A DNA stretch of 64,000 nucleotides from Marvania coccoides (Eukaryota > Chlorophyta > Trebouxiophyceae > Chlorellales > Chlorellaceae), in contig OY978103.1 in assembly GCA_963854735.1 (NCBI GenBank), positions 434,001 to 498,000 on the forward strand, given 5' to 3'. The notes beneath the pieces are model-generated. The model saw only the letters and a list, made by a program, of their open reading frames with translations, was not told where the DNA came from and did not search any database. Positions 1 to 64,000 of the stretch are shown one piece after another. The position numbers and the translations under genes are program-made. The number at the start of each line of letters is the position of its first letter. Position 1 is the first letter of the stretch.

Positions 1-831
1 GGCCCAAACAGCCACCATCAGCAGCCCTCCAGGCTTGAGCACTCGGTAAAACCCCGCAAGTCCTTCTTTTTCTTCTGGGAAGAACATCAGTCCCAGGGAG
101 CAGGTGACGGCGTCGCAGGAAGCATCCGCGAAGTCACTCAAATTTTGACCGTCGGCCTGCAGTCGCAAAACACGAAAACAAAAAATCAATTCGAGCTTAA
201 TCCAAGACGAGCTTTTATTATCCTCGGCGTGCACTGGTATATGAAAAAAATTGCCCCCCCTCCCCCCCCAAATCAGTTATTGCCCATAACTTCCCCCAGT
301 TTCATGTGTTGCTCATTACCTGCTGGAAGGTGATGTTCTTGATTTCAGCACGCTCAGCACGCGCCGTACCCAGCGGGAGGTATGTCTCAGCGATGTCAGT
401 AGCAATCACTGAAGCGGAGGGCAGCAGCTTGGCCAGCGACATGCCGGGCTCGCCAGAAGCCGCTGCGATGTCGAGAATGACTGCGCCGGCTTTGCCTTCC
501 ATGGCTGGCACCACAATTTTCACAAACTGCTCGTGAACTTCTGGCATGAAGTCTTCTGAAAGCACGATTTCAGAGTAGCCATGGGCAAAGATCTCCCACT
601 TTTCTTTTTCTTTGGCCCGCAGAGTCTCCTGCAAAGGGAAAGTTGTTGCACGATGGGCTTGGCTTTAGTACTGAAATTATTTGATGTACAAAAGAATAGC
701 GGCTCAAGAGAGGGCGGTGAGCGGGCGAATAAAGAAGAAGGAATACGGCAATGTGGATTAACGACCATTGATCTCACAAATGTGAGATATACCAGTTTCC
801 AGCGTCTACTCACGCTGGTTGTGCGGTCCAT
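1..831 (-). CDS. Class I SAM-dependent methyltransferase (3' end outside window)
   Basis: Partial gene on the minus strand. Exons are 831-814 (start, six residues MDRTTS), 628-320 and 156-1, joined in phase by GT-AG introns. The reading frame runs off the left edge. The central exon holds a Rossmann motif I (LDIAAASGEPG) followed by an acidic loop (ATDIAETYL), the usual S-adenosylmethionine site. The last visible exon carries the post-I segment (CDAVTCSLGLMFFPEE) and the LKPGG turn typical of methyltransferase families 11 and 25. The methyl acceptor cannot be told from this part. The family call is firm. The short first exon rests on splice consensus only (AGC/gtgagt and tgcag/GAG) and could be wrong. 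Confidence 0.8.
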
Positions 832-1130
832 GGCGAATGCTAGTGTTTTTATTAATAGGTATTTAAATCGAGTTTGGCACAATAGGATGATCTGATCCGG
901 CAACGAGATGACCTGCTCCAATCTCACAAATAAACTCAATTTTTTATTAATATACACATTAAATGAATTAAACGCTTTTTTCTCCTTACGTCATTCATGC
1001 TGCCATTCATTCACGAGGGTTTTAGGGGTTTAGGCTGGTATGGAAGCTGTTCCGACCCCAATAAGCCGGTTGAAGGGAAACACGGCAATGTAGTCTTCAG
1101 AGAAGACGGTCGGTTTGGAAAAATTTGATC

Positions 1131-1188
1131 ACTCTGGCCTGGCGGCGAGAACAGCCCGGAAAGAAGCTAAACACAAAAGGCATCAAAG
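1131..1188. repeat. Dispersed 58-nt repeat, copy 1
   Basis: This stretch aligns without gaps to 56211-56268 in the same orientation with about 8 mismatches in 58 positions. It begins actctggcctggcggcgaga and ends with ctaaacac and ggcatcaa blocks. Weaker similarity continues leftward for roughly 50 bases in both copies. Each copy lies 300-430 bases upstream of the start of a minus-strand gene (831 and 55782). It could be an old mobile-element remnant or a shared promoter module. Confidence 0.6.
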
Positions 1189-2177
1189 ATGTTTCGCCAC
1201 ATTCTCACTTTTCGTCCGAAATTGTTGGTTCCTTCGACCATTTTGGACACCTTACTAACACCAGCAACACAAACTTCGCGGATTTGCAGGAACGCAGGAT
1301 TTGACATCTTCATTGATTTGCTTATGATACTCTTCGAAGGAGCCACAATTGTTCGGACACACCACCATTTAAGTAGATTTAGGTTACAACTCGTGGGTTC
1401 CCCAGGATTTTTCCGCGGGTGCTTCGCGGGAATAGTGAAAATTGTTTCAGGGGGACTCACCTACAAAAATGCGGCAGAAAGACGCTGGTACGCAAGCATA
1501 AAGATGTGGGCTGTCTCGTAACCATGCCAGAGTGTAGGCAAAGTGTTCAGAGATGGATTTATTTGGGCGGAGGGGGCGGAGGGGGGATCGTGAGCTGTCG
1601 GGGACAAGCAGGCAAACGAGAGAAAACAGAATTTTCTTCATCTGAAGAGCTGTGGCGAGATAGAAACATAGTCTGACCAGGAGAATGGAGTTGTTGAAGA
1701 AGAAAAAAGCTGTCTTGTCAAATCGAGATGTCGGCCCGAGAACACTTCGCCGTCACCTTGATGCCGCCGCCACGGGCCGTCACCTTGAAGGTGCAGCACC
1801 TATACCAACAGCCCCAAGGCAGCTTTAGCAAGTGTTTTGGCTCGGTTCGAGCTCCACATGTTCCCGTCTCCATAAATGACAGAATACAATGTAACGTGTC
1901 ATATAACAATGTAACGTCAGGAATAAAAGAAGATCTGCGAAAACGCCTATTTGCCACAAATTCGCAGCGTTTCCGTGCATATCCTAAAATTTTCAAGAGC
2001 CAGAAAATTCATATTCCGAAAGCTGCACACGCGGGCCTCCGTGCAAAATTTGAGATCGCGATTTCAGTCACATCGGGAGGATGGAAGCGTGGGCCCTGGC
2101 GCGATTCAACAATATAGATATAGGATATTATCTCAATCTTAGCATCGGTAAGGCGCCTCCTTTATCTCCTGGCCCTC

Positions 2178-2183
2178 TATAAA
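2178..2183 (+). promoter_or_regulatory. TATA-like element of the first CID-like gene
   Basis: A tataaa hexamer lies about 90 bases before the start codon at 2268, in a pyrimidine-rich leader. The position is reasonable for a TATA box with a short 5' UTR. The evidence is sequence only. Confidence 0.35.
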
Positions 2184-2267
2184 TTTTACCGACGTTTTCT
2201 TCCAACCCCCTGCCTGCCGGATCCGTCAATTTTAGAATCCCCTCATTCTCAGTCAAGCAGCAGCTCA

Positions 2268-3400
2268 ATGGACAGCGCGGGCGACATCGGCATCGATCCA
2301 GAAGGTAAGGAAAAAATAAATTCGGGGCATGTCTGCGTATCTGTATCCGTACCGTATTTTAATTGTTGATCGCTTTATGCCCCCTCTTGTTACCCCCAAA
2401 TTTCGCAGTCATATTGGCCCAACTTCGGGCCCTTCAGCTGCATCACGATGCATCAACTCCACCGAGCCTTACCAGCCAGCAGTCCTCCTCCTCGTGGCCC
2501 CTCAGTGGGCATATGGACGCTGGAATACTGGGAGCGACTTTTCACCCACAGCCGCCCCAAACGCTGCAGCAGCAGAGCCTCAGGGGCATGGGCGTGCTAG
2601 CGGCAGCGCAGGAGCAGAGTAACCATCAGAAACCGCCCCAGATGGCTCGGCGAAGCAGCTCCATTCTTCGCACGATCTACGTCAACGGACTGAGCCCTTT
2701 TCAGACGGAGGATGAGCTCACCGCCTTCTTCTCTTGCTGTGGAGCCGTCTCTGATTGCCGCATCTGCAGCGACGCCAACCTTAAATCCACCCGCTTCGGT
2801 TTTGTCGAGTTTGAGGACGACGCCAGCGCGCTGCGAGCATTGTCCCTCACCGGCAGCGTCCTTCGCGGCTCCCCAATCTGCGTGTTTCCTTCCAAGACCG
2901 CTATCGTCCCCATCAAAAATCTCAACATGCCGCGTTCAGAGGAGGAGCGCGCTGCTGTAGCACGCACCGTGTACATTAACAATATTTCAAGAGGCATCGA
3001 GCGGGACCGCCTTCATTCTTTCTTTTCCGGTCTGTGCGGCGCCATTACAAAACTCCGCCTCCTTGGCGACGAGCATCACGAGACCAAGATCGCGTTCATC
3101 GAGTTTTCTACCCTGGAAGGAGCCACCATGGCGCTGCGGTGCAGCGGCGTGATACTTGGTGGTCTGGCGCTGCGCATCAGCCCCAGCAAAACTCCAGTGA
3201 GGCCGGGGAAAGGTGTGGTGAAAAGCGGGCAGCAGATGAAGCTGCAGCAAGTGCCGCAGGAGGTGCCGCAGCAGTTTGCAATGCCTGGGAACCTGCAGGC
3301 GCTGCCGCCGTTGCCGCTGGCCGCAGTAACCACTCCCCAAGGACTGTCGGTACTGCCTCCGCTCTCCCAAATGCCATGGCCAGCACTTCAGGCCCCGTAA
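2268..3400 (+). CDS. Two-RRM RNA-binding protein, CID8-13-like (tandem copy 1)
   Basis: Exons 2268-2304 and 2409-3400 give about 342 residues. Two RNA-recognition motifs lie at roughly residues 99-175 and 194-272. RRM1 has RTIYVNGL as RNP2 and TRFGFVEF as RNP1; RRM2 has RTVYINNI and TKIAFIEF. The spacer SKTAIVPIKNLNMPRSEEER and the closing SPSKTPVRP are characteristic of the plant CID8-CID13 family (CTC-interacting-domain proteins, which bind poly(A)-binding protein). The N-terminal 90 residues are low complexity. I see no clear PAM2 motif there, unlike land-plant members. The C-terminus is rich in Gln and Pro. A paralogue with the same intron position follows at 4438. The role in RNA binding is from family knowledge; target RNAs are unknown. 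Confidence 0.85.
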
Positions 3401-4437
3401 ATGCAGAGGCCACCTTTCATTTAATGACGAGTTCATTTTTGCATGGTCCACACCTTGACTTAAAATCAGTACATACGTACATACATAACAGGGTTTAAAA
3501 TCCGCACAAAACGGCAAATACAATAATTATGCTAATAAAATTCGTTTATGGATTAACATTTGCTATCTTGACTTTCTGGTGTGGGCAGTTTATATTGTCG
3601 TAGCAGCCATTCACAGAAAATGCCTGCTTGGTTTAATCTCTCCCCCCCTTCCTTCTCATTTTTTTCCAACTTGCTAACCCATTATGTTGTTACGCTTGCC
3701 AGAAACTCTGGTATTCGATCTGCCCTCGGAAGAGTGCCCCTGGGAGGTCATGAAGCGGCAGGGCGTCTCTCTGTGAATTCTCAGCTTTCTGGTTTCTTCT
3801 TATTCTTGGGACACAAGGTGAACATTGCAATATTGAATTGCAAAAAATTAAGTTTCCATGCATACGGAGTTGGACGAGCAGGTCACAGTTTTTTTTGAAA
3901 CAAATTTAGGCGACGGTGCCGCTGGCTCTCGTTGCAGCTGCCACCAGAGTGGCCACCAGAGGTGGGTCTTTAGGAGAAAGCGTGGTAGACATCCTAAAGG
4001 TTGTCAGCTTCTGACGCCTAGTAACGCCGATTCTATTCGATCGTCCCCCCTCCCGCACGCTACGGTACAAAAACAGAAACGTCTCTGCCGGGAAAATAAG
4101 AAACCGACAACAGAAAAAAACGCTGGGATTTAACCATATTTCTCACATTTTTAAATAATTCATTGTTATTTAGACTGTATATTGGTGCAAGACGTGGGGG
4201 AGGGTCTCTTTTTGCCGACCCGATCGAACTTGATTTTTTGTGTGTGCCGAATTAAGACGATGGAGGCGTGGTCTCTGGCTTGCTTTACACGCAGCGACCT
4301 CGAATATTTTGTTACGGATACGCATTTTGGTAAGCGCCGCTCTGGTTCTCTAGTATTTCATTTTTCCCCCTCATATACCCCTCGTTGTAATCCCGTACTA
4401 TGTAGACTCCCCCGGTTCTACCACCAGCTGCAGCACC
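3401..4437. other. Spacer between tandem CID-like genes
   Basis: About 1 kb with no supportable gene. It holds a short copy of the family-2 LINE tail at 3463-3520 and otherwise AT-rich, T-run-rich sequence. The open frames at 3581-3898 and 3858-4133 have no recognisable domain and look accidental. Confidence 0.5.
3463..3520 (-). repeat. Short family-2 LINE 3'-end copy
   Basis: A run of (CATA)-type units followed by a block containing TTTAAAATCCGCACAAAA. This matches, in reverse orientation, the 3' end of the LINE fragment at 51990-52475 (tail unit ATGT, preceding block TTTGTGCGGAC). Only about 30 non-tail bases are present, so it is an extremely 5'-truncated insertion. It lies just past the stop codon of the first CID-like gene, probably within its 3' UTR. 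Confidence 0.55.
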
Positions 4438-5332
4438 ATGGAGAGCGCCAGCGACATTCCCAGCGATCCCGAAGGTAAAGACTCAATCTTTTTTTGCGAA
4501 CATGCTCTTCGAGTCCAGTTCTTAGACTCTTTTCACAGCGCCCGCTCAAAAGTGCCCTTTTATTCCCCTCATCAATACCGCAGTCATTTTAGCACAGCTC
4601 CGGGCCCTTCAGCTTCAAACCGATGTCCTCACCCCACCAACCTCTGCCACCCCACAGTCCTCTGGCCCGTACTCCCTCTTCAGCGCTCCCTCTTCAGGGA
4701 TGATTGGAGCAGCAACTCCAAATCTCCATCTGCAGCCACCCCCGCTGCTGCAACAACCCAACTCCATTATTCGTACGGTATATATTAACGGGTTGGACCC
4801 CTTCCAAACCGAAGCAGAGCTCATCGCCTTCTTCTCGTGCTGCGGAGCCGTCTCAGACTGCCGCATCTGCAGCAACATCAACCAAAAGGCCACCCGCTTC
4901 GGTTTTGTCGAGTTTGAGGACGACGCCAGCGCGCTGCGAGCATTGTCCCTCACCGGCAGCGTCCTTCGTGACTCCCCAATCTCCGTTTTCCCGTCCAAGA
5001 CCGCCATCGTCCCCATCAAAAATCTCAACATGCCGCGTTCAGAGGAGGAGCGTGCTGCTGTGGCACGCACTGTGTACGTGTGCAACATCCACCGCGCTAT
5101 CGAGCGCGACCACCTTCATTATTTATTTTCCGTCATGGGCGCTGTTACAAAACTCCGCCTCCTTGGCGACGAGCATCACGAGACCAAGATCGCGTTCATC
5201 GAGTTTTCTACGCGGGAAGGGGCTGCCATGGCGCTGCTGTGCAGCGGCATGGTGTTAAATGATCGAGCGCTGCGCGTGAGTCCCAGTAAAACTCCGGTGA
5301 AGATGGCCAGAGGAAGAAAGGCAGGAGCGTAG
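4438..5332 (+). CDS. Two-RRM RNA-binding protein, CID8-13-like (tandem copy 2)
   Basis: Exons 4438-4474 and 4584-5332 encode about 261 residues. The first exon (MESASDIPSDPE) and the intron position and phase match the gene at 2268, so this is a tandem duplicate. Both RRMs are kept: RTVYINGL/TRFGFVEF, then RTVYVCNI/TKIAFIEF, with the SKTAIVPIKNLNMPRSEEER linker between them. Much of RRM1 and its linker is nearly identical to copy 1 even at DNA level. RRM2 has diverged more (YLFSVMGAV in place of SFFSGLCGAI). The Gln/Pro-rich C-terminal tail of copy 1 is absent; the protein ends shortly after SPSKTPVK in a basic tail. Likely role: cytoplasmic RNA binding with poly(A)-binding protein, inferred from the family. 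Confidence 0.85.
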
Positions 5333-6235
5333 ATGTGATGCAACTGCATTCCCGCATACCCGCCGTAATACTTGAAATAATGGCGTTCGCTACTGGTTTC
5401 GACCTGTTTAGGACGGGCAACCGTGCAAAAAAAAATGTTTCCCTTTATTTTCACTGCTGAATAAAATTTTCCTGTAGTTTTTCCTTGTTTCCTCCACGGG
5501 TTCTTAACTTTTCTGGGTATTGGGTCTTTTTCCAGTATATTTTTCTTTTTTCCTTTTACTATAATGACAGCAAAAGTACACACTACTCACCTGCTGACTC
5601 AGCTATTCATCGTCGTATACATTTTTCGTTACGTTTTCCGTTACTGAACAGACTTCTCGGATAATTTTTTTTCTTTTTTCTTTTTCTTTTACCATTAAAA
5701 CCATAAAACCATTTGGCAATATACACTCAAAAGTATTGCGGTTTTCTTTTTCTCAATTTTTCACCATTTTTTTCCCTGCACATTGCGAGCACTGTCTGCC
5801 TGAGGTTTCAAGGTTTCAAGATTTCAAGGTTGATATTTGATTACTTATCAAATCATGAAGATTTAAATCAGCAAAAACCAAGAAAGCTTGACGAGGAACA
5901 CACATGTACAGAACACTATGCACTATCCTGCCATCCCTAATACTCTCCTTTCGTCTCGAAGTAATCATTCAACGGCTCCATGCCTCGGCAAATCGCCGAC
6001 TGCTCTCTCTCTCTCTCTCTCAGCTACAGAAAATAGATTTATTTTACAGGGTGACAGGATAAAAGAAACAAGTATTTTCTTTCATGCGCCTAACAATTCA
6101 ATACGAAATGAATTTACGTTGCTGCTGACTCTGACAGCAACAACTGCCATACTAAAACTTAAATAACACAGTTAACTCCCACTTCCCACTCCTCTCCAAA
6201 ATAACCAAATAAATAACCGTTTTTCAAAGGGTAGT
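5333..6235. other. Intergenic region with a CT microsatellite
   Basis: About 900 bases, AT-rich, between the second CID-like gene and the convergent PAM2-protein gene. It contains a (CT)n run at about 6003-6022 and several T runs. I see no coding or RNA gene. Confidence 0.5.
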
Positions 6236-7915
6236 TCACATCCCGCCGCGGCGGGAAGGCGCAAAGCGGCTCAGCCGTGCCCGGCCGCCGGGTGTGTGGT
6301 AAATTGCTGGAGGGCCGTGCTGGTTTGGTCCCTGCTGCTGATACAGGGGGTGGTGGTTGGAGATTGACGCCACCGGTCCCAGTCCTTGAGGGCTCATCAC
6401 CATGGGCAACGCATAGGGCAGCTGCGCGTGCAGCAGCGCGCAGTCGGCAAAGGGGCCCATCATAGGCATTGGGGCGTGCCACAAAGGCGCGGGGCTGCCA
6501 AAAACCATAGGGGCCACTTCTCCAGGAGCCAACCCAGCAAAAATCTATAGAAAAACACAAAAATAATGGATAAAAAGGGTATAAAACTAGGCATAATTGG
6601 GTGACAATAATAGGAGAAAAAAAAATCTTACCTCCATGGGGAGTTGCGAGGGCGGCTGGGTCTTTTGCGGGGTGCGCTCCTCCTCTTGGACTGTAAAGGC
6701 TTTGAGCGCGCCCAGCGCGCGCTCCTGCGCCCGGCGCAGGGTCCGTCGCTGCCTGGCGTTGAGCTTGTTGACGGCGCCCTGCTTGCCTCCATCAGGACCC
6801 TATTCATAGTAAAAGAAGCCCCCATGTTAGGTAAATATTTATCCATTTCGATGATTAATACACTGTACACAAACTCACCGCTTTGCTGGGGCTGGAGGAC
6901 GGTTGGCTGCCTCCCGCTGCCTCGATGGCAGCGTTGATTCCCATACCGTGGGTGTTTGCCAGCGACGCCAGCTCCAGCACCGCCTGAGGGGGCTCCCCAT
7001 AGTACCCTTGGTCCGCGCACCACGCCGCCGCCTCGGCATAGCCAGCGTCAGTAGCAGCAGCAGTGCCCTCGCTCTTCGCTGAGTCGCCGCCCATCAGGCT
7101 GCGCTTGGCTGGGGAGCTGTCGCGGGTGGTTCCGTCGCTGGGGCTGGAGGGCCCCGAGCCGTAGCCCTCCTGCGTGAGGTACTGCGCGAAGATGGCTTTT
7201 CCGGGGCTCATGATGGGCGCTGGAGCAGCGACGGGGCTGCGATGAGGGGAGTGGGGCATGAAAGAGGGGCCAATGGGGGCCACGTCGTTGGCCCACTGCT
7301 TGTGGTGGAGGGGGGTGACGGGCGCGGAGTGCACGGCGCCGTGGTGCATGGGGGAGAAGGCGATTGGGTAGTACACAGGGAAGTAGTAATCGGAGGAGGA
7401 GAGGCTGGAGTTGTCAGACATGGCGCGAGACATGTCGGAGTGGGAGCGCTGGGCCATCCACAGCGCGGCGAGGTTGGAGGGGCTGGGGGTACAAATGCCC
7501 TGGCTTGGCGTGAAGGGAACTGCAGGGTGGGAGGGAGAAAAAATCAGGCAAAAGGCGTCAATGGGATGAAGTGTCGAGGTGAGGACGAAGGTGGGGTGTG
7601 AAATTGAGGCGCGGCCGCATAAATACCATAGTCTAGAGTCTCGTAGACGTCTCGTGTCTTAATCGGCTTCACCGGGCTCGCCGATCGCTGCGGAAATAAA
7701 GGACATGGTGGGGTTAGTTATGGATGGTCGGGGAGCTTGAAACCCGCCGATGACGGCCCGGTTCCAATTCTAAACCCAACGAGAGGTATTTATTGATTCA
7801 TACTTACCTTTGCGGCGACTGGCGTGGTAGCTAGAGGATTGAATTCGGTCGCTTTCGCGGACAGGCTCTTGACGAGGTTCTCCGCGGCGCCGCCCGATCG
7901 GCCATCAGGATTCAT
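6236..7915 (-). CDS. PAM2-motif protein of unknown function (PABP interactor candidate)
   Basis: Five exons on the minus strand: 7915-7808, 7687-7627, 7519-6879, 6799-6632 and 6544-6236. All junctions are in phase and give about 428 residues. Residues 18-27 read LSAKATEFNP, which fits the PAM2 consensus LxxxAxEFxP bound by the MLLE domain of poly(A)-binding protein; LATTP follows. The rest is mostly disordered, rich in Ser, Pro, Gly and Ala. It includes a conserved-looking KTRDVYETLDYVPFTPSQ stretch, a basic helix around NARQRRTLRRAQERALGALK, and a Pro/His/Met-rich C-terminus. No enzymatic or RNA-binding fold is visible. Plant PAM2 proteins are called CID proteins; two CID8-13-like genes lie directly upstream. 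PABP binding is inferred from the motif. The identity beyond that is unknown. Confidence 0.72.
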
Positions 7916-8625
7916 TATATTCATTTTATTGCGAATCCAATTTATTTTATTTTTATCTCTTCGAGAGAGCTTTTTTGACGACTTAACCGCCCGGTTGGTT
8001 GGAAAAACTTTCTTAAATTTTCAAGCTTGTGTCCGCGAAGAGCGCTTTTAGCGTTGGCTGGCTTGTTTTAGAAGCCTTTTCAACACGGCCCAGCCTGAGG
8101 ACCCCAGTTCGAAGGTCCTCAGGTCGGGCCCCCAAAAAAATATTCCCCATGATTGCGCCATTTTCGCTCGATCGCAGAAAGCGCAGCCGCTGCGGCTGCA
8201 ACGACGCTGAGAATGTTCCCAATTTAATACCTCCACTACCTCTTTGACGGCTGCACCGTGGCAATGGGAGTGCTGGCCGTGATGCACTCATCGGGCGCCG
8301 CCGCCGCCCCTCCTCAAAGGCGGTCCTTTCGCCCTTTGTGAATGTCCCTCCTGGGGTCCAACCACTCCATGCTAGGGTACTGAGCCTAGTAGCTCTGGCT
8401 GTGACAGCACCCACGACCGAAAGTTAACCCAGTGGATGCATTTCCAGCAGAGGGTGGCGTCATTATAATTTTTTAGAGGGGCACGACGCTCCCCCAATTA
8501 ATGCCATATAAACACAAACGCAATGCATCAGACGCATGCCGCGATGAATGCACCCTCCAAAATCCATACGATTTCGATTATTGAGCAGAATTCAGTCTTT
8601 TAACAGTCAAAATTTCCATTGCTTG
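7916..8625. other. Intergenic region with a strong hairpin
   Basis: About 700 bases upstream of the PAM2-protein gene and downstream of the CDIN1-like gene. The one notable structure is the inverted repeat at 8087-8130. No coding region is supported. Confidence 0.5.
8087..8130. repeat. 17-bp-stem inverted repeat (hairpin)
   Basis: CCTGAGGACC (8094-8103) pairs perfectly with GGTCCTCAGG (8114-8123) around a 10-nt loop, ccagttcgaa. The stem extends outward through GGCCC/GGGCC with one mismatch and one G-T wobble. On the minus strand it lies about 170-215 nt before the start codon at 7915, so it may sit in that gene's 5' UTR or promoter. The loop's GTTCGAA recalls a tRNA T-loop, but no tRNA fold surrounds it. 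Confidence 0.6.
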
Positions 8626-9948
8626 TCACGAGCCAATCAGCGGCAGTTGGCGCTCATTATTCAGCAGCTGACCTATGCCGCCAGCTCCTCCACCACTTTT
8701 ACCCCCCTCTGCCGCTGCCAGGTCCAGCTGCGGCAGCGTTGTGATGTCTGCCGCCTTGGGAAAGTCTTCTACCAGCAAAACGTCACTGTCTCCCTCGTGC
8801 AGGTGTGCCAGGTAGCCGTGCCAGTAGATGACCATCCCTGGGCCGTAGCGGTTGACGTAGCGCTGAAACTGCTCCGTCTCTTGCTGCCTAGCACAAATTA
8901 AAATGAAAGCGGCAGGACGTGGCTGAGATATATCAAATTACCATCAGAATCACGAATTTTTAACGAAAATCGAAAATGCAGAGAATCCCAAACAGAACTC
9001 AAATATATCTAGTCCAATAAACACTCATAGTAATATGAAAAAATAGTAAAAAACTTTCCCGGCTCCCACCGCTCTCTCTCTTACCTGTGCTGCCGTTCGT
9101 CTCCAAACGTGGCCTTGCTGTCTATCCAGCACACCACGCGCCCCTGCACCGCCATTGGCACCCTCAGCCGCGCGTCCGGGGTCTTGATGAAGCCATCCTG
9201 GCGCAGCGCCGACTCGGTCCAGAACGATATGCCTGCTGCTGTCAGACGCTCGTAAAGCTTCACTTCGTACTGCTGGCCCGCTGCATTGCGTGCTGCGTCC
9301 GACGAGGGACCGCACACCGCGTCGCACTCCACGCACCGTGCCACGTCAGCCTGCAGGCGGCTCAAAAACGCTGCACCGGCGGCAGCTGGGTCGGCAGGCA
9401 GCGGGGTCTTGCCTTGCAGCAGCGCCTGCTGCGCTGCTTCCAAGGAGACGAGGCGGGGGAGGCTGGCGGGGTCGCGAAGGAGCTCTGTGGTGCGTTTTGG
9501 GGCGTGGAAGCCGAGCGGAAGCTGCTCAAGGAGGCGGCGCAGCACCGTGCATGGCGGCAAATTTGCCTCGTAGCATAGCGTCAGCAAATCAGCGCCTGGT
9601 TATTGTGGACAGGGGGGTATTGGTTTATTCAAAGGTTGTTTTTGTATACGCGAAATCAAAACAGGTTATATAGGGCGCGAAGAAGAGGGTAGGAACTGCT
9701 TTTCTCCGCCTTGAAAAAACAAATCATCATTCCTTGCCTGCTAGATAGCGCTGCGCGAGCTCCGGCGCGGCGGCCCGCAGCGCGCTGTGGGACTTTATGA
9801 CCCTGGCTTGTACCTCCTGCGAGTAGATGCTATGCACAGTGTCTAGAGAGACGGAGAACCGCTTTGCAAGGGCGGGGAAATGGGGGCAGGCGCTGGCGGG
9901 CACGGCTCGAAGTGTTTCGGCTAGGGCGGTGTAGACAGCGAGCTCCAT
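8626..9948 (-). CDS. CDIN1: CDIN1 (C15orf41)-type TPD-domain nuclease
   Basis: Three exons, 9948-9738, 9595-9085 and 8887-8626, give about 327 residues. The order of conserved parts matches animal CDIN1, the protein linked to congenital dyserythropoietic anaemia type I. These are an N-terminal helical region (VHSIYSQEVQARVIKSH), a middle LRDPASLP segment, then the PD-(D/E)xK-like core with KTPDARLRVP near residue 209 and WIDSKATFGDE near residue 229, and finally YVNRYGPGMVIYWHGYL. The TPD and SKATFGDE residues are the presumed nuclease site. A Gly/Gln-rich tail of about 30 residues extends beyond the animal protein, which is 281 residues long. Intron 1 uses a GC donor (GCAG/gcaagg) with no GT alternative. 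The partner Codanin-1 is not in this window. The family call is very firm. Confidence 0.92.
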
Positions 9949-11093
9949 CTTTTAGGGATCACTGGTTGTCTCGCCGTCGTGTCATCGCTGTTGCAGGTTT
10001 GCTTGCGCCGAAAAGTTCATTAGATCGCTTGGCGACAAAATAGTGCAGGGGTGGCATTGGAGGCGAAAATATGGATGATGTGATGAGGTGAAATCATAGA
10101 CGCATTAAGAGAGGCGATTTCTTAGATTTTCGCGAACTCAAAATGATTAAAAATTCATATTTTTGTTCAGTTGTGGTTGCGTCTCGAGGGCATTGCTTGG
10201 CTACAGATTGTTTCTAAACATAAATTATTTTTAATGCGCTAATGAAATTGCGATTCCGGAAGGAATTCGAAATTTGGAGCTCTCCGCGAAATTTCTCTCT
10301 TTTCTTCAAGATCATAAATTTGATGGTGCTAATACCGACTTGGGTCGCTGGAGAGTAAATATGGAGCAGGAAATATTGCGTCAATGTAACGATCGTTTTT
10401 TTCTTCTTTTCAAAATGGTTTTACTGCTCTTCTTGTCTTCCCTTCCCAACAGGGGTCTCCTTGGAGTATCCCTTTAGCCACGCTTTTTGCGTTTTCATTT
10501 TCATGTGTTTGTTGTTGCACTGCGAGTAGCTACTTATGCCATTGCCAGTTTCATGGAGAGACAATGCCAGCTTCATGGTGAGACGCATTTTCGCATCGCT
10601 GCGTTCACAACCGCTGCCATCTGCATTCGCAACCATTATTGAATTTTCTCAATGAACTATATCTTGCTTGTTCACTTTTTTGGTTTTTCGAAGCGCGTCT
10701 TGCGCATCGCGGTTTGCGTTCTAAGATTTTGCTCGACACTACTTTTTTTCGTCTCGCCTCCCCTTCGTGGGCCAGAAATCCTTTATACGTGTAACCCCAC
10801 CGCTCGCCAAGCCATTAGTTTTATTTTTTAACTGCACTCAGGTAAGCCGCGGCGGTCTTTCACGATTGTCACTGCCATGTTCCCATTGAACTCTGTACGG
10901 CTTTTGCGCCACACAGCCTCAACAACAAACCAATTTCTAATCAAACAACCCACACTAACCACATCTATTGCAGGACTTTGGCGACGCCGTCCCCAAAAGT
11001 GAGCTGCACTTATTTTTCAATACACTTCTGGCGAGCAATCCTCCTCCTCCAGAAAACCACTCACCAGTTTCTTCACTCCCACAGCGTTGAAAA
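9949..11093. other. Intergenic region and possible 5' UTR intron of the next gene
   Basis: About 1.1 kb. The left part is AT-rich and featureless. Near the right end, a GT donor at 10841 (cactcag/gtaagccg) and an acceptor just before 10976 (ctattgcag/gactttgg) could form a 5' UTR intron of the orphan gene starting at 11094. No coding potential is evident. Confidence 0.4.
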
Positions 11094-11765
11094 ATGATGC
11101 ATAACGACCAATTCGCGACCCCCAAGCAATCCACCGCGCCTAACAAACTTTTCCATACTGCACCAGACGCATGCCCTTCTACGGACACCACCGAGATCAG
11201 TGATTGCCCCACGCCCTTCAAAGCCATCCTCCCAGAACGACTGTCCCTGGCGCCCTTATCCGCCGACCAGGGCTCCCTCCTGCCTGCTGTTTCCCCCGAT
11301 GCCGCTTCTCTTGCCCACAACTCCACCCCTCCGTCACTGCGATACCCCATCATCGACGCTTTCACCGTGGACCTGCTCGCTGAACATGGTCTCGAGTACA
11401 GCGTGGGCCCTGCCGACTTGGAATCGATGCGAGCAGGGTTTGAACTCGTGGGCTCTGTCGATGTTTCTACCACGGTTTACCAGCTGAATGACGCCTCCCA
11501 CGAACAGCTCCACAGCGTGGCGCGAGGGGAAGTCGCTAGTATGGCGCAGCTGTGGGAGTCTAGGGTGGTCCGCTATGGGTCGATCTCTGCAATCTATTCC
11601 CCGCTCGCTGCCGGCATTCAGGCGGCCTCTGGGGATGCTGTGGCCCTGGGCGGGCTGTTCAGCGGCATCACGACCGAGCCGCAGCACCTCGAGGTGGCCG
11701 AAGACGAGCGTCCTGCTGTTGAAGACGAAGGTGCGGTGGAACTTTTCCTTGATTTTCTTCCCTGA
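11094..11765 (+). CDS. Orphan protein of 223 residues
   Basis: A single-exon frame starting with two adjacent ATGs (11094, 11097) in an A-rich context; an in-frame TGA lies two codons upstream, which fixes the start. Composition and codon choice (GC-rich third positions) resemble the real genes here. The N-terminal half is Ser/Pro/Thr-rich and probably disordered. The C-terminal half is more ordered, with YPIIDAFTVDLLAEHGLEY and SRVVRYGSISAIYSPLAAGI, and the last 30 residues are acidic. I recognise no family. It may be lineage-specific, or it may lack exons I could not see downstream. Confidence 0.5.
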   Translation: MMHNDQFATPKQSTAPNKLFHTAPDACPSTDTTEISDCPTPFKAILPERLSLAPLSADQGSLLPAVSPDAASLAHNSTPPSLRYPIIDAFTVDLLAEHGLEYSVGPADLESMRAGFELVGSVDVSTTVYQLNDASHEQLHSVARGEVASMAQLWESRVVRYGSISAIYSPLAAGIQAASGDAVALGGLFSGITTEPQHLEVAEDERPAVEDEGAVELFLDFLP

Positions 11766-12869
11766 GATACGTGGTGTCTGACTGTACTTGCGTTCCTTTT
11801 GCGCCCCCTGCAGACTGCATGATCTCGCCGCCCAGCGGATCCGACTGCTGAAGTTTCAACCTTACTTAAAAAGAGCTTTTTCGGTTCAGATTTTGTTTGT
11901 TTTACTGGTGCGCCCAACCCCCCGGGGTAAAAATATGTTTTCCTCTCTCGCAATGCTCGGCCAGTTGGAGGTCCAGCAGGCGAGAGGAACATCTCCGAAC
12001 TCTGTTTTGTTTTCTCACCCCGTGCTTTTGAAGAACCAAATTTTCTTTCTTGCTGTCGCTTTTTTTTCCAGCAAGTCGCCAACGATTGCGCCCTCTGATA
12101 TTTTTTTATTTTTTTTTCATCCACGCCTTTCTTTTCCGTTCAGCTATATTTTTTTAAAAATATCTTACTGTATCGAACAATTTTTATCTTCAACAAACCG
12201 TGCGCCCAAATTTTGAATTGGCCCCCTTTTTTCTCATCATTAACGTAACGCTGGTTCCGAAGCGATCCAGCAATGACAGCAACCTTCCTTTTCTCCGCCC
12301 TTTGTAGCGATTTTATACCTCCTAAACGAGAGCGCTTACTAGTAGTAGAATCGATTGTCTTTGTCTTTTTCTTCTTTTTCCTTCAAATGACGGTGTGGCA
12401 TGGACAGAGCCTAGCCACACACCACTTAACTATTCTTTTCGTATGCGACTTTGGTGCCCTTACAATCACAGTCTGCGTTCATTGCGATATTTATATCCAT
12501 CTCTGCTTGCTTTTTTATTGCTTTATTTGTTCGTGTCCTTGCTTATTTTTTCCTTTTCCCTGCTCGACTTCTGTAGAAGAAGATATTTTTTTTGTTTTTG
12601 TAATATGCTTTATCTAAGCCTTACAACAAATTTCGGGGAGGACGTGGCCCATGCTCCAAAAAAAGCTTGGCAAAAAAAGCACGGCAATGGGCCTAGCGGT
12701 TTGCAAATTTCATCGGTCTAACAGCAATTCAAAAGTGTAAGCACATGCAAGCGCAACCAAGTGCAGCCTTTTATCGAAGGACGAGAAGGAAAATAACAAC
12801 TGTTTCACTAATCAAAAAAACAATGCAGATGCATGCAAGCGTCCTTTTTTCACTGTTCCCCTTTCTTAT
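11766..12869. other. Intergenic, T-rich
   Basis: About 1.1 kb between the orphan gene (plus) and the end of the four-TM protein gene (minus). It contains many T runs and no supportable gene. The frames at 11788-12216 and 12273-12617 translate mainly to Phe/Leu/Ser from T-rich DNA and are rejected. Confidence 0.5.
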
Positions 12870-14469
12870 TCACTGGTTTTCAAGCGTGCTGCTGAGCAGC
12901 ACGTCGTCCACGCCAGGGTTGTGGTCGGCGAGGACGAAAGACATGTTCTTGTTCCACCGCTCATCGGCACGCATCCTGACTAGCACGTCGCGCATGGAAG
13001 CGCCCTCCTTGAGGCCGTAGTACTTCAAAATGGTGGGCGGAGGGCGGGCGGAGGCCAGCTTGGGCGCCTTGTTGGTGTCAATGGCCGCAATGGCGTTGGT
13101 CAGCACGTGGATCTGCTGCTCAGCACGATAGCCATTGTAGGCGTAAAAAACGGAGGCGGAGAGGGCCCTGACGAAGAGCACCTGGAAGAAGACGACAATC
13201 TGCGCTTTCCCCCGAAATACAAAACGAATTCCAAAAGGTTAGAAACTTCTGGGATGTCGAGGGGTGGCGGTGGCGGTTTGGGAAATTTCTTATATTATCA
13301 TGAGGTGCGGTTTCCCCCCTTTATTAAACACAAAATCAGCGCCATAGTATTTTATTTTCATTTGCTTCCAAGGTATCAAGCTTCCGAGACTTTGGTTAAA
13401 AAAACACCTGTAAATTCCCAGACCAGCCCTAAAAAACAACTTGCCTGCAGTAAAGCGTGGAAAATGCGAGTCATCAGCGTCGTCCCCATCGCCAGGCTGA
13501 GGGCTGCGCCGTGCATGATGGTGTTCTCCGAGCACACCCGGGCGGTGTGGGCCCAGCCGTTATCGGGCAGGTTGAGCAGCATGGAGCGGAAGTGCATCCA
13601 GAAGGCAGCAGCAGTCTCGCTGGCCACGCCCACAGAGGCCATGACCATCATGCGGGTGACTAGGGCGGCCTTTATTATAAAGGGAAAGAAGAGGAGGGAG
13701 ATTTAGGGGTTGCTGCATTTATTTTAAAGCATTTCTGCATTGCGAAAAAAAATCTCAGAAGTTTTAGCTGCCTACCTCGGAAGAGGGGCTGAAAGCCCAG
13801 GCCATCGTGACTGCGGAGATCATGGTGCTCGCCACGATGTGGCATGACCACGCCAAGGAGTGGTACACCTGCAAAATATAAGATAATTACATGGGGAAAC
13901 CGTGAAAGCGGAGATATGCATACATCCATCCATTGCAGCGTTTAACGTCCGCACAAAAGGGCAAATTAGGCCCCGGAGCAGACTGACAAAAAAAAATTGC
14001 ATTTTCCCCCAGTTAAAATAAAATCGTGAATGAAAAAACTCGCCGTGGTACGCGGATTGTGGTCAGGCTTCAGCGAGTTCAGGTAATCTTCGCGGTAGAC
14101 TTGGTGCTCGCCGGCAAAGCGCTTGACGTCTGCTGCGTCGCCGCTGCAATAAAACAGAAAAGAAAAGTATTATTCGATTGATTTTATCTTGGTATAAAAT
14201 CTATGCCCATTTCAGAGATTCAGAAGGCACACAAGGTTTCAAGATTTACAGCATGAACACAGGTGAAAAGGGAGCGCCGACCGATTTGGTAAGACACGCA
14301 GGGCGCAAATGGAGGCATTGGACGCTTGGAACGACGATTAGTGGGGCCGTTCCTCTAAGGCACTGTAGACTTACCGCACAGAGGGATGGGGCGCTATCTG
14401 GCCTAAAGGGTAGATCTTCCGCCCTCCGATCCCACCCATTGGAGGCGGCGGCTCTTTGGGCTGCACCAT
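12870..14469 (-). CDS. Predicted four-TM membrane protein of unknown function
   Basis: Five exons, 14469-14375, 14143-14044, 13868-13776, 13669-13445 and 13199-12870, join in phase to about 280 residues. The N-terminus is hydrophilic (MVQPKEPPPPMGGIGG). Hydrophobic segments follow: AWSCHIVASTMISAVTMAWAF, MMVMASVGVASETAAAFWM, IMHGAALSLAMGTTLM and IVVFFQVLFVRALSASVFYA, which suggests four membrane spans. The soluble tail (ILKYYGLKEGASMRDVLVRM) is charged. I do not recognise the family. Two introns appear to use GC donors (ACG/gcgagt after exon 2, CAG/gcaagt after exon 4); GT alternatives nearby break the frame. A family-2 LINE tail sits in intron 2. The gene continues in the same direction as the ABA4-like gene 210 bases upstream. 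Confidence 0.7.
13916..13990 (-). repeat. Short family-2 LINE 3'-end copy inside an intron
   Basis: A degenerate (CATC)/(CATA) tail is followed by GTTTAACGTCCGCACAAAAG and ggccccggagcagactga. It matches the reverse of the LINE 3' end at 52400-52475 and the copy at 52710-52770. It lies in intron 2 of the four-TM protein gene and has about 60 non-tail bases. Confidence 0.6.
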
Positions 14470-14678
14470 TGTTTGGAATGCCTTTATTGTATGCAAATAT
14501 TATTTACAAACAAAGGCAGAAATCAAATATTACATGTATGCTTGCAGCATGCATGCAGAATTTTCTTTTTTCTAAGACGAATCAGCTGCCAGGCAGGTTC
14601 TCCCAACTGAATTTTATTTCATTTCATTTTTCCATTGTATTTTTATATATACATGTGCAGCCCAGTGCCCGCCTCACT

Positions 14679-15300
14679 TCATTCACACTTGCTGTTTGCC
14701 ATTCTGCCGCCGGTGGTAGGCAGCTGACCATGCACCTGCGGCCGCCGAGAAAACAGCGGCTTGACAAAGCAGAGGTACAGCAGCAGCCCCGCCGGCAGCA
14801 CCACCACAGACAGCGCCAGAACGGGGACCAAGAGAAGATGATGAACGTTTGCCGACTTGGCGTCGGAAAGTAACCACAGTGAAGCCACAAGATTGGCAAT
14901 AGCCATGTGGATCCTGTGTATAATTGCGTAAGAGATAATGTTAGCTAATATGCAGCAAAAATGCGCTCTTTTTGGAAGTGATAGTGACGCACCAGATGGA
15001 AAGACAGCCGTTCGCTGAGAGCTCCACAGCGCCTTCATATGTGGCCATCGCTTTAAAATATTCCAGAAAGCCAGAATGCTTTATGGGGGCGACAAGGAGT
15101 AGAAGGTAGAGCAGCGAGAGGGCCAGCAGCGTGATGGAGGCGAGGCGTTTCGACAAGCGCCAGCGGGGGCCAATCAAGAGACATGTCCATGGCAGAATGA
15201 TGGAGAAGGCGGCCTTGAAAATGATTTCGTTGGGCACAGTGGCCAGCACAGGCAGGTCAATGGGCGGGAAAGCGCGAAATGCCACCCCTGTTGCGTTCAT
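14679..15300 (-). CDS. ABA4-like (DUF4281) membrane protein
   Basis: Exons 15300-14993 and 14913-14679 give about 180 residues with four hydrophobic segments: FKAAFSIILPWTCLLIGPRW, LASITLLALSLLYLLLLV, LSIWIHMAIANLVASLW and LLLVPVLALSVVVLPAGLLL. The pattern matches DUF4281, the family of plant ABA4 and its cyanobacterial relatives: a PRW turn after the first span, a WIHMAIANL span, an SDAK loop, then HHLLLVPVLALSVVVLPAGLLLYL. Plant ABA4 is needed for neoxanthin formation in the plastid. The short N-terminus here shows no obvious long transit peptide, so plastid location and a carotenoid role remain inference. The first ATG in the frame is used as the start. Confidence 0.75.
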
Positions 15301-15685
15301 GCCAACCAATTTTCTGGGGAAGTTTGGAAATGGAGAGCTTCGTCCGGCGTCTCGCGGCGGCTGTGTCTATTTTGTGGTTCTCAGGGCGGACTGGCCCATT
15401 AAATGCCCTTTAAAGGCCACTTTTTTTTTTTTTTTTTTGGTCAAATGTTTTTAAATTTTTCTTTAATGGCGGAAAATGAATGGATTTTGCTCTCTTCTGC
15501 ATTTCGTACGGCGTCATTACGAACTGAAATCGCTGTGGTGCCACTATCCTCTCCGCATTCGAAATTTCAATTAATAAAATCTAATTTCAACAATTAATTC
15601 TTTACAAGACAGAACTTTTTCGCCTCTGGTTAGCGTCTCACTGCACTCTTCCTACTTCACCCCAAACCCAAACCATGGCCCGGCG
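15301..15685. other. Divergent promoter region
   Basis: 385 bases separate the ABA4-like gene (minus) from the Nudix gene (plus). It holds a T run at about 15421-15439 and no coding signal. Confidence 0.5.
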
Positions 15686-16930
15686 ATGCGTGGCCTTCCC
15701 AGCGCGTTAAGGACAGTTTTTCGCAGCACCGGCCCTGCCCTCAGCCTCTCTTTTTCCGCCACCCCTACTACCGCCGCATTGCCGCCGTCCTCCTTCCGTC
15801 CTGACGAAATGGTGGAAACGCGGCGCGGGGCGCGAGAGCGAGAGCTTCCCCATCTTTCTCTAGAGCAGGCAGTCCAAAACATCAGACGCTGCATGCACCT
15901 CGCTCCGCTGTGCCCCCCCGTTTCGCACAAGCACGCGGCCGTGCTGGTGCCGCTGTTTGAGCTGCACGGCGACATTCATGTCATCCTCACGCAGCGCAGC
16001 CCCCGCATGCGAAAGCACGCCGGAGAGGTAACTCAAGAGAACGTAAACGCTCGCTGTTTTCATAAAAATCCAAAATTAAACCCTACTAAATACACAAAAA
16101 TACCAAAAACTCACTCATGCTGTCTCTATTATTCAACTACTTCCCTTACTAGGTGTGTTTCCCGGGCGGAAAGCGCGAGGCGGGCGACGCAGATGACGTG
16201 GCCACGGCGCTGCGAGAGGCTCACGAAGAGCTCGGCATTCCGCCCATCGCAGTCAACGTGGTGTCCACCCTGGCCCCGGTGCTGAGCAAGCATCTGCTGT
16301 CGGTGACCCCCGTCATCGCCACGGTGCCTGCAGACCTAGATTTCAGCCCTGACCCGAGTGAAGTTGGCGCTGTGTTCTCTGCCCCTCTGAGAATGTTTCT
16401 AGAGGCGGGACCGGGGTATAGACACATGGATGTGGAGTGGGAGGGGTGTCCCTACAGGCTACATTATTTTGATTACGTGTATAGAGGGCAGGCGGGTGAA
16501 AAACAGTATTCGCCCTCATTCATTTTTTTTGTTGCTTCCAGCAACCAATGCTGGGGTACTGTCTGTTTGTTGGAAGAAAGCATGAGAGACAGAAGCTCAG
16601 CCCTGCTCTTTCTAATATGCTCGGGTATCGACCAGAATCGTACTGAATCCAGTTCTACATTTTTTCCTGCTGCAGCAATATTTGATCTGGGGGCTCACGG
16701 CCGGGATGCTGGTGGTGGTGGCGGAAAAGGCGCTGGGGCGGCCAGCGCAGTTTGAGCTGCAGCCCCCAGGGGCGATGCCTTACACCGCACTCGCATTTGA
16801 GCGCGGAAGGATCGTGTTTAGGAGCCCCTCGGCATTGACAGCTACCGGCGGCAGCGGGAGTGCGGCTGTGAGCGGCGCTGTGGGGGTCACCGACGCGGAG
16901 GCTGAAGCGGCAGTGGGCGGGACGTTGTAA
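15686..16930 (+). CDS. Nudix hydrolase, NUDT7/NUDT8 CoA-diphosphatase type
   Basis: Exons 15686-16027, 16153-16491 and 16676-16930 give about 311 residues. Exon 2 opens with VCFPGGKREAGDADDVATAL and continues REAHEELGI, residues 115-143. This is the Nudix box in the UPF0035 variant (GGKxDxxDxDxxxTALRExxEELG) seen in peroxisomal and mitochondrial CoA-cleaving enzymes. The C-terminal QYLIWGLTAGML is the second hallmark of the group. The first 40 residues (MRGLPSALRTVFRSTGPALS...) are basic, hydroxylated and free of acids, like a mitochondrial presequence. The expected reaction is splitting CoA or acyl-CoA into phosphopantetheine and 3',5'-ADP. Intron 2 seems to use a GC donor (GGGCAG/gcgggt); a weaker GT donor 15 bases earlier (TAC/gtgtat) would also keep the frame. 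Confidence 0.88.
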
Positions 16931-17226
16931 GAGCGGACACATGCAAAAAAGCGGAAATGCACAGCTTGTTTGAGGGGCCCCAAAATTTGCCGGTGAACAG
17001 CCTGCAGTTCCTTTCTTTTCACAATTGCAAAAAAAATATTTTTTCAGCCAGGAAGGCTGGATCTTGACAAAGCAACTCGTCAAGTTAATACTCAGACGTG
17101 CAATTTATAATTACAGCGCAGCCAGAATAGATTGAGGGGAACGAATTTCCCAAGCTCAAACAGACAGTTATATTAATTTTTTTAGAGTGCGATCGACGGT
17201 GCGCCGAGTGTGGGCAATTGTTGAGA

Positions 17227-19240
17227 ATGCGCGGTCTTGTGCTCATCCTTCTGGTGGCATTTGCCTCCACGGCGTGGGCCAAGGTCACCGATGCGCGCGT
17301 CAGGAAAGAGGATCGCCTGCTGGTGCCGCTGGATGAGCCGTTTGGCTTCGGCAAGGGCGGCCGCATCAACATCACGCTGTCTGCCTTCTCCCTCCGCCCC
17401 CTGTGAGCCACCCCTCCCTCCTTTTTCCATAGTACATTTTGATCCGTCACATTATTGCCCCTTTTCCACGCGCTCACCCCCCCCAATCTCCCTCAACAAC
17501 CAGATATGACCCCAAGAAGAAGGTGGTGGCCAAGCCCAACCAGCAGCGGATGGGCCTGCTGATCACCACCCCCTACGGCGGGCTGCTGCTGGAGGAGGCA
17601 GTCAAGTCTCAGGGGCAGTGCCCTTTGGACTCTGACGAGCAGATCACGCTGCTCAACTTTGAGGAGATTGACACCGCGCTGGGCGGCCTGCGCCGCGACT
17701 TTGTGCTGGAGAACATGCTGGAAGATTTCACGGGCGGAGAGTTCCTGCTCTACTTTGCAAACTGCGAGCCAGACACCGCCGTCGACTTCGACATCTCCCT
17801 GGCGCTGTACAACCTCAAGCCCACCGGCAAGATCGACTTTCTGCCGGTCGGGGAGGATACCCTGCCCACTCTTTACCTGGTGAGCTAAATTAATCAGAAT
17901 AATATTACCGGGGCGGGAGGGATGCGAAATTGGCGGGTATGCAGTGGATAAGCGCGCTTTCTGGGTGTTAAATACGCAGTATTTGGAGTATAGAAGCACT
18001 CTATGGGGGTTTAGAACGGTTTGGCGCTGTGAAGCAGTTATTTGCTGCCTATTTAAGACTGGAAACGCTGCATTAGGCAACAAGGACCCTTTTTTCTCCC
18101 TCCATCCCCTAATAAAATAACGATATTCTCATGGCAGCATCCTTGACCTTCTTTCCTTCTCTCGCAGATCATGTTCCTGTGCTTCTCCACCCTGGCTGTG
18201 ATGTGGATATGGATGTTGATGCGGGCCAAGCAGAACGTGCACCAGGTGCACTACGTCATGGCAGCCCTGGTGCTGTTCAAATCGCTCACCGTCCTGTCCC
18301 AGGCCGGCATGTGAGTAACCCCCCCCCCCCCAAAAGGGCGATCTTCACTGCGTAAATTCTAAACACGCCGACCGTTCTAATTTCAAAAAATGACTTTTTA
18401 CTTACATTCTTTTCTTCCCTTTCTTTCTCTTTCTACCAATAGGTACCACGTCATTGGGCTGGTGGGTCACCCCGAGGGCTGGAACATCGCGTACTACATC
18501 TTCACCGCCTTCCGCTCTCTCCTCTTCTTCGTGGTCGTGGTGCTCATTGCCGCGGGATGGTCAGTCGCAATACCCGCCATTCTTATTTTCTCCCTTTCTT
18601 CCTTCGTTTTTCGCCCACTACTAATACGCACTCGCGCCCCCCCCCCCCCAAATCTGCGTTATTTTATTTTCATTTTGCTGCTTTTCTAACTCCCTACTTT
18701 CGTATCACCCCTTATAACACCCACCCATACAGGTCCTACATGAAACCTTTCCTGGCGGACAAGGAGAAGCAGATCCTCATGATCGTGGTGCCCCTCCAGG
18801 TCTTTGCTAACGTGGCCATCGTGGTCATGGACGAAACCACCCCCGCCTCCCGCTCGTGGTTCTCCTGGAGGGACCTGTGGCACGTGGTAGACATCCTGTG
18901 CTGCTGCGCGGTGCTGTTCCCCATCGTGTGGTCCATTCGCCACCTCAGGGAGGCGTCTGAAGTTGACGACAAGGCGGCCCGCGTGCTGGGCAAGCTGGTG
19001 CTGTTCCGCCAGTTTTACATCATGGTGGTGGCCTACATCTACTTCACGCGCATCATCGTGTACCTGTTGGACGCCACCTTGCAGTTCCGCCTCATTTGGC
19101 TGTCGGACGCTGCTGCTGAGATCGCCACGCTGGCGTTCTACATCGCCTGCGGGATGCAGTTCCGCCCCCTGGCGGCGGGCGTCAACCCCTACTTTGCGCT
19201 GGACGCGGACGAGGTGGAGCTGGTGCGTGCGACGGTGTAG
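17227..19240 (+). CDS. GPR107/108-like lung seven-transmembrane protein
   Basis: Five exons, 17227-17402, 17504-17879, 18168-18310, 18443-18559 and 18733-19240, give about 439 residues. The N-terminus is a signal peptide (MRGLVLILLVAFASTAWA). A luminal domain of about 165 residues follows, then seven membrane segments beginning IMFLCFSTLAVMWIWMLM. Landmarks of the Lung_7-TM_R family (animal GPR107/GPR108, plant CAND proteins) include the HYVMAALVLFKSL helix, GWNIAYYIF, and FRQFYIMVVAYIYFTRIIVY close to the end. Animal members act in the Golgi and trans-Golgi network in retrograde traffic; a similar location is inferred. The start is the first ATG before the signal sequence. All introns are GT-AG. 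Confidence 0.9.
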
Positions 19241-19898
19241 ACACTTGGCAACGACGTAGAAATGTGGATTCTGGATGATTGGTTTCTTGTACTGGGAATT
19301 ATAGAATAACAACAATGGAAGTTATATACAATACTATAACTGTTCTGGTATTAGAGTAGAGGAAAAAATATCTGGAAAATCTTGCTGTACGAGAGTTGAA
19401 GGGGGCACGTTTGCTTTTTGCCTCGCTCTGCAAAAAGCTTGGCTGCCCTTCACCTCCTCTCTTAATTCATTTCTTCGTGTTTTCTTTTTCGTTCTGTTTA
19501 TTTACGATATAGGTTCTTATCATCAGGACTCTTCTTTATATTTTTCACTTTTTTGAGACTGCATTGTCGGTTGGCTGGTGACGAGGCTGTGCTGCAAAAT
19601 ACCACTTGCCGCGCTGCTCTCTTTTTCGGCCTGGCCTTCTCAATGGAACCTCTGGTTGAATGATGCATGGTTACGATACTAAACAGAATAGCTGCAAGAA
19701 AATCGGCACCAACAAGAATTAACGCTCTCTTTCTTCTGAGAGATGCAAACAGAAGTCAGCAGTGGGCAGAAGGAGGAGAGCGCACGAAAAGATAGATTGT
19801 GCATTCTTACAATTGTTGGGTGCAGGGGGAACTGACACAAAAGTTGACGATTTCTTCAAATTTTCACACCATCAAATGCGCGCTCTCTATCTATCTAT
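19241..19898. other. Convergent intergenic region
   Basis: About 660 bases between two converging genes. It holds a short TCTA microsatellite at about 19887-19903, inside the presumed 3' UTR of the minus-strand gene. Nothing else is seen. Confidence 0.5.
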
Positions 19899-20569
19899 CT
19901 ATTCGTTTATGCGGATCGCCCCGAGATTGAGCACCACGAAGAAGGTGGCAATCATGAGGAGGATGATAGTGGTAAAGCTGGCGGCGATAACCGCCTGGGT
20001 CAAAGTGATCTGGGTCCACCAGGGGGCCTCATCCATTACGTCAGGCTGCATCGTAGGCGACAGCCCCGCAGGCTCGCCAAACGGCTTTTTCGCGAGCGCC
20101 GAGGTGCTGCCAAACGGGCTGACAGCTGCTGGCGCGGCAGTGATGGGCGAAGGGGAAGAGGAGGAGGGGCCCAGGGGGCTGACGGGGGTTTTATCTGCTG
20201 CGAAACGGGCGCCGCTGCTGGCTGGGGAGGGGCCCTCTTCGCTGCCGGCTTGGCCGTCGTCGCGGACGGTGGCGTCTGCGAAAACGTTCTCCAGCTCGTC
20301 CAGGTCCATCTCCTTGCGGTCGCGGTCCAACAGGCGGCGCACCTGGGCTGCTCCCTCGTCAAAACCACCTGAAAACGCGCAGCAATTTGGGTTATTTTAA
20401 GGGGAAGAGGTGTGGTGATTTGAACGCAAATTTGGGGCACGAAGAAGAGAGGTTTGAGGGGTGGATGGAGTGCCAAATGCTACGCACCAACTCGAGCAAT
20501 GTGTCTCCGCCGTTGGGGTGCAGAAAGCGCTGGAACAGAGCGGAATGAAACTTGGGAATTGAGTTTCAT
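19899..20569 (-). CDS. Putative plastid-targeted single-TM protein, unknown function
   Basis: Exons 20569-20488 and 20368-19899 give about 183 residues. The leader MKLNSQVSFRSVPALSAPQR plus RRHIARV is basic, Ser-rich and acid-free, like a chloroplast transit peptide. An acidic helix (RRLLDRDRKEMDLDELENVF) follows, then a long Ser/Pro/Ala linker, then one C-terminal membrane span (AVIAASFTTIILLMIATFFV) ending in VLNLGAIRINE. I do not recognise the family. The architecture suggests a small thylakoid or envelope protein anchored by its tail. It is divergent from the plastid-type anion transporter starting 320 bases away, so the two may share a promoter. Confidence 0.65.
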
Positions 20570-20889
20570 GGAGCGGGGCGGTGCAGCACGGGGCCCAGCT
20601 GGGATGCTGTGAATTTGAGCAGCCATGTTTTTATTTCGATATATATATAAATCTTTAGCAAATTGAATAGTAGGCCTCCAGATATGATTTCAGATAATAA
20701 TGAAAAGGGGGTGCTCCATTTGAACCCAATTGCATTTACAAATATATATTTTTTTATATCTGAACAGCCATATCTTACGACAGGAAGCGCGCTTAATCGC
20801 CTCGGATAGAGAAAATTTAGAAAACTTTTGATCATTTTTTGTTTTGGAACTCCAGCTTAGGACGCTATTTCGGACAAAACGGAGGCGCG
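20570..20889. promoter_or_regulatory. Divergent promoter region between two plastid-type genes
   Basis: 320 AT-rich bases between two start codons on opposite strands. It contains a tatatatataaat stretch at about 20640-20652 and tatattttttatat near 20743-20757, either of which could be core promoter sequence. The evidence is position and composition only. Confidence 0.4.
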
Positions 20890-22621
20890 ATGATTCCGAT
20901 CTGCTGCCATCGAACCTCCATGGGACGCCTATCGCTCAGCAGCGCAGACTTCAGCTGTCGTCGCGGGCTTCCCTTTGCCGCTGAAGCTCCCAGGCTGCGC
21001 AGTCGAACGTCTTTGCTGCAGCAACAAAAGCCTACATTTTGGCTTTCATCACGACGCAATAAACTCGCAGTCACAGCAGCAGCAGCAGCAGCAGTAAATG
21101 CAGCAGCAGCCGAGTCTCCCGCTCCCAACGAAGAAAGGTACAGTTTCATCCGCACCGTGGCGCCCACCGCGCTGGCGCTGCTGGTGTGCAACATGGACCG
21201 CATCTGCCTCAGTGTGGCCATGGTGCCGCTCGCCGGAGAGCTCGGATGGGGAGAGACGGTACGTAAAAACTAATTATTTTTTTTGCCATTTTTCCCGTCA
21301 AATCCAGGGGGTTAAGGTGCTGTACTTCGCTTGCAGGTGCAAGGGCTCGTTCAGTCTGCCTTCCTGTGGGGCTACCTGGCCAACCAGCTGCTGGGCGGCA
21401 CTCTGGCCGATAAATTTGGCGGCAAAGCGGTGATGGCTGCGGGGATCACCTTCTTCTCGCTGGCATCCGCGCTGCTGCCCGCCGTCGCCGCCACCCCGTT
21501 CACTGCAGCCATGGGCATTACATTACCCGCGGTATTGGCAGTACGCTTTCTTGTTGGTTTTGGCGAGGGTGTGGCTCTCCCGAGCATGAACAACCTAGTA
21601 GCCACCCGCATTCCTAAAGAAAGGAGGGCCACGGCGCTGGGGTTCGTGTTCATGGGCTTCCAGCTGGGAAACCTGGTGGGCTTGGCGCTGTCGCCGCTCA
21701 TCGTTCAGCATTTTGGGTGGCGGGCGCTGTTCTATTGCTTCGGGCTGCTGGGAGCGCCGCTGCTGCTGCTGTGGAATGCGGTGGTGCCGCCGCCCCCACG
21801 GCAGGTGCCACCCGCCGAAAAAGCCAGCGCAAACCTAGCGACAGAAGCAGCAAAACAGCCGGGGACGGCGGCGGCGACCACTTCGTTTGGGGCGATGCTG
21901 CGCAACAAGGCGGTGTGGGCAATCATTGTGGCCAACTTTGTGAATCACTGGGGGTACTTTATGTACCTCAACTGGATGCCTACTTTCTTTTATAAAGTTT
22001 TCGGCATGAACCTGCGAGCCTCCTCCCTCATGTCCTTTCTTCCGTGGCTGGTCATGGCGCTGGGCAGCAGCGCGTCGGGGCTGCTGTCGGACGCGCTCGT
22101 GCGCTCGGGCGTGGACCCTACAAAGGTCAGGAAAGCAGTACAAACCATTGCTTTCTTGGGGCCGGTTGTACCGCTTTTGGTACTGGCAGGGACCATCGGT
22201 GGAGAGTTGACCCCGACGGTGGCGGTTACGGCAATGACGCTGGCGCTGGGCATCACCTCCTTGGGGCAGTTTGTCACGAATATGAGCGATGTCGCCCCAC
22301 GGCAAGCTGGAAGACTTTTTGGACTGTGCAACACGTTTGGCAGCCTAGCAGGCATTCTGGGAGTCTCAGGTAAGACGAGTATTCAATTTTTGATACAATG
22401 GATGCGTCTCATATGCGTTTCAGCGCAAACACTGCTGTTCATGACATTTGAAGAAACTAACGGTTCACGTTATTTTGAACTCTTTGAATTTTCCAGTGGC
22501 TGGCTTCCTGGTGGAGACCACTGGATCCTTCGGCCTGGTGTTCCAGATCACTGCGGCAATGAACATTGTAGGCACGATCGTGTGGAACGTCTTCTGCAGC
22601 GCTGAGAAACAATTTGAGTGA
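20890..22621 (+). CDS. Plastid-type anion/phosphate transporter (ANTR, SLC17-like MFS)
   Basis: Exons 20890-21258, 21337-22369 and 22497-22621 give about 508 residues. A leader of about 85 residues, rich in Ser, Arg and Ala with an alanine run, looks like a transit peptide. The MFS core starts at ALALLVCNMDRICLSVAMVP. The CNMDR motif and QSAFLWGYLANQLLGGTLAD are typical of the plant ANTR/PHT4 subfamily of SLC17, which carries inorganic phosphate or ascorbate across plastid membranes. The loop GVALPSMNNLVATRIPKERR and the FVTNMSDVAPRQAG helix also fit. Twelve membrane segments are expected. The end (VAGFLVETTGSFGLVFQITA) is complete. Substrate choice between phosphate, ascorbate and other anions cannot be read from sequence. 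Confidence 0.9.
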
Positions 22622-22795
22622 CATTTTTTCCCTAAACAAGCGACGCCCCGATTCAATTTTTTGTGATATTGACTTTATTCTTTTTACATGTACTTGAAAT
22701 GTACCCATTTATTCAATTAAAGCTCTGCAAAGTCGGCAATATACGGTGCAAAAACCTTTCGTAATTTGTTTTCAAAGAGGGAGACAAACATATGT

Positions 22796-23706
22796 TCAGC
22801 CTCCTCGCTCCCTCATTGATCTCGATCTGTCCCTCTCGCCGCTCTCCTCCCTACCTCGCCGCCTCTCGCTAGAGTCGCGCTTCCACCGGCTCCCTTCTGG
22901 GCTCTCCCCCCTGCGCTGCCGCCCTGCAGATGGCCCTCCTCCTCCTTGCCCAGGCGGGGCTGGCTTTGCCGCCGCCGCCGCTTTTCCTCGCAGCTCCTTA
23001 ATTTCATCGTCTTTCCTCTGAATCTCCATCTTTGCGGTGTTGAACAGGCTGGAGATGTTGCGCGTGAGGTTGTCCCGGTCGTGCTGCAGCTGGTCTCGCT
23101 GTGTGATGAACAAAGAAACGAAAATTATAGAACAAACCGTAAATAATAATTCAACGTAAAACGTGAAATAACAAAAACGCACTTCGCTGGTCAATGACCC
23201 CACGCGCGCTTGCAGCTCCTCTACGAGTTTCTGCTGGGAGCTGGTCTGGTCGCGCAGCTGCATTGACCGAATAAGAAACGGGTAGGAGCGGTGAGAAAAC
23301 AATTCCAACCGAACGGTTCTTATTAAATATTTACCATAACCATTCTCTGCTGTACCTGAGCTAGCTGCGTCTGCAGCAGCGCTTTCCCCTCGCCATCGTC
23401 TCCGTATAGGTCTCCGTACAAGTCCAGCTGGCCAGGCGCAGTGTCCATTGCCTGAGGCTGAGCGGCGGCGGAGGCCGGAGGCCGGGCATAAAATTGCAGC
23501 GCCCTGCCCTGCTGGCATTGCGCAAAAACAAAACAACCTGTGAGGAGACTGAGTTATCGTATTGTATTTAATGTAGGCGCTCTGCTCCATGAAATTCCTC
23601 TCACCAGTGCTCTTAGCGGGGCGGCGGCGGCGGCGGCAGATTTACCGAGGGGAGACGCCCCGAACTCTGCATCCAAAGCGTCGCCTGATGCCGGAAATGG
23701 ATCCAT
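22796..23706 (-). CDS. FLASH (CASP8AP2)-like N-terminal coiled-coil protein
   Basis: Exons 23706-23605, 23508-23335, 23257-23183 and 23098-22796 give about 217 residues. A short acidic motif (GQLDLYGDLYGDDGE) is followed by a coiled coil of about 75 residues and then by RNISSLFNTAKMEIQRKDDE. In order and wording this resembles the N-terminus of animal FLASH (LDLYEEI, coiled coil, NISALxxTARxEIxRKDxEI), the part that works with Lsm11 in histone pre-mRNA 3'-end cleavage. The protein ends in an Arg/Ser/Glu-rich tail (RDSSERRRGREESGERDRSR) and lacks the long remainder of animal FLASH. The donor of exon 2 is ambiguous: CAG/gtacag at 23356 or ATG/gtaaat at 23335. Both keep the frame; the later one extends the coiled coil. 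The resemblance is from memory of the family and has not been tested. Confidence 0.6.
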
Positions 23707-24176
23707 GTGTGATGTATCAGGTGATGATATCTCCCGGTGCGGAGAAGAAACATAAAATATATATATGTATATATATTTTTTTTTTAAATGCGATCAAAAA
23801 TGCGATCAGAAGGTGAAAATTTGTTCTCCACCGCCCGGGAGCCCACAGCAGCAATGGGCGGTGTTTAGATTACGTGCTTCGCGTTTAGAGTACTTGAGTC
23901 TGAATTTTCTTCTTGCATCGCGATCGCTCCCCCTTGACGACTTCGCCCGAAATCACCCCCCTCGCAACGACTTTGCCCGAAACAGACACCATTTCTGATC
24001 TAATTTAGCTCCAATTCGATTGGAATAAATCGGATAAATAGTGGATATCATCAGAGGAGCGCACTGGCGATTGAGAGCCAGCGACGAGCCTCCCTTTGCA
24101 ACCAAAATTGCAACTGTGAAGACACAAGCCTCGACCACTCCTATTAGATTTAGGACCCGATAGCTAGCCAACTCAA
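23707..24176. promoter_or_regulatory. Upstream region of SAND gene 1, shared with gene 2
   Basis: This region resembles 26870-27266 in several blocks: a gatcaga/aaaaggtga block, cccacagcagcaatgg, an ataaatag element and gcctcgaccactcctattag. So the tandem duplication included the promoter. The ataaatag element lies at 24034-24041, 143 bases before the ATG. The matching element in gene 2 (27123-27130) is 144 bases before its ATG. Confidence 0.5.
24034..24041 (+). promoter_or_regulatory. TATA-like element of SAND gene 1
   Basis: ataaatag, conserved in sequence and in distance to the start codon (143 versus 144 bases) with the paralogous gene at 27267. Conservation within otherwise drifting DNA supports function. 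Confidence 0.45.
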
Positions 24177-25757
24177 ATGATGCAGACAGATCCTTCTTTC
24201 GAGCTCCCCGAGCTCCCGCCATTGCCGGTACGTTGCGGGCCGCACTTGTTTTGAATCGGATCTAAGAACTACTTTTCAACAAATCGCTCTCTCCCCTTTG
24301 CACCCCTCGCAGGAGCTGGCAGCGATAGATAAGAACGCGGCGAAAAACCACGATGACGCAGAGCCCTTCATCTCAGCGGATGGCTCCTCGTGGGTCCCGG
24401 TGACGGTGGGAGACGTGACAGGCCACTATTGCCCGCAGCAGCACACAGTCGCGACAAATTTTGATGTCAGGGTCGATAGCGATGGTGCCAGAACCGTTTT
24501 TGCCACCGGTGTCGTGAGGATCATGACTCCCACCGCGTTTGAATGCTTGGGCGGCAAGGAGAACAACCGCAAGTGGCGCCTCAGCATTCGGTAAGGTTTC
24601 CCCCACATTTTAGGGTATTTTTTTCCTTCTTCAAAATATTTTCTTTTGCGTTTTTATTTATTTATAGAGTTTTGCTACAAGATGGCAAACGCGGCACCAC
24701 GCTGGGGAATTGGCTCACTATCCACCAGCTGGACGGCGTGGGGCCTGCCCCGCCCCCACCGTCCTCTAAAAAGCAACGCAAGAAGCGCAGCGTGGACAGC
24801 ACCTCAGAGGACCCCGACTACAGCTCCTCTCAAGACACCGGCAGCGGGCCGTCCTCCCCCGGCAAGCGCCCCTTGAAGCACGCCAGCGGCCCCCAAGGCG
24901 GCCGCCTCTCCAAGATACACCGTCCCACCGTCTACGAGCCGCAGCTTCAGGACGAGTTCAACGAATTCGACCCTGCCGACCTCATCGGCAACTTCATGTC
25001 GGACCACCTTATGTCCGAGTTCTGCGGCGCGCCGCCGGCGCCCTCCATACCTCCAGCTACCGCGCAGCTCAACAGTTCCTTGCTCGCAGACGCGGCGCAG
25101 TACTCCCTCCCGTCTGTCTTTCTTTCTGCGCAGCAGCAGCAGACCCCGCCGCTGACCATGATGGCGGCAGGGCACGGTTTAGTCCCCGCTCCTGGCCATC
25201 TCGTGGCCTTAAAAGATGAAGCCAACGCCAACGCCAACTCAGAGCCCGACATCGAGCGTGATCAGACCCTTATCTATGCCGCCCTGCTCCACGACCGGCT
25301 GGTGGACAACCCCGAACTCGCCGCCAAAATGGGCCTATCTGCAGCGCTACTGCCCAACATCGATCACATGTCCACCCTCTCCATGCCCCGCGCAGCCCAG
25401 CAGCTGGAAGCGGCTCCCTTCCCCACGCCTCCCCAGCAGCTGCAGCCAGAAGTACGCCCGGCAGGCATTACACCTGTCAAGCAGCTCCAGGGAATGAGCC
25501 CTGGCTTGCAGATCGCCATGGATCGCGGTCATTCCGACCCTGGGAAGTATACCCCCCCGTTGAAGACCCCACCGCCGGGTTGCGGCGCTTCTTTTGTGCC
25601 ACCAGAGACGGTTTACCACGTGCAGGTACAGACCAGCACTGGGAGCGAGGGGGGCAGTGACGGCGCTGCCTGCGTGGATATGGAAGAGCCCCCCCGGACT
25701 GCTGCTCCTGCTGAGGCGCAGGCGTGGTCTATGCGGGAGATGACCGCACGCACGTGA
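24177..25757 (+). CDS. SAND-domain transcription regulator (tandem copy 1)
   Basis: Exons 24177-24227, 24313-24590 and 24668-25757 give about 472 residues. Residues 35-140 form a SAND-like domain: WVPVTVGDVTGHYCPQQH at its start, then TPTAFECLGGKENNRKWRLS and VLLQDGKRGTTLGNWLTIHQ. The TPxxFExLxGxxxxxxWKxSIR pattern is the DNA-contacting core of SAND/VARL domains; green algal RegA-type VARL proteins are related. An insert of about 17 residues (VDSDGARTVFATGVVRI) sits before the TPTAFE motif and is absent from copy 2. A basic cluster (SKKQRKKRS) after the domain may be a nuclear signal. The rest is Pro/Ser/Gln-rich and disordered, with PQQL and KQLQGMSPGLQIAMD motifs shared with copy 2. Likely a nuclear DNA-binding regulator; the targets are unknown. 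Confidence 0.8.
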
Positions 25758-25925
25758 GGTGAGGGTTTTAGTACCATTTATGAGACATAATAAAAATCAG
25801 TTACTATAATGTTTTATGGAGCAGAAATATCGGCGAGGTGTTGTTTGATTAGTAGTTTGGTATATTCGTTTGACGAATGCGACGGCGAGAACGTGATAAT
25901 TTATTTTTGGTGGCCTGTGCCGCCC

Positions 25926-26155
25926 ATTACATACATACATACATACATTACAGGTTTAAAGTCCGCACAAAGAAGCAGCTAAGGCAACATAGCAGACTGG
26001 CACCGAAGTGCAAGCAGAAATAATAATAATAAATTGATGAATGAAAATGAGAATAAAGAAAGACCAAAGAAAAACCAACCGCTAAAAGAAAAAGAGAAAA
26101 GAATAACAAAGGAAAAAAAAAGAAAAGCTTATATCCAACCACGCAGCTTCTCGTA
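25926..26155 (-). mobile_element. 5'-truncated family-2 LINE copy, 230 bp
   Basis: In reverse orientation this is nearly identical to 52246-52475, the last 230 bases of the LINE fragment downstream of the large LINE. It starts with the (CATA)n tail, then ggtttaaagtccgcacaaag, an (ATA)n stretch and a purine-rich tract, and ends at the codons for YEKLRGW. High identity between two unlinked copies implies recent retrotransposition. Confidence 0.85.
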
Positions 26156-27122
26156 CTATTACCTTTATAGTTTGATTTTGAAATTGGTATTCATGCTGGA
26201 TGGAATTTTCACAGGTCAAAATTGGACTTGACTTTAGCCCATACTTGAAATTGGAAAAATTACCCACTCACAGTGAGAATTGATCCCTCACACCTAACAC
26301 TACCCACTCACACGTTCAATACACCATTCTCACCGCACCCACCCACCCATCCATCATCCACATTAATCTTGAAACACTTTCTTTTATTCCCCTCCATCAG
26401 TACTTAATTTTTTTCCCGTAGCGAAGCATGATTTTGGTTTTTTACGCAGCGGCGGCGGCAAATTTTATTCTTTTTTCCAAAGGAGTTTAGATTATCGCCC
26501 CCAAGTCTAGAGCTCAGCACTACCCCCCTTCCCCTCCCTAAAAATATTTCAAATTAAGCCATCGCAATGACGCTCATCATTATCGATGATATTTTTGTAA
26601 AAAACTAATTTTCCGCAGCGCTGCTCGGAAAAACTTTTGTAACCCATTGCCAAAATACCTAGATATTATATTTCATTCTATCTTCCCAGCCCACGCAAGA
26701 CAGTTTACTCAACTGATTAATGCATGCCAAAAGCAGCGCTCTTGGCAGCACGGCAGAGCGGCGGTGCAGAATTGCTGTTGAAAGGAGAAGCTCGGAATTC
26801 TGCTCCTTAGCTTCCAAAACGCGCAATGCATGCTTAATCAAATGAAGATTCCTCCAAGAGCGTTCGTTCAAGAAATAGAAGAAAACATTATGAGATCAAA
26901 AGGTGATGGAAACCGTTTGCTGCCCCACGCCACGCAGTGCCCACAGCAGCAATGGACTTTTTCAACCAGTTTCAATTTTAAATTTCCGATACTAGCACTC
27001 ACCTCGTCTTGGGAGCTCGACAAACTTTTCCTACCGTAGTACGTTTGTTTTGACTTTTGAGCGAAAAGCAGCCAACGTTTATCCGGGCGCTTCAAGCTCA
27101 AATTAAAATTCCAATAAATCAT

Positions 27123-27130
27123 ATAAATAG
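27123..27130 (+). promoter_or_regulatory. TATA-like element of SAND gene 2
   Basis: ataaatag, 144 bases before the ATG at 27267. It is the counterpart of the element at 24034-24041. Confidence 0.45.
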
Positions 27131-27266
27131 TAAAAAACCGTCAAAGAGCTGCGGAGTGCCTGAAAGACAGAGAAGAGTTCCATTCCCTTCATAACCAAAG
27201 ATGCGAAAGTAAAGCCTCGACCAATCGCCTCAGAGTTAGGGCCCGGCAGCTGCCCACATTGATCCA

Positions 27267-28958
27267 ATGTCGTCAGAATCCTCTTTAGAGATCCCCTTGC
27301 TGCCGCGTTTGCCGGTAGGTGACCCAACATGTTTTGAACGAATCCCTTTTTATAACCGAGCTAAACGAAACGTAAATATTCATCTTTTACAACGTTCAGA
27401 AGGTGGCAGCTATCGCTGCGGCTCCCTCAACCGAGGATGTAGAGCCCTTCATCTCAGCGGATGGCTTCTCGTGGGTGCCGGTGACGGTGGGAGACATGAC
27501 GGGCCACTTCTGTCCGCAGCGGCACAAAATCGTGACGAGCGATGGCCGTGTCATGACCCCCACCGCGTTTGAGTGCGCTGGCGGCAAGGAGAACAACCGC
27601 AAGTGGCGCCTCAGCATTCGGTGAGCTTTGCCTCGGCATTTGTTTTTTTGAGAATTCCCACACCAAAATTAAACTTTCTGCTTTAAAATGCGCAGCATTT
27701 TGCTGCCAGATGGCCACCGCGGTCGCACGCTGGCCATGTGGCTGGTCAAACACAATCTGGCCGGGGTGGGCCCCGCCCCGCTTGCTGCATCGGTAGCCAG
27801 AAGGCAGCGCAAAAAGCGCAACGACGAGATTTCAGAGGACGTGAGCATCTCTTCGGAAGACGCAGCGCACGTGAGGCGCATCACCAGCGCGCGCACGTCC
27901 CCTGACAAACGTCCTCTCATGCATGCCGACGCCAAGGCCTCCCCCGGAGAGGGCAGCCCCTCCAAGCTGCGCCGCCGCACCGTCTCAGCGCCGCAGATCC
28001 AGGCAGAAGCGATCCTGGGCGTGCCCCTGCCCGAGCCTGGCAGCCCCAACCCTACTGACATGATAAGTAGCTTCATGAAGCACAGCCTCATGCTGCACTC
28101 TCCCGTAAAACGGGACGCCGTCCAGCCTTTACACATTAGGCCTCCGACTTCGGCGCAGCTCAACGCGCCCCTTCTTTCAGAGAAGATCCAGCGCCTTACG
28201 TACAGTTCCTGCGTTGCTGGGGCCTCTGGAGCAAGAATCCTCCCCAGCAGGGTCGTGGGGGAGGTGCCGCCTAGGCCTGCGGCGCCATCTGTGGCATTTT
28301 CGGGCATGCCGACGCCACCGCGCCCCTCCGGGGGGAATGGGACGCCGCTCGCTGCGGCGCTGGCTGACGGAGATGTGGGCGAACAGCCGGTCTCGGTGCA
28401 CCCCTTTGCCGCGCTGCTGTTTCATGCCGGCGAACTGGCGCTGGCCGGCGCTTTCCCGGAGTTCTCCATGCCGCCGCCGCCGCCGCCGCCGGGGTCCACG
28501 CTGGTCCCCATTCCGCGCACCTTTGAGGCGATATACTACGATGATGACGACGCGGGGTCCAAATTGGGGTCTGACATCGAGTTTGAAAACATCTTCGCTT
28601 ACGGCGACCTGCCTGAAGGCTGGTTGGCGGCCAACCGCAAACTCGCCGCCAAAATGGGCCTCTCGGTGGAAAGGATCCCCAGCGACGAGCCCGCCTCCAC
28701 CCTTTCCATGCCCCGCCCCACCCAACTGCTGGACACAGCACTCCCTCATGCTGTCCCGTCACAGCTGCATCCACGGCAGTTCCCAAAGGTGCGGCCGGGC
28801 TTCCCGGTCTACCAGCCGCCCGTCAAGCAGCTCGAGGGGCTGAGCCCTGGCCTGCAGATCTCCATGGACCAGGGCTATATTAACCCACTGTATTCATGTA
28901 CTCCTATCCCGCAGCAGGAGCCTCAGCAGGACCCTCCCTTCCAGCTGCTGGGACAACA

Positions 28959-29021
<63 letters not shown>

Positions 29022-29688
29022 GCCGCAGCAGCAGCAGCAGCAGCCGCAGCGGCAGCGCGTACAGGGCTTCACTCAGTACCCCCAACAAGAACCCCCCCCT
29101 CTTTCGTTTTCCCAGCAGCTGGAAATGCAGGGTTTCCGGCGCATGTTTGGGGGGTTTAGCCCCCCTCTGCAGTCTCCACGCCGGGGCGACTTCAGCCCGC
29201 TGCAGACCTCCCCCCGGCAGCAGCAGGGCACGCCGTCCGGGGAGCCGGAGTGGCATGAGCTGGCGATGCTTCACCATGGCCTGTCGAGCTTTCTGCAGGT
29301 CTCGATGGAGCACCAACACTCGGCTGAATTCGGATATTTTGGCGGCGACCGCCCCAGCCCTCGCTCCCCTTCCTCCCTCTTGCACGACCTCCCACTCAGC
29401 CCCGCGGCAATGCTGGCGGCCGAAGACGCGGCGCAAGTCCGCCGGGAGGGGGCGCTGCCTTCGCTGTCCCCTCGGCAGCAACAGCTGCGCCAGCAGGAGA
29501 GCGACGATACCATGCCGTTTGATTCCTCAGAGAGGCACGAGGGGCGCACGACAGAGAGCGTGAGCATGAGCGAGGGCCAATCCGGGGGCGCTGAGAGTGT
29601 GCGCACCGAGCCACCGCAGCGCCGGGATGCTGCTGCGCCTGCTGTGAAGGTGGGCGAAGAAGACGACGACGATGTCGGAGGGGATTAG
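27267..29688 (+). CDS. SAND-domain transcription regulator with polyglutamine tract (tandem copy 2)
   Basis: Exons 27267-27314, 27400-27620 and 27696-29688 give about 753 residues. Intron positions and phases match copy 1. The SAND core (WVPVTVGDMTGHFCPQRH, TPTAFECAGGKENNRKWRLS, LLPDGHRGRTLAMWLVKHNL) is followed by a basic RRQRKKRN cluster. The protein is about 280 residues longer than copy 1, mainly in the disordered C-terminal part. That part includes a polyglutamine run encoded by 28956-29045, an acidic DDDDVGGD end and Pro-rich blocks. Shared motifs outside SAND include NRKLAAKMGLS, TLSMPRPTQLL and KQLEGLSPGLQISMDQG, so both genes derive from one ancestor. Likely nuclear. Confidence 0.8.
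28956..29045 (+). repeat. CAG-type trinucleotide repeat (polyglutamine)
   Basis: About 24 uninterrupted or nearly uninterrupted CAG/CAA codons, then CCGCCG and a further six or so CAG codons, in frame in the second SAND gene. The tract is absent from copy 1, so it expanded after duplication. Its length probably varies between individuals. Confidence 0.9.
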
Positions 29689-30069
29689 ATAGTAGTGGGG
29701 TGTATTAGAAAATTGAGAACTACCCCAACTTTAGGTTAGTTCGCTATAATATCTCGAAGTAGTGAAAAGATGATGGCGTGGTACGCACAAGCGATACCCA
29801 TTTTTTAGATTGCAGCTGAACAGCATTGTTTTCTGTCGGTCGGCGCAGCAAATAATTTGATTTTATGAAGAGATTCTTTTTCAAATGATTATTTTCCCCT
29901 TCTAATTTGTTTTGTGTTCCCCCTAACTGACTGTTTTTTTCACAGAGATTCTTTGCGTTCAAATTATTTAAAAAGCGATAATAGAATGCAACAAAGAAAA
30001 GAGCAATAAAAAAAAATGGCATTGGCGGCAACAAAACTATCTCTATCTGTATATTTCATTAAATTTCTC
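29689..30069. other. Convergent intergenic region
   Basis: 380 AT-rich bases between the SAND gene 2 stop and the HACD gene stop. No feature seen. Confidence 0.5.
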
Positions 30070-30968
30070 TCACTGCGGCTTGGCCTTTTCGACTGGCCGC
30101 CTGCGTCTCCCCAGCACCTTTCTCCTCTGCGTCAGCATGTAGCCGTAAAGCTGCGGAAAGCCAGGCAGGTAGGCCGCAACTGCCACCCAACAACCGATCC
30201 AGTAAGAAAACCCGAAATTCCAGGGGTTGGGCAGCGCAATGCCCCACTTATCCGCAGCACGCAATGCAGGCAGGGCCAGCCACACCATGGACAGCTCAGA
30301 GCCCACTCCCAAGGGGTACAAAATTAAGAAAGCGGTGTATCGCAGCCACAGCATGAAGAAAGGCTGCAGGCCCGCCTCCTTGAAGGCGAAGAAGCCGTAC
30401 CGGATGATCTCGCTGCAGCACCAGGCGGTGAGGAGGGTGGCCAGGCTGAGACTGAGGCTGGGGAGGGGGCTGGGGAGGGGGAGGAGGGTGATGCGGCGGA
30501 CGGTGGTGGCGGAGGGGGCGGCATCGACGATTCCCCACAGAATCCAGATGCGGGAGGCCACCTGAGTGGCGGTGACCATCACAGGGGAGCGTACGACCCC
30601 CAGCGCTGCGTGCACGACCTCCAGAATGGCTGCAGTTTGAGCCATCTTCAGCGGGATATCAACAGCCTGCGTTTTCAGGGGGCGCGAAGAGGGGAGGGGC
30701 GTGAGATGGGGGTTGCGAATGTTGGATGGGGCACTGAAAGGGGGAAAGGCGGGAACTTGCCTGCCAGACGTCCGGGAGAGAGCCACCAGCGAGCAGAACT
30801 TTAAATGTCAAATACAAAACATAGGCCCTGCAAGAAGGTGAAAAGGCGATGTGATGAGCAATATGTTAGGCTGATCACTTGAATTGGATTGGAGACGAGG
30901 CTATCCACGCACCATCCTGAGCACAAGAGCGCATTATAGGTAAATAAATACGCTTGTTTTGGCGTCAT
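30070..30968 (-). CDS. 3-hydroxyacyl-CoA dehydratase (PHS1/PAS2/HACD)
   Basis: Exons 30968-30913, 30827-30761 and 30666-30070 give about 239 residues, close to the usual 220-ish of plant PAS2. The start MTPKQAYLFTYNALLCSGWA, the middle LKMAQTAAILEVVHAALGVV with RSPVMVTATQVASRIWILWG, and LRYTAFLILYPLGVGSELSM follow the family order. Tyr158 and Glu165 in YPLGVGSE are the catalytic pair. The enzyme removes water from 3-hydroxyacyl-CoA in very-long-chain fatty acid elongation at the ER membrane, with six predicted spans. The C-terminal GRRRRPVEKAKPQ is basic, with a lysine near the end like an ER-retention tail. Intron 2 has a GC donor (CAG/gcaagt). Confidence 0.93.
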
Positions 30969-31207
30969 GGCTGCTCCGGTGCAGCCTGGTGGTGCAATCT
31001 GATGCGAACTAGTATTGAATAAATTTAAAATGAAGTGATCGTTGTCAATTTTCAAACCTAAGAAACTGCAAGTGCTTTCGGAAAGGAGAAATGGTGCCCA
31101 TTCTTCGCAATTTGGATTGATCTTTATTTTTAAAATATCGTCAAGAAGTCATATCTACAATCAAAAGAGTCTCCCATCACCCCCTGCTTTGGATGTGAAA
31201 ATTAAAC

Positions 31208-33101
31208 ATGCAGTGCAATAGACTCGGCTCGCCCATGAGGCGTCTCGCCTGCATCCAGGTCCGCCGTGCTCAAATGAATACGCCGCTCACACCCCGTGCC
31301 GCTGCTGCGGGCGCTGGAGCCGACGCCCTGGTGGATTGGGTGAAAAACGGCGGCGGCAGCGTCGACGGCATTGCAGTGCGTGATTGGGGGGGCGCAGACG
31401 GCGGGTCAGGGTTTGGCTTGCAAGCCTCGAGGGCGTGCGGCTGTGGCGCCACCTTAATATCGTTGCCCAAGCAGCTTCACCTCACTTTTGGCGCTGACGA
31501 CGACCACCGTCTTCTTGCTTTAATATCCAACGTGCCTGAGGTGAGTTTCAGTAGAATTTAGTGCTTTGTCACACTCTCTAGGTTTTACTTTTTATGGTTT
31601 AAACAAACAATCTGCTTCCTTTCTTTCTCTCCCACCAAAACCTATTTTGTGCTGCTTTCTTTGTGCCGCTATGTTTTTTTTTTTTTTTTAATATTATGTA
31701 CATGTATCGTTGGATTGCAGGAGCTGTGGGGGGCCAAGCTGGCGCTACAGCTCATCTCCCACCGCCTACAAGGTGACGCCTCCCCCTTTGCTCCATACAT
31801 AGCCAACCTTCCCCTAGGCTTCCCAGGCCTGCCTATGTTTTTCTCGCCGGCCGCCATCGACGCCATCGAATACCCTCCTGTGAGCCAACAAGTGAAGAAA
31901 CGCTGCCGGTGGCTGTTCACCTTCGCCACAGAGACCCTAGCCAAGGTGAAAGGCACCTCGGGGGACCCTTTCGGGGGCGCTGAGGTGGATGCGAATGCCC
32001 TGGCGTGGGCGCTGGGCGGCGTCACTTCCCGTGCGTTTCGAGTGAGGGGTCCCAATTCTCCGGCGGCGCTGCTGGGGCTGATTGACATGTGCAATCACAG
32101 TTTTGACCCGAACGCGAAGATTGAGGGGTCAGGGGGCGGTGGCGTGAATGTGGTGGCGTGCAAAGACATCGCCGCTGGCGACCCCATAGTGGTGAGTGGC
32201 TTACGTATTGCCAACACGCTATTTTTATGTTCTGTTGCCCAGTACTGCATTAAATTTCATTTGAACCAACAGTAAGATTTTCGCTGTTCCAAATCACTTG
32301 CTACAGATCTCGTATGGGAAGCTCTCCAATGATTTTCTGCTGATGGACTATGGCTTCATCGTGCCCGACAACCCCCACGATACCGTGGAGCTGCGTTTCA
32401 GCCGGGAGCTCATCGAGGCAGCCAAAGCCGTGGCCAACGTAGGAAGCACGGCAGCAGGCGATGCACCGCTCACCCCGCTGCCGCAGTGGCAGGTCCAGGC
32501 ACTGGAGAGCCTGGGGTTGATGGGATCAGCCGCTGACACTCGCGTTTGCGTCACGCAAATTGCATCAGCAGCGGGAGATTTGAATGGAGGTGATTCTAGT
32601 TGTGCTGGCGCTCCTGTGGATGCTCGCTTGCTGGGTGGGGTTCGAGTGCTGTGCGCAGCGACTGCTGCGGAGGTGGGAGACCGGAGGGGGGCGGCGCTTG
32701 GAAAGTGGGGGGAGAGCGGGCAGCTGTCGGGTAGAAACGAAATTGCGATGCTGCGCACGCTGAGCGGCTGCTGCGCCATCGCGCTGTCGCAGTTCTCGTG
32801 CACCTCTGACGATGACATGGCGCTGCTGCGTGGGGGTGGTGGGGGAAGCAGCGATGCAGCGCTAGCTGGCTCGAGTTTGAATTCAGCTGCAAATGCTGCG
32901 CCAGCTCCTTTGGCTGCTGACGTGCAGCTGGCGGTAAGGTTTCGGTTGGAAAAGAAGCGGCTGCTGGCGGCGGCGCTGGCGGCGCTGTCAGAGCGGTTGG
33001 AAGAAGTGACAGAGATGGGTGGGGGGAAGAGCGGAGCGGCAGGGAAGAAGAAAGCGGAGAAACCTGGAGGAGGTGGCAATGGAAAGGGCTTTGGGAGGTG
33101 A
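31208..33101 (+). CDS. SET-domain protein methyltransferase, Rubisco LSMT/SETD3-like
   Basis: Exons 31208-31540, 31721-32191 and 32307-33101 give about 532 residues. The SET domain is interrupted as in the LSMT class. GADALVDWVKNGGGSVDGIA and RACGCGATLISLPKQL form its start. LLGLIDMCNHSFDPNA (NHS at about 236) is the SAM-binding motif. ISYGKLSNDFLLMDYGFI supplies the catalytic tyrosine (about 283). A substrate-binding helical domain follows (DTVELRFSRELIEAAK, FRLEKKRLLAAALAALSERL). The C-terminus is Gly/Lys-rich. Family members methylate lysine in Rubisco, aldolase or ribosomal proteins, or histidine in actin; the substrate here is open. A basic N-terminus (MQCNRLGSPMRRLACIQVRR) could be a targeting peptide. 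Confidence 0.88.
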
Positions 33102-33405
33102 TTTGGGAAATTATCGCATCCGGGCTGTGGCAGAGAGATTTGTTATAAGCCCAACAGCAGTCTTCGTCCATAAAAAATTCCAGTCAGTTTAAGTTTTAAG
33201 TTTACAAATATGACAACTCCACTGGGCAAGCGCACACCGGGTGATACAATGCAATGCCACCGTGCAGCAATGCACTCTGTATTCCTACAAAACACATACA
33301 AAATCAATGTGCGGTGAGCGCCTTCAAAACAACTGTGGAATCAATACAAATGCGTTTGGTTCGGGTGATTTCAATCGTCTATTCATTTTAGATCTTTCAG
33401 CACCA
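33102..33405. other. Convergent intergenic region
   Basis: About 300 bases between the SET gene stop and the SRAP gene stop. No feature seen. Confidence 0.5.
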
Positions 33406-34769
33406 TTAGATCTTCCGGTGCCATAACTTCGAGTTTTTGGTGAAGAACGAGGAAATGTCGGGCTGGTCTGGCGGCCGCTCCCCTGCTTTCTTCTTCTTTG
33501 AAGGCGGTGTGTTCTGCTGAGGGGTTGACAAAGGGTCAGAAGCCTTGCGCTTCTGCGCCGAGCCCGGCGTTTGCACGCCCTCCTCTTCCTTCTCCTTGAC
33601 CTTCTTCCCAGCTGCCGCGGTCCCACCAGTCCCCTCCGCCTTGCTGCTCGTCTTTTCGTCGCCGCTGGGGCCCACCGCTCCCTTCCCCCCTTCCTCCACA
33701 ACCTCCGGCCCCGCATTTTCAACTTTCTCTCCAGCTCTGGAAGGCTCTGCTTCATCCCATCCCTCCTCTTTCTTCTTCACGCCAACCGCTGCCGGCCCGG
33801 CTGCCTCCTCGGCGCTGCCAGGCCTAGATTTGGGCTGGAAAAAGCCCAGGAGCGTGGGGCGCTTCAGCTCCTGTGCGCACTCGGGCCCTTGGAACCTCGG
33901 GTTGCTCATCTCTTTAGTCACGGCGCGCCAGCGGAGGTCATTGCCGGCGTACGGCTGCAAAACGGTGTGCAGCTTCCTGCGCACAGAGGAAAGGGAGGAA
34001 ATTAATTACTACGCCATAATATAGGGTAAATCTGGCAGTTTTTTCTAGCAGTGGTGACGATAAAAATTAGACACCCAATGAAAAAAAAACAGAAAAAAAA
34101 ACAGCTGTTTAAGCACGTTGTTGGAAAGAATGAACAAGCTTACTTGGCGGAGGAGGCGTCGTTGCAGTCCAGCCACAGCGCCTGCGCCGCTTCTTCCTGC
34201 AGGACCGCCGGCATGCGGTCGTGCAGCCACTGCAGCCCCGGGCACGAATCGGTAGTCAAAATTGTCACAGTGGACGTCAGCTCTCCGCTGTCGCCGTCTT
34301 CCCCGCTGCGCCACGTGTCCCAGAGTCCCGCCAACGCCATCGGTTTTTCGCCCTCAAGGTAGATGTAGTACGGCTGTTTCTTGCTTTCTTTTCCTTCTTT
34401 CCTCCACTCGTAGAACCCGTTGACCAGCACCAAGCACCGCCGGCGCCCCACCAGCCGCCGGAACGACGGCTTCTCCTGGATGGTCTCGCTGCGGGCGTTG
34501 AACATGCGGTAGAAATCGGGTTTCTCGCCAGGTTTGGTGAAGGAGGGCACCAGGCCCCACCGCATGGACTGAACCACGAGCGGGGCGGGGGCGGACTCTC
34601 CGCTTTCAGGAGAAGAGGGGGGCTCCCCTTGGCGAATGACTGGAAGGTAGCCGCCCGGTGAGATGTTGTTGGTGGGAGAGTAAGCTTCGCGAGCTATCCA
34701 AGTGGCGCCGGGACCTGCTCGGGCCAGCACTCGTTCGGGGGCCAAGGTGCATCGCGCGCGGCCGCACAT
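33406..34769 (-). CDS. HMCES: SRAP-domain abasic-site shield (HMCES/YedK) with PIP boxes
   Basis: Exons 34769-34144 and 33976-33406 give about 398 residues. The protein starts MCGRARC, so Cys2 becomes the N-terminal residue that forms the thiazolidine crosslink with abasic sites in single-stranded DNA. Other landmarks are YSPTNNISPGGYLPV, QSMRWGLVPSF, MFNARSET (DNA-binding Asn/Arg), CLVLVNGFYEWRK (catalytic Glu) and WLHDRMPAVL (catalytic His). After the domain come KRPTLLGFFQPK (about 246-257), a long Lys/Glu/Pro-rich linker with a nuclear-signal-like PPSKKKKAGE, and the canonical PIP box QPDISSFF at about 380-387. The PIP box should bind PCNA, in line with replication-fork action of human HMCES. 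The family call is certain; the PCNA link is inferred from the motif. Confidence 0.95.
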
Positions 34770-35195
34770 GTTGGTGTCGGGAGATAATGCTGAAGGTGTT
34801 ACAAGCCTAAGTCGCCGCAGGCGGGACAGGGATCGAATTGGGAGAGAAACTTAATCTGAAGATGAATTGGAATGAATGTATATTTATAGGAAAAATTCCG
34901 CCTCGAGCGGCACGGAATCTAATATCTTAGATCCAGTGCTAAGTTATATTTTTTTAAATTAATGCGGCACACGCTCGACGCTCGAAGTTGTCGATTTTTG
35001 TGGCGAAAGTGTTAAGAAAGAGGGTTTAGGGGCTGAATACAGGCGATTATATTATATGCATATAAATATAATAGCAGTGTTTGAAGTGTTCTTGCCCTCG
35101 GCCGCCCGCGCCACAGCCTGCTGACGAATTTTTTAATTAGATTTGTCTGAACTCCGTTTTTATTCTTTACGTCTCGAGAAATACCAGGCAGCGCC
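34770..35195. other. Divergent promoter region
   Basis: About 425 bases between the SRAP gene (minus) and the COBW gene (plus). AT-rich runs such as attatatgcatataaatata near 35046-35065 could hold core promoter sequence. No gene seen. Confidence 0.4.
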
Positions 35196-37083
35196 ATGAA
35201 GGAGGACACGCGGATTCCCGTGACTGTAATCACTGGTTTTTTGGGTGCTGGAAAGACCACGCTGATCAATCACATCCTGACTGCAGACCACGGCAAAAAA
35301 ATTGCCATCATCGAGAACGAGTAAGTCCACACAGCTTTGAATGATGCCCCCCTTCCCTCCAGACGGCTCACAGTGCCTTTTTCTTGCAGGTATGGAGAGA
35401 TTGGAATTGACAGCGGCCTGGTCCTTGACACCAAGGAGGAGCTCTACGAGGCGTCCAACGGCTGTCTGTGCTGCACAGGTACGCAGTTTCCATATCGTCG
35501 GTTTACTTTCCCGAGTCCATCATCTACCGTTTACTATTCCATTTTTCCCCCACTTTTCACCGCTGTTCCTTTTTCCCCATGCAGTCCGTGGCGATCTGAT
35601 TCGCATTCTCAACCGTCTAATCAAGCGCAAGACCAAGCTGGACGCCATCATGATCGAAACCACGGGCCTGGCAGACCCTGCACCAGTTGCACAGGTACAT
35701 TTTATTTTATTATTTTGCAGAAAACAAGAGAAAAGGGAGTGTGCTTTCTAATTTAACTGTACACTGCAATCGAAATTTAACATCTTTATAAATTTAATGT
35801 TTATAATACTTACATTCTGTTTTTTTTTCCGCTGCTTTCTTCAGACGTTTTTCGTGGACGAGGATTTGAAGGCTGACCTGCGGCTGGACGCCATTCTGAC
35901 TGTAGTGGACGCCAAGCACGTCATCCCCCACCTCGATGAGGAGAAACCGGACGGAGCAGTGAACGAAGCTGTGCAGCAGGTAAGCCAAAAGGCGAGAAAG
36001 AGAGGACCCTCTCTGAATAAAATACTTGCCTACCTCTAGTACCGATGCTATGCTCTTCTCTTCCGGATCCCTACGCAACTTAATTTTATTCGGCATCAGC
36101 ATTCCTCCCTGCCGCGGTAGCACTCTGGCCTCCTCTTGTTTCTTAATAGCTTTTTGCAGTCTATTGATTTCTCAACGCCTGTCATTTCCCCCCCTCAGGT
36201 GGCGTTCGCCGACAAGATCCTGCTCAACAAGCTCGACCTGGTCAACGACGAGGAGCTGGAGGAGGTGCTGGACCGCCTAAAAGAAATCAATTCCGGCGCT
36301 CGAGTCATCCGCTGCCGAAACGCCGCAGTGCCGCTGGAAGCCATCCTCTCGCAGCACGCGTTCGACCTGGAGCGCATTCTGGCTGCGGACCCCTCCTTCT
36401 TGATGGTGGAGGAAGAAAGCCACGACCACGGCCACCACCATCACGCCCATGCGCATGGAGAGGGAGAGGACTGCGCTGCGTGCGCTGCAGGGGACACTGA
36501 GCACCACCACGGCCGCGACGGCCATGGGCATGAGCACCACCACCACGAGGGCGAAAAGAAAGAAGAGGAGGAGTGCAAAGCGTGCGCAGCGGGAGATGCT
36601 GACCACCATCACGACGAGCACAAGAAGGGGCACAAACACAAGCACCACCACGACACCAGGGTGGGCTCGGTGGGCATCGAAATCAAAGGTGAGGGGCGAG
36701 GAAAATTGAACGAGCATGAAAATATGTCTCATTTGCTGCGTTTTGTTCCATTTTCCCATCACTTTTTGACTGGTATCTGAACTTTGTGCGCCGCAGGAGC
36801 GCTGGACCTGCGCAAGCTGAACGAATGGCTGAGCGGGCTGCTGCAGGAGAAGGGCGCTGACATTTATCGCTGCAAGGGCATCCTCAGCGTGGCGGGGTCA
36901 AACGACCGCTTCGTGTTCCACGGCGTGCACATGATGCTGCAGTTTGGGTCCAGCGGGGAGGGCCTGGGGCGGCCGTGGGTCGAGGGAGAGGAGCGCGTCA
37001 GCCGGGCAGTGTTCATCGGTAAAGAGCTGGACAGGAAGGCGTTGAACGAGGGGTTCACGAGCTGCCTGGTTCCCGACGCATGA
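35196..37083 (+). CDS. COBW-domain G3E GTPase (metal-chaperone type)
   Basis: Six exons, 35196-35320, 35390-35478, 35585-35694, 35845-35979, 36199-36688 and 36797-37083, give about 411 residues. The Walker A motif GFLGAGKTT is at 14-22. The metal-binding CLCC (CxCC) is at 67-70, followed by [10 protein letters not shown] (Walker B/switch) and NKLDL (guanine specificity). The C-terminal COBW_C domain starts at [12 protein letters not shown] and includes CKGILSV. Between the two is a segment of about 60 residues with many His-His and Cys-Ala-Ala-Gly-Asp units, probably a metal-storage or sensing linker. Relatives deliver zinc or cobalt to client enzymes. The N-terminal CPELVPI motif of animal ZNG1 is missing, so methionine aminopeptidase is not a safe client guess. 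All introns are GT-AG. Confidence 0.93.
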
Positions 37084-38198
37084 AGGGAGGGGGCAGCGAG
37101 GTAGAGGTACGAGGAGAAAATGACCAAAACGGCTTAAAATGTTCCGGCTGGACCCCCCCCCCCCTCGAGACATTGGTGGTTACAAAGCGAGCGGGAAAGC
37201 TGTAATAATTATTTTTATTCCCTTGCCGTTAATGTGTAAAAAGCGAACAGGAAGAGGGGTGAGAAGGAGAAAAAGTGGCAAAAGAAGCTGCAAGGGGAGT
37301 GGAGCACGAGGGTTTGCAGCTCTGCCCACGGTCCTTCTTGAAAGAAGTCATTTTTTCTGCTTCAGCGCCAGCTAGAGAACCGGCTTCTTATTTTATTTAT
37401 TACAGAGAGATCAAATGGAGGGAAAAAACGAAAACTTCGGCGTCCTTCAACATGTTACGAAAACTGTTGTCAGAAAAAAAAAAGGAGCTACGAGAAATGG
37501 AAAAACAGCGACGCTGGAGACCGGGGATGCCACTCGCCGGTCATAGACTACAAAAAAGGGGGAAATCGGTAGAAGGAGGCACATAGATGACTAAAAAGAA
37601 AATATCTGCTTATGGCCATAACCCAAGGAGACGTGAGCAAGTAGCATCAGGGCATTAAACAAACGCAAAAAACAAATCGCCGACATTAAAAACTTGGAGA
37701 AAATTAAAGACAGCTAGAAAATTGAAAAGGGTAAACAAAAGTTTAGTAGTAGTACTGTGCAGCATCGCTCTATGAAAAAATGCGAGCTGCAGCCTGTTTG
37801 CATGCATTGAAAAATGAGTTGCAAAAAACCAGGAAAATATTGTACATCTTGCCAAGCATGTGCGTGTATAGTCAAAATTGTCTTGTGCTCGGTTTCATCT
37901 CGGGAGCTGCCTCTCGAAAAGAAAGAAATGAACGCGGGGAGCTAAAAGTGGGGTCAAACCCCATGGGAAAAGCGAGAACCCTCTAGTGTAGGAAAAAAAA
38001 ACAGACTGACAAACAAAATTACTCTGGCTTCTCAAATATAAAAATTTGGAATCTAGTAGTGTACAAATAACCGAAAGAAAAAAACGAGAAAAAGCGGGAA
38101 AGGGGCCGAGGCAGAACGCCCCTTTCGCCTTAATTATTTCTGCGCACGTATTTTGGGTACCGCATCACTCTTCGTGTTGTCATTCACAATCGTGAAGG
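37084..38198. other. Convergent intergenic region
   Basis: About 1.1 kb, A-rich, between the COBW gene and the 3' end of the minus-strand methyltransferase gene. No feature seen; open frames at 37139-37586 are A-rich and unsupported. Confidence 0.5.
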
Positions 38199-40109
38199 CT
38201 AGCTGAAGATGGTGCGGTGGCCATGGGCACTGCCTCTGCCGTGCTCACCGCCTGTGTGCGTGTGTCCATTGTAACGGTTGCCATGCTTCTTCGCAGCCGC
38301 AGCGGCGTGGCGCTTCTCCAGTACATACCTGCACGACAATCAATAAATTAGAAAGCGAGTCAATTTCAGAGAATTCAGAGTGAGCGCCAACCCAAAAAAA
38401 CAAAACACAGGGAAGCAAACAAAATATGGCGTTCTTAACGCACAATTTGGTCTCCAGAGGAAGTACAAAGGCTCGGCGGCCGAACCGGCGCTCCAGCAGC
38501 GCGCGTACGTCGTTGTTGAATCGCTTGCGGGCGTCGCCGTGGAGCGAGGCCCTCACGAACGACATGCAGTCGAGAACATCCAATAAGGCAGAAGCGGAGG
38601 GCATGTGGATGGGGTTTTGGTGCACCTGCAGATGATTGAATAAGAAAATGCCATCGAAAGGTGGAACAAAACGCAAAAAATGCACTCGAAAAAAGAGACA
38701 GCCCCCAAAATGTAAAAATAAAGTTGCTAAAAATGTCTCTGAAGTTGCAGCCGTAGCTTACCGAGTATTCCACAAGGTGGAACATGCCTCCCTCCTCCAG
38801 CTGCTCCCCCCACTCTGAGATCGAGCGCTGCTTCTGCCAGCGGTTGTAGGTGGGGATGTGGCGCTCCATGATGTCCTCGAGCTCGCGGACAAAGGGAGCC
38901 GACCTGCAAAGAGGATACACGGGAAAATTAAATTTCCTGGGCATGAAAAGCAGAAAATCTGTGTTGAAAATCATAATGCAATTACGGATTACAGGGGAAT
39001 GAAGCAAAACCAAAGCAAACAAAAAAATAAAGTTTTCGCCATAAAGAGTGTTGGCATATTTTTCTGTCTTCCTATTAAAAAAAGAAACTCACAGGTCGCG
39101 GTCGTTCCACGCCGCCACGAGGCGCCCGCTGGGCTTCAGCAGCCGCCACGCCTCGCGCAGCGCCGCGGGGGTGTCCACCAGGTGCAGTCCGTGGAAGAAA
39201 GTCAGCAGATCGGCGGTGGAGTCAGCCAGCAGCGAGTGCTCCACCTTGGCCGTCATCAATTCGATGTGGGCGTTGTGAGACTGAGCAAACTCGAAGGTGC
39301 GGGCCAGCAGGTGGGGGTCGGCCTCGACGCCAATGGCGCGGAAGCCGCGGCGGGCCAGCTCGACCCCGCCCCGTCCTGCAGTTACGATATTTTTTAAAGG
39401 AAAATATTGGCGTAAAGAATGTTGTTGTTTTTGGCAATTTTATACGTAATGACGCGATTTTAAAGATGGTAAGACGAGGGAATAAGGTGCGGTATGAAAG
39501 GCTCTCTTTACGCAATGCCAAACAATTTCCCCTCTCTTCTCCTTTAACAAAAATATCAATATTCCCCGACGGAAACTGCTGACTGACCTTCGGCACCCAC
39601 TGCGATGTCTACGCATGTGGGCTTGACAGCTTTGCGGTCGGGGAAGAGGTGGGAGATGGCCTCCCACACGGAATTGGGGTAGTGGCTGCGTAGCTGGGTC
39701 AAGGTGTTGGCTGCAAAAAGAGAGACGGGAAAATTTCGAATTCTTGAAAGAAAGAAAAAAAATCCCTGAAGAGCTCTAGAGAATCGCTGATGAGTAGATA
39801 CGGAAGCTGCTGCTGGCGAGTTGGCTCACCGAACTTCTGGGAGGGGTGAGAGCTCTCAAATATGGCAAGCTCGTCGCCCGAAGCAACCGGAGGGGGGAGG
39901 CGCTCCTCTTGTTTCACGAAGTACCATGGCTGCTGGCTGGCGGCGACCTGCGGCTGTGCAGCGGACTGCGGGGCCCGCCAGTGAAAGGAGACCGAGCTTG
40001 CTCGATTAAAAATGGAAGACACTGTTCCCGAGCTGGCGAGCACGCGCGCCAGGTGAATTCCCAGTCCTCCTGCCGAGCCAACGGCCGATAACGAAATATT
40101 GGCCAGCAT
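38199..40109 (-). CDS. SAM-dependent methyltransferase (type 11), organelle leader
   Basis: Six exons, 40109-39830, 39710-39588, 39375-39093, 38903-38762, 38625-38444 and 38328-38199, give about 379 residues. The first 45 residues (MLANISLSAVGSAGGLGIHL...) lack acids and resemble an organelle presequence. YPNSVWEAISHLFPDRKAV and VDIAVGAEGRGGVELARRGF contain motif I. GVEADPHLLARTFEFAQ is motif II. DLLTFFHGLHLVDTPAALRE and LKPSGRLVAAWNDRDL complete the fold. The order and the closing LPLETKLYVLEKR are like the plant and Dictyostelium methyltransferases of the DDB_G0268948 type. The protein ends in a His/Gly-rich tail. The substrate is unknown. Confidence 0.85.
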
Positions 40110-40693
40110 CAGCCAGTCGTAATTGATATTTTGAAGTAAAAAAAATTGGTTTCGGATGTCGCAAAATATCTGCCCGAGGGAGATGGAACGCGAAAACGGA
40201 TGTGCGACAAAATTGACTACTTTTGAGAACTAAAAATATGCAACTCCGAAACTGTTTGCTTGCGGTACGAGCACGCAGCCTGAAGATCAGGGTTTAAGGA
40301 AAAAATAAAGTTTTTACAGCTGTCTTCGGTAACTCGCATCATCGAGGTGCCCGAAAAGTGTCTCATGCGACATTCATGCGGCAAGGTGTTGGCCCTGGAA
40401 GCTCTAATCTGGAATTCATTCCCCAAATTTTTCTTCTCGATATTTTGTTATTTCTCACGTGATCCATTTTTTTCTTGGTTCCAAGCATGCGCAAGCATAT
40501 TAACCATAAAAATATATACCATAAATGTATATATATATCAAGATCCAGGTAAGACCGGCGCATTCTGGCCAAATGCGCGAACCTTTGTAAATCTCGATGG
40601 CAAGAACATCGCTTCCTCTCCAAAACCTTGTTCACCCAATTTAAACCTCTCTTAATTTTACACTACTTATCATGCAGAGACGCTGCGCGCATT
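40110..40693. other. Divergent upstream region of the selenoprotein gene
   Basis: About 580 bases, AT-rich. A possible 5' UTR intron runs from a gtaaga donor at 40549 (gatccag/gtaaga) to an acceptor ending at 40677 (catgcag/agacgc), 16 bases before the ATG. A tatatatatc stretch at 40531-40540 precedes it. Confidence 0.4.
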
Positions 40694-41047
40694 ATGGGTA
40701 ACGAAACTTCCAGAAATGCAGATGGCAGCCTCGCCGTCAATATCCCCACTGGCTCTGTGCTGGTAGAAGTGGCTTACTGCTCCGCATGACTACTGCACGC
40801 GACCATGAAATACCATGACTTCATCAGGGACGTGAAAAAGCGGTTCCCTGGTGCTCCCTTGGTGTTTGATGGCCGCCCCAAAAAAATCCGGGGCGGATTC
40901 TTCGAGATTTCTGTTGACGGCGTCACGGTGTTCCCAACCGATACAGAATCGGGGAACCTCGACACCGAAGAGAAGAAAGAGGGCGTGCTGACCGCCATTG
41001 CGCAGGCTCTGGACGCGAAGACCGCGCTGCAAGGGTCATTGAGTTGA
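40694..41047 (+). CDS. Rdx-family (SelW-like) selenoprotein with in-frame UGA for selenocysteine
   Basis: One exon of 118 codons with an internal TGA at 40787-40789 (codon 32). Read through, the product is 117 residues with VLVEVAYCSAU, where Cys29 and Sec32 form the CxxU redox motif that follows the first beta strand in SelW/Rdx proteins. Downstream are FIRDVKKRFPGAPLVF and GGFFEISVDGVTVFPT, matching the Rdx pattern GxFEVxVxGxxVF, and a final helix (EGVLTAIAQALDAK). Neither GT-AG nor frame gives a splice that removes the TGA. The N-terminus MGNETSRN fits an N-myristoylation signal. A SECIS-like structure lies 54 bases past the terminal stop, which is also TGA. Role: thioredoxin-fold redox protein, partner unknown. 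A conventional caller would start at Met38 (40805) and lose the active site. Confidence 0.9.
40787..40789 (+). other. Selenocysteine codon (UGA)
   Basis: TGA in the frame of the Rdx-like protein, at the fourth position of the CxxU motif where the family carries Sec or Cys. Coding continues for 85 codons with family-specific sequence on its 3' side. Confidence 0.9.
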
Positions 41048-41087
41048 CGAAGAAAAAATTAGTATGAGGCGAGTGCTGGCTGGCTGT

Positions 41088-41167
41088 GGGCCTCAGGCTT
41101 ATGACGGACGGCGCAATCAAAGGCTTTCACCTTAGCCTGGAGCCGCCCTGACTCGATATCTGAGCCC
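41088..41167 (+). promoter_or_regulatory. SECIS element, form 2 type
   Basis: Helix I is GGGC(c)TCAG at 41088-41096 with CTGAGCCC at 41160-41167. After an internal loop comes the core: ATGA at 41101-41104 opposite TGA at 41149-41151, giving the tandem G-A pairs of the kink-turn. Helix II pairs 41106-41112 (GGACGGC) with 41142-41148 (GCCGCCC), with one A-C mismatch. The unpaired AA at 41115-41116 lies 10 bases after the ATGA, the normal spacing. An apical mini-stem AGGCT/AGCCT (41121-41125 with 41134-41138) makes it form 2. All hallmark parts are present and correctly spaced in the 3' UTR of the selenoprotein. Confidence 0.85.
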
Positions 41168-41973
41168 TGGCATTGCCTGGCACTGCGCCTTGGTAGTCTT
41201 CCTACGAACCCCCCCCCAGTACAATTTTTAATTCTTATCATGACTTTTTATGTTTTAAGAATGTAACTCTGCCCATCAGATATCCGTCAGCAATGCAGAT
41301 AGCACCTCAGAGCGAGATCAGGTCCCAATAGCCCTTAAATAATTGGCCCAGCTGTGTGCAGCAGGACCAGATCCTAACTAAACAGGGCGCAGGCGCTGGC
41401 TAGAATGCGCCACGCTCTATTATTTTATTATTGCGTTATTATTGGCTCCTTCTGTCACCTCAAACTCTCTTGAACGCAAGTTTTGGGTTGAATAAATTCT
41501 AGCACCCACATAATCCTTCCACTTCTCAGGAGCGACAACAACACCCCACTAAAAGGACACCTTCAGATAAGAATAAGAAATTTATTAATGCACACGGAAT
41601 TCTTAATTTCTCGTTCTCTTAGTACAACCCTCACGTCGAGCCCGCCAAAATTTTCAAAATAATTTTTAAGGGTTTGTCTCAGGCCTGACAATAAACTAAA
41701 ATCGTGTCGACTTACGTGCGTGAAATTATTGTTTGCAGCTTGCTTACAAGGCTGTCCGCAAACTCATCCGCCCCACAGAGAACTAAACACCTAGGGCTAA
41801 CCTAGGTCCGATCCGCCTAGCAATCAAATCGGGTGAGCATACCAGAGCTTCCTCCAGCCCATATACTCTCTAATTACTACTGTTGGAACACCGTGCGCAG
41901 CCCGCGGAATCAATTCATGCCCATAAAAATACCTCACCCTACCTCCAGCAGCCCTTTTCCTGCAGTCAGTCTG
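41168..41973. other. Intergenic and upstream region of the permease gene
   Basis: About 800 bases. An acceptor-like tttgcag ends near 41739 and another (ttcctgcag) near 41965, just before the permease ATG, which suggests spliced 5' UTR exons. No other feature seen. Confidence 0.4.
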
Positions 41974-44710
41974 ATGGGGAAACTCTCGGAGGGCTTCGCC
42001 AAGCGCTCCACCCGCGACTGGCTGGTGGGCGACTACGACTGGGGCTACCTGTGCAAGCCCAAGTGGCCCTACTGCAGCGGTGGTAAGAAGCGCGACCCCC
42101 CCAAATTCTTTGGGCGCGACGACTGGCTGGGCATCGTCACCGCCGTGCTCATGGGCCTGCAGCACGCCCTCGCCATGTGCGGTGGTCTCATCACTGTGCC
42201 CTTCTTGGTCGGCTCCAATGCCTTCAAAGACCCCACGCTCTCGGTGGAGCAGGCCACCGACTACCAGCAGTACCTCATCTCCGCTGCGCTCATCGTGTGC
42301 GGCATCACCACCGCCATCCAGGTCACCGGCATCCCTCTGCCCTTTAACCGCCAGCTGGGCGCGGGAATCCTCTCCGTGATGGGCGTCTCCTTCAGCTCCT
42401 ATGCCGCGGTCGACTCCACCGTGAAGACCATCATGGCAAAGGGCGAGACGTTTGAGACCGCGATGGGCTACATTTTCGGCACCGCGGCGGTTTGCGCCAT
42501 CGTCCCCATTCTAATTAGTCTCCTGCCGCACAGAGTCATCAAGAAGGTCTTCCCTCCCATCGTGTGCGGTATCACCATCGTGCTGATCGGCGTCTCTCTG
42601 ACTGGCGTGGGCATCAGGTCGGTTTATTTGCTTTCCAGCCCTCCTCCTTTCGCTGTCTTTTCTCACCCCGTACCCCAAATAATAAAGAAAAAATGTCGAA
42701 TAAATACCTTGACTCACCTGTTTTTTTCTTTTCCTTTCGTTCTACAGGGCCTGGGGCGGCGGCGCCTTCTGTTCCCAGAACACCAAGGGCCTCTACAACA
42801 CGATCCCGGGTGGGTGCACTGTGGTCAACGCCACGTCAGGACAGCCTTATAACGTCACCTCCTGTTTCACCAACATCCCCGTGAACTGCGTTTCCGGCGA
42901 AGTGAAGCTGCCCTACGGCTCCCCCCAGTTTGTGGGCCTCGGGTTCTCTGTCTTCGCGATGATCATTGTCATCGAAATCTTTGGCAGCCCCTTTCTCCGC
43001 AACTGCGGCGTCGTCATCGCGCTGCTCTTCGGCTTCATGCTCGCCGCCGTGACGCGCTACAACGGACTGAAATTCGTTACTAGCGCCAAAATCGACGCCG
43101 CCCCCGTTATTACTTTCCTATGGGTCTACACATTCCCGCTCAAAGTATACGGCCCACTGGTACTGCCTTTACTGATTATTTTCGTGATTACGAGTCTTGA
43201 GACCGTGGGAGATACGTCTGCGACCGAGGAGGCGTCTTTCCTGAGCACCTCTGGTCCCAGCCATGAGAAACGAATCCGCGGGGCCCTGCTGAACGATGGT
43301 GTCGGCGGCATCTTCTCGTCCCTCGCTACCTCCCTTCCGCTCACCACCTTTGCCCAAAACAACGGTGTTATCAGGTATGGTATATTTACACAAAAAAAGG
43401 CATCTGTGAAACTGCTTTTCTGACATTGTCGCCCTTTTCCTCCCTCCCTTCTTTGCAGTCTCACCAGCGTGGCCAGTCGCCAAGCTGGCTGGGCGGCCGC
43501 CGGCTGGCTCTTCTTGCTGGGAGTTCTGGGCAAGGTCAGTTCCATTTTGCTCGGGTGATACTCAAGGAACAACTGCATGCATGCGGAATATTTTGGCCAA
43601 CCGCCGTCCCCGATTGAACCCACTGTGAACTTATCAGAGGGAATGTTAATTTCCGCAGGTTGGGGGAGTGATTACCACCATTCCTGATTGCGTGATCGGA
43701 GGTGAATTCTAAAATTCCCCTGTCACACTTTTTTTTTTAATTTTTGTGTATTTTGAAAGGGAAACTTTTTTTGTGTGGAATTAAAACCATGTACAGGCTT
43801 TACAGGTTTAAGTAGTAATGCGTGCATGAAACAATGTATGTGGGAATTAACAACAAAATGTTGATTTTTTTGTAGGCATGACCACCTTCCTCTTTGCCAA
43901 CGTCATTGCCAGTGGCATCAAAATTATGGCAAGTAGCTAATAGCTAATCCATGAGAAAATGAAACAGACACATTATTCCCCTTGCGATGTTTTTTCTTTT
44001 TTTTATTCTCTCAGGTTGGCGAGCACCTCACTCGCCGCAACCGCTTCATCATGGCGTGCGCGCTTGGCCTTGGCCTGGGAGTGACCCTGGTGCCTGAATG
44101 GGCCGACAACGCGCTGTGGCCTTGTAAGTTCCATGCATATTTTGCCAACGAAACCTGTTTCAATGGAATTTTTTATTTCATTTTGTCAGGCAACTGATTC
44201 AGCTTGCATCCTTAATGAGTTCTTAATGTTTACTAAGTACTTTTTGGCATTCTGCTATATGTGCAGGCAAAGACTGTTCCTCTGGGCTCAAGGGCCTTCG
44301 GGATGCTGTCATCAAGGTCCTGGACACCGGCTTCTGCCTGGGAGCCGTGCTGGCCATCATCCTGAACCTGATTCTCCCTGACGAAGAGCGCCAGGTGAGA
44401 GACTGATTTTAAAAACTGACTTTTTACAGCGACCTGTAGCTTTGCTCGCGCCAGCTGGAATTGAAATTTGAATATTGCTCTCTAAGGAGGAACGCGAATC
44501 AACCCCAAATTTATTACTCCACGTTTTTATTTTATGCAGCTTGTGCCTGAGCCGACCATGCTGAAGCGTCATTTGATGGATGAGCCCACCGTGAGGTACC
44601 GCAACACCGAGGCACCGGGCCTTGAAACCATGGCCCACGACGACCCTTCATTCAAGTCAGGAAAGACGGAGGAATCCGACAATGGAATGAAACCGGAGGC
44701 GGTTGTTTAA
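41974..44710 (+). CDS. Nucleobase-ascorbate transporter family permease (UapA/NAT type)
   Basis: Eight exons, 41974-42617, 42748-43374, 43459-43534, 43659-43701, 43876-43928, 44015-44123, 44267-44394 and 44540-44710, give about 616 residues. GRDDWLGIVTAVLMGLQHAL (QHAL/QHxx motif of TM1), TSLETVGDTSATEEAS and the NAT signature QNNGVISLTSVASRQAG (Q-N-x-G-x4-T-R/S) define the family. About 12-14 spans are expected. The long extracellular loop after TM5 with paired cysteines (CTVVNATSGQPYNVTSCFTN) and the N-terminal WLVGDYDWGYLCKPKWPY resemble the fungal UapA/AnUapC branch (uric acid/xanthine) more than plant NATs. Likely a proton-coupled purine importer at the plasma membrane. Intron 5 uses a GC donor (ATG/gcaagt); a nearby GT would break the frame. 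Confidence 0.93.
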
Positions 44711-45274
44711 AGCCATTTTCGTTTTCAGAAGATTCCCCAGTCGGAACCCCTGCCGCAGCGGGACTGATCTTGAAAATCGCAACCCGTGGGCGTTCCCTTT
44801 CTTTATTTATTCCACGGTCAGTTGCTACCACTGCGATAAATATTTTAGTACTATTCGCCTCTTTTCCATAAGTTGTGCAAAGCAATTTCGCGGCACGATA
44901 TTAATATTCGCATGAATTATTGAAGCCACCCCTTTCAAGGCTATATGGCCATCAACGACAATTTGTTGCTTTGCGTTACCTAGTAATAGTTCGACTTATT
45001 TTTTCCCAAGTTTTTTCCTGATTTGAATTATGCTAGTTCACTTTCCGGTTTGTACCCTATTTGTCACGCGAATCTATTCCTTATCCTTGAGGGCTGCAGA
45101 CTTGCGCTTCCGGAACACACGCTCCCCCCCCACCCCAAAAAATCCCCTTCTTATCTTTAAATGCCCATTGTAAGCGTTTACAGGTGATAACTCACACCAG
45201 TTCAACGTTCAATGGCAAGATTCCGCTGCAGCTCTCATCATCTTGGGGTGGAGACGGGGCGCTACATCATGGTG

Positions 45275-45337
<63 letters not shown>

Positions 45338-45338
45338 T
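45275..45338 (+). repeat. (ATT)n microsatellite
   Basis: About 21 uninterrupted ATT units. It may be the scar or tail of an older insertion, or simply a slippage repeat just before the LINE region. Confidence 0.9.
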
Positions 45339-45721
45339 AAACAGCCCTGGAGTCATGAGTGCGCGCAGAGCCTGCCTTACCGCGACCCAACATCGTGCCC
45401 ATCATCCCATCTGAATTTTCGCCGCCGAAATCTATCGCGGCAACTCTGCCTGCCTGCGCTAAAACACCTGAGCCAACTATAGTATATCTCAATGTCCCAG
45501 CCGCCCGCCTCCCCAGCGATTCCGGCCACTCAACCTCAACTCGCTGAGTGAGCCCCAAAATGATGAAAATCAAAATGATCAAACCCCAGGCCGCGGATGG
45601 ACCTACGGCACCCCTAGCTGCAACTTCGGGTGCCGGCCGGTTCCTTCGCGCCCTCACAGGGACCAGACACGAGATGGCGGGCTGCAACCCCCTGACGCGT
45701 CTGTCGTCTGCCTGGGGTGCC

Positions 45722-45896
45722 AGTTTTTTCCCGCCAGTTTTCGCCAGTACTCGCCAGTCGCATGTTCAACACGGAAGCTGATCGTGGGTATACGAAAAGC
45801 AAAGTGTGCAAGTCGCTAGTATGCATGTTTCCGCCAGTCGCCAGTTTGCCTGTTCTCGCCAGTCGCCAGTCGCATGTTCCCGCCAGTTGCACCCTC
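45722..45896 (+). repeat. CGCCAGT minisatellite-like region
   Basis: The heptamer CGCCAGT or CCGCCAGT occurs about ten times, often paired as cgccagtcgccagt, interspersed with gcatgttc. It lies upstream of LINE ORF1 and may be part of its 5' UTR/promoter, as tandem monomers are in several LINE families. Confidence 0.6.
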
Positions 45897-45928
45897 TTGC
45901 CACGTTCCCAAGACCGACACATATCTAA

Positions 45929-47707
45929 CATAACCTCTTCTCCCCCTCCACCCTTTTCCCCCCCTTTTCTCCCTCTCCTTGCAGCCTGAGAGACGCAATC
46001 AATCGCATTTCCGCCGCCAGAGCTCTCCTCCACACGGTGCCATCATCCAACCTCAAAGATTTTAAGGATGCGGCGTCAGGGAAGCTAGGAATAATAGCCA
46101 GCGGAGGCCGGTGGCAAAAAGCGTGCCTGGACGTGGGCCGGCATGTGCTCCCAGAAGTCTCTGATTTCTTTGATGACGCTGTCCCCCTGCCCAAGGATGC
46201 CTCAGCGTTTAGAGCCTTTCGCGATGGGATACGGGATCCCTATGACCTGGTAGGCTACCTCATCACCATCACCCAGGATGGCCAGGACTGCCCGGCAGAT
46301 GAAGAGGTCTTGGTGGCGCTGATCTGCCGGGTTGACCCAGCGTTTGTAGAAGAAAGAGACTCGGCGCCCATCATGGTGGTCGACATCTGTGTCCCAGGGG
46401 CCTCCCCGCGCGCTGACACCAACGAGCCCCATCGCCAGTATTTGACGATAAAGGAACTCCGGGACCTCCTCGAAGGGGGCGAGAAGGTCGGCCTCCGCCG
46501 CGTGTGGACACCACCAACGGCTACAAGTGCGCCGACGGCCCCGCCGAGGCCGCCAAGGGCAGGAGGGTCCTCCCAGGCGACGCGCGCGACAAGCAGCGCC
46601 CCCTCCAGCTCCCCACCCACCAGGAGATCAACAGCTGGAGCGCAAGCTGAGGCCCCCCAAGGAGAGCAGGCCCCGCTCGTGGCCCCACGCGTGGTGGCCC
46701 TGTCCGCCCCCGAAATATGCGTCATCACCGGCCTCGACCTTGAAGATGGCTCGGAGGTTACAGCGCAGGCAGCTGTAGACGCCCTTTTGGGCGTGCTCAT
46801 GGTCATCCCAGTCCAGGCGGCCCGAGTGACAAAGGTCCTTCCCAGCAATTCATCGAGCAGCCGCTCGTGGATCGTTTTTGTGGAGGTAGATGGCAAAACC
46901 TGGCAGCAGATCAGGAGCGCCAAACGCCACCTCGGGGCTGGCAGCCAGATCTCACTCAACCTGGACACCAGCCTGGAGGAGCGGACCAAGGTGATACGTG
47001 AGCGATTGCAGCGGAAGCGCCCCCCCCCCACCGACATAGAACCAGCCCCAGAACAGCACGGGAGGACGCCGGAGGACGCCCCGCCACAGGTGCAGCCGCA
47101 GGCGGAGCAAGCTCATGGCATACGGTCAGCGCAGGTGCTGCCCACGGTGCAGGAGCAGCCGGTGACGCCAACGCCGGCGCCGGCGCCGACCCCGCTGGAG
47201 GCACAGCTGGTGCAACTTCTGGCAGCGCAACAGGCGCAACTTGCTGGCGTGCAAGCAACGCTCAATCAGATCAGCGATACGTTCCGTGCCCAGCTGGAGG
47301 CGCAACAGGCGACGGAGCGCCGGGACGAGGGGCGGCGTAGAGACGCCCACCAGCAGCGCCGGGATGAGGACCCCTACTACGGGAGCGGGGGGCAGCATCG
47401 AGGTGGCCATGGTGCCGACAGGGGACGCCGGAGATCGCGAACTCCGCCGCCGCCGCCGCCGCCAGAAAAGAGACGGAAGACGCCGAAGCAGCCGCCACGG
47501 CCAGCGCAGCTGACACCCCGCGGAGAGCAGCCGCGGCCGGCGGGGGGCAAGCAGCAGGGGCAGCAGGCGCAGCAGGGGCAGCAGGCGCAGCGGGCCACGG
47601 GAGGGCAGCAGGCCACGGGCAGGCAGCAAGGGTCGAGCGGGCAGGGGTCGAGCGGGCAGGGGCCCAGCGGCTTGCCGCCGAGACCGCCGTCAACAGCGGG
47701 CGCCTGA
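45929..47707 (+). CDS. LINE ORF1 (gag-like, Pro/Gln-rich)
   Basis: An open frame from the in-frame TAA at 45926 to the TGA at 47705-47707, about 592 codons. There is no ATG near its start; the coding-like sequence begins at SLRDAINRISAARALLHTV, directly after a strong 3' splice-like site (long pyrimidine tract then cttgcag at 45978-45984), so an upstream exon or non-AUG start is possible. The ordered N-terminal 150 residues (WQKACLDVGRHVLPEVSDFF, DDAVPLPKDASAFRAFRDGI) do not recall a known gag. A second ordered block (VVALSAPEICVITGLDLEDG, RSWIVFVEVDGKTWQQIRSA) could be an RRM-like fold. The C-terminal third is Gln/Gly/Arg-rich. Its frame is the same as that of the endonuclease that follows the stop. 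Confidence 0.7.
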   Translation, partial: HNLFSPSTLFPPFSPSPCSLRDAINRISAARALLHTVPSSNLKDFKDAASGKLGIIASGGRWQKACLDVGRHVLPEVSDFFDDAVPLPKDASAFRAFRDGIRDPYDLVGYLITITQDGQDCPADEEVLVALICRVDPAFVEERDSAPIMVVDICVPGASPRADTNEPHRQYLTIKELRDLLEGGEKVGLRRVWTPPTATSAPTAPPRPPRAGGSSQATRATSSAPSSSPPTRRSTAGAQAEAPQGEQAPLVAPRVVALSAPEICVITGLDLEDGSEVTAQAAVDALLGVLMVIPVQAARVTKVLPSNSSSSRSWIVFVEVDGKTWQQIRSAKRHLGAGSQISLNLDTSLEERTKVIRERLQRKRPPPTDIEPAPEQHGRTPEDAPPQVQPQAEQAHGIRSAQVLPTVQEQPVTPTPAPAPTPLEAQLVQLLAAQQAQLAGVQATLNQISDTFRAQLEAQQATERRDEGRRRDAHQQRRDEDPYYGSGGQHRGGHGADRGRRRSRTPPPPPPPEKRRKTPKQPPRPAQLTPRGEQPRPAGGKQQGQQAQQGQQAQRATGGQQATGRQQGSSGQGSSGQGPSGLPPRPPSTAGA

Positions 47708-50700
47708 GGGCGCGGCCAGGGGCCAGGCTTTAGCATTCTATCCTTGAACGTTCACGCAAACATCCGCCTCCCTCACATGCGGTCTTTGTGGGAGCGACTA
47801 GTACAGAATGTAACCATCATCTGCTTTCAGGAGACGGGCCTGCCCCCTGGCGATTCCCCGCCGTTGCTGCCAGGGTACCAACATTTCTCCGTCCCCAGCG
47901 AGTCCAACGCGCCCACGGGGGCAGGGGGAGGACTGCTGATGTACGTGGCCACCGAAATGGGCCCGGCGCACGTTTGGCGGGAGTCTAGCACGGCGCTCTG
48001 GGTGGAGATCAGCGCCCCGCCCTCCATGGACCGCCCCCTGCTAATCGCCAACGTGTACCTCCCGCCGGCTGGGGGCGCGCGAGGGTGGATTGGAGACTCT
48101 GGGCTAGCGGAGCTGGAGGACATCATGCCAGAGGCGCACGCGCGGGGCTGGGCGGTACCGATAGGCGATTTTAATGCCCACATCGGCCGGCTTCAGGCGG
48201 GCGCGCAGAGCAGGGAGGGCTCCCCGCCGGTGTACGACGGCTCTGTGGACTCAGAGGCGCTCAACCACCTCCACAACACCCACCCTTGCCCAGCGCCGCC
48301 GCGCGCAAGCGCTGACACAGCTGCCCCTGATCCAAGGGGGAAGAACGTCGTGCGGATGGCGACTGCGCAAGACATGGTTCTCAAGAATGGCTGCACCACA
48401 GGGGACCTGCACGGCGCAGCGACCAGCCATGGCGTGACAGGACTGGGGACAGCGGTGGTGGACCTGGCGTTGGTGCCGACAGACATGGGGCGCCTGGTGA
48501 AATCACTAGAGGTGGTTCCGGTGCCTAGGGCACTATCAGACCATAATGCGCTGCTCCTCACCTTCAACCCCTCCATACCGAGCGCCCCGCTGAGTGCATT
48601 AGACCTCCAACGCCGACAAGCAGGCCGGGCTGCCACCCACCCGCAAGATATCCCCGCCCCCGCTGCCCCAGTGCGCGAGATCACGGACGACGTGCTCCGA
48701 GCATTGAAGGCACCGACCTCCCTGGCTGCGGCTGCAGAGGAGCTGGTCGATTTTAGCAGTGCTGCAAACGGCGCCACCCAGCAGGTGGAGGTAGACGCCC
48801 TGGCAGCCAAGCTATGCGCCGCAGTGGATGCCACTCTTGCAAATGCTGGAGCAGAAGTGGTGGCGCAAGCGGCGGCGAATGGGGCTGCGCCTGGAGCCCA
48901 CAGCGGCGGCGGGGCGGAGGCGGCGGCAACGGTGCGGGCATTCCGAGATGCGCTCAAGCATGGGGACTCCCAGCTGGCCCAGAACTACAAGGACCAGCTG
49001 GAGTGCATGCGCGAGCAACGGAAGAAGCAGACGGCAGCCGATAAACTGGTGCAGCTCCTGCATGCGGCGGCGGCCCGCTCACCCTTATGGAAGTTATTCA
49101 AACGCTTGAGTCACCTTGACCCTGTGATTGCTGATGAAGTTTTTCTGCGCTATTACAAGAACCTGTTTGGCGCTGACCACCCTGCTGCGTTTGTGACTGT
49201 GCCTGACCAAATCCCCGTTGCCGATCCTTCCAACCCCTCCCCTGCAGAGAACCCCGCCATGGTCGCACCCTTCACGCCGGCTGAGCTCGAAGACACGGCT
49301 CTGAAAATGCGCACCAACAAGGCCTACGCAGGCGACCTCCGGCCGGAGGTGCTACGCGCCCTGATGCCAGCGCTGGCAGCACCGCTGGCGGCGCTGTTCA
49401 ACGCCTGTGTGCGCCTGGGTGGCCTACAGCGCGAGTGGGCCTGGGGGTACATCACCCCCATCCACAAGCCAGGCGGCGACGTGCACGAGCCGGGGGACTA
49501 CAGGCCCATCACGGTGGGCACCCTGCTGGCTCGGCTCTACGCCTCAGCGCTGAACACGCGCCTGGTAGGCTGGGCAGAGGCGGCGGGGGTGCGTGCGCAA
49601 GGGCAGGCGGGGTTTCGGCCGGGGCGGCGGTGCGCGGACCAGATATTCGTGCTGCGGACGATGTTGGAGCTGCAGCAGCGGGCAATGGAGAAAACGCCGT
49701 TGTTCGTCTGTTTTGTTGACTTTCGGAAGGCGTACGACTCGGTCCCGCGAGAGAAGCTCTGGGGGAAGCTGCAGGCGGCTGGCGTGGGGGGCTGGTTGAT
49801 GCGCGCCATCCAGACGCTGTATGCAGACATCCCGGTCTGCGTGAAAGGCGACGCTGGATTCACAGCCACTTTCCCGTGCCTGGTGGGCCTGCGCCAGGGC
49901 TGCCCCCTCAGCCCACACTTTTTGGATTGTACGTGGACGACCTGGAGCGCGCGGAGCTAGATGCGGCTGGGGTAGACCTGCCGCTACTGCGAGGGCGCTC
50001 GCTGCCGCCGCTGCTCTACGCCGACGACCTGGCCCTCCTCTCCACCACTCCAGCGGGCCTACAACGGCAGCTCGACACCCTCAACACCTACGCCATTGCA
50101 GCTGGGCTCGCTGTCAACCTTACTAAAACCGAAATCGTCGTTTTTGGAGTAGGACTCAGCAAGGTGGAGAGGGGCTGGGAGTGGAAATACGCCGACGGCA
50201 TCGTACCGCGAATGGCCGCCTTCACGTACCTAGGTTTCGAGTTCCACGCGCTGAAGCCGTTCGCCGCCGCAGGAGACCACCGCGCTGCCAAAGCGCTGCG
50301 GGCGATGTATGCAGTGCGCAGACGGGCGGCTGAGCTGGACATCGACACGCCGGCGCACATCACCATGCTGTTCAACGCCATGGTGCTGCCAGGACTGGAG
50401 TACGGCGCGGAGGTGTGGGGAGCAGCAGCAGCGACGGCCTGGGCGGCAGACCCGCTGAGCGGCAGCCATGCCGGGAGCTACCGCCTGCTCACGCGCTTCC
50501 TGCGCCCGCTCCTTGGAGTCCCAACGATGGGGATCAGGACGGCTGCGCTGCTGGTGGAGGCGGCGATGTGGCCGGTGGAAATCAGATACGCCGCAGCTGT
50601 ACTGCGTTTCTGGACTCGGCTCCGCGAGCTCCCAGAGGACCACCTGGCCCACCAGGCGTTTCTGGCCAGCGAGGAGATGGAGAAGGGCGAGCTGGCGACG

Positions 50701-51387
50701 CGGGCTGCCGCGGAGGTGACAGCAGCGGCGGCGGCGGCGGTTGGGTTGCCGGTGGCGGAGCCAAGGGCGGCGTGGCCACCGTGCTGGGCGGCAGAGGCGC
50801 GCGCAATGCTAAGGGAGTTCGGCGTGATGCGCGCCAATGGCTCCCTCCATGACGACGCGTCAGGACTGCTGCGCACCAATGCCGAGGGGAAATGGCTGGC
50901 AGCACTGACGGGGTCGGCAAGTTTGCAGCTTAGCACTTATCTCGACACCTGGTACCCTACACCGCTCTCCGCGGAGGACTACGTGCCCCACCGCCACCTG
51001 CAGAGTGCGGAAGGGACGGTATTGCAGGCACTATTGCCGAGAGCGGACAGAGCAGCGCTGTCGCGTTTCCGGCTAGGAGTGCAATGGATCCGAGTCCCAA
51101 GGGTGGGGGAGAGTGGAGTCTGGCACCCACCAGCCGTGTGCCCCCTGTGCGCGCAGCCAGGCCCGCACCACGAATCGCACATCTTGCGCACCTGCTCCGC
51201 GCTGCATCAAGAGCGGGCGCAGGCGGCCACAGCGTTGGCAGCGGCGCCAACGACGAGGAGCCTGCTGGAAATGGCGGAGGCTGACCTCACCCAGGTGGCA
51301 GCCCTGGTGCGGGCGCACCTGGAGGGCGTACAGGCGGCGAATAAAGAGAGCACAAGGAGCGAGAGAGAGTCAAGATTACGAAGATGA
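47708..51387 (+). pseudogene. LINE ORF2: endonuclease, reverse transcriptase, zinc knuckle (frameshifted)
   Basis: The frame opens immediately after the ORF1 stop with GFSILSLNVHANIR, the start of an apurinic-type endonuclease. The first ATG comes later, at 47777, past this conserved Asn motif. Further sites are CFQETGLPPGD, IGDFNAHIG and SDHNALLLTF. The reverse transcriptase has PIHKPGGDVHEPGDYRPITV, GQAGFRPGRRCADQIF, VDFRKAYDSV and LRQGCPLSP. At about 49907 the frame shifts by one base, then continues with FGLYVDDLE and the catalytic LLYADDLALL. The end holds a CPLCAQPGPHHESHILRTC knuckle. No RNase H domain is visible. A one-base loss is the simplest cause of the shift, so this copy is probably dead. 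Confidence 0.88.
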
Positions 51388-51985
51388 AGAAATTTTACAA
51401 TATGGTGATTTATTAATATATTATGCTTGCACATGCGGTGGTTCGCGCTCCCTACTAGTTAGCTCATTGTAGCTGCCAGTGCGTAAACTTTGGTTGTTTA
51501 CTGCACTGCGACGTCGGATGCTTCACTTCCCCGTGGTATCGTAGTCTCTATCGGACGGGTACAAATGGCGGGTGCCACATTTCCAGTGAGCACACCGGGT
51601 AGTACACCATAAACCCTTAAGCCAGGGGTTGAGTGACCGCTGTAGATGGGAGGGGTGCTGGGCGGGCCAGCATTGCCCAAGCGCGAACCCCAAACCGGAC
51701 GGGCCGTTTGCCGTCCGGAGAGTCCTGCTTTCCCCATTTTTTCCTCTTTCTTTTATTCATGTCGGTCGCGCCGCTGGGGGACTCAGGAAGACAGGGGCCA
51801 GAGTCTTACATTGTGGGCGACGGTGCGGTATCGGCGTAATGCTGTATCCGTACGCCCCCAGTACCTGAGGTTGATCCCACGGATGGAAGGGGGTACTCCG
51901 CCTTACTGTGGCGGGGTGAGTGGCACGTCGGCTTGCACCATCCTTGGTAGTAGACGTTACAACCATATGTAAAACCTCCAAACCT
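51388..51985 (+). other. 3' UTR of the family-1 LINE
   Basis: Non-coding, about 600 bases. It is repeated at 52778-53353 with roughly 90 percent or more identity by eye, including the blocks gcacatgcggtggttcgcgc, ggaggggtgctgggcgggcc and acgttacaaccatatgtaaa. It is likely recognised by the element's own reverse transcriptase. Confidence 0.8.
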
Positions 51986-51989
51986 CCAA

Positions 51990-52475
51990 ACCTCATTGGG
52001 CGGCCGCATTCGCATCGGACATGCCGCTTGTGTGCTTCTGGTTCTTGCGAGGACGAAGAGCACATGGTTTTTCATTGCACATGCCCTTCGTTGGTAGCAA
52101 TGCGGGCATCCTACCCATCTTTATTCCCTGACGCGCCATCTTCTTCTTCGTCTTCCCCTTCTTCTCCTCCGAATCTTTTTCAGTTTCTGCAGCAAGCTCC
52201 GAAGCAGGTTGCTTCTTTCATTAAAGCCAGCCATGACGCTGGCGAGTACGAGAAGCTGCGTGGTTGGATATAAGCTTTTCTTTTCTTTTCCTTTGTTATT
52301 CTTTTCTCTTTTTCTTTTAGCGGTTGGTTTTTCTTTGGTCTTTCTTTATTCTCATTTTCATTCATCAATTTATTATTATTATTTCTGCTTGCACTTCGGT
52401 GCCAGTCTGCTATGTTGCCTTAGCTGCTTCTTTGTGCGGACTTTAAACCTGTAATGTATGTATGTATGTATGTAA
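51990..52475 (+). mobile_element. Family-2 LINE fragment, 5'-truncated
   Basis: It begins right after the aaacctcc tail of the family-1 element. It encodes the C-terminal end of a different LINE protein: CRLCASGSCEDEEHMVFHC (a Cys/His zinc knuckle), then a Ser-rich linker and FLQQAPKQVASFIKASHDAG, ending YEKLRGWI-stop at 52273. A 3' UTR of about 190 bases follows: a pyrimidine-rich tract, (ATT)n, ttgtgcggactttaaacctg and the (ATGT)n tail. Near-identical or shorter copies of its 3' end lie at 25926-26155, 52706-52770, 13916-13990 and 3463-3520. Confidence 0.85.
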
Positions 52476-52504
52476 CACGCCTTGGCTCAATGGGCTAAGC
52501 GCGG
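52476..52504 (+). other. tRNA A-box-like junction sequence
   Basis: The stretch gccttggctcaatgggctaa resembles the D-arm/A-box start of a tRNA (TGGCnnAnTGG). It lies exactly between the family-2 tail and the truncated family-1 copy. No B box or cloverleaf follows, so it is a fragment at best, perhaps from a tRNA-headed SINE or a template-switch junction. Confidence 0.3.
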
Positions 52505-53353
52505 TAGGGTACCTACTCCGCGCTGCACCAAGAGCGGGCGCAGACGGCCACAGCGTTGGCAGCGGCGACAACGACGAGGAGCCTGCTGGAAATGGCGAAG
52601 GCTGACCTCACCCAGGTGGCGGCCCTGGTGCGGGCGCACCTGGAGGGCGTGCAGACGGCGAATAAAGCGAGCACAAGGAGAGAGAGAGAAAGTCAAAGAC
52701 TATGAAATACATACATACATACATTACAAGGTTTTAAGTCCGCACAAAAGGGCAACTAAGGCCCCGTAGCAATGAAGAAAATTTACAATATGGTGATTTA
52801 TTTTATAAATTACGCTTGCACATGCAGTGGTTCGCGCTCCCTACTAGTTAGCTCATTGTAGCTGCCAGTGCGCAAACTTTGATGGTTTACTGCACTGCGA
52901 CGTCGGATGCATCACTTCCCTGTGGTATCGTAGTCTCTATTGGACGGGTACAAATGGCGGGTGCCACATTTCCATGATCACACCGGATAGTACATTAGAA
53001 ACCCTTTAGCCAGGGGTTGCGTTACCGCTGTAGATGGGAGGGGTGCTGGGCGGGCCAGCATTGCCCAAGCGCGAACCCCAAACCGGACGGGCCGTTTGCC
53101 GTCAGGAGAGTCCTACTTTCCCCCCATTTTATTCATGTCGGTCGCGCCGTTGGGGGACTCAGGAAGGCAGGGGCCAGAGCCTTACATTGTGGGCGACGGT
53201 GCGGTATCGGCGTAATGCTGTATCCGTACGCCCCCAGTACCTGAGGTTGATCCCACCGGTGGAAGGGGGTACTCCGCCTTACTATGGTGGGGTGAGTGGC
53301 ACGTCGGCTTGCTCCAACCTTGGTAGTAGACGTTACAACCATATGTAAAACCT
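52505..53353 (+). mobile_element. 5'-truncated family-1 LINE copy with nested insertion
   Basis: 52505-52695 matches 51213-51375 (the C-terminal coding end), and 52778-53353 matches 51392-51985 (the 3' UTR). The match is interrupted by the small insertion at 52706-52770. The copy ends at the same acgttacaaccatatgtaaa boundary as the large element. It confirms the 3' end and shows that family 1 has retrotransposed nearby or was tandemly duplicated. Confidence 0.88.
52706..52770 (-). mobile_element. 65-bp family-2 tail inserted in a family-1 copy, with target duplication
   Basis: (TACA)n then ttttaagtccgcacaaaagg and ggccccgtagc, in reverse orientation. The host LINE sequence on each side reads atgaa (actATGAAa and gcaATGAAg). 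The uninterrupted element at 51380-51400 has a single corresponding block, so atgaa is a plausible target-site duplication. Confidence 0.75.
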
Positions 53354-53995
53354 CCAACCTACTGAAAGAAAGCGAAGCACTGAAGTGAAAAAAAAGCACT
53401 GAAGGATTGGCATGCTCTTTCTTCCCCAGTCTAAGGCAGCTAGATGCATTTTCCAACCTTTGCTCCATTGAATAATAATCTGGGGCTGCTTCTTCGTCTG
53501 CATGGCACGCGCTCTGTTAGAATACGCATGCCCCTCAAATTGAGCAAAACGTTCCCCTCCCACCCCGAGAGGTTATTTCCCTAAAGGAATGCATTGTTAC
53601 ACAAAACTCTGTCCAGGAGACTGTTCAATTCACAAATCTCGTGAAGTAGTAGGGGAAAAAAGGAAAGTACTTTGATTGAGCCCCTGAACTGATCGTAAAC
53701 TCAGGCATTGGCCATCATCATACACACGAAATAAGTGGGCAGTGAGGTATGTCAGTGGTCGATTCAAATCATTTATTAAGGGGAGATCTTCTTTCCAAAC
53801 CCAACAAAACCGGCGGTAGGTGAGAGGAAAAAGAGCTAAAAGAAAGAAAAAGAGGGGAAAAAAGTAATATGTATAAGATGTAATGATGTAACGCATAATC
53901 TTGAGAAAATGAAGCATGGAAGCGTTGAAACCGGAAAATATGCTGTTTTTGAGAGGGGTGAGGCTTTTCAGCGTGAATTCAGCGGCCAACAAACT
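53354..53995. other. Intergenic region downstream of the LINE cluster
   Basis: About 640 bases between the truncated LINE copy and the stop of the next gene (minus strand). AT-rich, no feature seen. Confidence 0.5.
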
Positions 53996-55782
53996 CTATC
54001 GCTGTTCATACAACGAGGCAGCGAGCAGAGTGCCAGCCCCCGCGGACTTCATCTCCTGCGAAGCCATCGCCCGCGTGTAGCTCTCTCCCAGCAGCCCTGA
54101 GGTGGGGGCAGCCAGGGGGTGCTTGACGGTAATGTACACATTCAGGCCCTCGGTGGCCTTCTTCAGGCTGTTGTTCAGAGTCACCAGCACGTTCATCTGC
54201 GGGGTTTGAATCAGCACGTACCCAGGGGGGTATTTCCAGTAGCCCATGGTCACCACGGTGCCCCCTGACATGTGACGGTGCGTGGCCTCTTTGCCGGGCC
54301 GCGCCGGTTTGGAGTTGCCGATGTAGACCTCCAGCTGCTTCCCTTCGCCGTCCTGCTCCTTCACCAGCTGCACCCGCACCACGTCCGACCGCCACACGAG
54401 TCGAACCTGGTACGCCGCAGTCGTCCCCGACTCCGCCAGCTCAAACGCTGTTGATAGCCGGATGCCTCCGCCGTCGCGCAGCAGCGAGTACCACCGGTGA
54501 GGCGCGCCGTGGAACGCCACCCGCGCGGAGTCAAACCCGCGCAGGTGCGCGTCGATTCCGACCGCGCCGAACCCGTTTTGCCAGGCCGGGATTCTCGCAC
54601 CCATGGCCCCCACGTCCTGCTTGACCGGCGTGATCATGATGCCAGCGGAGGAGGTGGGCGTGCGCTCTCCGTTTTGGCACACCCCGGTGGCGAACACCTC
54701 GTACTGCATGCCTTGTTGGAGGTTGGCGATAACGGGGGTGGGGAGGCCCAAGGGGCGGCTGGCAGGGACGTTGAGCGCGATGGTCTGCGCTGTGATGGCC
54801 AGCGGGAGGAGAGAGACGCTGTACATGGTGGGTTTGCAGCCCTTAAAGGGAGGGACGATGGTCACGAGGCCGGAATCGTAGTCGGTAGGCTTGACGTCCA
54901 AAAAGGCAGGGCAGGCGGCGGCGCTGCAGAGGGAGGAAGAAGAAAAAAACGAGGGAAATGAGTGAATCGTAAAACATGCTGTAAAATGGGGTAAAAATGC
55001 GTGATAAATTGTGCGGAAAAAGTATGAAGTACCCCTTCTACATTTAAAAAATTAGGGGCGTTGGATTTTTTTCGAGTGTGATTAAAGGGGGCGGACTCAC
55101 CACGTGACGAGCTGCACCATGGCAGATTTGGGCGACTCCCCGCCGTCTGCAAACTCGCAGGTGGCGGTGGCCGTGTACTCGGTGCCTTCCGTGAGCTCGG
55201 ACACCTCAAATCGAATCGAGTCGGCGTCGCCCTCCACCTGCCGCGAGAAAGAAGAGCTGCCGGGGACGAGCGTCACCGTGCAGGCGATGGCGTCCATAGG
55301 CGGAATCACCACCACAAAGGCGTCAGTGGAGCTAGAGCTGGCACCTCCGGCAATCACAGGCCGCTCGGGCGGACGGGGCAGCCTGAACCCCCCTCTGTTG
55401 TGGTCCCCGGGCAAGCTGCCAGCGCCCTGGGTGTCTGCCGCGACCATGACATGGCGCCCAATCTTCGCGCCAGGCGACAGCAGCTCCACCTCTTCCGCCA
55501 TCGAATGATATTGCCACTGCGATACGACATCATTGGTATGGAGATCGGCGGCCGGGAGGTCGTTCTGCAGGCATCATAAAGCACGTTGAGCATGAAATCA
55601 GGCGAAAAGGGGGCCCAACATGCTGCCCAAAAACGTACCGTGTGCAATTTTCGACCAGAGGCTATCGCACCCAAGCTCTCTGGAAGGCTGCTGCTCCAAT
55701 CAGCGTCTCCAGCCGTTGCATACGCCATGTTGCATTGTGTGGCAGCCACCAACACGGCGTAAAACAGCGGCAGGAACGCCAT
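53996..55782 (-). CDS. Secreted or luminal protein of unknown function, beta-rich
   Basis: Exons 55782-55639, 55564-55101 and 54923-53996 give about 511 residues. The start MAFLPLFYAVLVAATQCNMA is a signal peptide. Two FN3-like beta repeats follow (RPVIAGGASSSSTDAFVVVI to TEYTATATCEFADGGESPKS, and DSGLVTIVPPFKGCKPTMYS to MQYEVFATGVCQNGERTPTS). The C-terminal 220 residues (VAFHGAPHRWYSLLRDGGGI, TVVTMGYWKYPPGYVLIQTP, LAAPTSGLLGESYTRAM) resemble a von Willebrand D-like or other extracellular beta domain; the GLLGES motif is reminiscent of vWD ends. There is no C-terminal membrane span. Function unknown; a cell-wall or extracellular-matrix protein is possible. The dispersed 58-nt repeat lies about 430 bases upstream. 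Confidence 0.72.
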
Positions 55783-56708
55783 GTAATTTATTCAATGTAT
55801 TTGATTGGTAAGTTCGTCCTCTCTTTTGCTTCCGGATGTCGCTCAATGCGTTTATGCTATTGTTGAAGACATTTGGGATGCCGGCGAGGCCACAAAAGAC
55901 GGGAACTATGCTAGTGTCTGCCAGTTGTTGTGATTGAATGCCTATTATTTAAAATGAAGGGCACACAGAGTGCCCAATGTCATCTGAAATATATCAACGC
56001 GTTATTAACAAATGATTGGGCACAAAAATCTGGTTTCAGCAGCGTTGATTGGCGCAAGCGAGCGCAGCTTCAAATGCAGTTTCCTTGGTTTCGTGCTGCG
56101 GAGTTGATACGGAGAATTGATAGAAAACCCTGGAACCGGGGCTTTGTAGGCCGGCCGGCGGGCAACGTAGCTTTCAGAAGAAGGTGGTGGGGTGGGAATT
56201 TTCGATCGAAACTCTGGCTTGGCGACGAGAACGGCCCCGAAAGTAGCTAAACACTAGAGGCATCAAGGAGAATTGTTTTTACTTGTTTTGCCCCCGACTC
56301 CCAATTGCAATGCCGAACAAGGCGTGTTTAGCAATGGGAATTGATGCAGCATCCCAGCGAACCAGGTCGACAATAAATTAAATGAAATAGATTTTCAAGT
56401 AGCCGGCACTTTCACCTCTTTACCTTTCTGGGCAATTTCCGGAGCACCGGGCCTCTCCAAATCACCACATGATGACATGTTGGAGCCGAAGCCAAAGTGC
56501 AGCCATAGCAAGACTTCCAGCAAAAACTCAGCACCCACCATTTTTTCAACAAGCTCTGTGGAGCTTTCAAAGCCAGCACAACTAATGTTACATAAAGCGA
56601 AAGACATCGATAGAACGTTTCTATCGCCAGACCATACTCAAACTAAAAAAATGGGAGAGGGAAAAAAGCATATAAATTCAACAAATCAATTATTATTTCG
56701 TACTGTCG
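55783..56708. other. Intergenic region carrying the second dispersed repeat
   Basis: About 925 bases between two minus-strand genes. It includes repeat copy 2 (56211-56268). Frames such as 55930-56250 have no recognised domain and no supporting splice context, although one stretch (SSVDWRKRAQLQMQFPWFRA) reads like protein and may be an exon remnant. Confidence 0.4.
56211..56268. repeat. Dispersed 58-nt repeat, copy 2
   Basis: Counterpart of 1131-1188, same orientation, about 86 percent identical by eye. It lies upstream of the secreted-protein gene. Confidence 0.6.
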
Positions 56709-59700
56709 TCATGGCACTCCTCCTTGCTGAACCAACGCCGGGCTGCGATAGTCCCCAGGGTCGTCCAAATCCAGGCCTACGCTGCTGCCCAGCGGCTCGT
56801 AGCCCGCGGCATCGCCGCCGAACCCACCACCGCCTCCCCTTCCGCCAATAAACGGCAGAGACTGCGCCTTAGCTCGTATCCAATCGTACGCCTCCACAAT
56901 GAAGCCTAACGCCATTTCAAACGCAGCTCCAGCCGCCCCAATCAACGGCGCTGCCTTCTCCACCACCGCTTCTTTTTGAGGCTGCGACAGGCAGTGTGCC
57001 CACGCCAGCCCAGTCGCCACCGCCACCGCGCCGCACGCCAGCACAAACAGGAAGAAGCTGCGGATGAAACTGCTGCCCCCGCTGCCGCCGCCGTGTTTGC
57101 CTTTACTGCCGCCACCAGAGTCGGAGCCCTTGGCTCCGCCCTTTCCATTTGTATCGGGAATTACGTCGTTCACGCCCGTGCACTGGTCGCCGTGCACCAG
57201 GCGCAGGTGGGAGGAGCTCATGCGGTAGCCGTTGGCGGACAGCCGCTGCAATAAAATAAACGTAAACAAAAACTCAAGAAAACATGAAATCAGCACCCCC
57301 CCTATAAAATACTCCCCCAAAAGGCTATAAAATAACGGTTTTAGGACAGCAAAGTAATCAAATACAGTATAGCTACTAAAAGGAGCAAATCAAATGGTAA
57401 AATTTAGAAATATACTACTACTTGTGAATTTAGTGCTTACCGGGCAGGCTTCTGAAATGCCAGCGATGGCTGTGCAGTTGCCCTGCTCGTCCCTCGCGAA
57501 ACCAAACTCGCACTCCACGTCGTCAACCCCGCATTGGCACGGCTCCTCCGCCACCGTCTTCGAGGGGTCCCATCCCGCAGGGTTGACACAGAAAGAATTC
57601 TGGTTCCGCCGCCGCAGCGTGCGTTTCACGCCCAGCAGGCACACACCCTCCTTCGGCGCCACCCAGTTCTCGTAGTCCGCGGACCCCTCCGCCACAGAGC
57701 ACTCCCTCCAGTCCCCCCCCAGCAGCTCCTGCACGTCGATGGAGTACATTTTGCCGGGCGGGATGTTGCCGCCGGTAAATCCGCACTCAGGGTGGGCTGC
57801 GGTCTTCAGGCACGCTGTGCCGTGCACGATAAACACGGGACTGTTGCCGCCGGAAGCCACGCGGATGTTGTCCACGAGCATGGCCTCTGGCAGCTGCACT
57901 TTGTGAAAACAGGCGCCTTGGTCTAGGGAGAAGGTGACGGTGTCGGTGGGGCCCTCCGAGCGGTGGGGGGACAGCACAATGAGCCCCCCGTGGTTGCCGA
58001 TCTCGTAAATGGCTGCGAAATAAAGGGGCGGAGTGCGTGGGTGCGTGGCGAGAGGAAAAGATGACGAAAAAAAAGAAGCAACATATGGGAGAGAAAAACA
58101 CAGCTGTAGCTGCAAATTCAATGGCGGTGATAGCGATGATGTGTTGTTGGTTGACAGAATACGGAATAGTAGGGAAAAGCAGCGTATTAAGCTAACAAAC
58201 TGTTAACTAACTGACCTGTGTTTTCCGCCACATCCTCCCAGCTGAGCCCTCCATCCCGCGACATCCAGGTGCAGTCGGCGTCAGGGGACATGTCCAGGTG
58301 GGCTCCAAGGTTTCCAGAGGCGATGACCACTCCAGGGGCTGAAGGGAGAGAGTAAAAGTTGGGGTGGGGGCCTGCGAGAGGGTCGAGGGGGAAATTAAGC
58401 AAAAGCAACTTCTCGGGAATAGTAAAAAAGCAACGCTGATAGCTGTAGGAATGCACACTAAAAGGCACGCAATCTTTTGCCTTTTGGGGCAAAATCGATA
58501 GCACGAAATATTATAAAGACCTTACAAAGGCATGAAAATCCAGGCAAAAAGAAGAAGAAATCTTTTTCTTCTAGGAAAATTTCCCGACCCTGTGCAATTC
58601 GATTTCCTCTCACCTTCGGGGGCAAACCACGAGGTGGGGCCGTGGAGGTGCAGCGAGCACTTTTGGGGGTCTGCACCGGGCGGGCACGTGTTGCAGTGCC
58701 CGAATCTGAAGGAAGAGGGCGGGGCGATGGGCTGCCAGGAGCCGCCGCCGTTGAAAGACAGCCGGGTGCGCAGGAAAGAAGCCTCCCTGCAAACATTATT
58801 AAATTAGAAACGTAGAATTAACGTCACCTCAACTCAAAACAATTGTGATCTTGAACAGATAAATATAACACTATTTGGAAAAAAAGGAGAAAAGGGGGAA
58901 AAAATGAATTTTCCGCACCGCCCACGTGAGCTCGGTCCCCTGCCCGCGGGGTCCACCTGATTGGCAATATACACCCCAGGCAGGCCTTCCACGCGGCTAA
59001 AGTCGGTGATGAAGTCGCGACGGTATATATCCGGCAACGAGAGGGTGTGCAGGGAGACGTTGTAGGCGGGAGCGTAGGCATCGGAGGTGGGAGAGTCGGA
59101 GGTGGGGCCCCAGGAGCCAGGCTCGGCGTGGTCTGCCAGCACGAATGCTGCCGCGTCGTCGTGGGTGTGAATGATGTTGTACCTGTTGTGGGCAAATGGG
59201 GGAGGGGCAGCGAAAATTATTTGGTCAAACGCGGGGAAGGTTTTTTAGCTCAAAAAACGAGTTCTATGGAAATTGAGAGCATGTAACGGAAATTTCTTCA
59301 AGCATGCGTATGGGTGCTCAAAGGACAGGTTGTTGATCTAACGAAAACGCGAACATATATCGAAAAAGAAAATTTCCAACTCACCCGTCGTCCTCCAGAG
59401 CCACTGGCAGGCAAACCTCCACAAAGTCATCTCCATCCGCGTCAGACGCGTACAGTGTGACCGTGCGGCTACCCATCGCGCCCTTTCCGGTCTTTCTAGC
59501 CTTGCCATCGGGCCCCACTGGGCACTCGGAAGGCACCGCCAAGAAAACCTTTCCACCCACCACCTCGAAGAGATTGCCGCAGGGGATGATCTTGGCGAGG
59601 GGGGAAGCAAACAGATCCAGGGTGATGACGTAATGCAGATCTTTATCCCAGCCGGGGTAAAGGCCGCCGTGGTGGGCAGCGTTGCCGGGATAGACTGTGG

Positions 59701-60861
59701 CAAACACTGCCTCGTCTGGGGTGGGCTTGTTGGCGTAGCTGCAGAGAGGGGGGACGGGGGGTGAGGGGTGGTGGTGAAAAGAGGGTTTCGTTGGTGGGTG
59801 GAGTTTTGATCGATAGGGCAGCAGTGGGGAAAAAACCACGGGTAAAAAAAAAAAAAAAAGCTTGATAAACATCAAATTGAGGAGTAATTAGTCCCATAAA
59901 TTGCAAATGAATCCTCTGAAAGCGCTGAATTAGAAATAACTAGCGAAAAAACCAGTCAAAAGCTGCCTCCCAATGCGATTTACGATACTTTAATAAATAA
60001 ACTCACAGCTCAATTTTGGCGCCCCACTCAAAGTCGCGCACGCTGGTCATCTTGCCGGCGGATGCATCCGTCAGATTCCTCCACGAGGTCCCGAAATCCT
60101 TGGAAACAAACAGGTCAGAGCCACAGGCAGGCGAGCGGTAGTCTATGCGGCACTCCTCCCTCCGCACTTTCGCCATGAGCCACTCAGCCTGTCGCGGGTG
60201 GGTCTTGATCTCCTGCCCAAAGCCTAGCGTGCCTCCAGGGGTGGCCACAGCTTTAAAAGTGGCCCCTGCGTCCTCGCTGACCCAATGGAACCGACCCCGA
60301 CCGACAAACAGCAGTTTATCGGGCTTTGAGTCGTGCCACAGCACGCTGGTCACGCCAGGGTGCACCATGGTCTCGTTGGGGGGCAGTGCGCCGGCCAGAG
60401 CTGGCGTGGCATCCTTCCAGGAGTCGGCTTTGCCGTGGTAATCGCTACGCCACAAAGGACCGCCCGCAAAGCCGTCGACGTCCGCTACCAGCGCGAACAC
60501 CACCTTCGGGGGCTCGGTGGAGGCGGGAGGGTCGGCGGGGAGGGGCCAGATGATGTCCAGGATGCGGCCTTGTGTGGTGACCTGTGTGAGAGAGGAAACA
60601 ATAGGATTGATTGGGGTGGTGAGGTGACAGAGATGAGCGCGTCAGAGTGGGGACTCGGCTTACAGGAAGCAGGGCCCCTTGCTTGGGGTATTGCTGGGGG
60701 ACGCAGGCGCCATTGGAGGAGCCCTGGCCCAACAGACCGTGAGCTTTTGCTGCAGCTTCCTGCTTGGGACAGCCGTTGCCCCTGCACGCTCCCCAGGCGA
60801 GTGGAAGCAGCAACAATGAAATGGCTACGAAAAGCAAGGGAAAGCTGCTCCAGCGCAGCAT
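56709..60861 (-). CDS. Sortilin/VPS10-domain sorting receptor
   Basis: Eight exons, 60861-60664, 60581-60007, 59738-59385, 59182-58919, 58786-58614, 58338-58216, 58012-57441 and 57245-56709, give about 931 residues. A signal peptide (FVAISLLLLPLAWG) is followed by the ten-bladed VPS10 propeller with Asp-box repeats (LFVSKDFGTSWRNL, WVSEDAGATFKAV, LSFNGGGSWQPI, WMSRDGGLSWEDV). The Cys-rich 10CC module follows (DYENWVAPKEGVCLLGVKRT, CQCGVDDVECEFGF). A membrane span (SFFLFVLACGAVAVATGLAW) lies near residue 830. The tail of about 95 residues contains YEPL, a YxxPhi sorting motif, beside an acidic DLDDPGD. Plant-type VSRs are unrelated; this is the animal/fungal/protist class that carries hydrolases from Golgi to endosome. 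Exon 4's donor (GGGCG/gtgcgg) is the least certain junction. Confidence 0.92.
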
Positions 60862-61176
60862 CCCGGCGAGCGAGATCAGCAAATTAAAAAAATAAGAGAT
60901 TGAGTTTTTGTTCAGTTGACGATCACGAAGAGACAGCCTGCTTCTCCTGCCTTTGATAAACCAAGTTAATGGGCGAGATCAGTGCGAAAAGCATTAAAAT
61001 AGGGCTGGTTTTGATTGGGTCTCATTTTTCCTGGTCTTTGAGTGGTTGCTCGCAATGGAAATCCACAGCCTTTTATTTCCAACTATATGTTTGTTTAGAC
61101 GAAACAAATCTTCATCGTCCATACACTGCACACCAGCGACGGTGACCAAATAATTTTAACTCCCCAAATAAAAATC
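60862..61176. promoter_or_regulatory. Divergent promoter region, sortilin and bL25
   Basis: 315 bases between two opposite start codons. AT-rich, with no clear TATA box in either direction. Confidence 0.4.
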
Positions 61177-62206
61177 ATGCTGCGACGAAAGTTGATAATT
61201 TCGCAGCTGATTCAGCTGCCGGAGGCATGTATCGGCTCGCAGCAGTGCACCGCAACTGCTAGGGGCCTTGCAGTGCAGTTCAGTTCCCTCGCCGCCGGTG
61301 TGTCAATCTTTCCCCACTCCTGCCGCCCGCCCGTCTTTCCCTCAAAGAAACGCCTCTCAAACCCGTCTTTCCCTCCATTTCCCCCTGCAGCTGGAGACGC
61401 AATATCAGCCAAGCAGCGCGACGCCTCAGGCACCTCTGCTGCCGTAAAACTCCGCAAATCTGGCCGCATTCCTGGCACCATGTTCTCTATGCCTGGCGAA
61501 GAGCACATCCTGCTGTCCTTTGACAAGAACGAAGTGGCCAAGCACGTTCAGAAACTGGGGCGCACGGGGTGGGCGTGCCACATGTTTAGCCTGCATGTTG
61601 AGGGCAAAGCAGAAACTTTTCCCGTACTGGTAAGGTTTTTTTTAATTCAGCGGAGCTGCGTTGGCGGGGGAGAGAAGAAAAAACAAGAATTCTGTTTGTT
61701 TTCTTCTTTTGCAATCGATGCTGTCTGCGTGCTTGACCTTTCCCCGCTTCTTTCTACATCTGTTCAAACGGAAGGAGCTTCCGAATAGAATAATAATGAA
61801 TTAAAAGAAATGTTCTCGCACCGCCAACCCTCAACTCGTGTTTTCATCTTTTTCAACCATTTTTCAGGGCCGGCAAGTGCACATCAACCCAGGCACCCAG
61901 GAGATCGAGAACGTGACGCTCATGCACTGCCCCCCCGACCGTCAGATCCGATTGAAAGTGCCGCTTAAAGTCTACGGAGAAGAAATCTGCCCGGGCCTCA
62001 AAGCGGGCGGCCGCATCAACTGGATCTCCCGCACTGTGCCTTGCGTGGCGCATGGCGCCGCGGAGGTGCCCCAGGGCTTTGAAGTGGATATTTCGCGGCT
62101 GGAAATTACCGATAAGCTGCTGTATCGGGACTTGCAGCTGCCTGAGGGGGTGGAGCTGATGGTGAAGGACCTGGACTTGCCCATCATTAAGATTATGAAG
62201 CGATGA
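61177..62206 (+). CDS. Ribosomal protein bL25 (Ctc/TL5 type), probably mitochondrial
   Basis: Exons 61177-61297, 61391-61629 and 61868-62206 give about 232 residues. The leader MLRRKLIISQLIQLPEACIG is basic and amphipathic, as in mitochondrial presequences. KLRKSGRIPGTMFSMPGEEH is the start of the L25 RNA-binding domain. RQVHINPGTQEIENVTLMHC followed by RLKVPLKVYGEEICPGLKAG and FEVDISRLEITDKLLYRDLQ is the TL5/CTC C-terminal domain. It binds 5S-type rRNA regions or stabilises the large subunit. The first intron (61298-61390, 93 nt) is a multiple of three without stops. If retained, it would insert 31 residues. Its pyrimidine-rich end and cctgcag acceptor favour splicing. The gene converges on the JMJD7 gene with 133 bases between stops. 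Confidence 0.88.
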
Positions 62207-62339
62207 TGAGAAAATGTGGAGCAAGAGAACAGAGAGGACGTTGATTTCAGTGACTGTTTATTTCCAAGAGTTTTTTTGCCAATTTTCATGCTTGTATTTA
62301 CAGTTCATTCTTTAATCGTAAAGACGCCGCTGCTGCTGT

Positions 62340-63557
62340 TCAACAGTCCGGCGCCATCTCGTTCAGCCCCGCTGCCACTGCCAGCTCCTCGAGCGCCTTG
62401 ACTGCAGCAAACCGTTCGTCAAACCGCATATCATACCAGTGGTTCACAGCTATCGCCACCTCCGCTTGCCCTTCTCTGCCTTCACCGTTCAAATTACTAG
62501 TCATATTAGCTCCGCCGTGGTGAACTTCATGCCACCAGCCAGCAGGCAGGTACAGCGTCTCTCCGGGGATTAGGGTAACCACGAGCGGCAGTGGTAACTC
62601 AGGGTCCTCGTAGAGCTCTAAAACCCCGTCACCACCATCATCGTCATCGGCAATATATGTTGGAAATCTCGATGAATCGGGAAACAAAGGACGGGGGGGC
62701 ACAGAGGACCAGAGAACTTGCGATGAGGACGAGTATTGGCTTCCATCCTCTACCCCGTCGCTTAGCTCCAGTTTCAGCCGTTTAGGAAAGTCAGCGGCAG
62801 ACATAACAATTTCTGGACCAGCAGCGGTGGTGGCAGTGGCGGTGGGTGTCTCTCCTTCGCCTTCTGCGGGTCTCCAGATGGCCAGAGGGTACCGCCGCAG
62901 CGCCATGCGGTACCCATCCGTCGGTGGGAGCAGCCGGAAGGTTTTTTGCCCCAAAACCATTGAATATATGTTCTGAAAAGGGTCTTTATGCCATGACGTT
63001 ATCGTCTGCCGCCCGCCTGCCCAAAAATTCACCGCTTCAGGGGGTCCCCCGAACGCAGCGTGCGCCCACTCAAAGTCGAGGTCGATATCGTCCCTCAGCT
63101 GCGGCAGCTCCGCCGTGAGGCTCGAGTTTTGAAACTGAAGGTAGGGCACCAGCGGTGGAAGAATTTCTTCTTCTTGCGACCCTGGAGCCCACTGCTGTGA
63201 GGCTCTGAGCAAGTCGAAGAACGCGCCCAAAGTGGCGCGCTGTTGGTGCGGCAGCGCAAAGCAGCTTCTGCCGTCTGGGAGGGTCGCGGGGCAGTCGGCC
63301 CGGCCATCGGGCGTGAGAGCAACGGTGACCGGGGAAGAAACGCCGGCTGCTGCGATGAGGTGAGCTTCTGACCACCGGCGGAGCGCTGGCCAGTGGGAGA
63401 TGGCGTCGGTGAAGACGACGGGTTTGTTGGGGGCCACGTAGTCTCGCAGGAATTCGAGAGGAGAGAGGCTGGCAACTCGCGGGACGGTGGCGCCAATGTC
63501 GAGCTCACGGAGCTCGTGGGTGAGGCCGCGCAAGACGCCAACAGTGGAGGATGCCAT
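62340..63557 (-). CDS. JMJD7: JMJD7-type JmjC oxygenase
   Basis: A single exon of 405 residues. The cupin core carries the Fe(II) ligands His190 and Asp192 (SWHKDPFQN) and His343 (LYLPAGWWHEVHHG). Lys205 in VLGQKTFRLL likely holds 2-oxoglutarate. The N-terminal LSPLEFLRDYVAPNKPVVFT and ISHWPALRRW, and VNFWAGGRQTITSWHKDPFQ, are typical of JMJD7, a lysyl (3S)-hydroxylase of DRG GTPases. The protein is about 90 residues longer than human JMJD7. The extra length lies mostly between residues 228 and 315, an insert of low complexity with a DDDDGGDG stretch between the two iron-binding strands. The first ATG in the frame is used. Confidence 0.92.
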   Translation of the reverse strand: MASSTVGVLRGLTHELRELDIGATVPRVASLSPLEFLRDYVAPNKPVVFTDAISHWPALRRWSEAHLIAAAGVSSPVTVALTPDGRADCPATLPDGRSCFALPHQQRATLGAFFDLLRASQQWAPGSQEEEILPPLVPYLQFQNSSLTAELPQLRDDIDLDFEWAHAAFGGPPEAVNFWAGGRQTITSWHKDPFQNIYSMVLGQKTFRLLPPTDGYRMALRRYPLAIWRPAEGEGETPTATATTAAGPEIVMSAADFPKRLKLELSDGVEDGSQYSSSSQVLWSSVPPRPLFPDSSRFPTYIADDDDGGDGVLELYEDPELPLPLVVTLIPGETLYLPAGWWHEVHHGGANMTSNLNGEGREGQAEVAIAVNHWYDMRFDERFAAVKALEELAVAAGLNEMAPDC

Positions 63558-63880
63558 GCTGACGATGGGGGCTAATTGCTGGGTACGGTTTTTGCTGATG
63601 TCAAAAGTTTTTTTAAATTAGTAAATTTAGTGGGGAAAAGAGTGGGATTTTCGAAGAGCCCATTTCAAATATATTAAGAATCAAAGTCAAAGGAATAAGC
63701 AATGGCTGTTTAGCAGCTTTTCGCGATTATTTAGAGAGGAAAAGGTCGATATTTTTGAAACTTTTTTTGGTCAGCTCCAGCTTGGTCACTCCATATATGT
63801 CATATAGTTTAGGCGGTTGTGTTGATCGCACCAGTCATCCACAGGTCGGCCGTCCAGCCCCAAAAGAGAGGGAAACCCCC
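63558..63880. other. Intergenic region at the right end
   Basis: About 320 AT-rich bases between the JMJD7 start and the stop codon of the clipped gene. No feature seen. Confidence 0.5.
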
Positions 63881-64000
63881 TCAGGGCGCCCCGCCGCGGT
63901 TCATCCTCTCGTTCACCCTCCTCACCACCTCCTGGACGTGCTCAATGTGGAGAACGCCATCTGGCAGGGTGGCCACCACAGCAGCCATCTCTTCCCTACA
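63881..64000 (-). CDS. C-terminal end of an unidentified gene (clipped)
   Basis: On the minus strand the last 39 codons before a TGA at 63883-63881 read as protein-like sequence (REEMAAVVATLPDGVLHIEH, then VQEVVRRVNERMNRGGAP). The GC-rich codon usage matches the other genes here. It is too short for a family call; the amphipathic helix VQEVVRRVNERM is the only visible structure. Confidence 0.5.
   Translation of the reverse strand, partial: CREEMAAVVATLPDGVLHIEHVQEVVRRVNERMNRGGAP

Follow-up and report, generated by a model that had tools for sequence, protein, structure and literature searches.

The substrates of selenoprotein W (SelW) are poorly known. Forms of SelW that contain selenocysteine (Sec) are widespread in algae, according to excerpts of two papers (PMC7539508; PMC2375036), and since many algae are known to have Sec-SelW, the selenoprotein reported here is in itself of an already known type and ordinary for an alga. 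Human MIEN1 is described, in an excerpt of PMC6738349, as anchored to membranes by geranylgeranylation at a C-terminal CaaX box. At the other end of proteins, MGXXXS/T is given as a motif for N-myristoylation and MGCXXS/T as one for myristoylation together with palmitoylation (excerpt of PMC3890537), and MGCXXS/T has been used for plasma-membrane location (excerpt of PMC10953335). Here, we describe a SelW-type gene in a 64,000-nucleotide stretch of contig OY978103.1 of the green alga Marvania coccoides (the whole of which is referred to as the window), whose protein, when an internal TGA is read through, combines a C-x-x-U redox motif with a putative N-terminal acylation signal.

Results

An open frame interrupted by a single TGA

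The features of the frame were as follows.

40694..41047, + strand: predicted read-through coding sequence of the SelW/Rdx type, 117 residues plus the terminal TGA (translation; Pfam Rdx; SelW 2npb)
40787..40789, + strand: codon 32, a TGA predicted to encode the selenocysteine of C-S-A-U (TGA also in the C8 paralogue, CGGU; W in proteins P0003 and P0004)
41045..41062, + strand: terminal TGA followed, five codons on, by an in-frame TAG (41060-41062), a possible back-up stop

Translation of 40694-41044 with TGA as Sec (U) gave a protein of 117 residues, MGNETS...YCSAULLHAT...SLS, which starts with MGNETSRNADGS and contains VLVEVAYCSAULLHATMKYHDF. The sole internal TGA in the frame is codon 32 (40787-40789), which takes the second redox position of the motif YCSAU (residues 28-32, C-x-x-U). 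The terminal stop at 41045-41047 is likewise TGA, and this codon therefore plays two roles within one gene, as predicted Sec codon and as terminal stop. Re-translation bore out the coordinates, the translation and the TGA position given in a preliminary description of this DNA, and also its expectation that a standard gene caller would yield a product of 80 residues, as the first in-frame ATG past codon 32 lies at 40805 (residue 38). The locus would thus be another algal SelW that standard annotation shortens to 80 residues without the active site.

The next gene downstream, on the same strand (41833-42852), belongs to the xanthine/uracil permease family. Further along the + strand, 47744-51387 holds two overlapping frames with RVT_1 matches, the first of which also has a weak endonuclease match, and looks like a LINE-type element. 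Elsewhere in the genome, rbcL on contig C15 has its best matches in Rubisco of the green type (1gk8, from Chlamydomonas), which points to a green alga and led us to discard the red alga Porphyridium as a source.

The read-through protein belongs to the Rdx family

Pfam Rdx (PF10262) matched the read-through protein with 25.7 bits (cut-off 22.6) over residues 24-98, so that homology to Rdx spans both flanks of codon 32. Among solved structures, mouse SelW (2npb) was the best relative, with E values of 5.2e-5 for the single sequence and 1.3e-14 for a three-member profile, followed by C17orf37/MIEN1 (0.011 and 2.6e-5, respectively). The family assignment made in the preliminary description was therefore upheld by Pfam and by sequence similarity to SelW, while the NCBIfam model TIGR02174 (SelT/SelW/SelH) gave 27.4 bits and stayed under its cut-off of 34.2. 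A whole-genome search with Pfam Rdx returned two places, on C2 and C8, and the window locus was absent from that list.

A structure model predicted from the single sequence was of low confidence (mean pLDDT 55.4) and placed a strand at residues 24-28. With this low-confidence model, the sole PDB match found by Foldseek at E <= 0.001 was mouse SelW (E 9.9e-4, TM 0.52/0.66), and ranks 1-14 were all SelW-type or related structural-genomics entries. The weak model is thus consistent with a protein that may be of SelW type by fold too.

Sister genes and relatives

Two further predicted selenoprotein genes were found in the genome.

L012:1275-1764 (C8): second SelW-type selenoprotein gene, CGGU, stop TAG, intron 1363-1513, SECIS-like core at 1811
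L001:1332-2061 and about 2100-2195 (C2): SelT-like gene, C-T-S-U, with introns, structure assigned by eye; Rdx 47.5 bits, one internal TGA

The C8 protein (MGCFPSKSKAADVAPGAVHVQVVYCGGUHAFARKYHEL..., 112 residues) is 42% identical to the window protein, and its TGA stands at the position that matches codon 32 of the window gene. Counted from the first base of the Sec codon, its GT-AG intron (L012:1363-1513, 151 nt) begins seven bases downstream, and the codon is kept. With Rdx homology flanking codon 32 (residues 24-98) and a paralogue that has TGA at the matching site, the placement of the TGA is more than chance. The SelT-like gene on C2 ends in TGA, as judged by eye. An internal TGA was also sought in genes for GPX, and none of the five matches had one.

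When the window protein alone was used to search protein collections, no relative was found at E <= 0.01. An alignment of two members returned one protein, and an alignment of three members returned five (P0003-P0007); all seven members of the resulting family alignment match Rdx at E <= 0.01. P0003 starts with MGCTPSKS and has YCGSW, and P0004 starts with MGCTSSKA and has YCGAW, with W in the place of Sec; the simplest explanation would be that TGA was read as Trp when these genes were called. P0005 and P0006 begin past the Sec site, and the N-terminus of P0007 could not be aligned. P0003-P0006 would then be cases of selenoproteins misread by gene callers, with W given for Sec or only the part after the Sec site retained. 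Among viral contigs and one genome per prokaryote species, a search in which the patterns were short conserved ones confirmed no relative.

A SECIS-like element follows the stop codon

Eukaryotic SECIS elements are built of helices, a quartet, unpaired A runs and a mini-stem, and their minimum spacing from a recoded UGA is about 50-110 nt. Downstream of the window gene, a stretch on which the preliminary description is silent can take on this anatomy.

41088..41167, + strand: type II SECIS-like element (purpose-written scanner; constrained fold; pairing partly by eye)
41101-41105 and 41149-41152, + strand: quartet, ATGAC / TGAC
41106-41112 with 41142-41148, + strand: helix II, GGACGGC/GCCGCCC, with one A.C mismatch
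41088-41096 with 41160-41167, + strand: lower helix

It also has an unpaired A run (AA) and a mini-stem, AGGCT/AGCCT; its core ATGA lies 53 nt past the end of the terminal TGA and 311 nt past the Sec TGA. The quartet, the A or G that precedes it and the long mini-stems of algal elements are covered in an excerpt of PMC2375036.

When the 300 nt that follow the stop were dinucleotide-shuffled, a score as high arose in 1 of 2000 shuffles with the strict scanner and in 7 of 2000 with the relaxed one, and 5 and 10, respectively, of 2538 other overlapping 300-nt segments reached it; as the scanner was built after the SECIS-like elements had been spotted by eye, these shuffle and segment figures lean toward the elements. 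Over the whole window the strict scanner gave 12 matches on the + and 10 on the - strand, among which 41088-41167 ranked first on its strand and second overall. The top score belonged to 62388-62434 on the - strand (27.3, against 24.9 for 41088-41167), a match that sits inside the same-strand frame of a cupin-domain protein (62340-63557) and is probably due to chance. Rfam reported no SECIS in the window at the gathering threshold, nor any near the gene at E values up to 10, and the folding energy was ordinary (MFE z -0.28; 71 of 200 shuffles folded as well).

SECIS-like elements were present at both sister genes. At the C8 gene, the core lies 46 nt past the stop, and none of 2000 shuffles scored as high with the relaxed pattern (overall energy z -1.26), the strict pattern having no match there; the window and C8 elements have ATGACGG(A/G)(C/T)GGCGCA in common. 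At the C2 gene, 6 of 2000 shuffles scored as high as the element at 2121-2171. A MAFFT alignment of the three elements was poor, and no claim of covariation was drawn from it.

Splicing or loss of function as the source of the TGA

An internal stop could also mean that the gene is dead or ordinary, the TGA being a mutated or mis-sequenced Cys codon or else removed by splicing. We listed the in-frame pairs of GT-AG or GC-AG sites at least 30 nt apart and counted the two types by hand. On paper, 75 such pairs would excise codon 32 and leave no stop, 32 of them GT-AG and 43 GC-AG. This corrects the earlier statement that no GT-AG splice removes the TGA, which was inexact. None of the 32 GT-AG pairs has its donor beyond 40769, so that each of these introns would delete Cys29 (40778-40780) and with it the whole redox motif. 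Seven of the 43 GC-AG pairs, with the donor at 40784, would spare Cys29. The acceptors of the TGA-removing pairs have no pyrimidine tract, as judged by eye.

Further evidence against a dead or ordinary gene comes from the paralogue on another contig with its TGA at the matching position, from the SECIS-like elements and their common sequence at both genes, from a frame that is open and homologous to Rdx on both sides of the TGA, and from the Sec machinery of the genome, given below. We consider loss of function or splicing very unlikely, and the internal TGA very probably codes for selenocysteine.

The genome has Sec machinery

The preliminary description named a lack of all Sec machinery as grounds to reject this reading of the TGA. 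A search of the genome showed that these grounds do not apply.

C10:1075181: tRNA-Sec, 74.1 bits, anticodon TCA
C1:737714: SepSecS, 409.9 bits
C4:1526630: SelD, 271.8 bits
C1:256927: eEFSec domain III, 93.6 bits
L029 (C9), - strand: SBP2-like protein, alanine-rich, at least 618 residues, with a C-terminal L7Ae region

The L7Ae region on C9 was nearest to SBP2 (E 2.5e-18), the runner-up being ribosomal L7Ae (4.7e-4). PSTK-like matches reached 80.2 bits and remained below the cut-off of 382.35; this search ran exon by exon, and partial matches are therefore expected.

The machinery also bears on the idea that TGA means Trp throughout this nuclear genome, with residue 32 then being Trp. The W found at this site in P0003 and P0004 would agree with it, although that W presumably stems from a gene caller's TGA=W code (the DNA was not inspected). 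Both the window gene and, by eye, the SelT-like gene terminate with TGA, and the genome has Sec factors and a Sec tRNA with the anticodon TCA, which makes a Trp code hardly credible here. The earlier proposal of Sec at the CxxU of an Rdx/SelW protein is instead supported by the Rdx homology on both sides, the machinery and the TGA of the paralogue. From the sequence, we predict with high confidence that in this green alga the gene encodes a SelW-type (Rdx) thiol/selenol oxidoreductase. In its synthesis, SBP2 would bind the SECIS, and eEFSec would bring Sec-tRNA to UGA 32, which precedes the SECIS core by 311 nt. The terminal UGA, separated from the core by just 53 nt, would be read as a stop, with the TAG at 41060 as a possible back-up.

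The start codon and a putative acylation signal

The 5' part of the gene has the following features.

40694..40711, + strand: MGNETS start, which fits the N-myristoylation motif MGxxxS/T and is a putative signal (relatives MGCFPS, MGCTPS, MGCTSS)
40549..40677, + strand: candidate intron, CAG/GTAAGA ... CATGCAG/AG (slashes mark the splice sites), in the 5' UTR, or within coding sequence if translation starts upstream
40487..40548, + strand: candidate upstream exon with an in-frame ATG at 40487 (rival start), GC 0.26

An MGxxxS start was present in all four relatives that cover the N-terminus (window, C8, P0003, P0004) and took the form MGCxxS in three of them, a count that includes four of the seven family members and leaves out P0005, P0006 and P0007. 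When the window, C8 and P0003 proteins were aligned, M1, G2 and S6 were the only invariant positions in the first 19 residues of the window protein. The genome encodes an N-myristoyltransferase (PF01233, 258.4 bits, C1:2198656). An N-terminal acyl start would be unusual for the Rdx/SelW family.

Myristoylation would be lost if the selenoprotein were real but started at the ATG at 40487, with an exon spliced over 40549-40677; the protein would then have 143 residues, and the MG would be internal. The strong-looking CAG/GTAAGA donor and the CATGCAG acceptor would allow this, and the open frame joins in phase. The upstream exon, however, looks UTR-like, as its GC content is 26% (0.55 in the coding sequence) and its third-position GC 0.30 (0.55-0.69 in the coding sequence), and C8, P0003 and P0004 begin with MG at the matching place, database starts being the choices of gene callers. 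We hold the upstream start to be rather unlikely, and, given the low GC content of the upstream exon, 40694 looks preferable to 40487. The C8 gene likewise has CAG/AG shortly upstream of its ATG, and a 5' UTR intron common to the two genes is possible.

The suggestion of myristoylation made in the preliminary description thus gains from the MGxxxS start of the four of seven members that cover the N-terminus, and as an argument from a motif it hinges on the true start codon. From the motif, N-terminal lipidation of the window protein may be proposed. Starting from 40694, N-myristoyltransferase might acylate Gly2 of MGNETS and so hold the redox domain on a membrane, and the C8 paralogue (MGCFPS) might bear both myristate and an S-acyl group. 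If acylation is real, SelW-type selenol chemistry gains a membrane address in these algae, and the search for substrates narrows to thiols near the membrane. Since the cysteine for S-acylation is present in the C8 paralogue and absent from the window protein, the two would lend themselves to a simple paired test.

Comparison with known systems

Among the matches listed in a literature search, in which subscription journals are thinly covered, we found no paper on a myristoylated or otherwise acylated SelW. The acylation-type start sets the present group apart, and we propose it as a variant rather than as an established novelty. Like the window protein, mouse SelW (SELENOW, 2npb) has C-x-x-U after the first strand of an Rdx domain; the window protein differs in its MGxxxS start and about 22 extra N-terminal residues, the mouse protein aligning from its residue 3-4. 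The SelW of Ostreococcus lucimarinus is also green-algal but has two Sec (UxxU), as described in excerpts of PMC7539508 and PMC2375036, against one here. The acylation motif of C8, P0003 and P0004 is that of plant CBL calcium sensors, which carry MGCxxS/T according to excerpts of PMC3890537 and PMC10953335 and are unrelated proteins that resemble them in the anchoring signal only.

MIEN1 (C17orf37, Rdx12, 2ljk) shares the Rdx domain with the window protein and, if the anchor proposed here is real, also a lipid anchor. In contrast to the window protein, MIEN1 has C-x-x-C, and the putative signal of the window protein is N-terminal. A CaaX box was looked for at the C-termini and was absent from the window protein, which ends in QGSLS; the C8 protein ends in AAATA. 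We lean, with some reserve, toward a clade of green-algal SelW that N-terminal acylation would keep at membranes. The anchor would be myristate in the window protein (MGNETS) and myristate with S-acylation (MGCxxS) in the C8 protein and in two or more environmental relatives, and the paralogues would differ in how firmly they bind. Such an anchor would be convergent with, and separate from, the C-terminal prenyl anchor of MIEN1.
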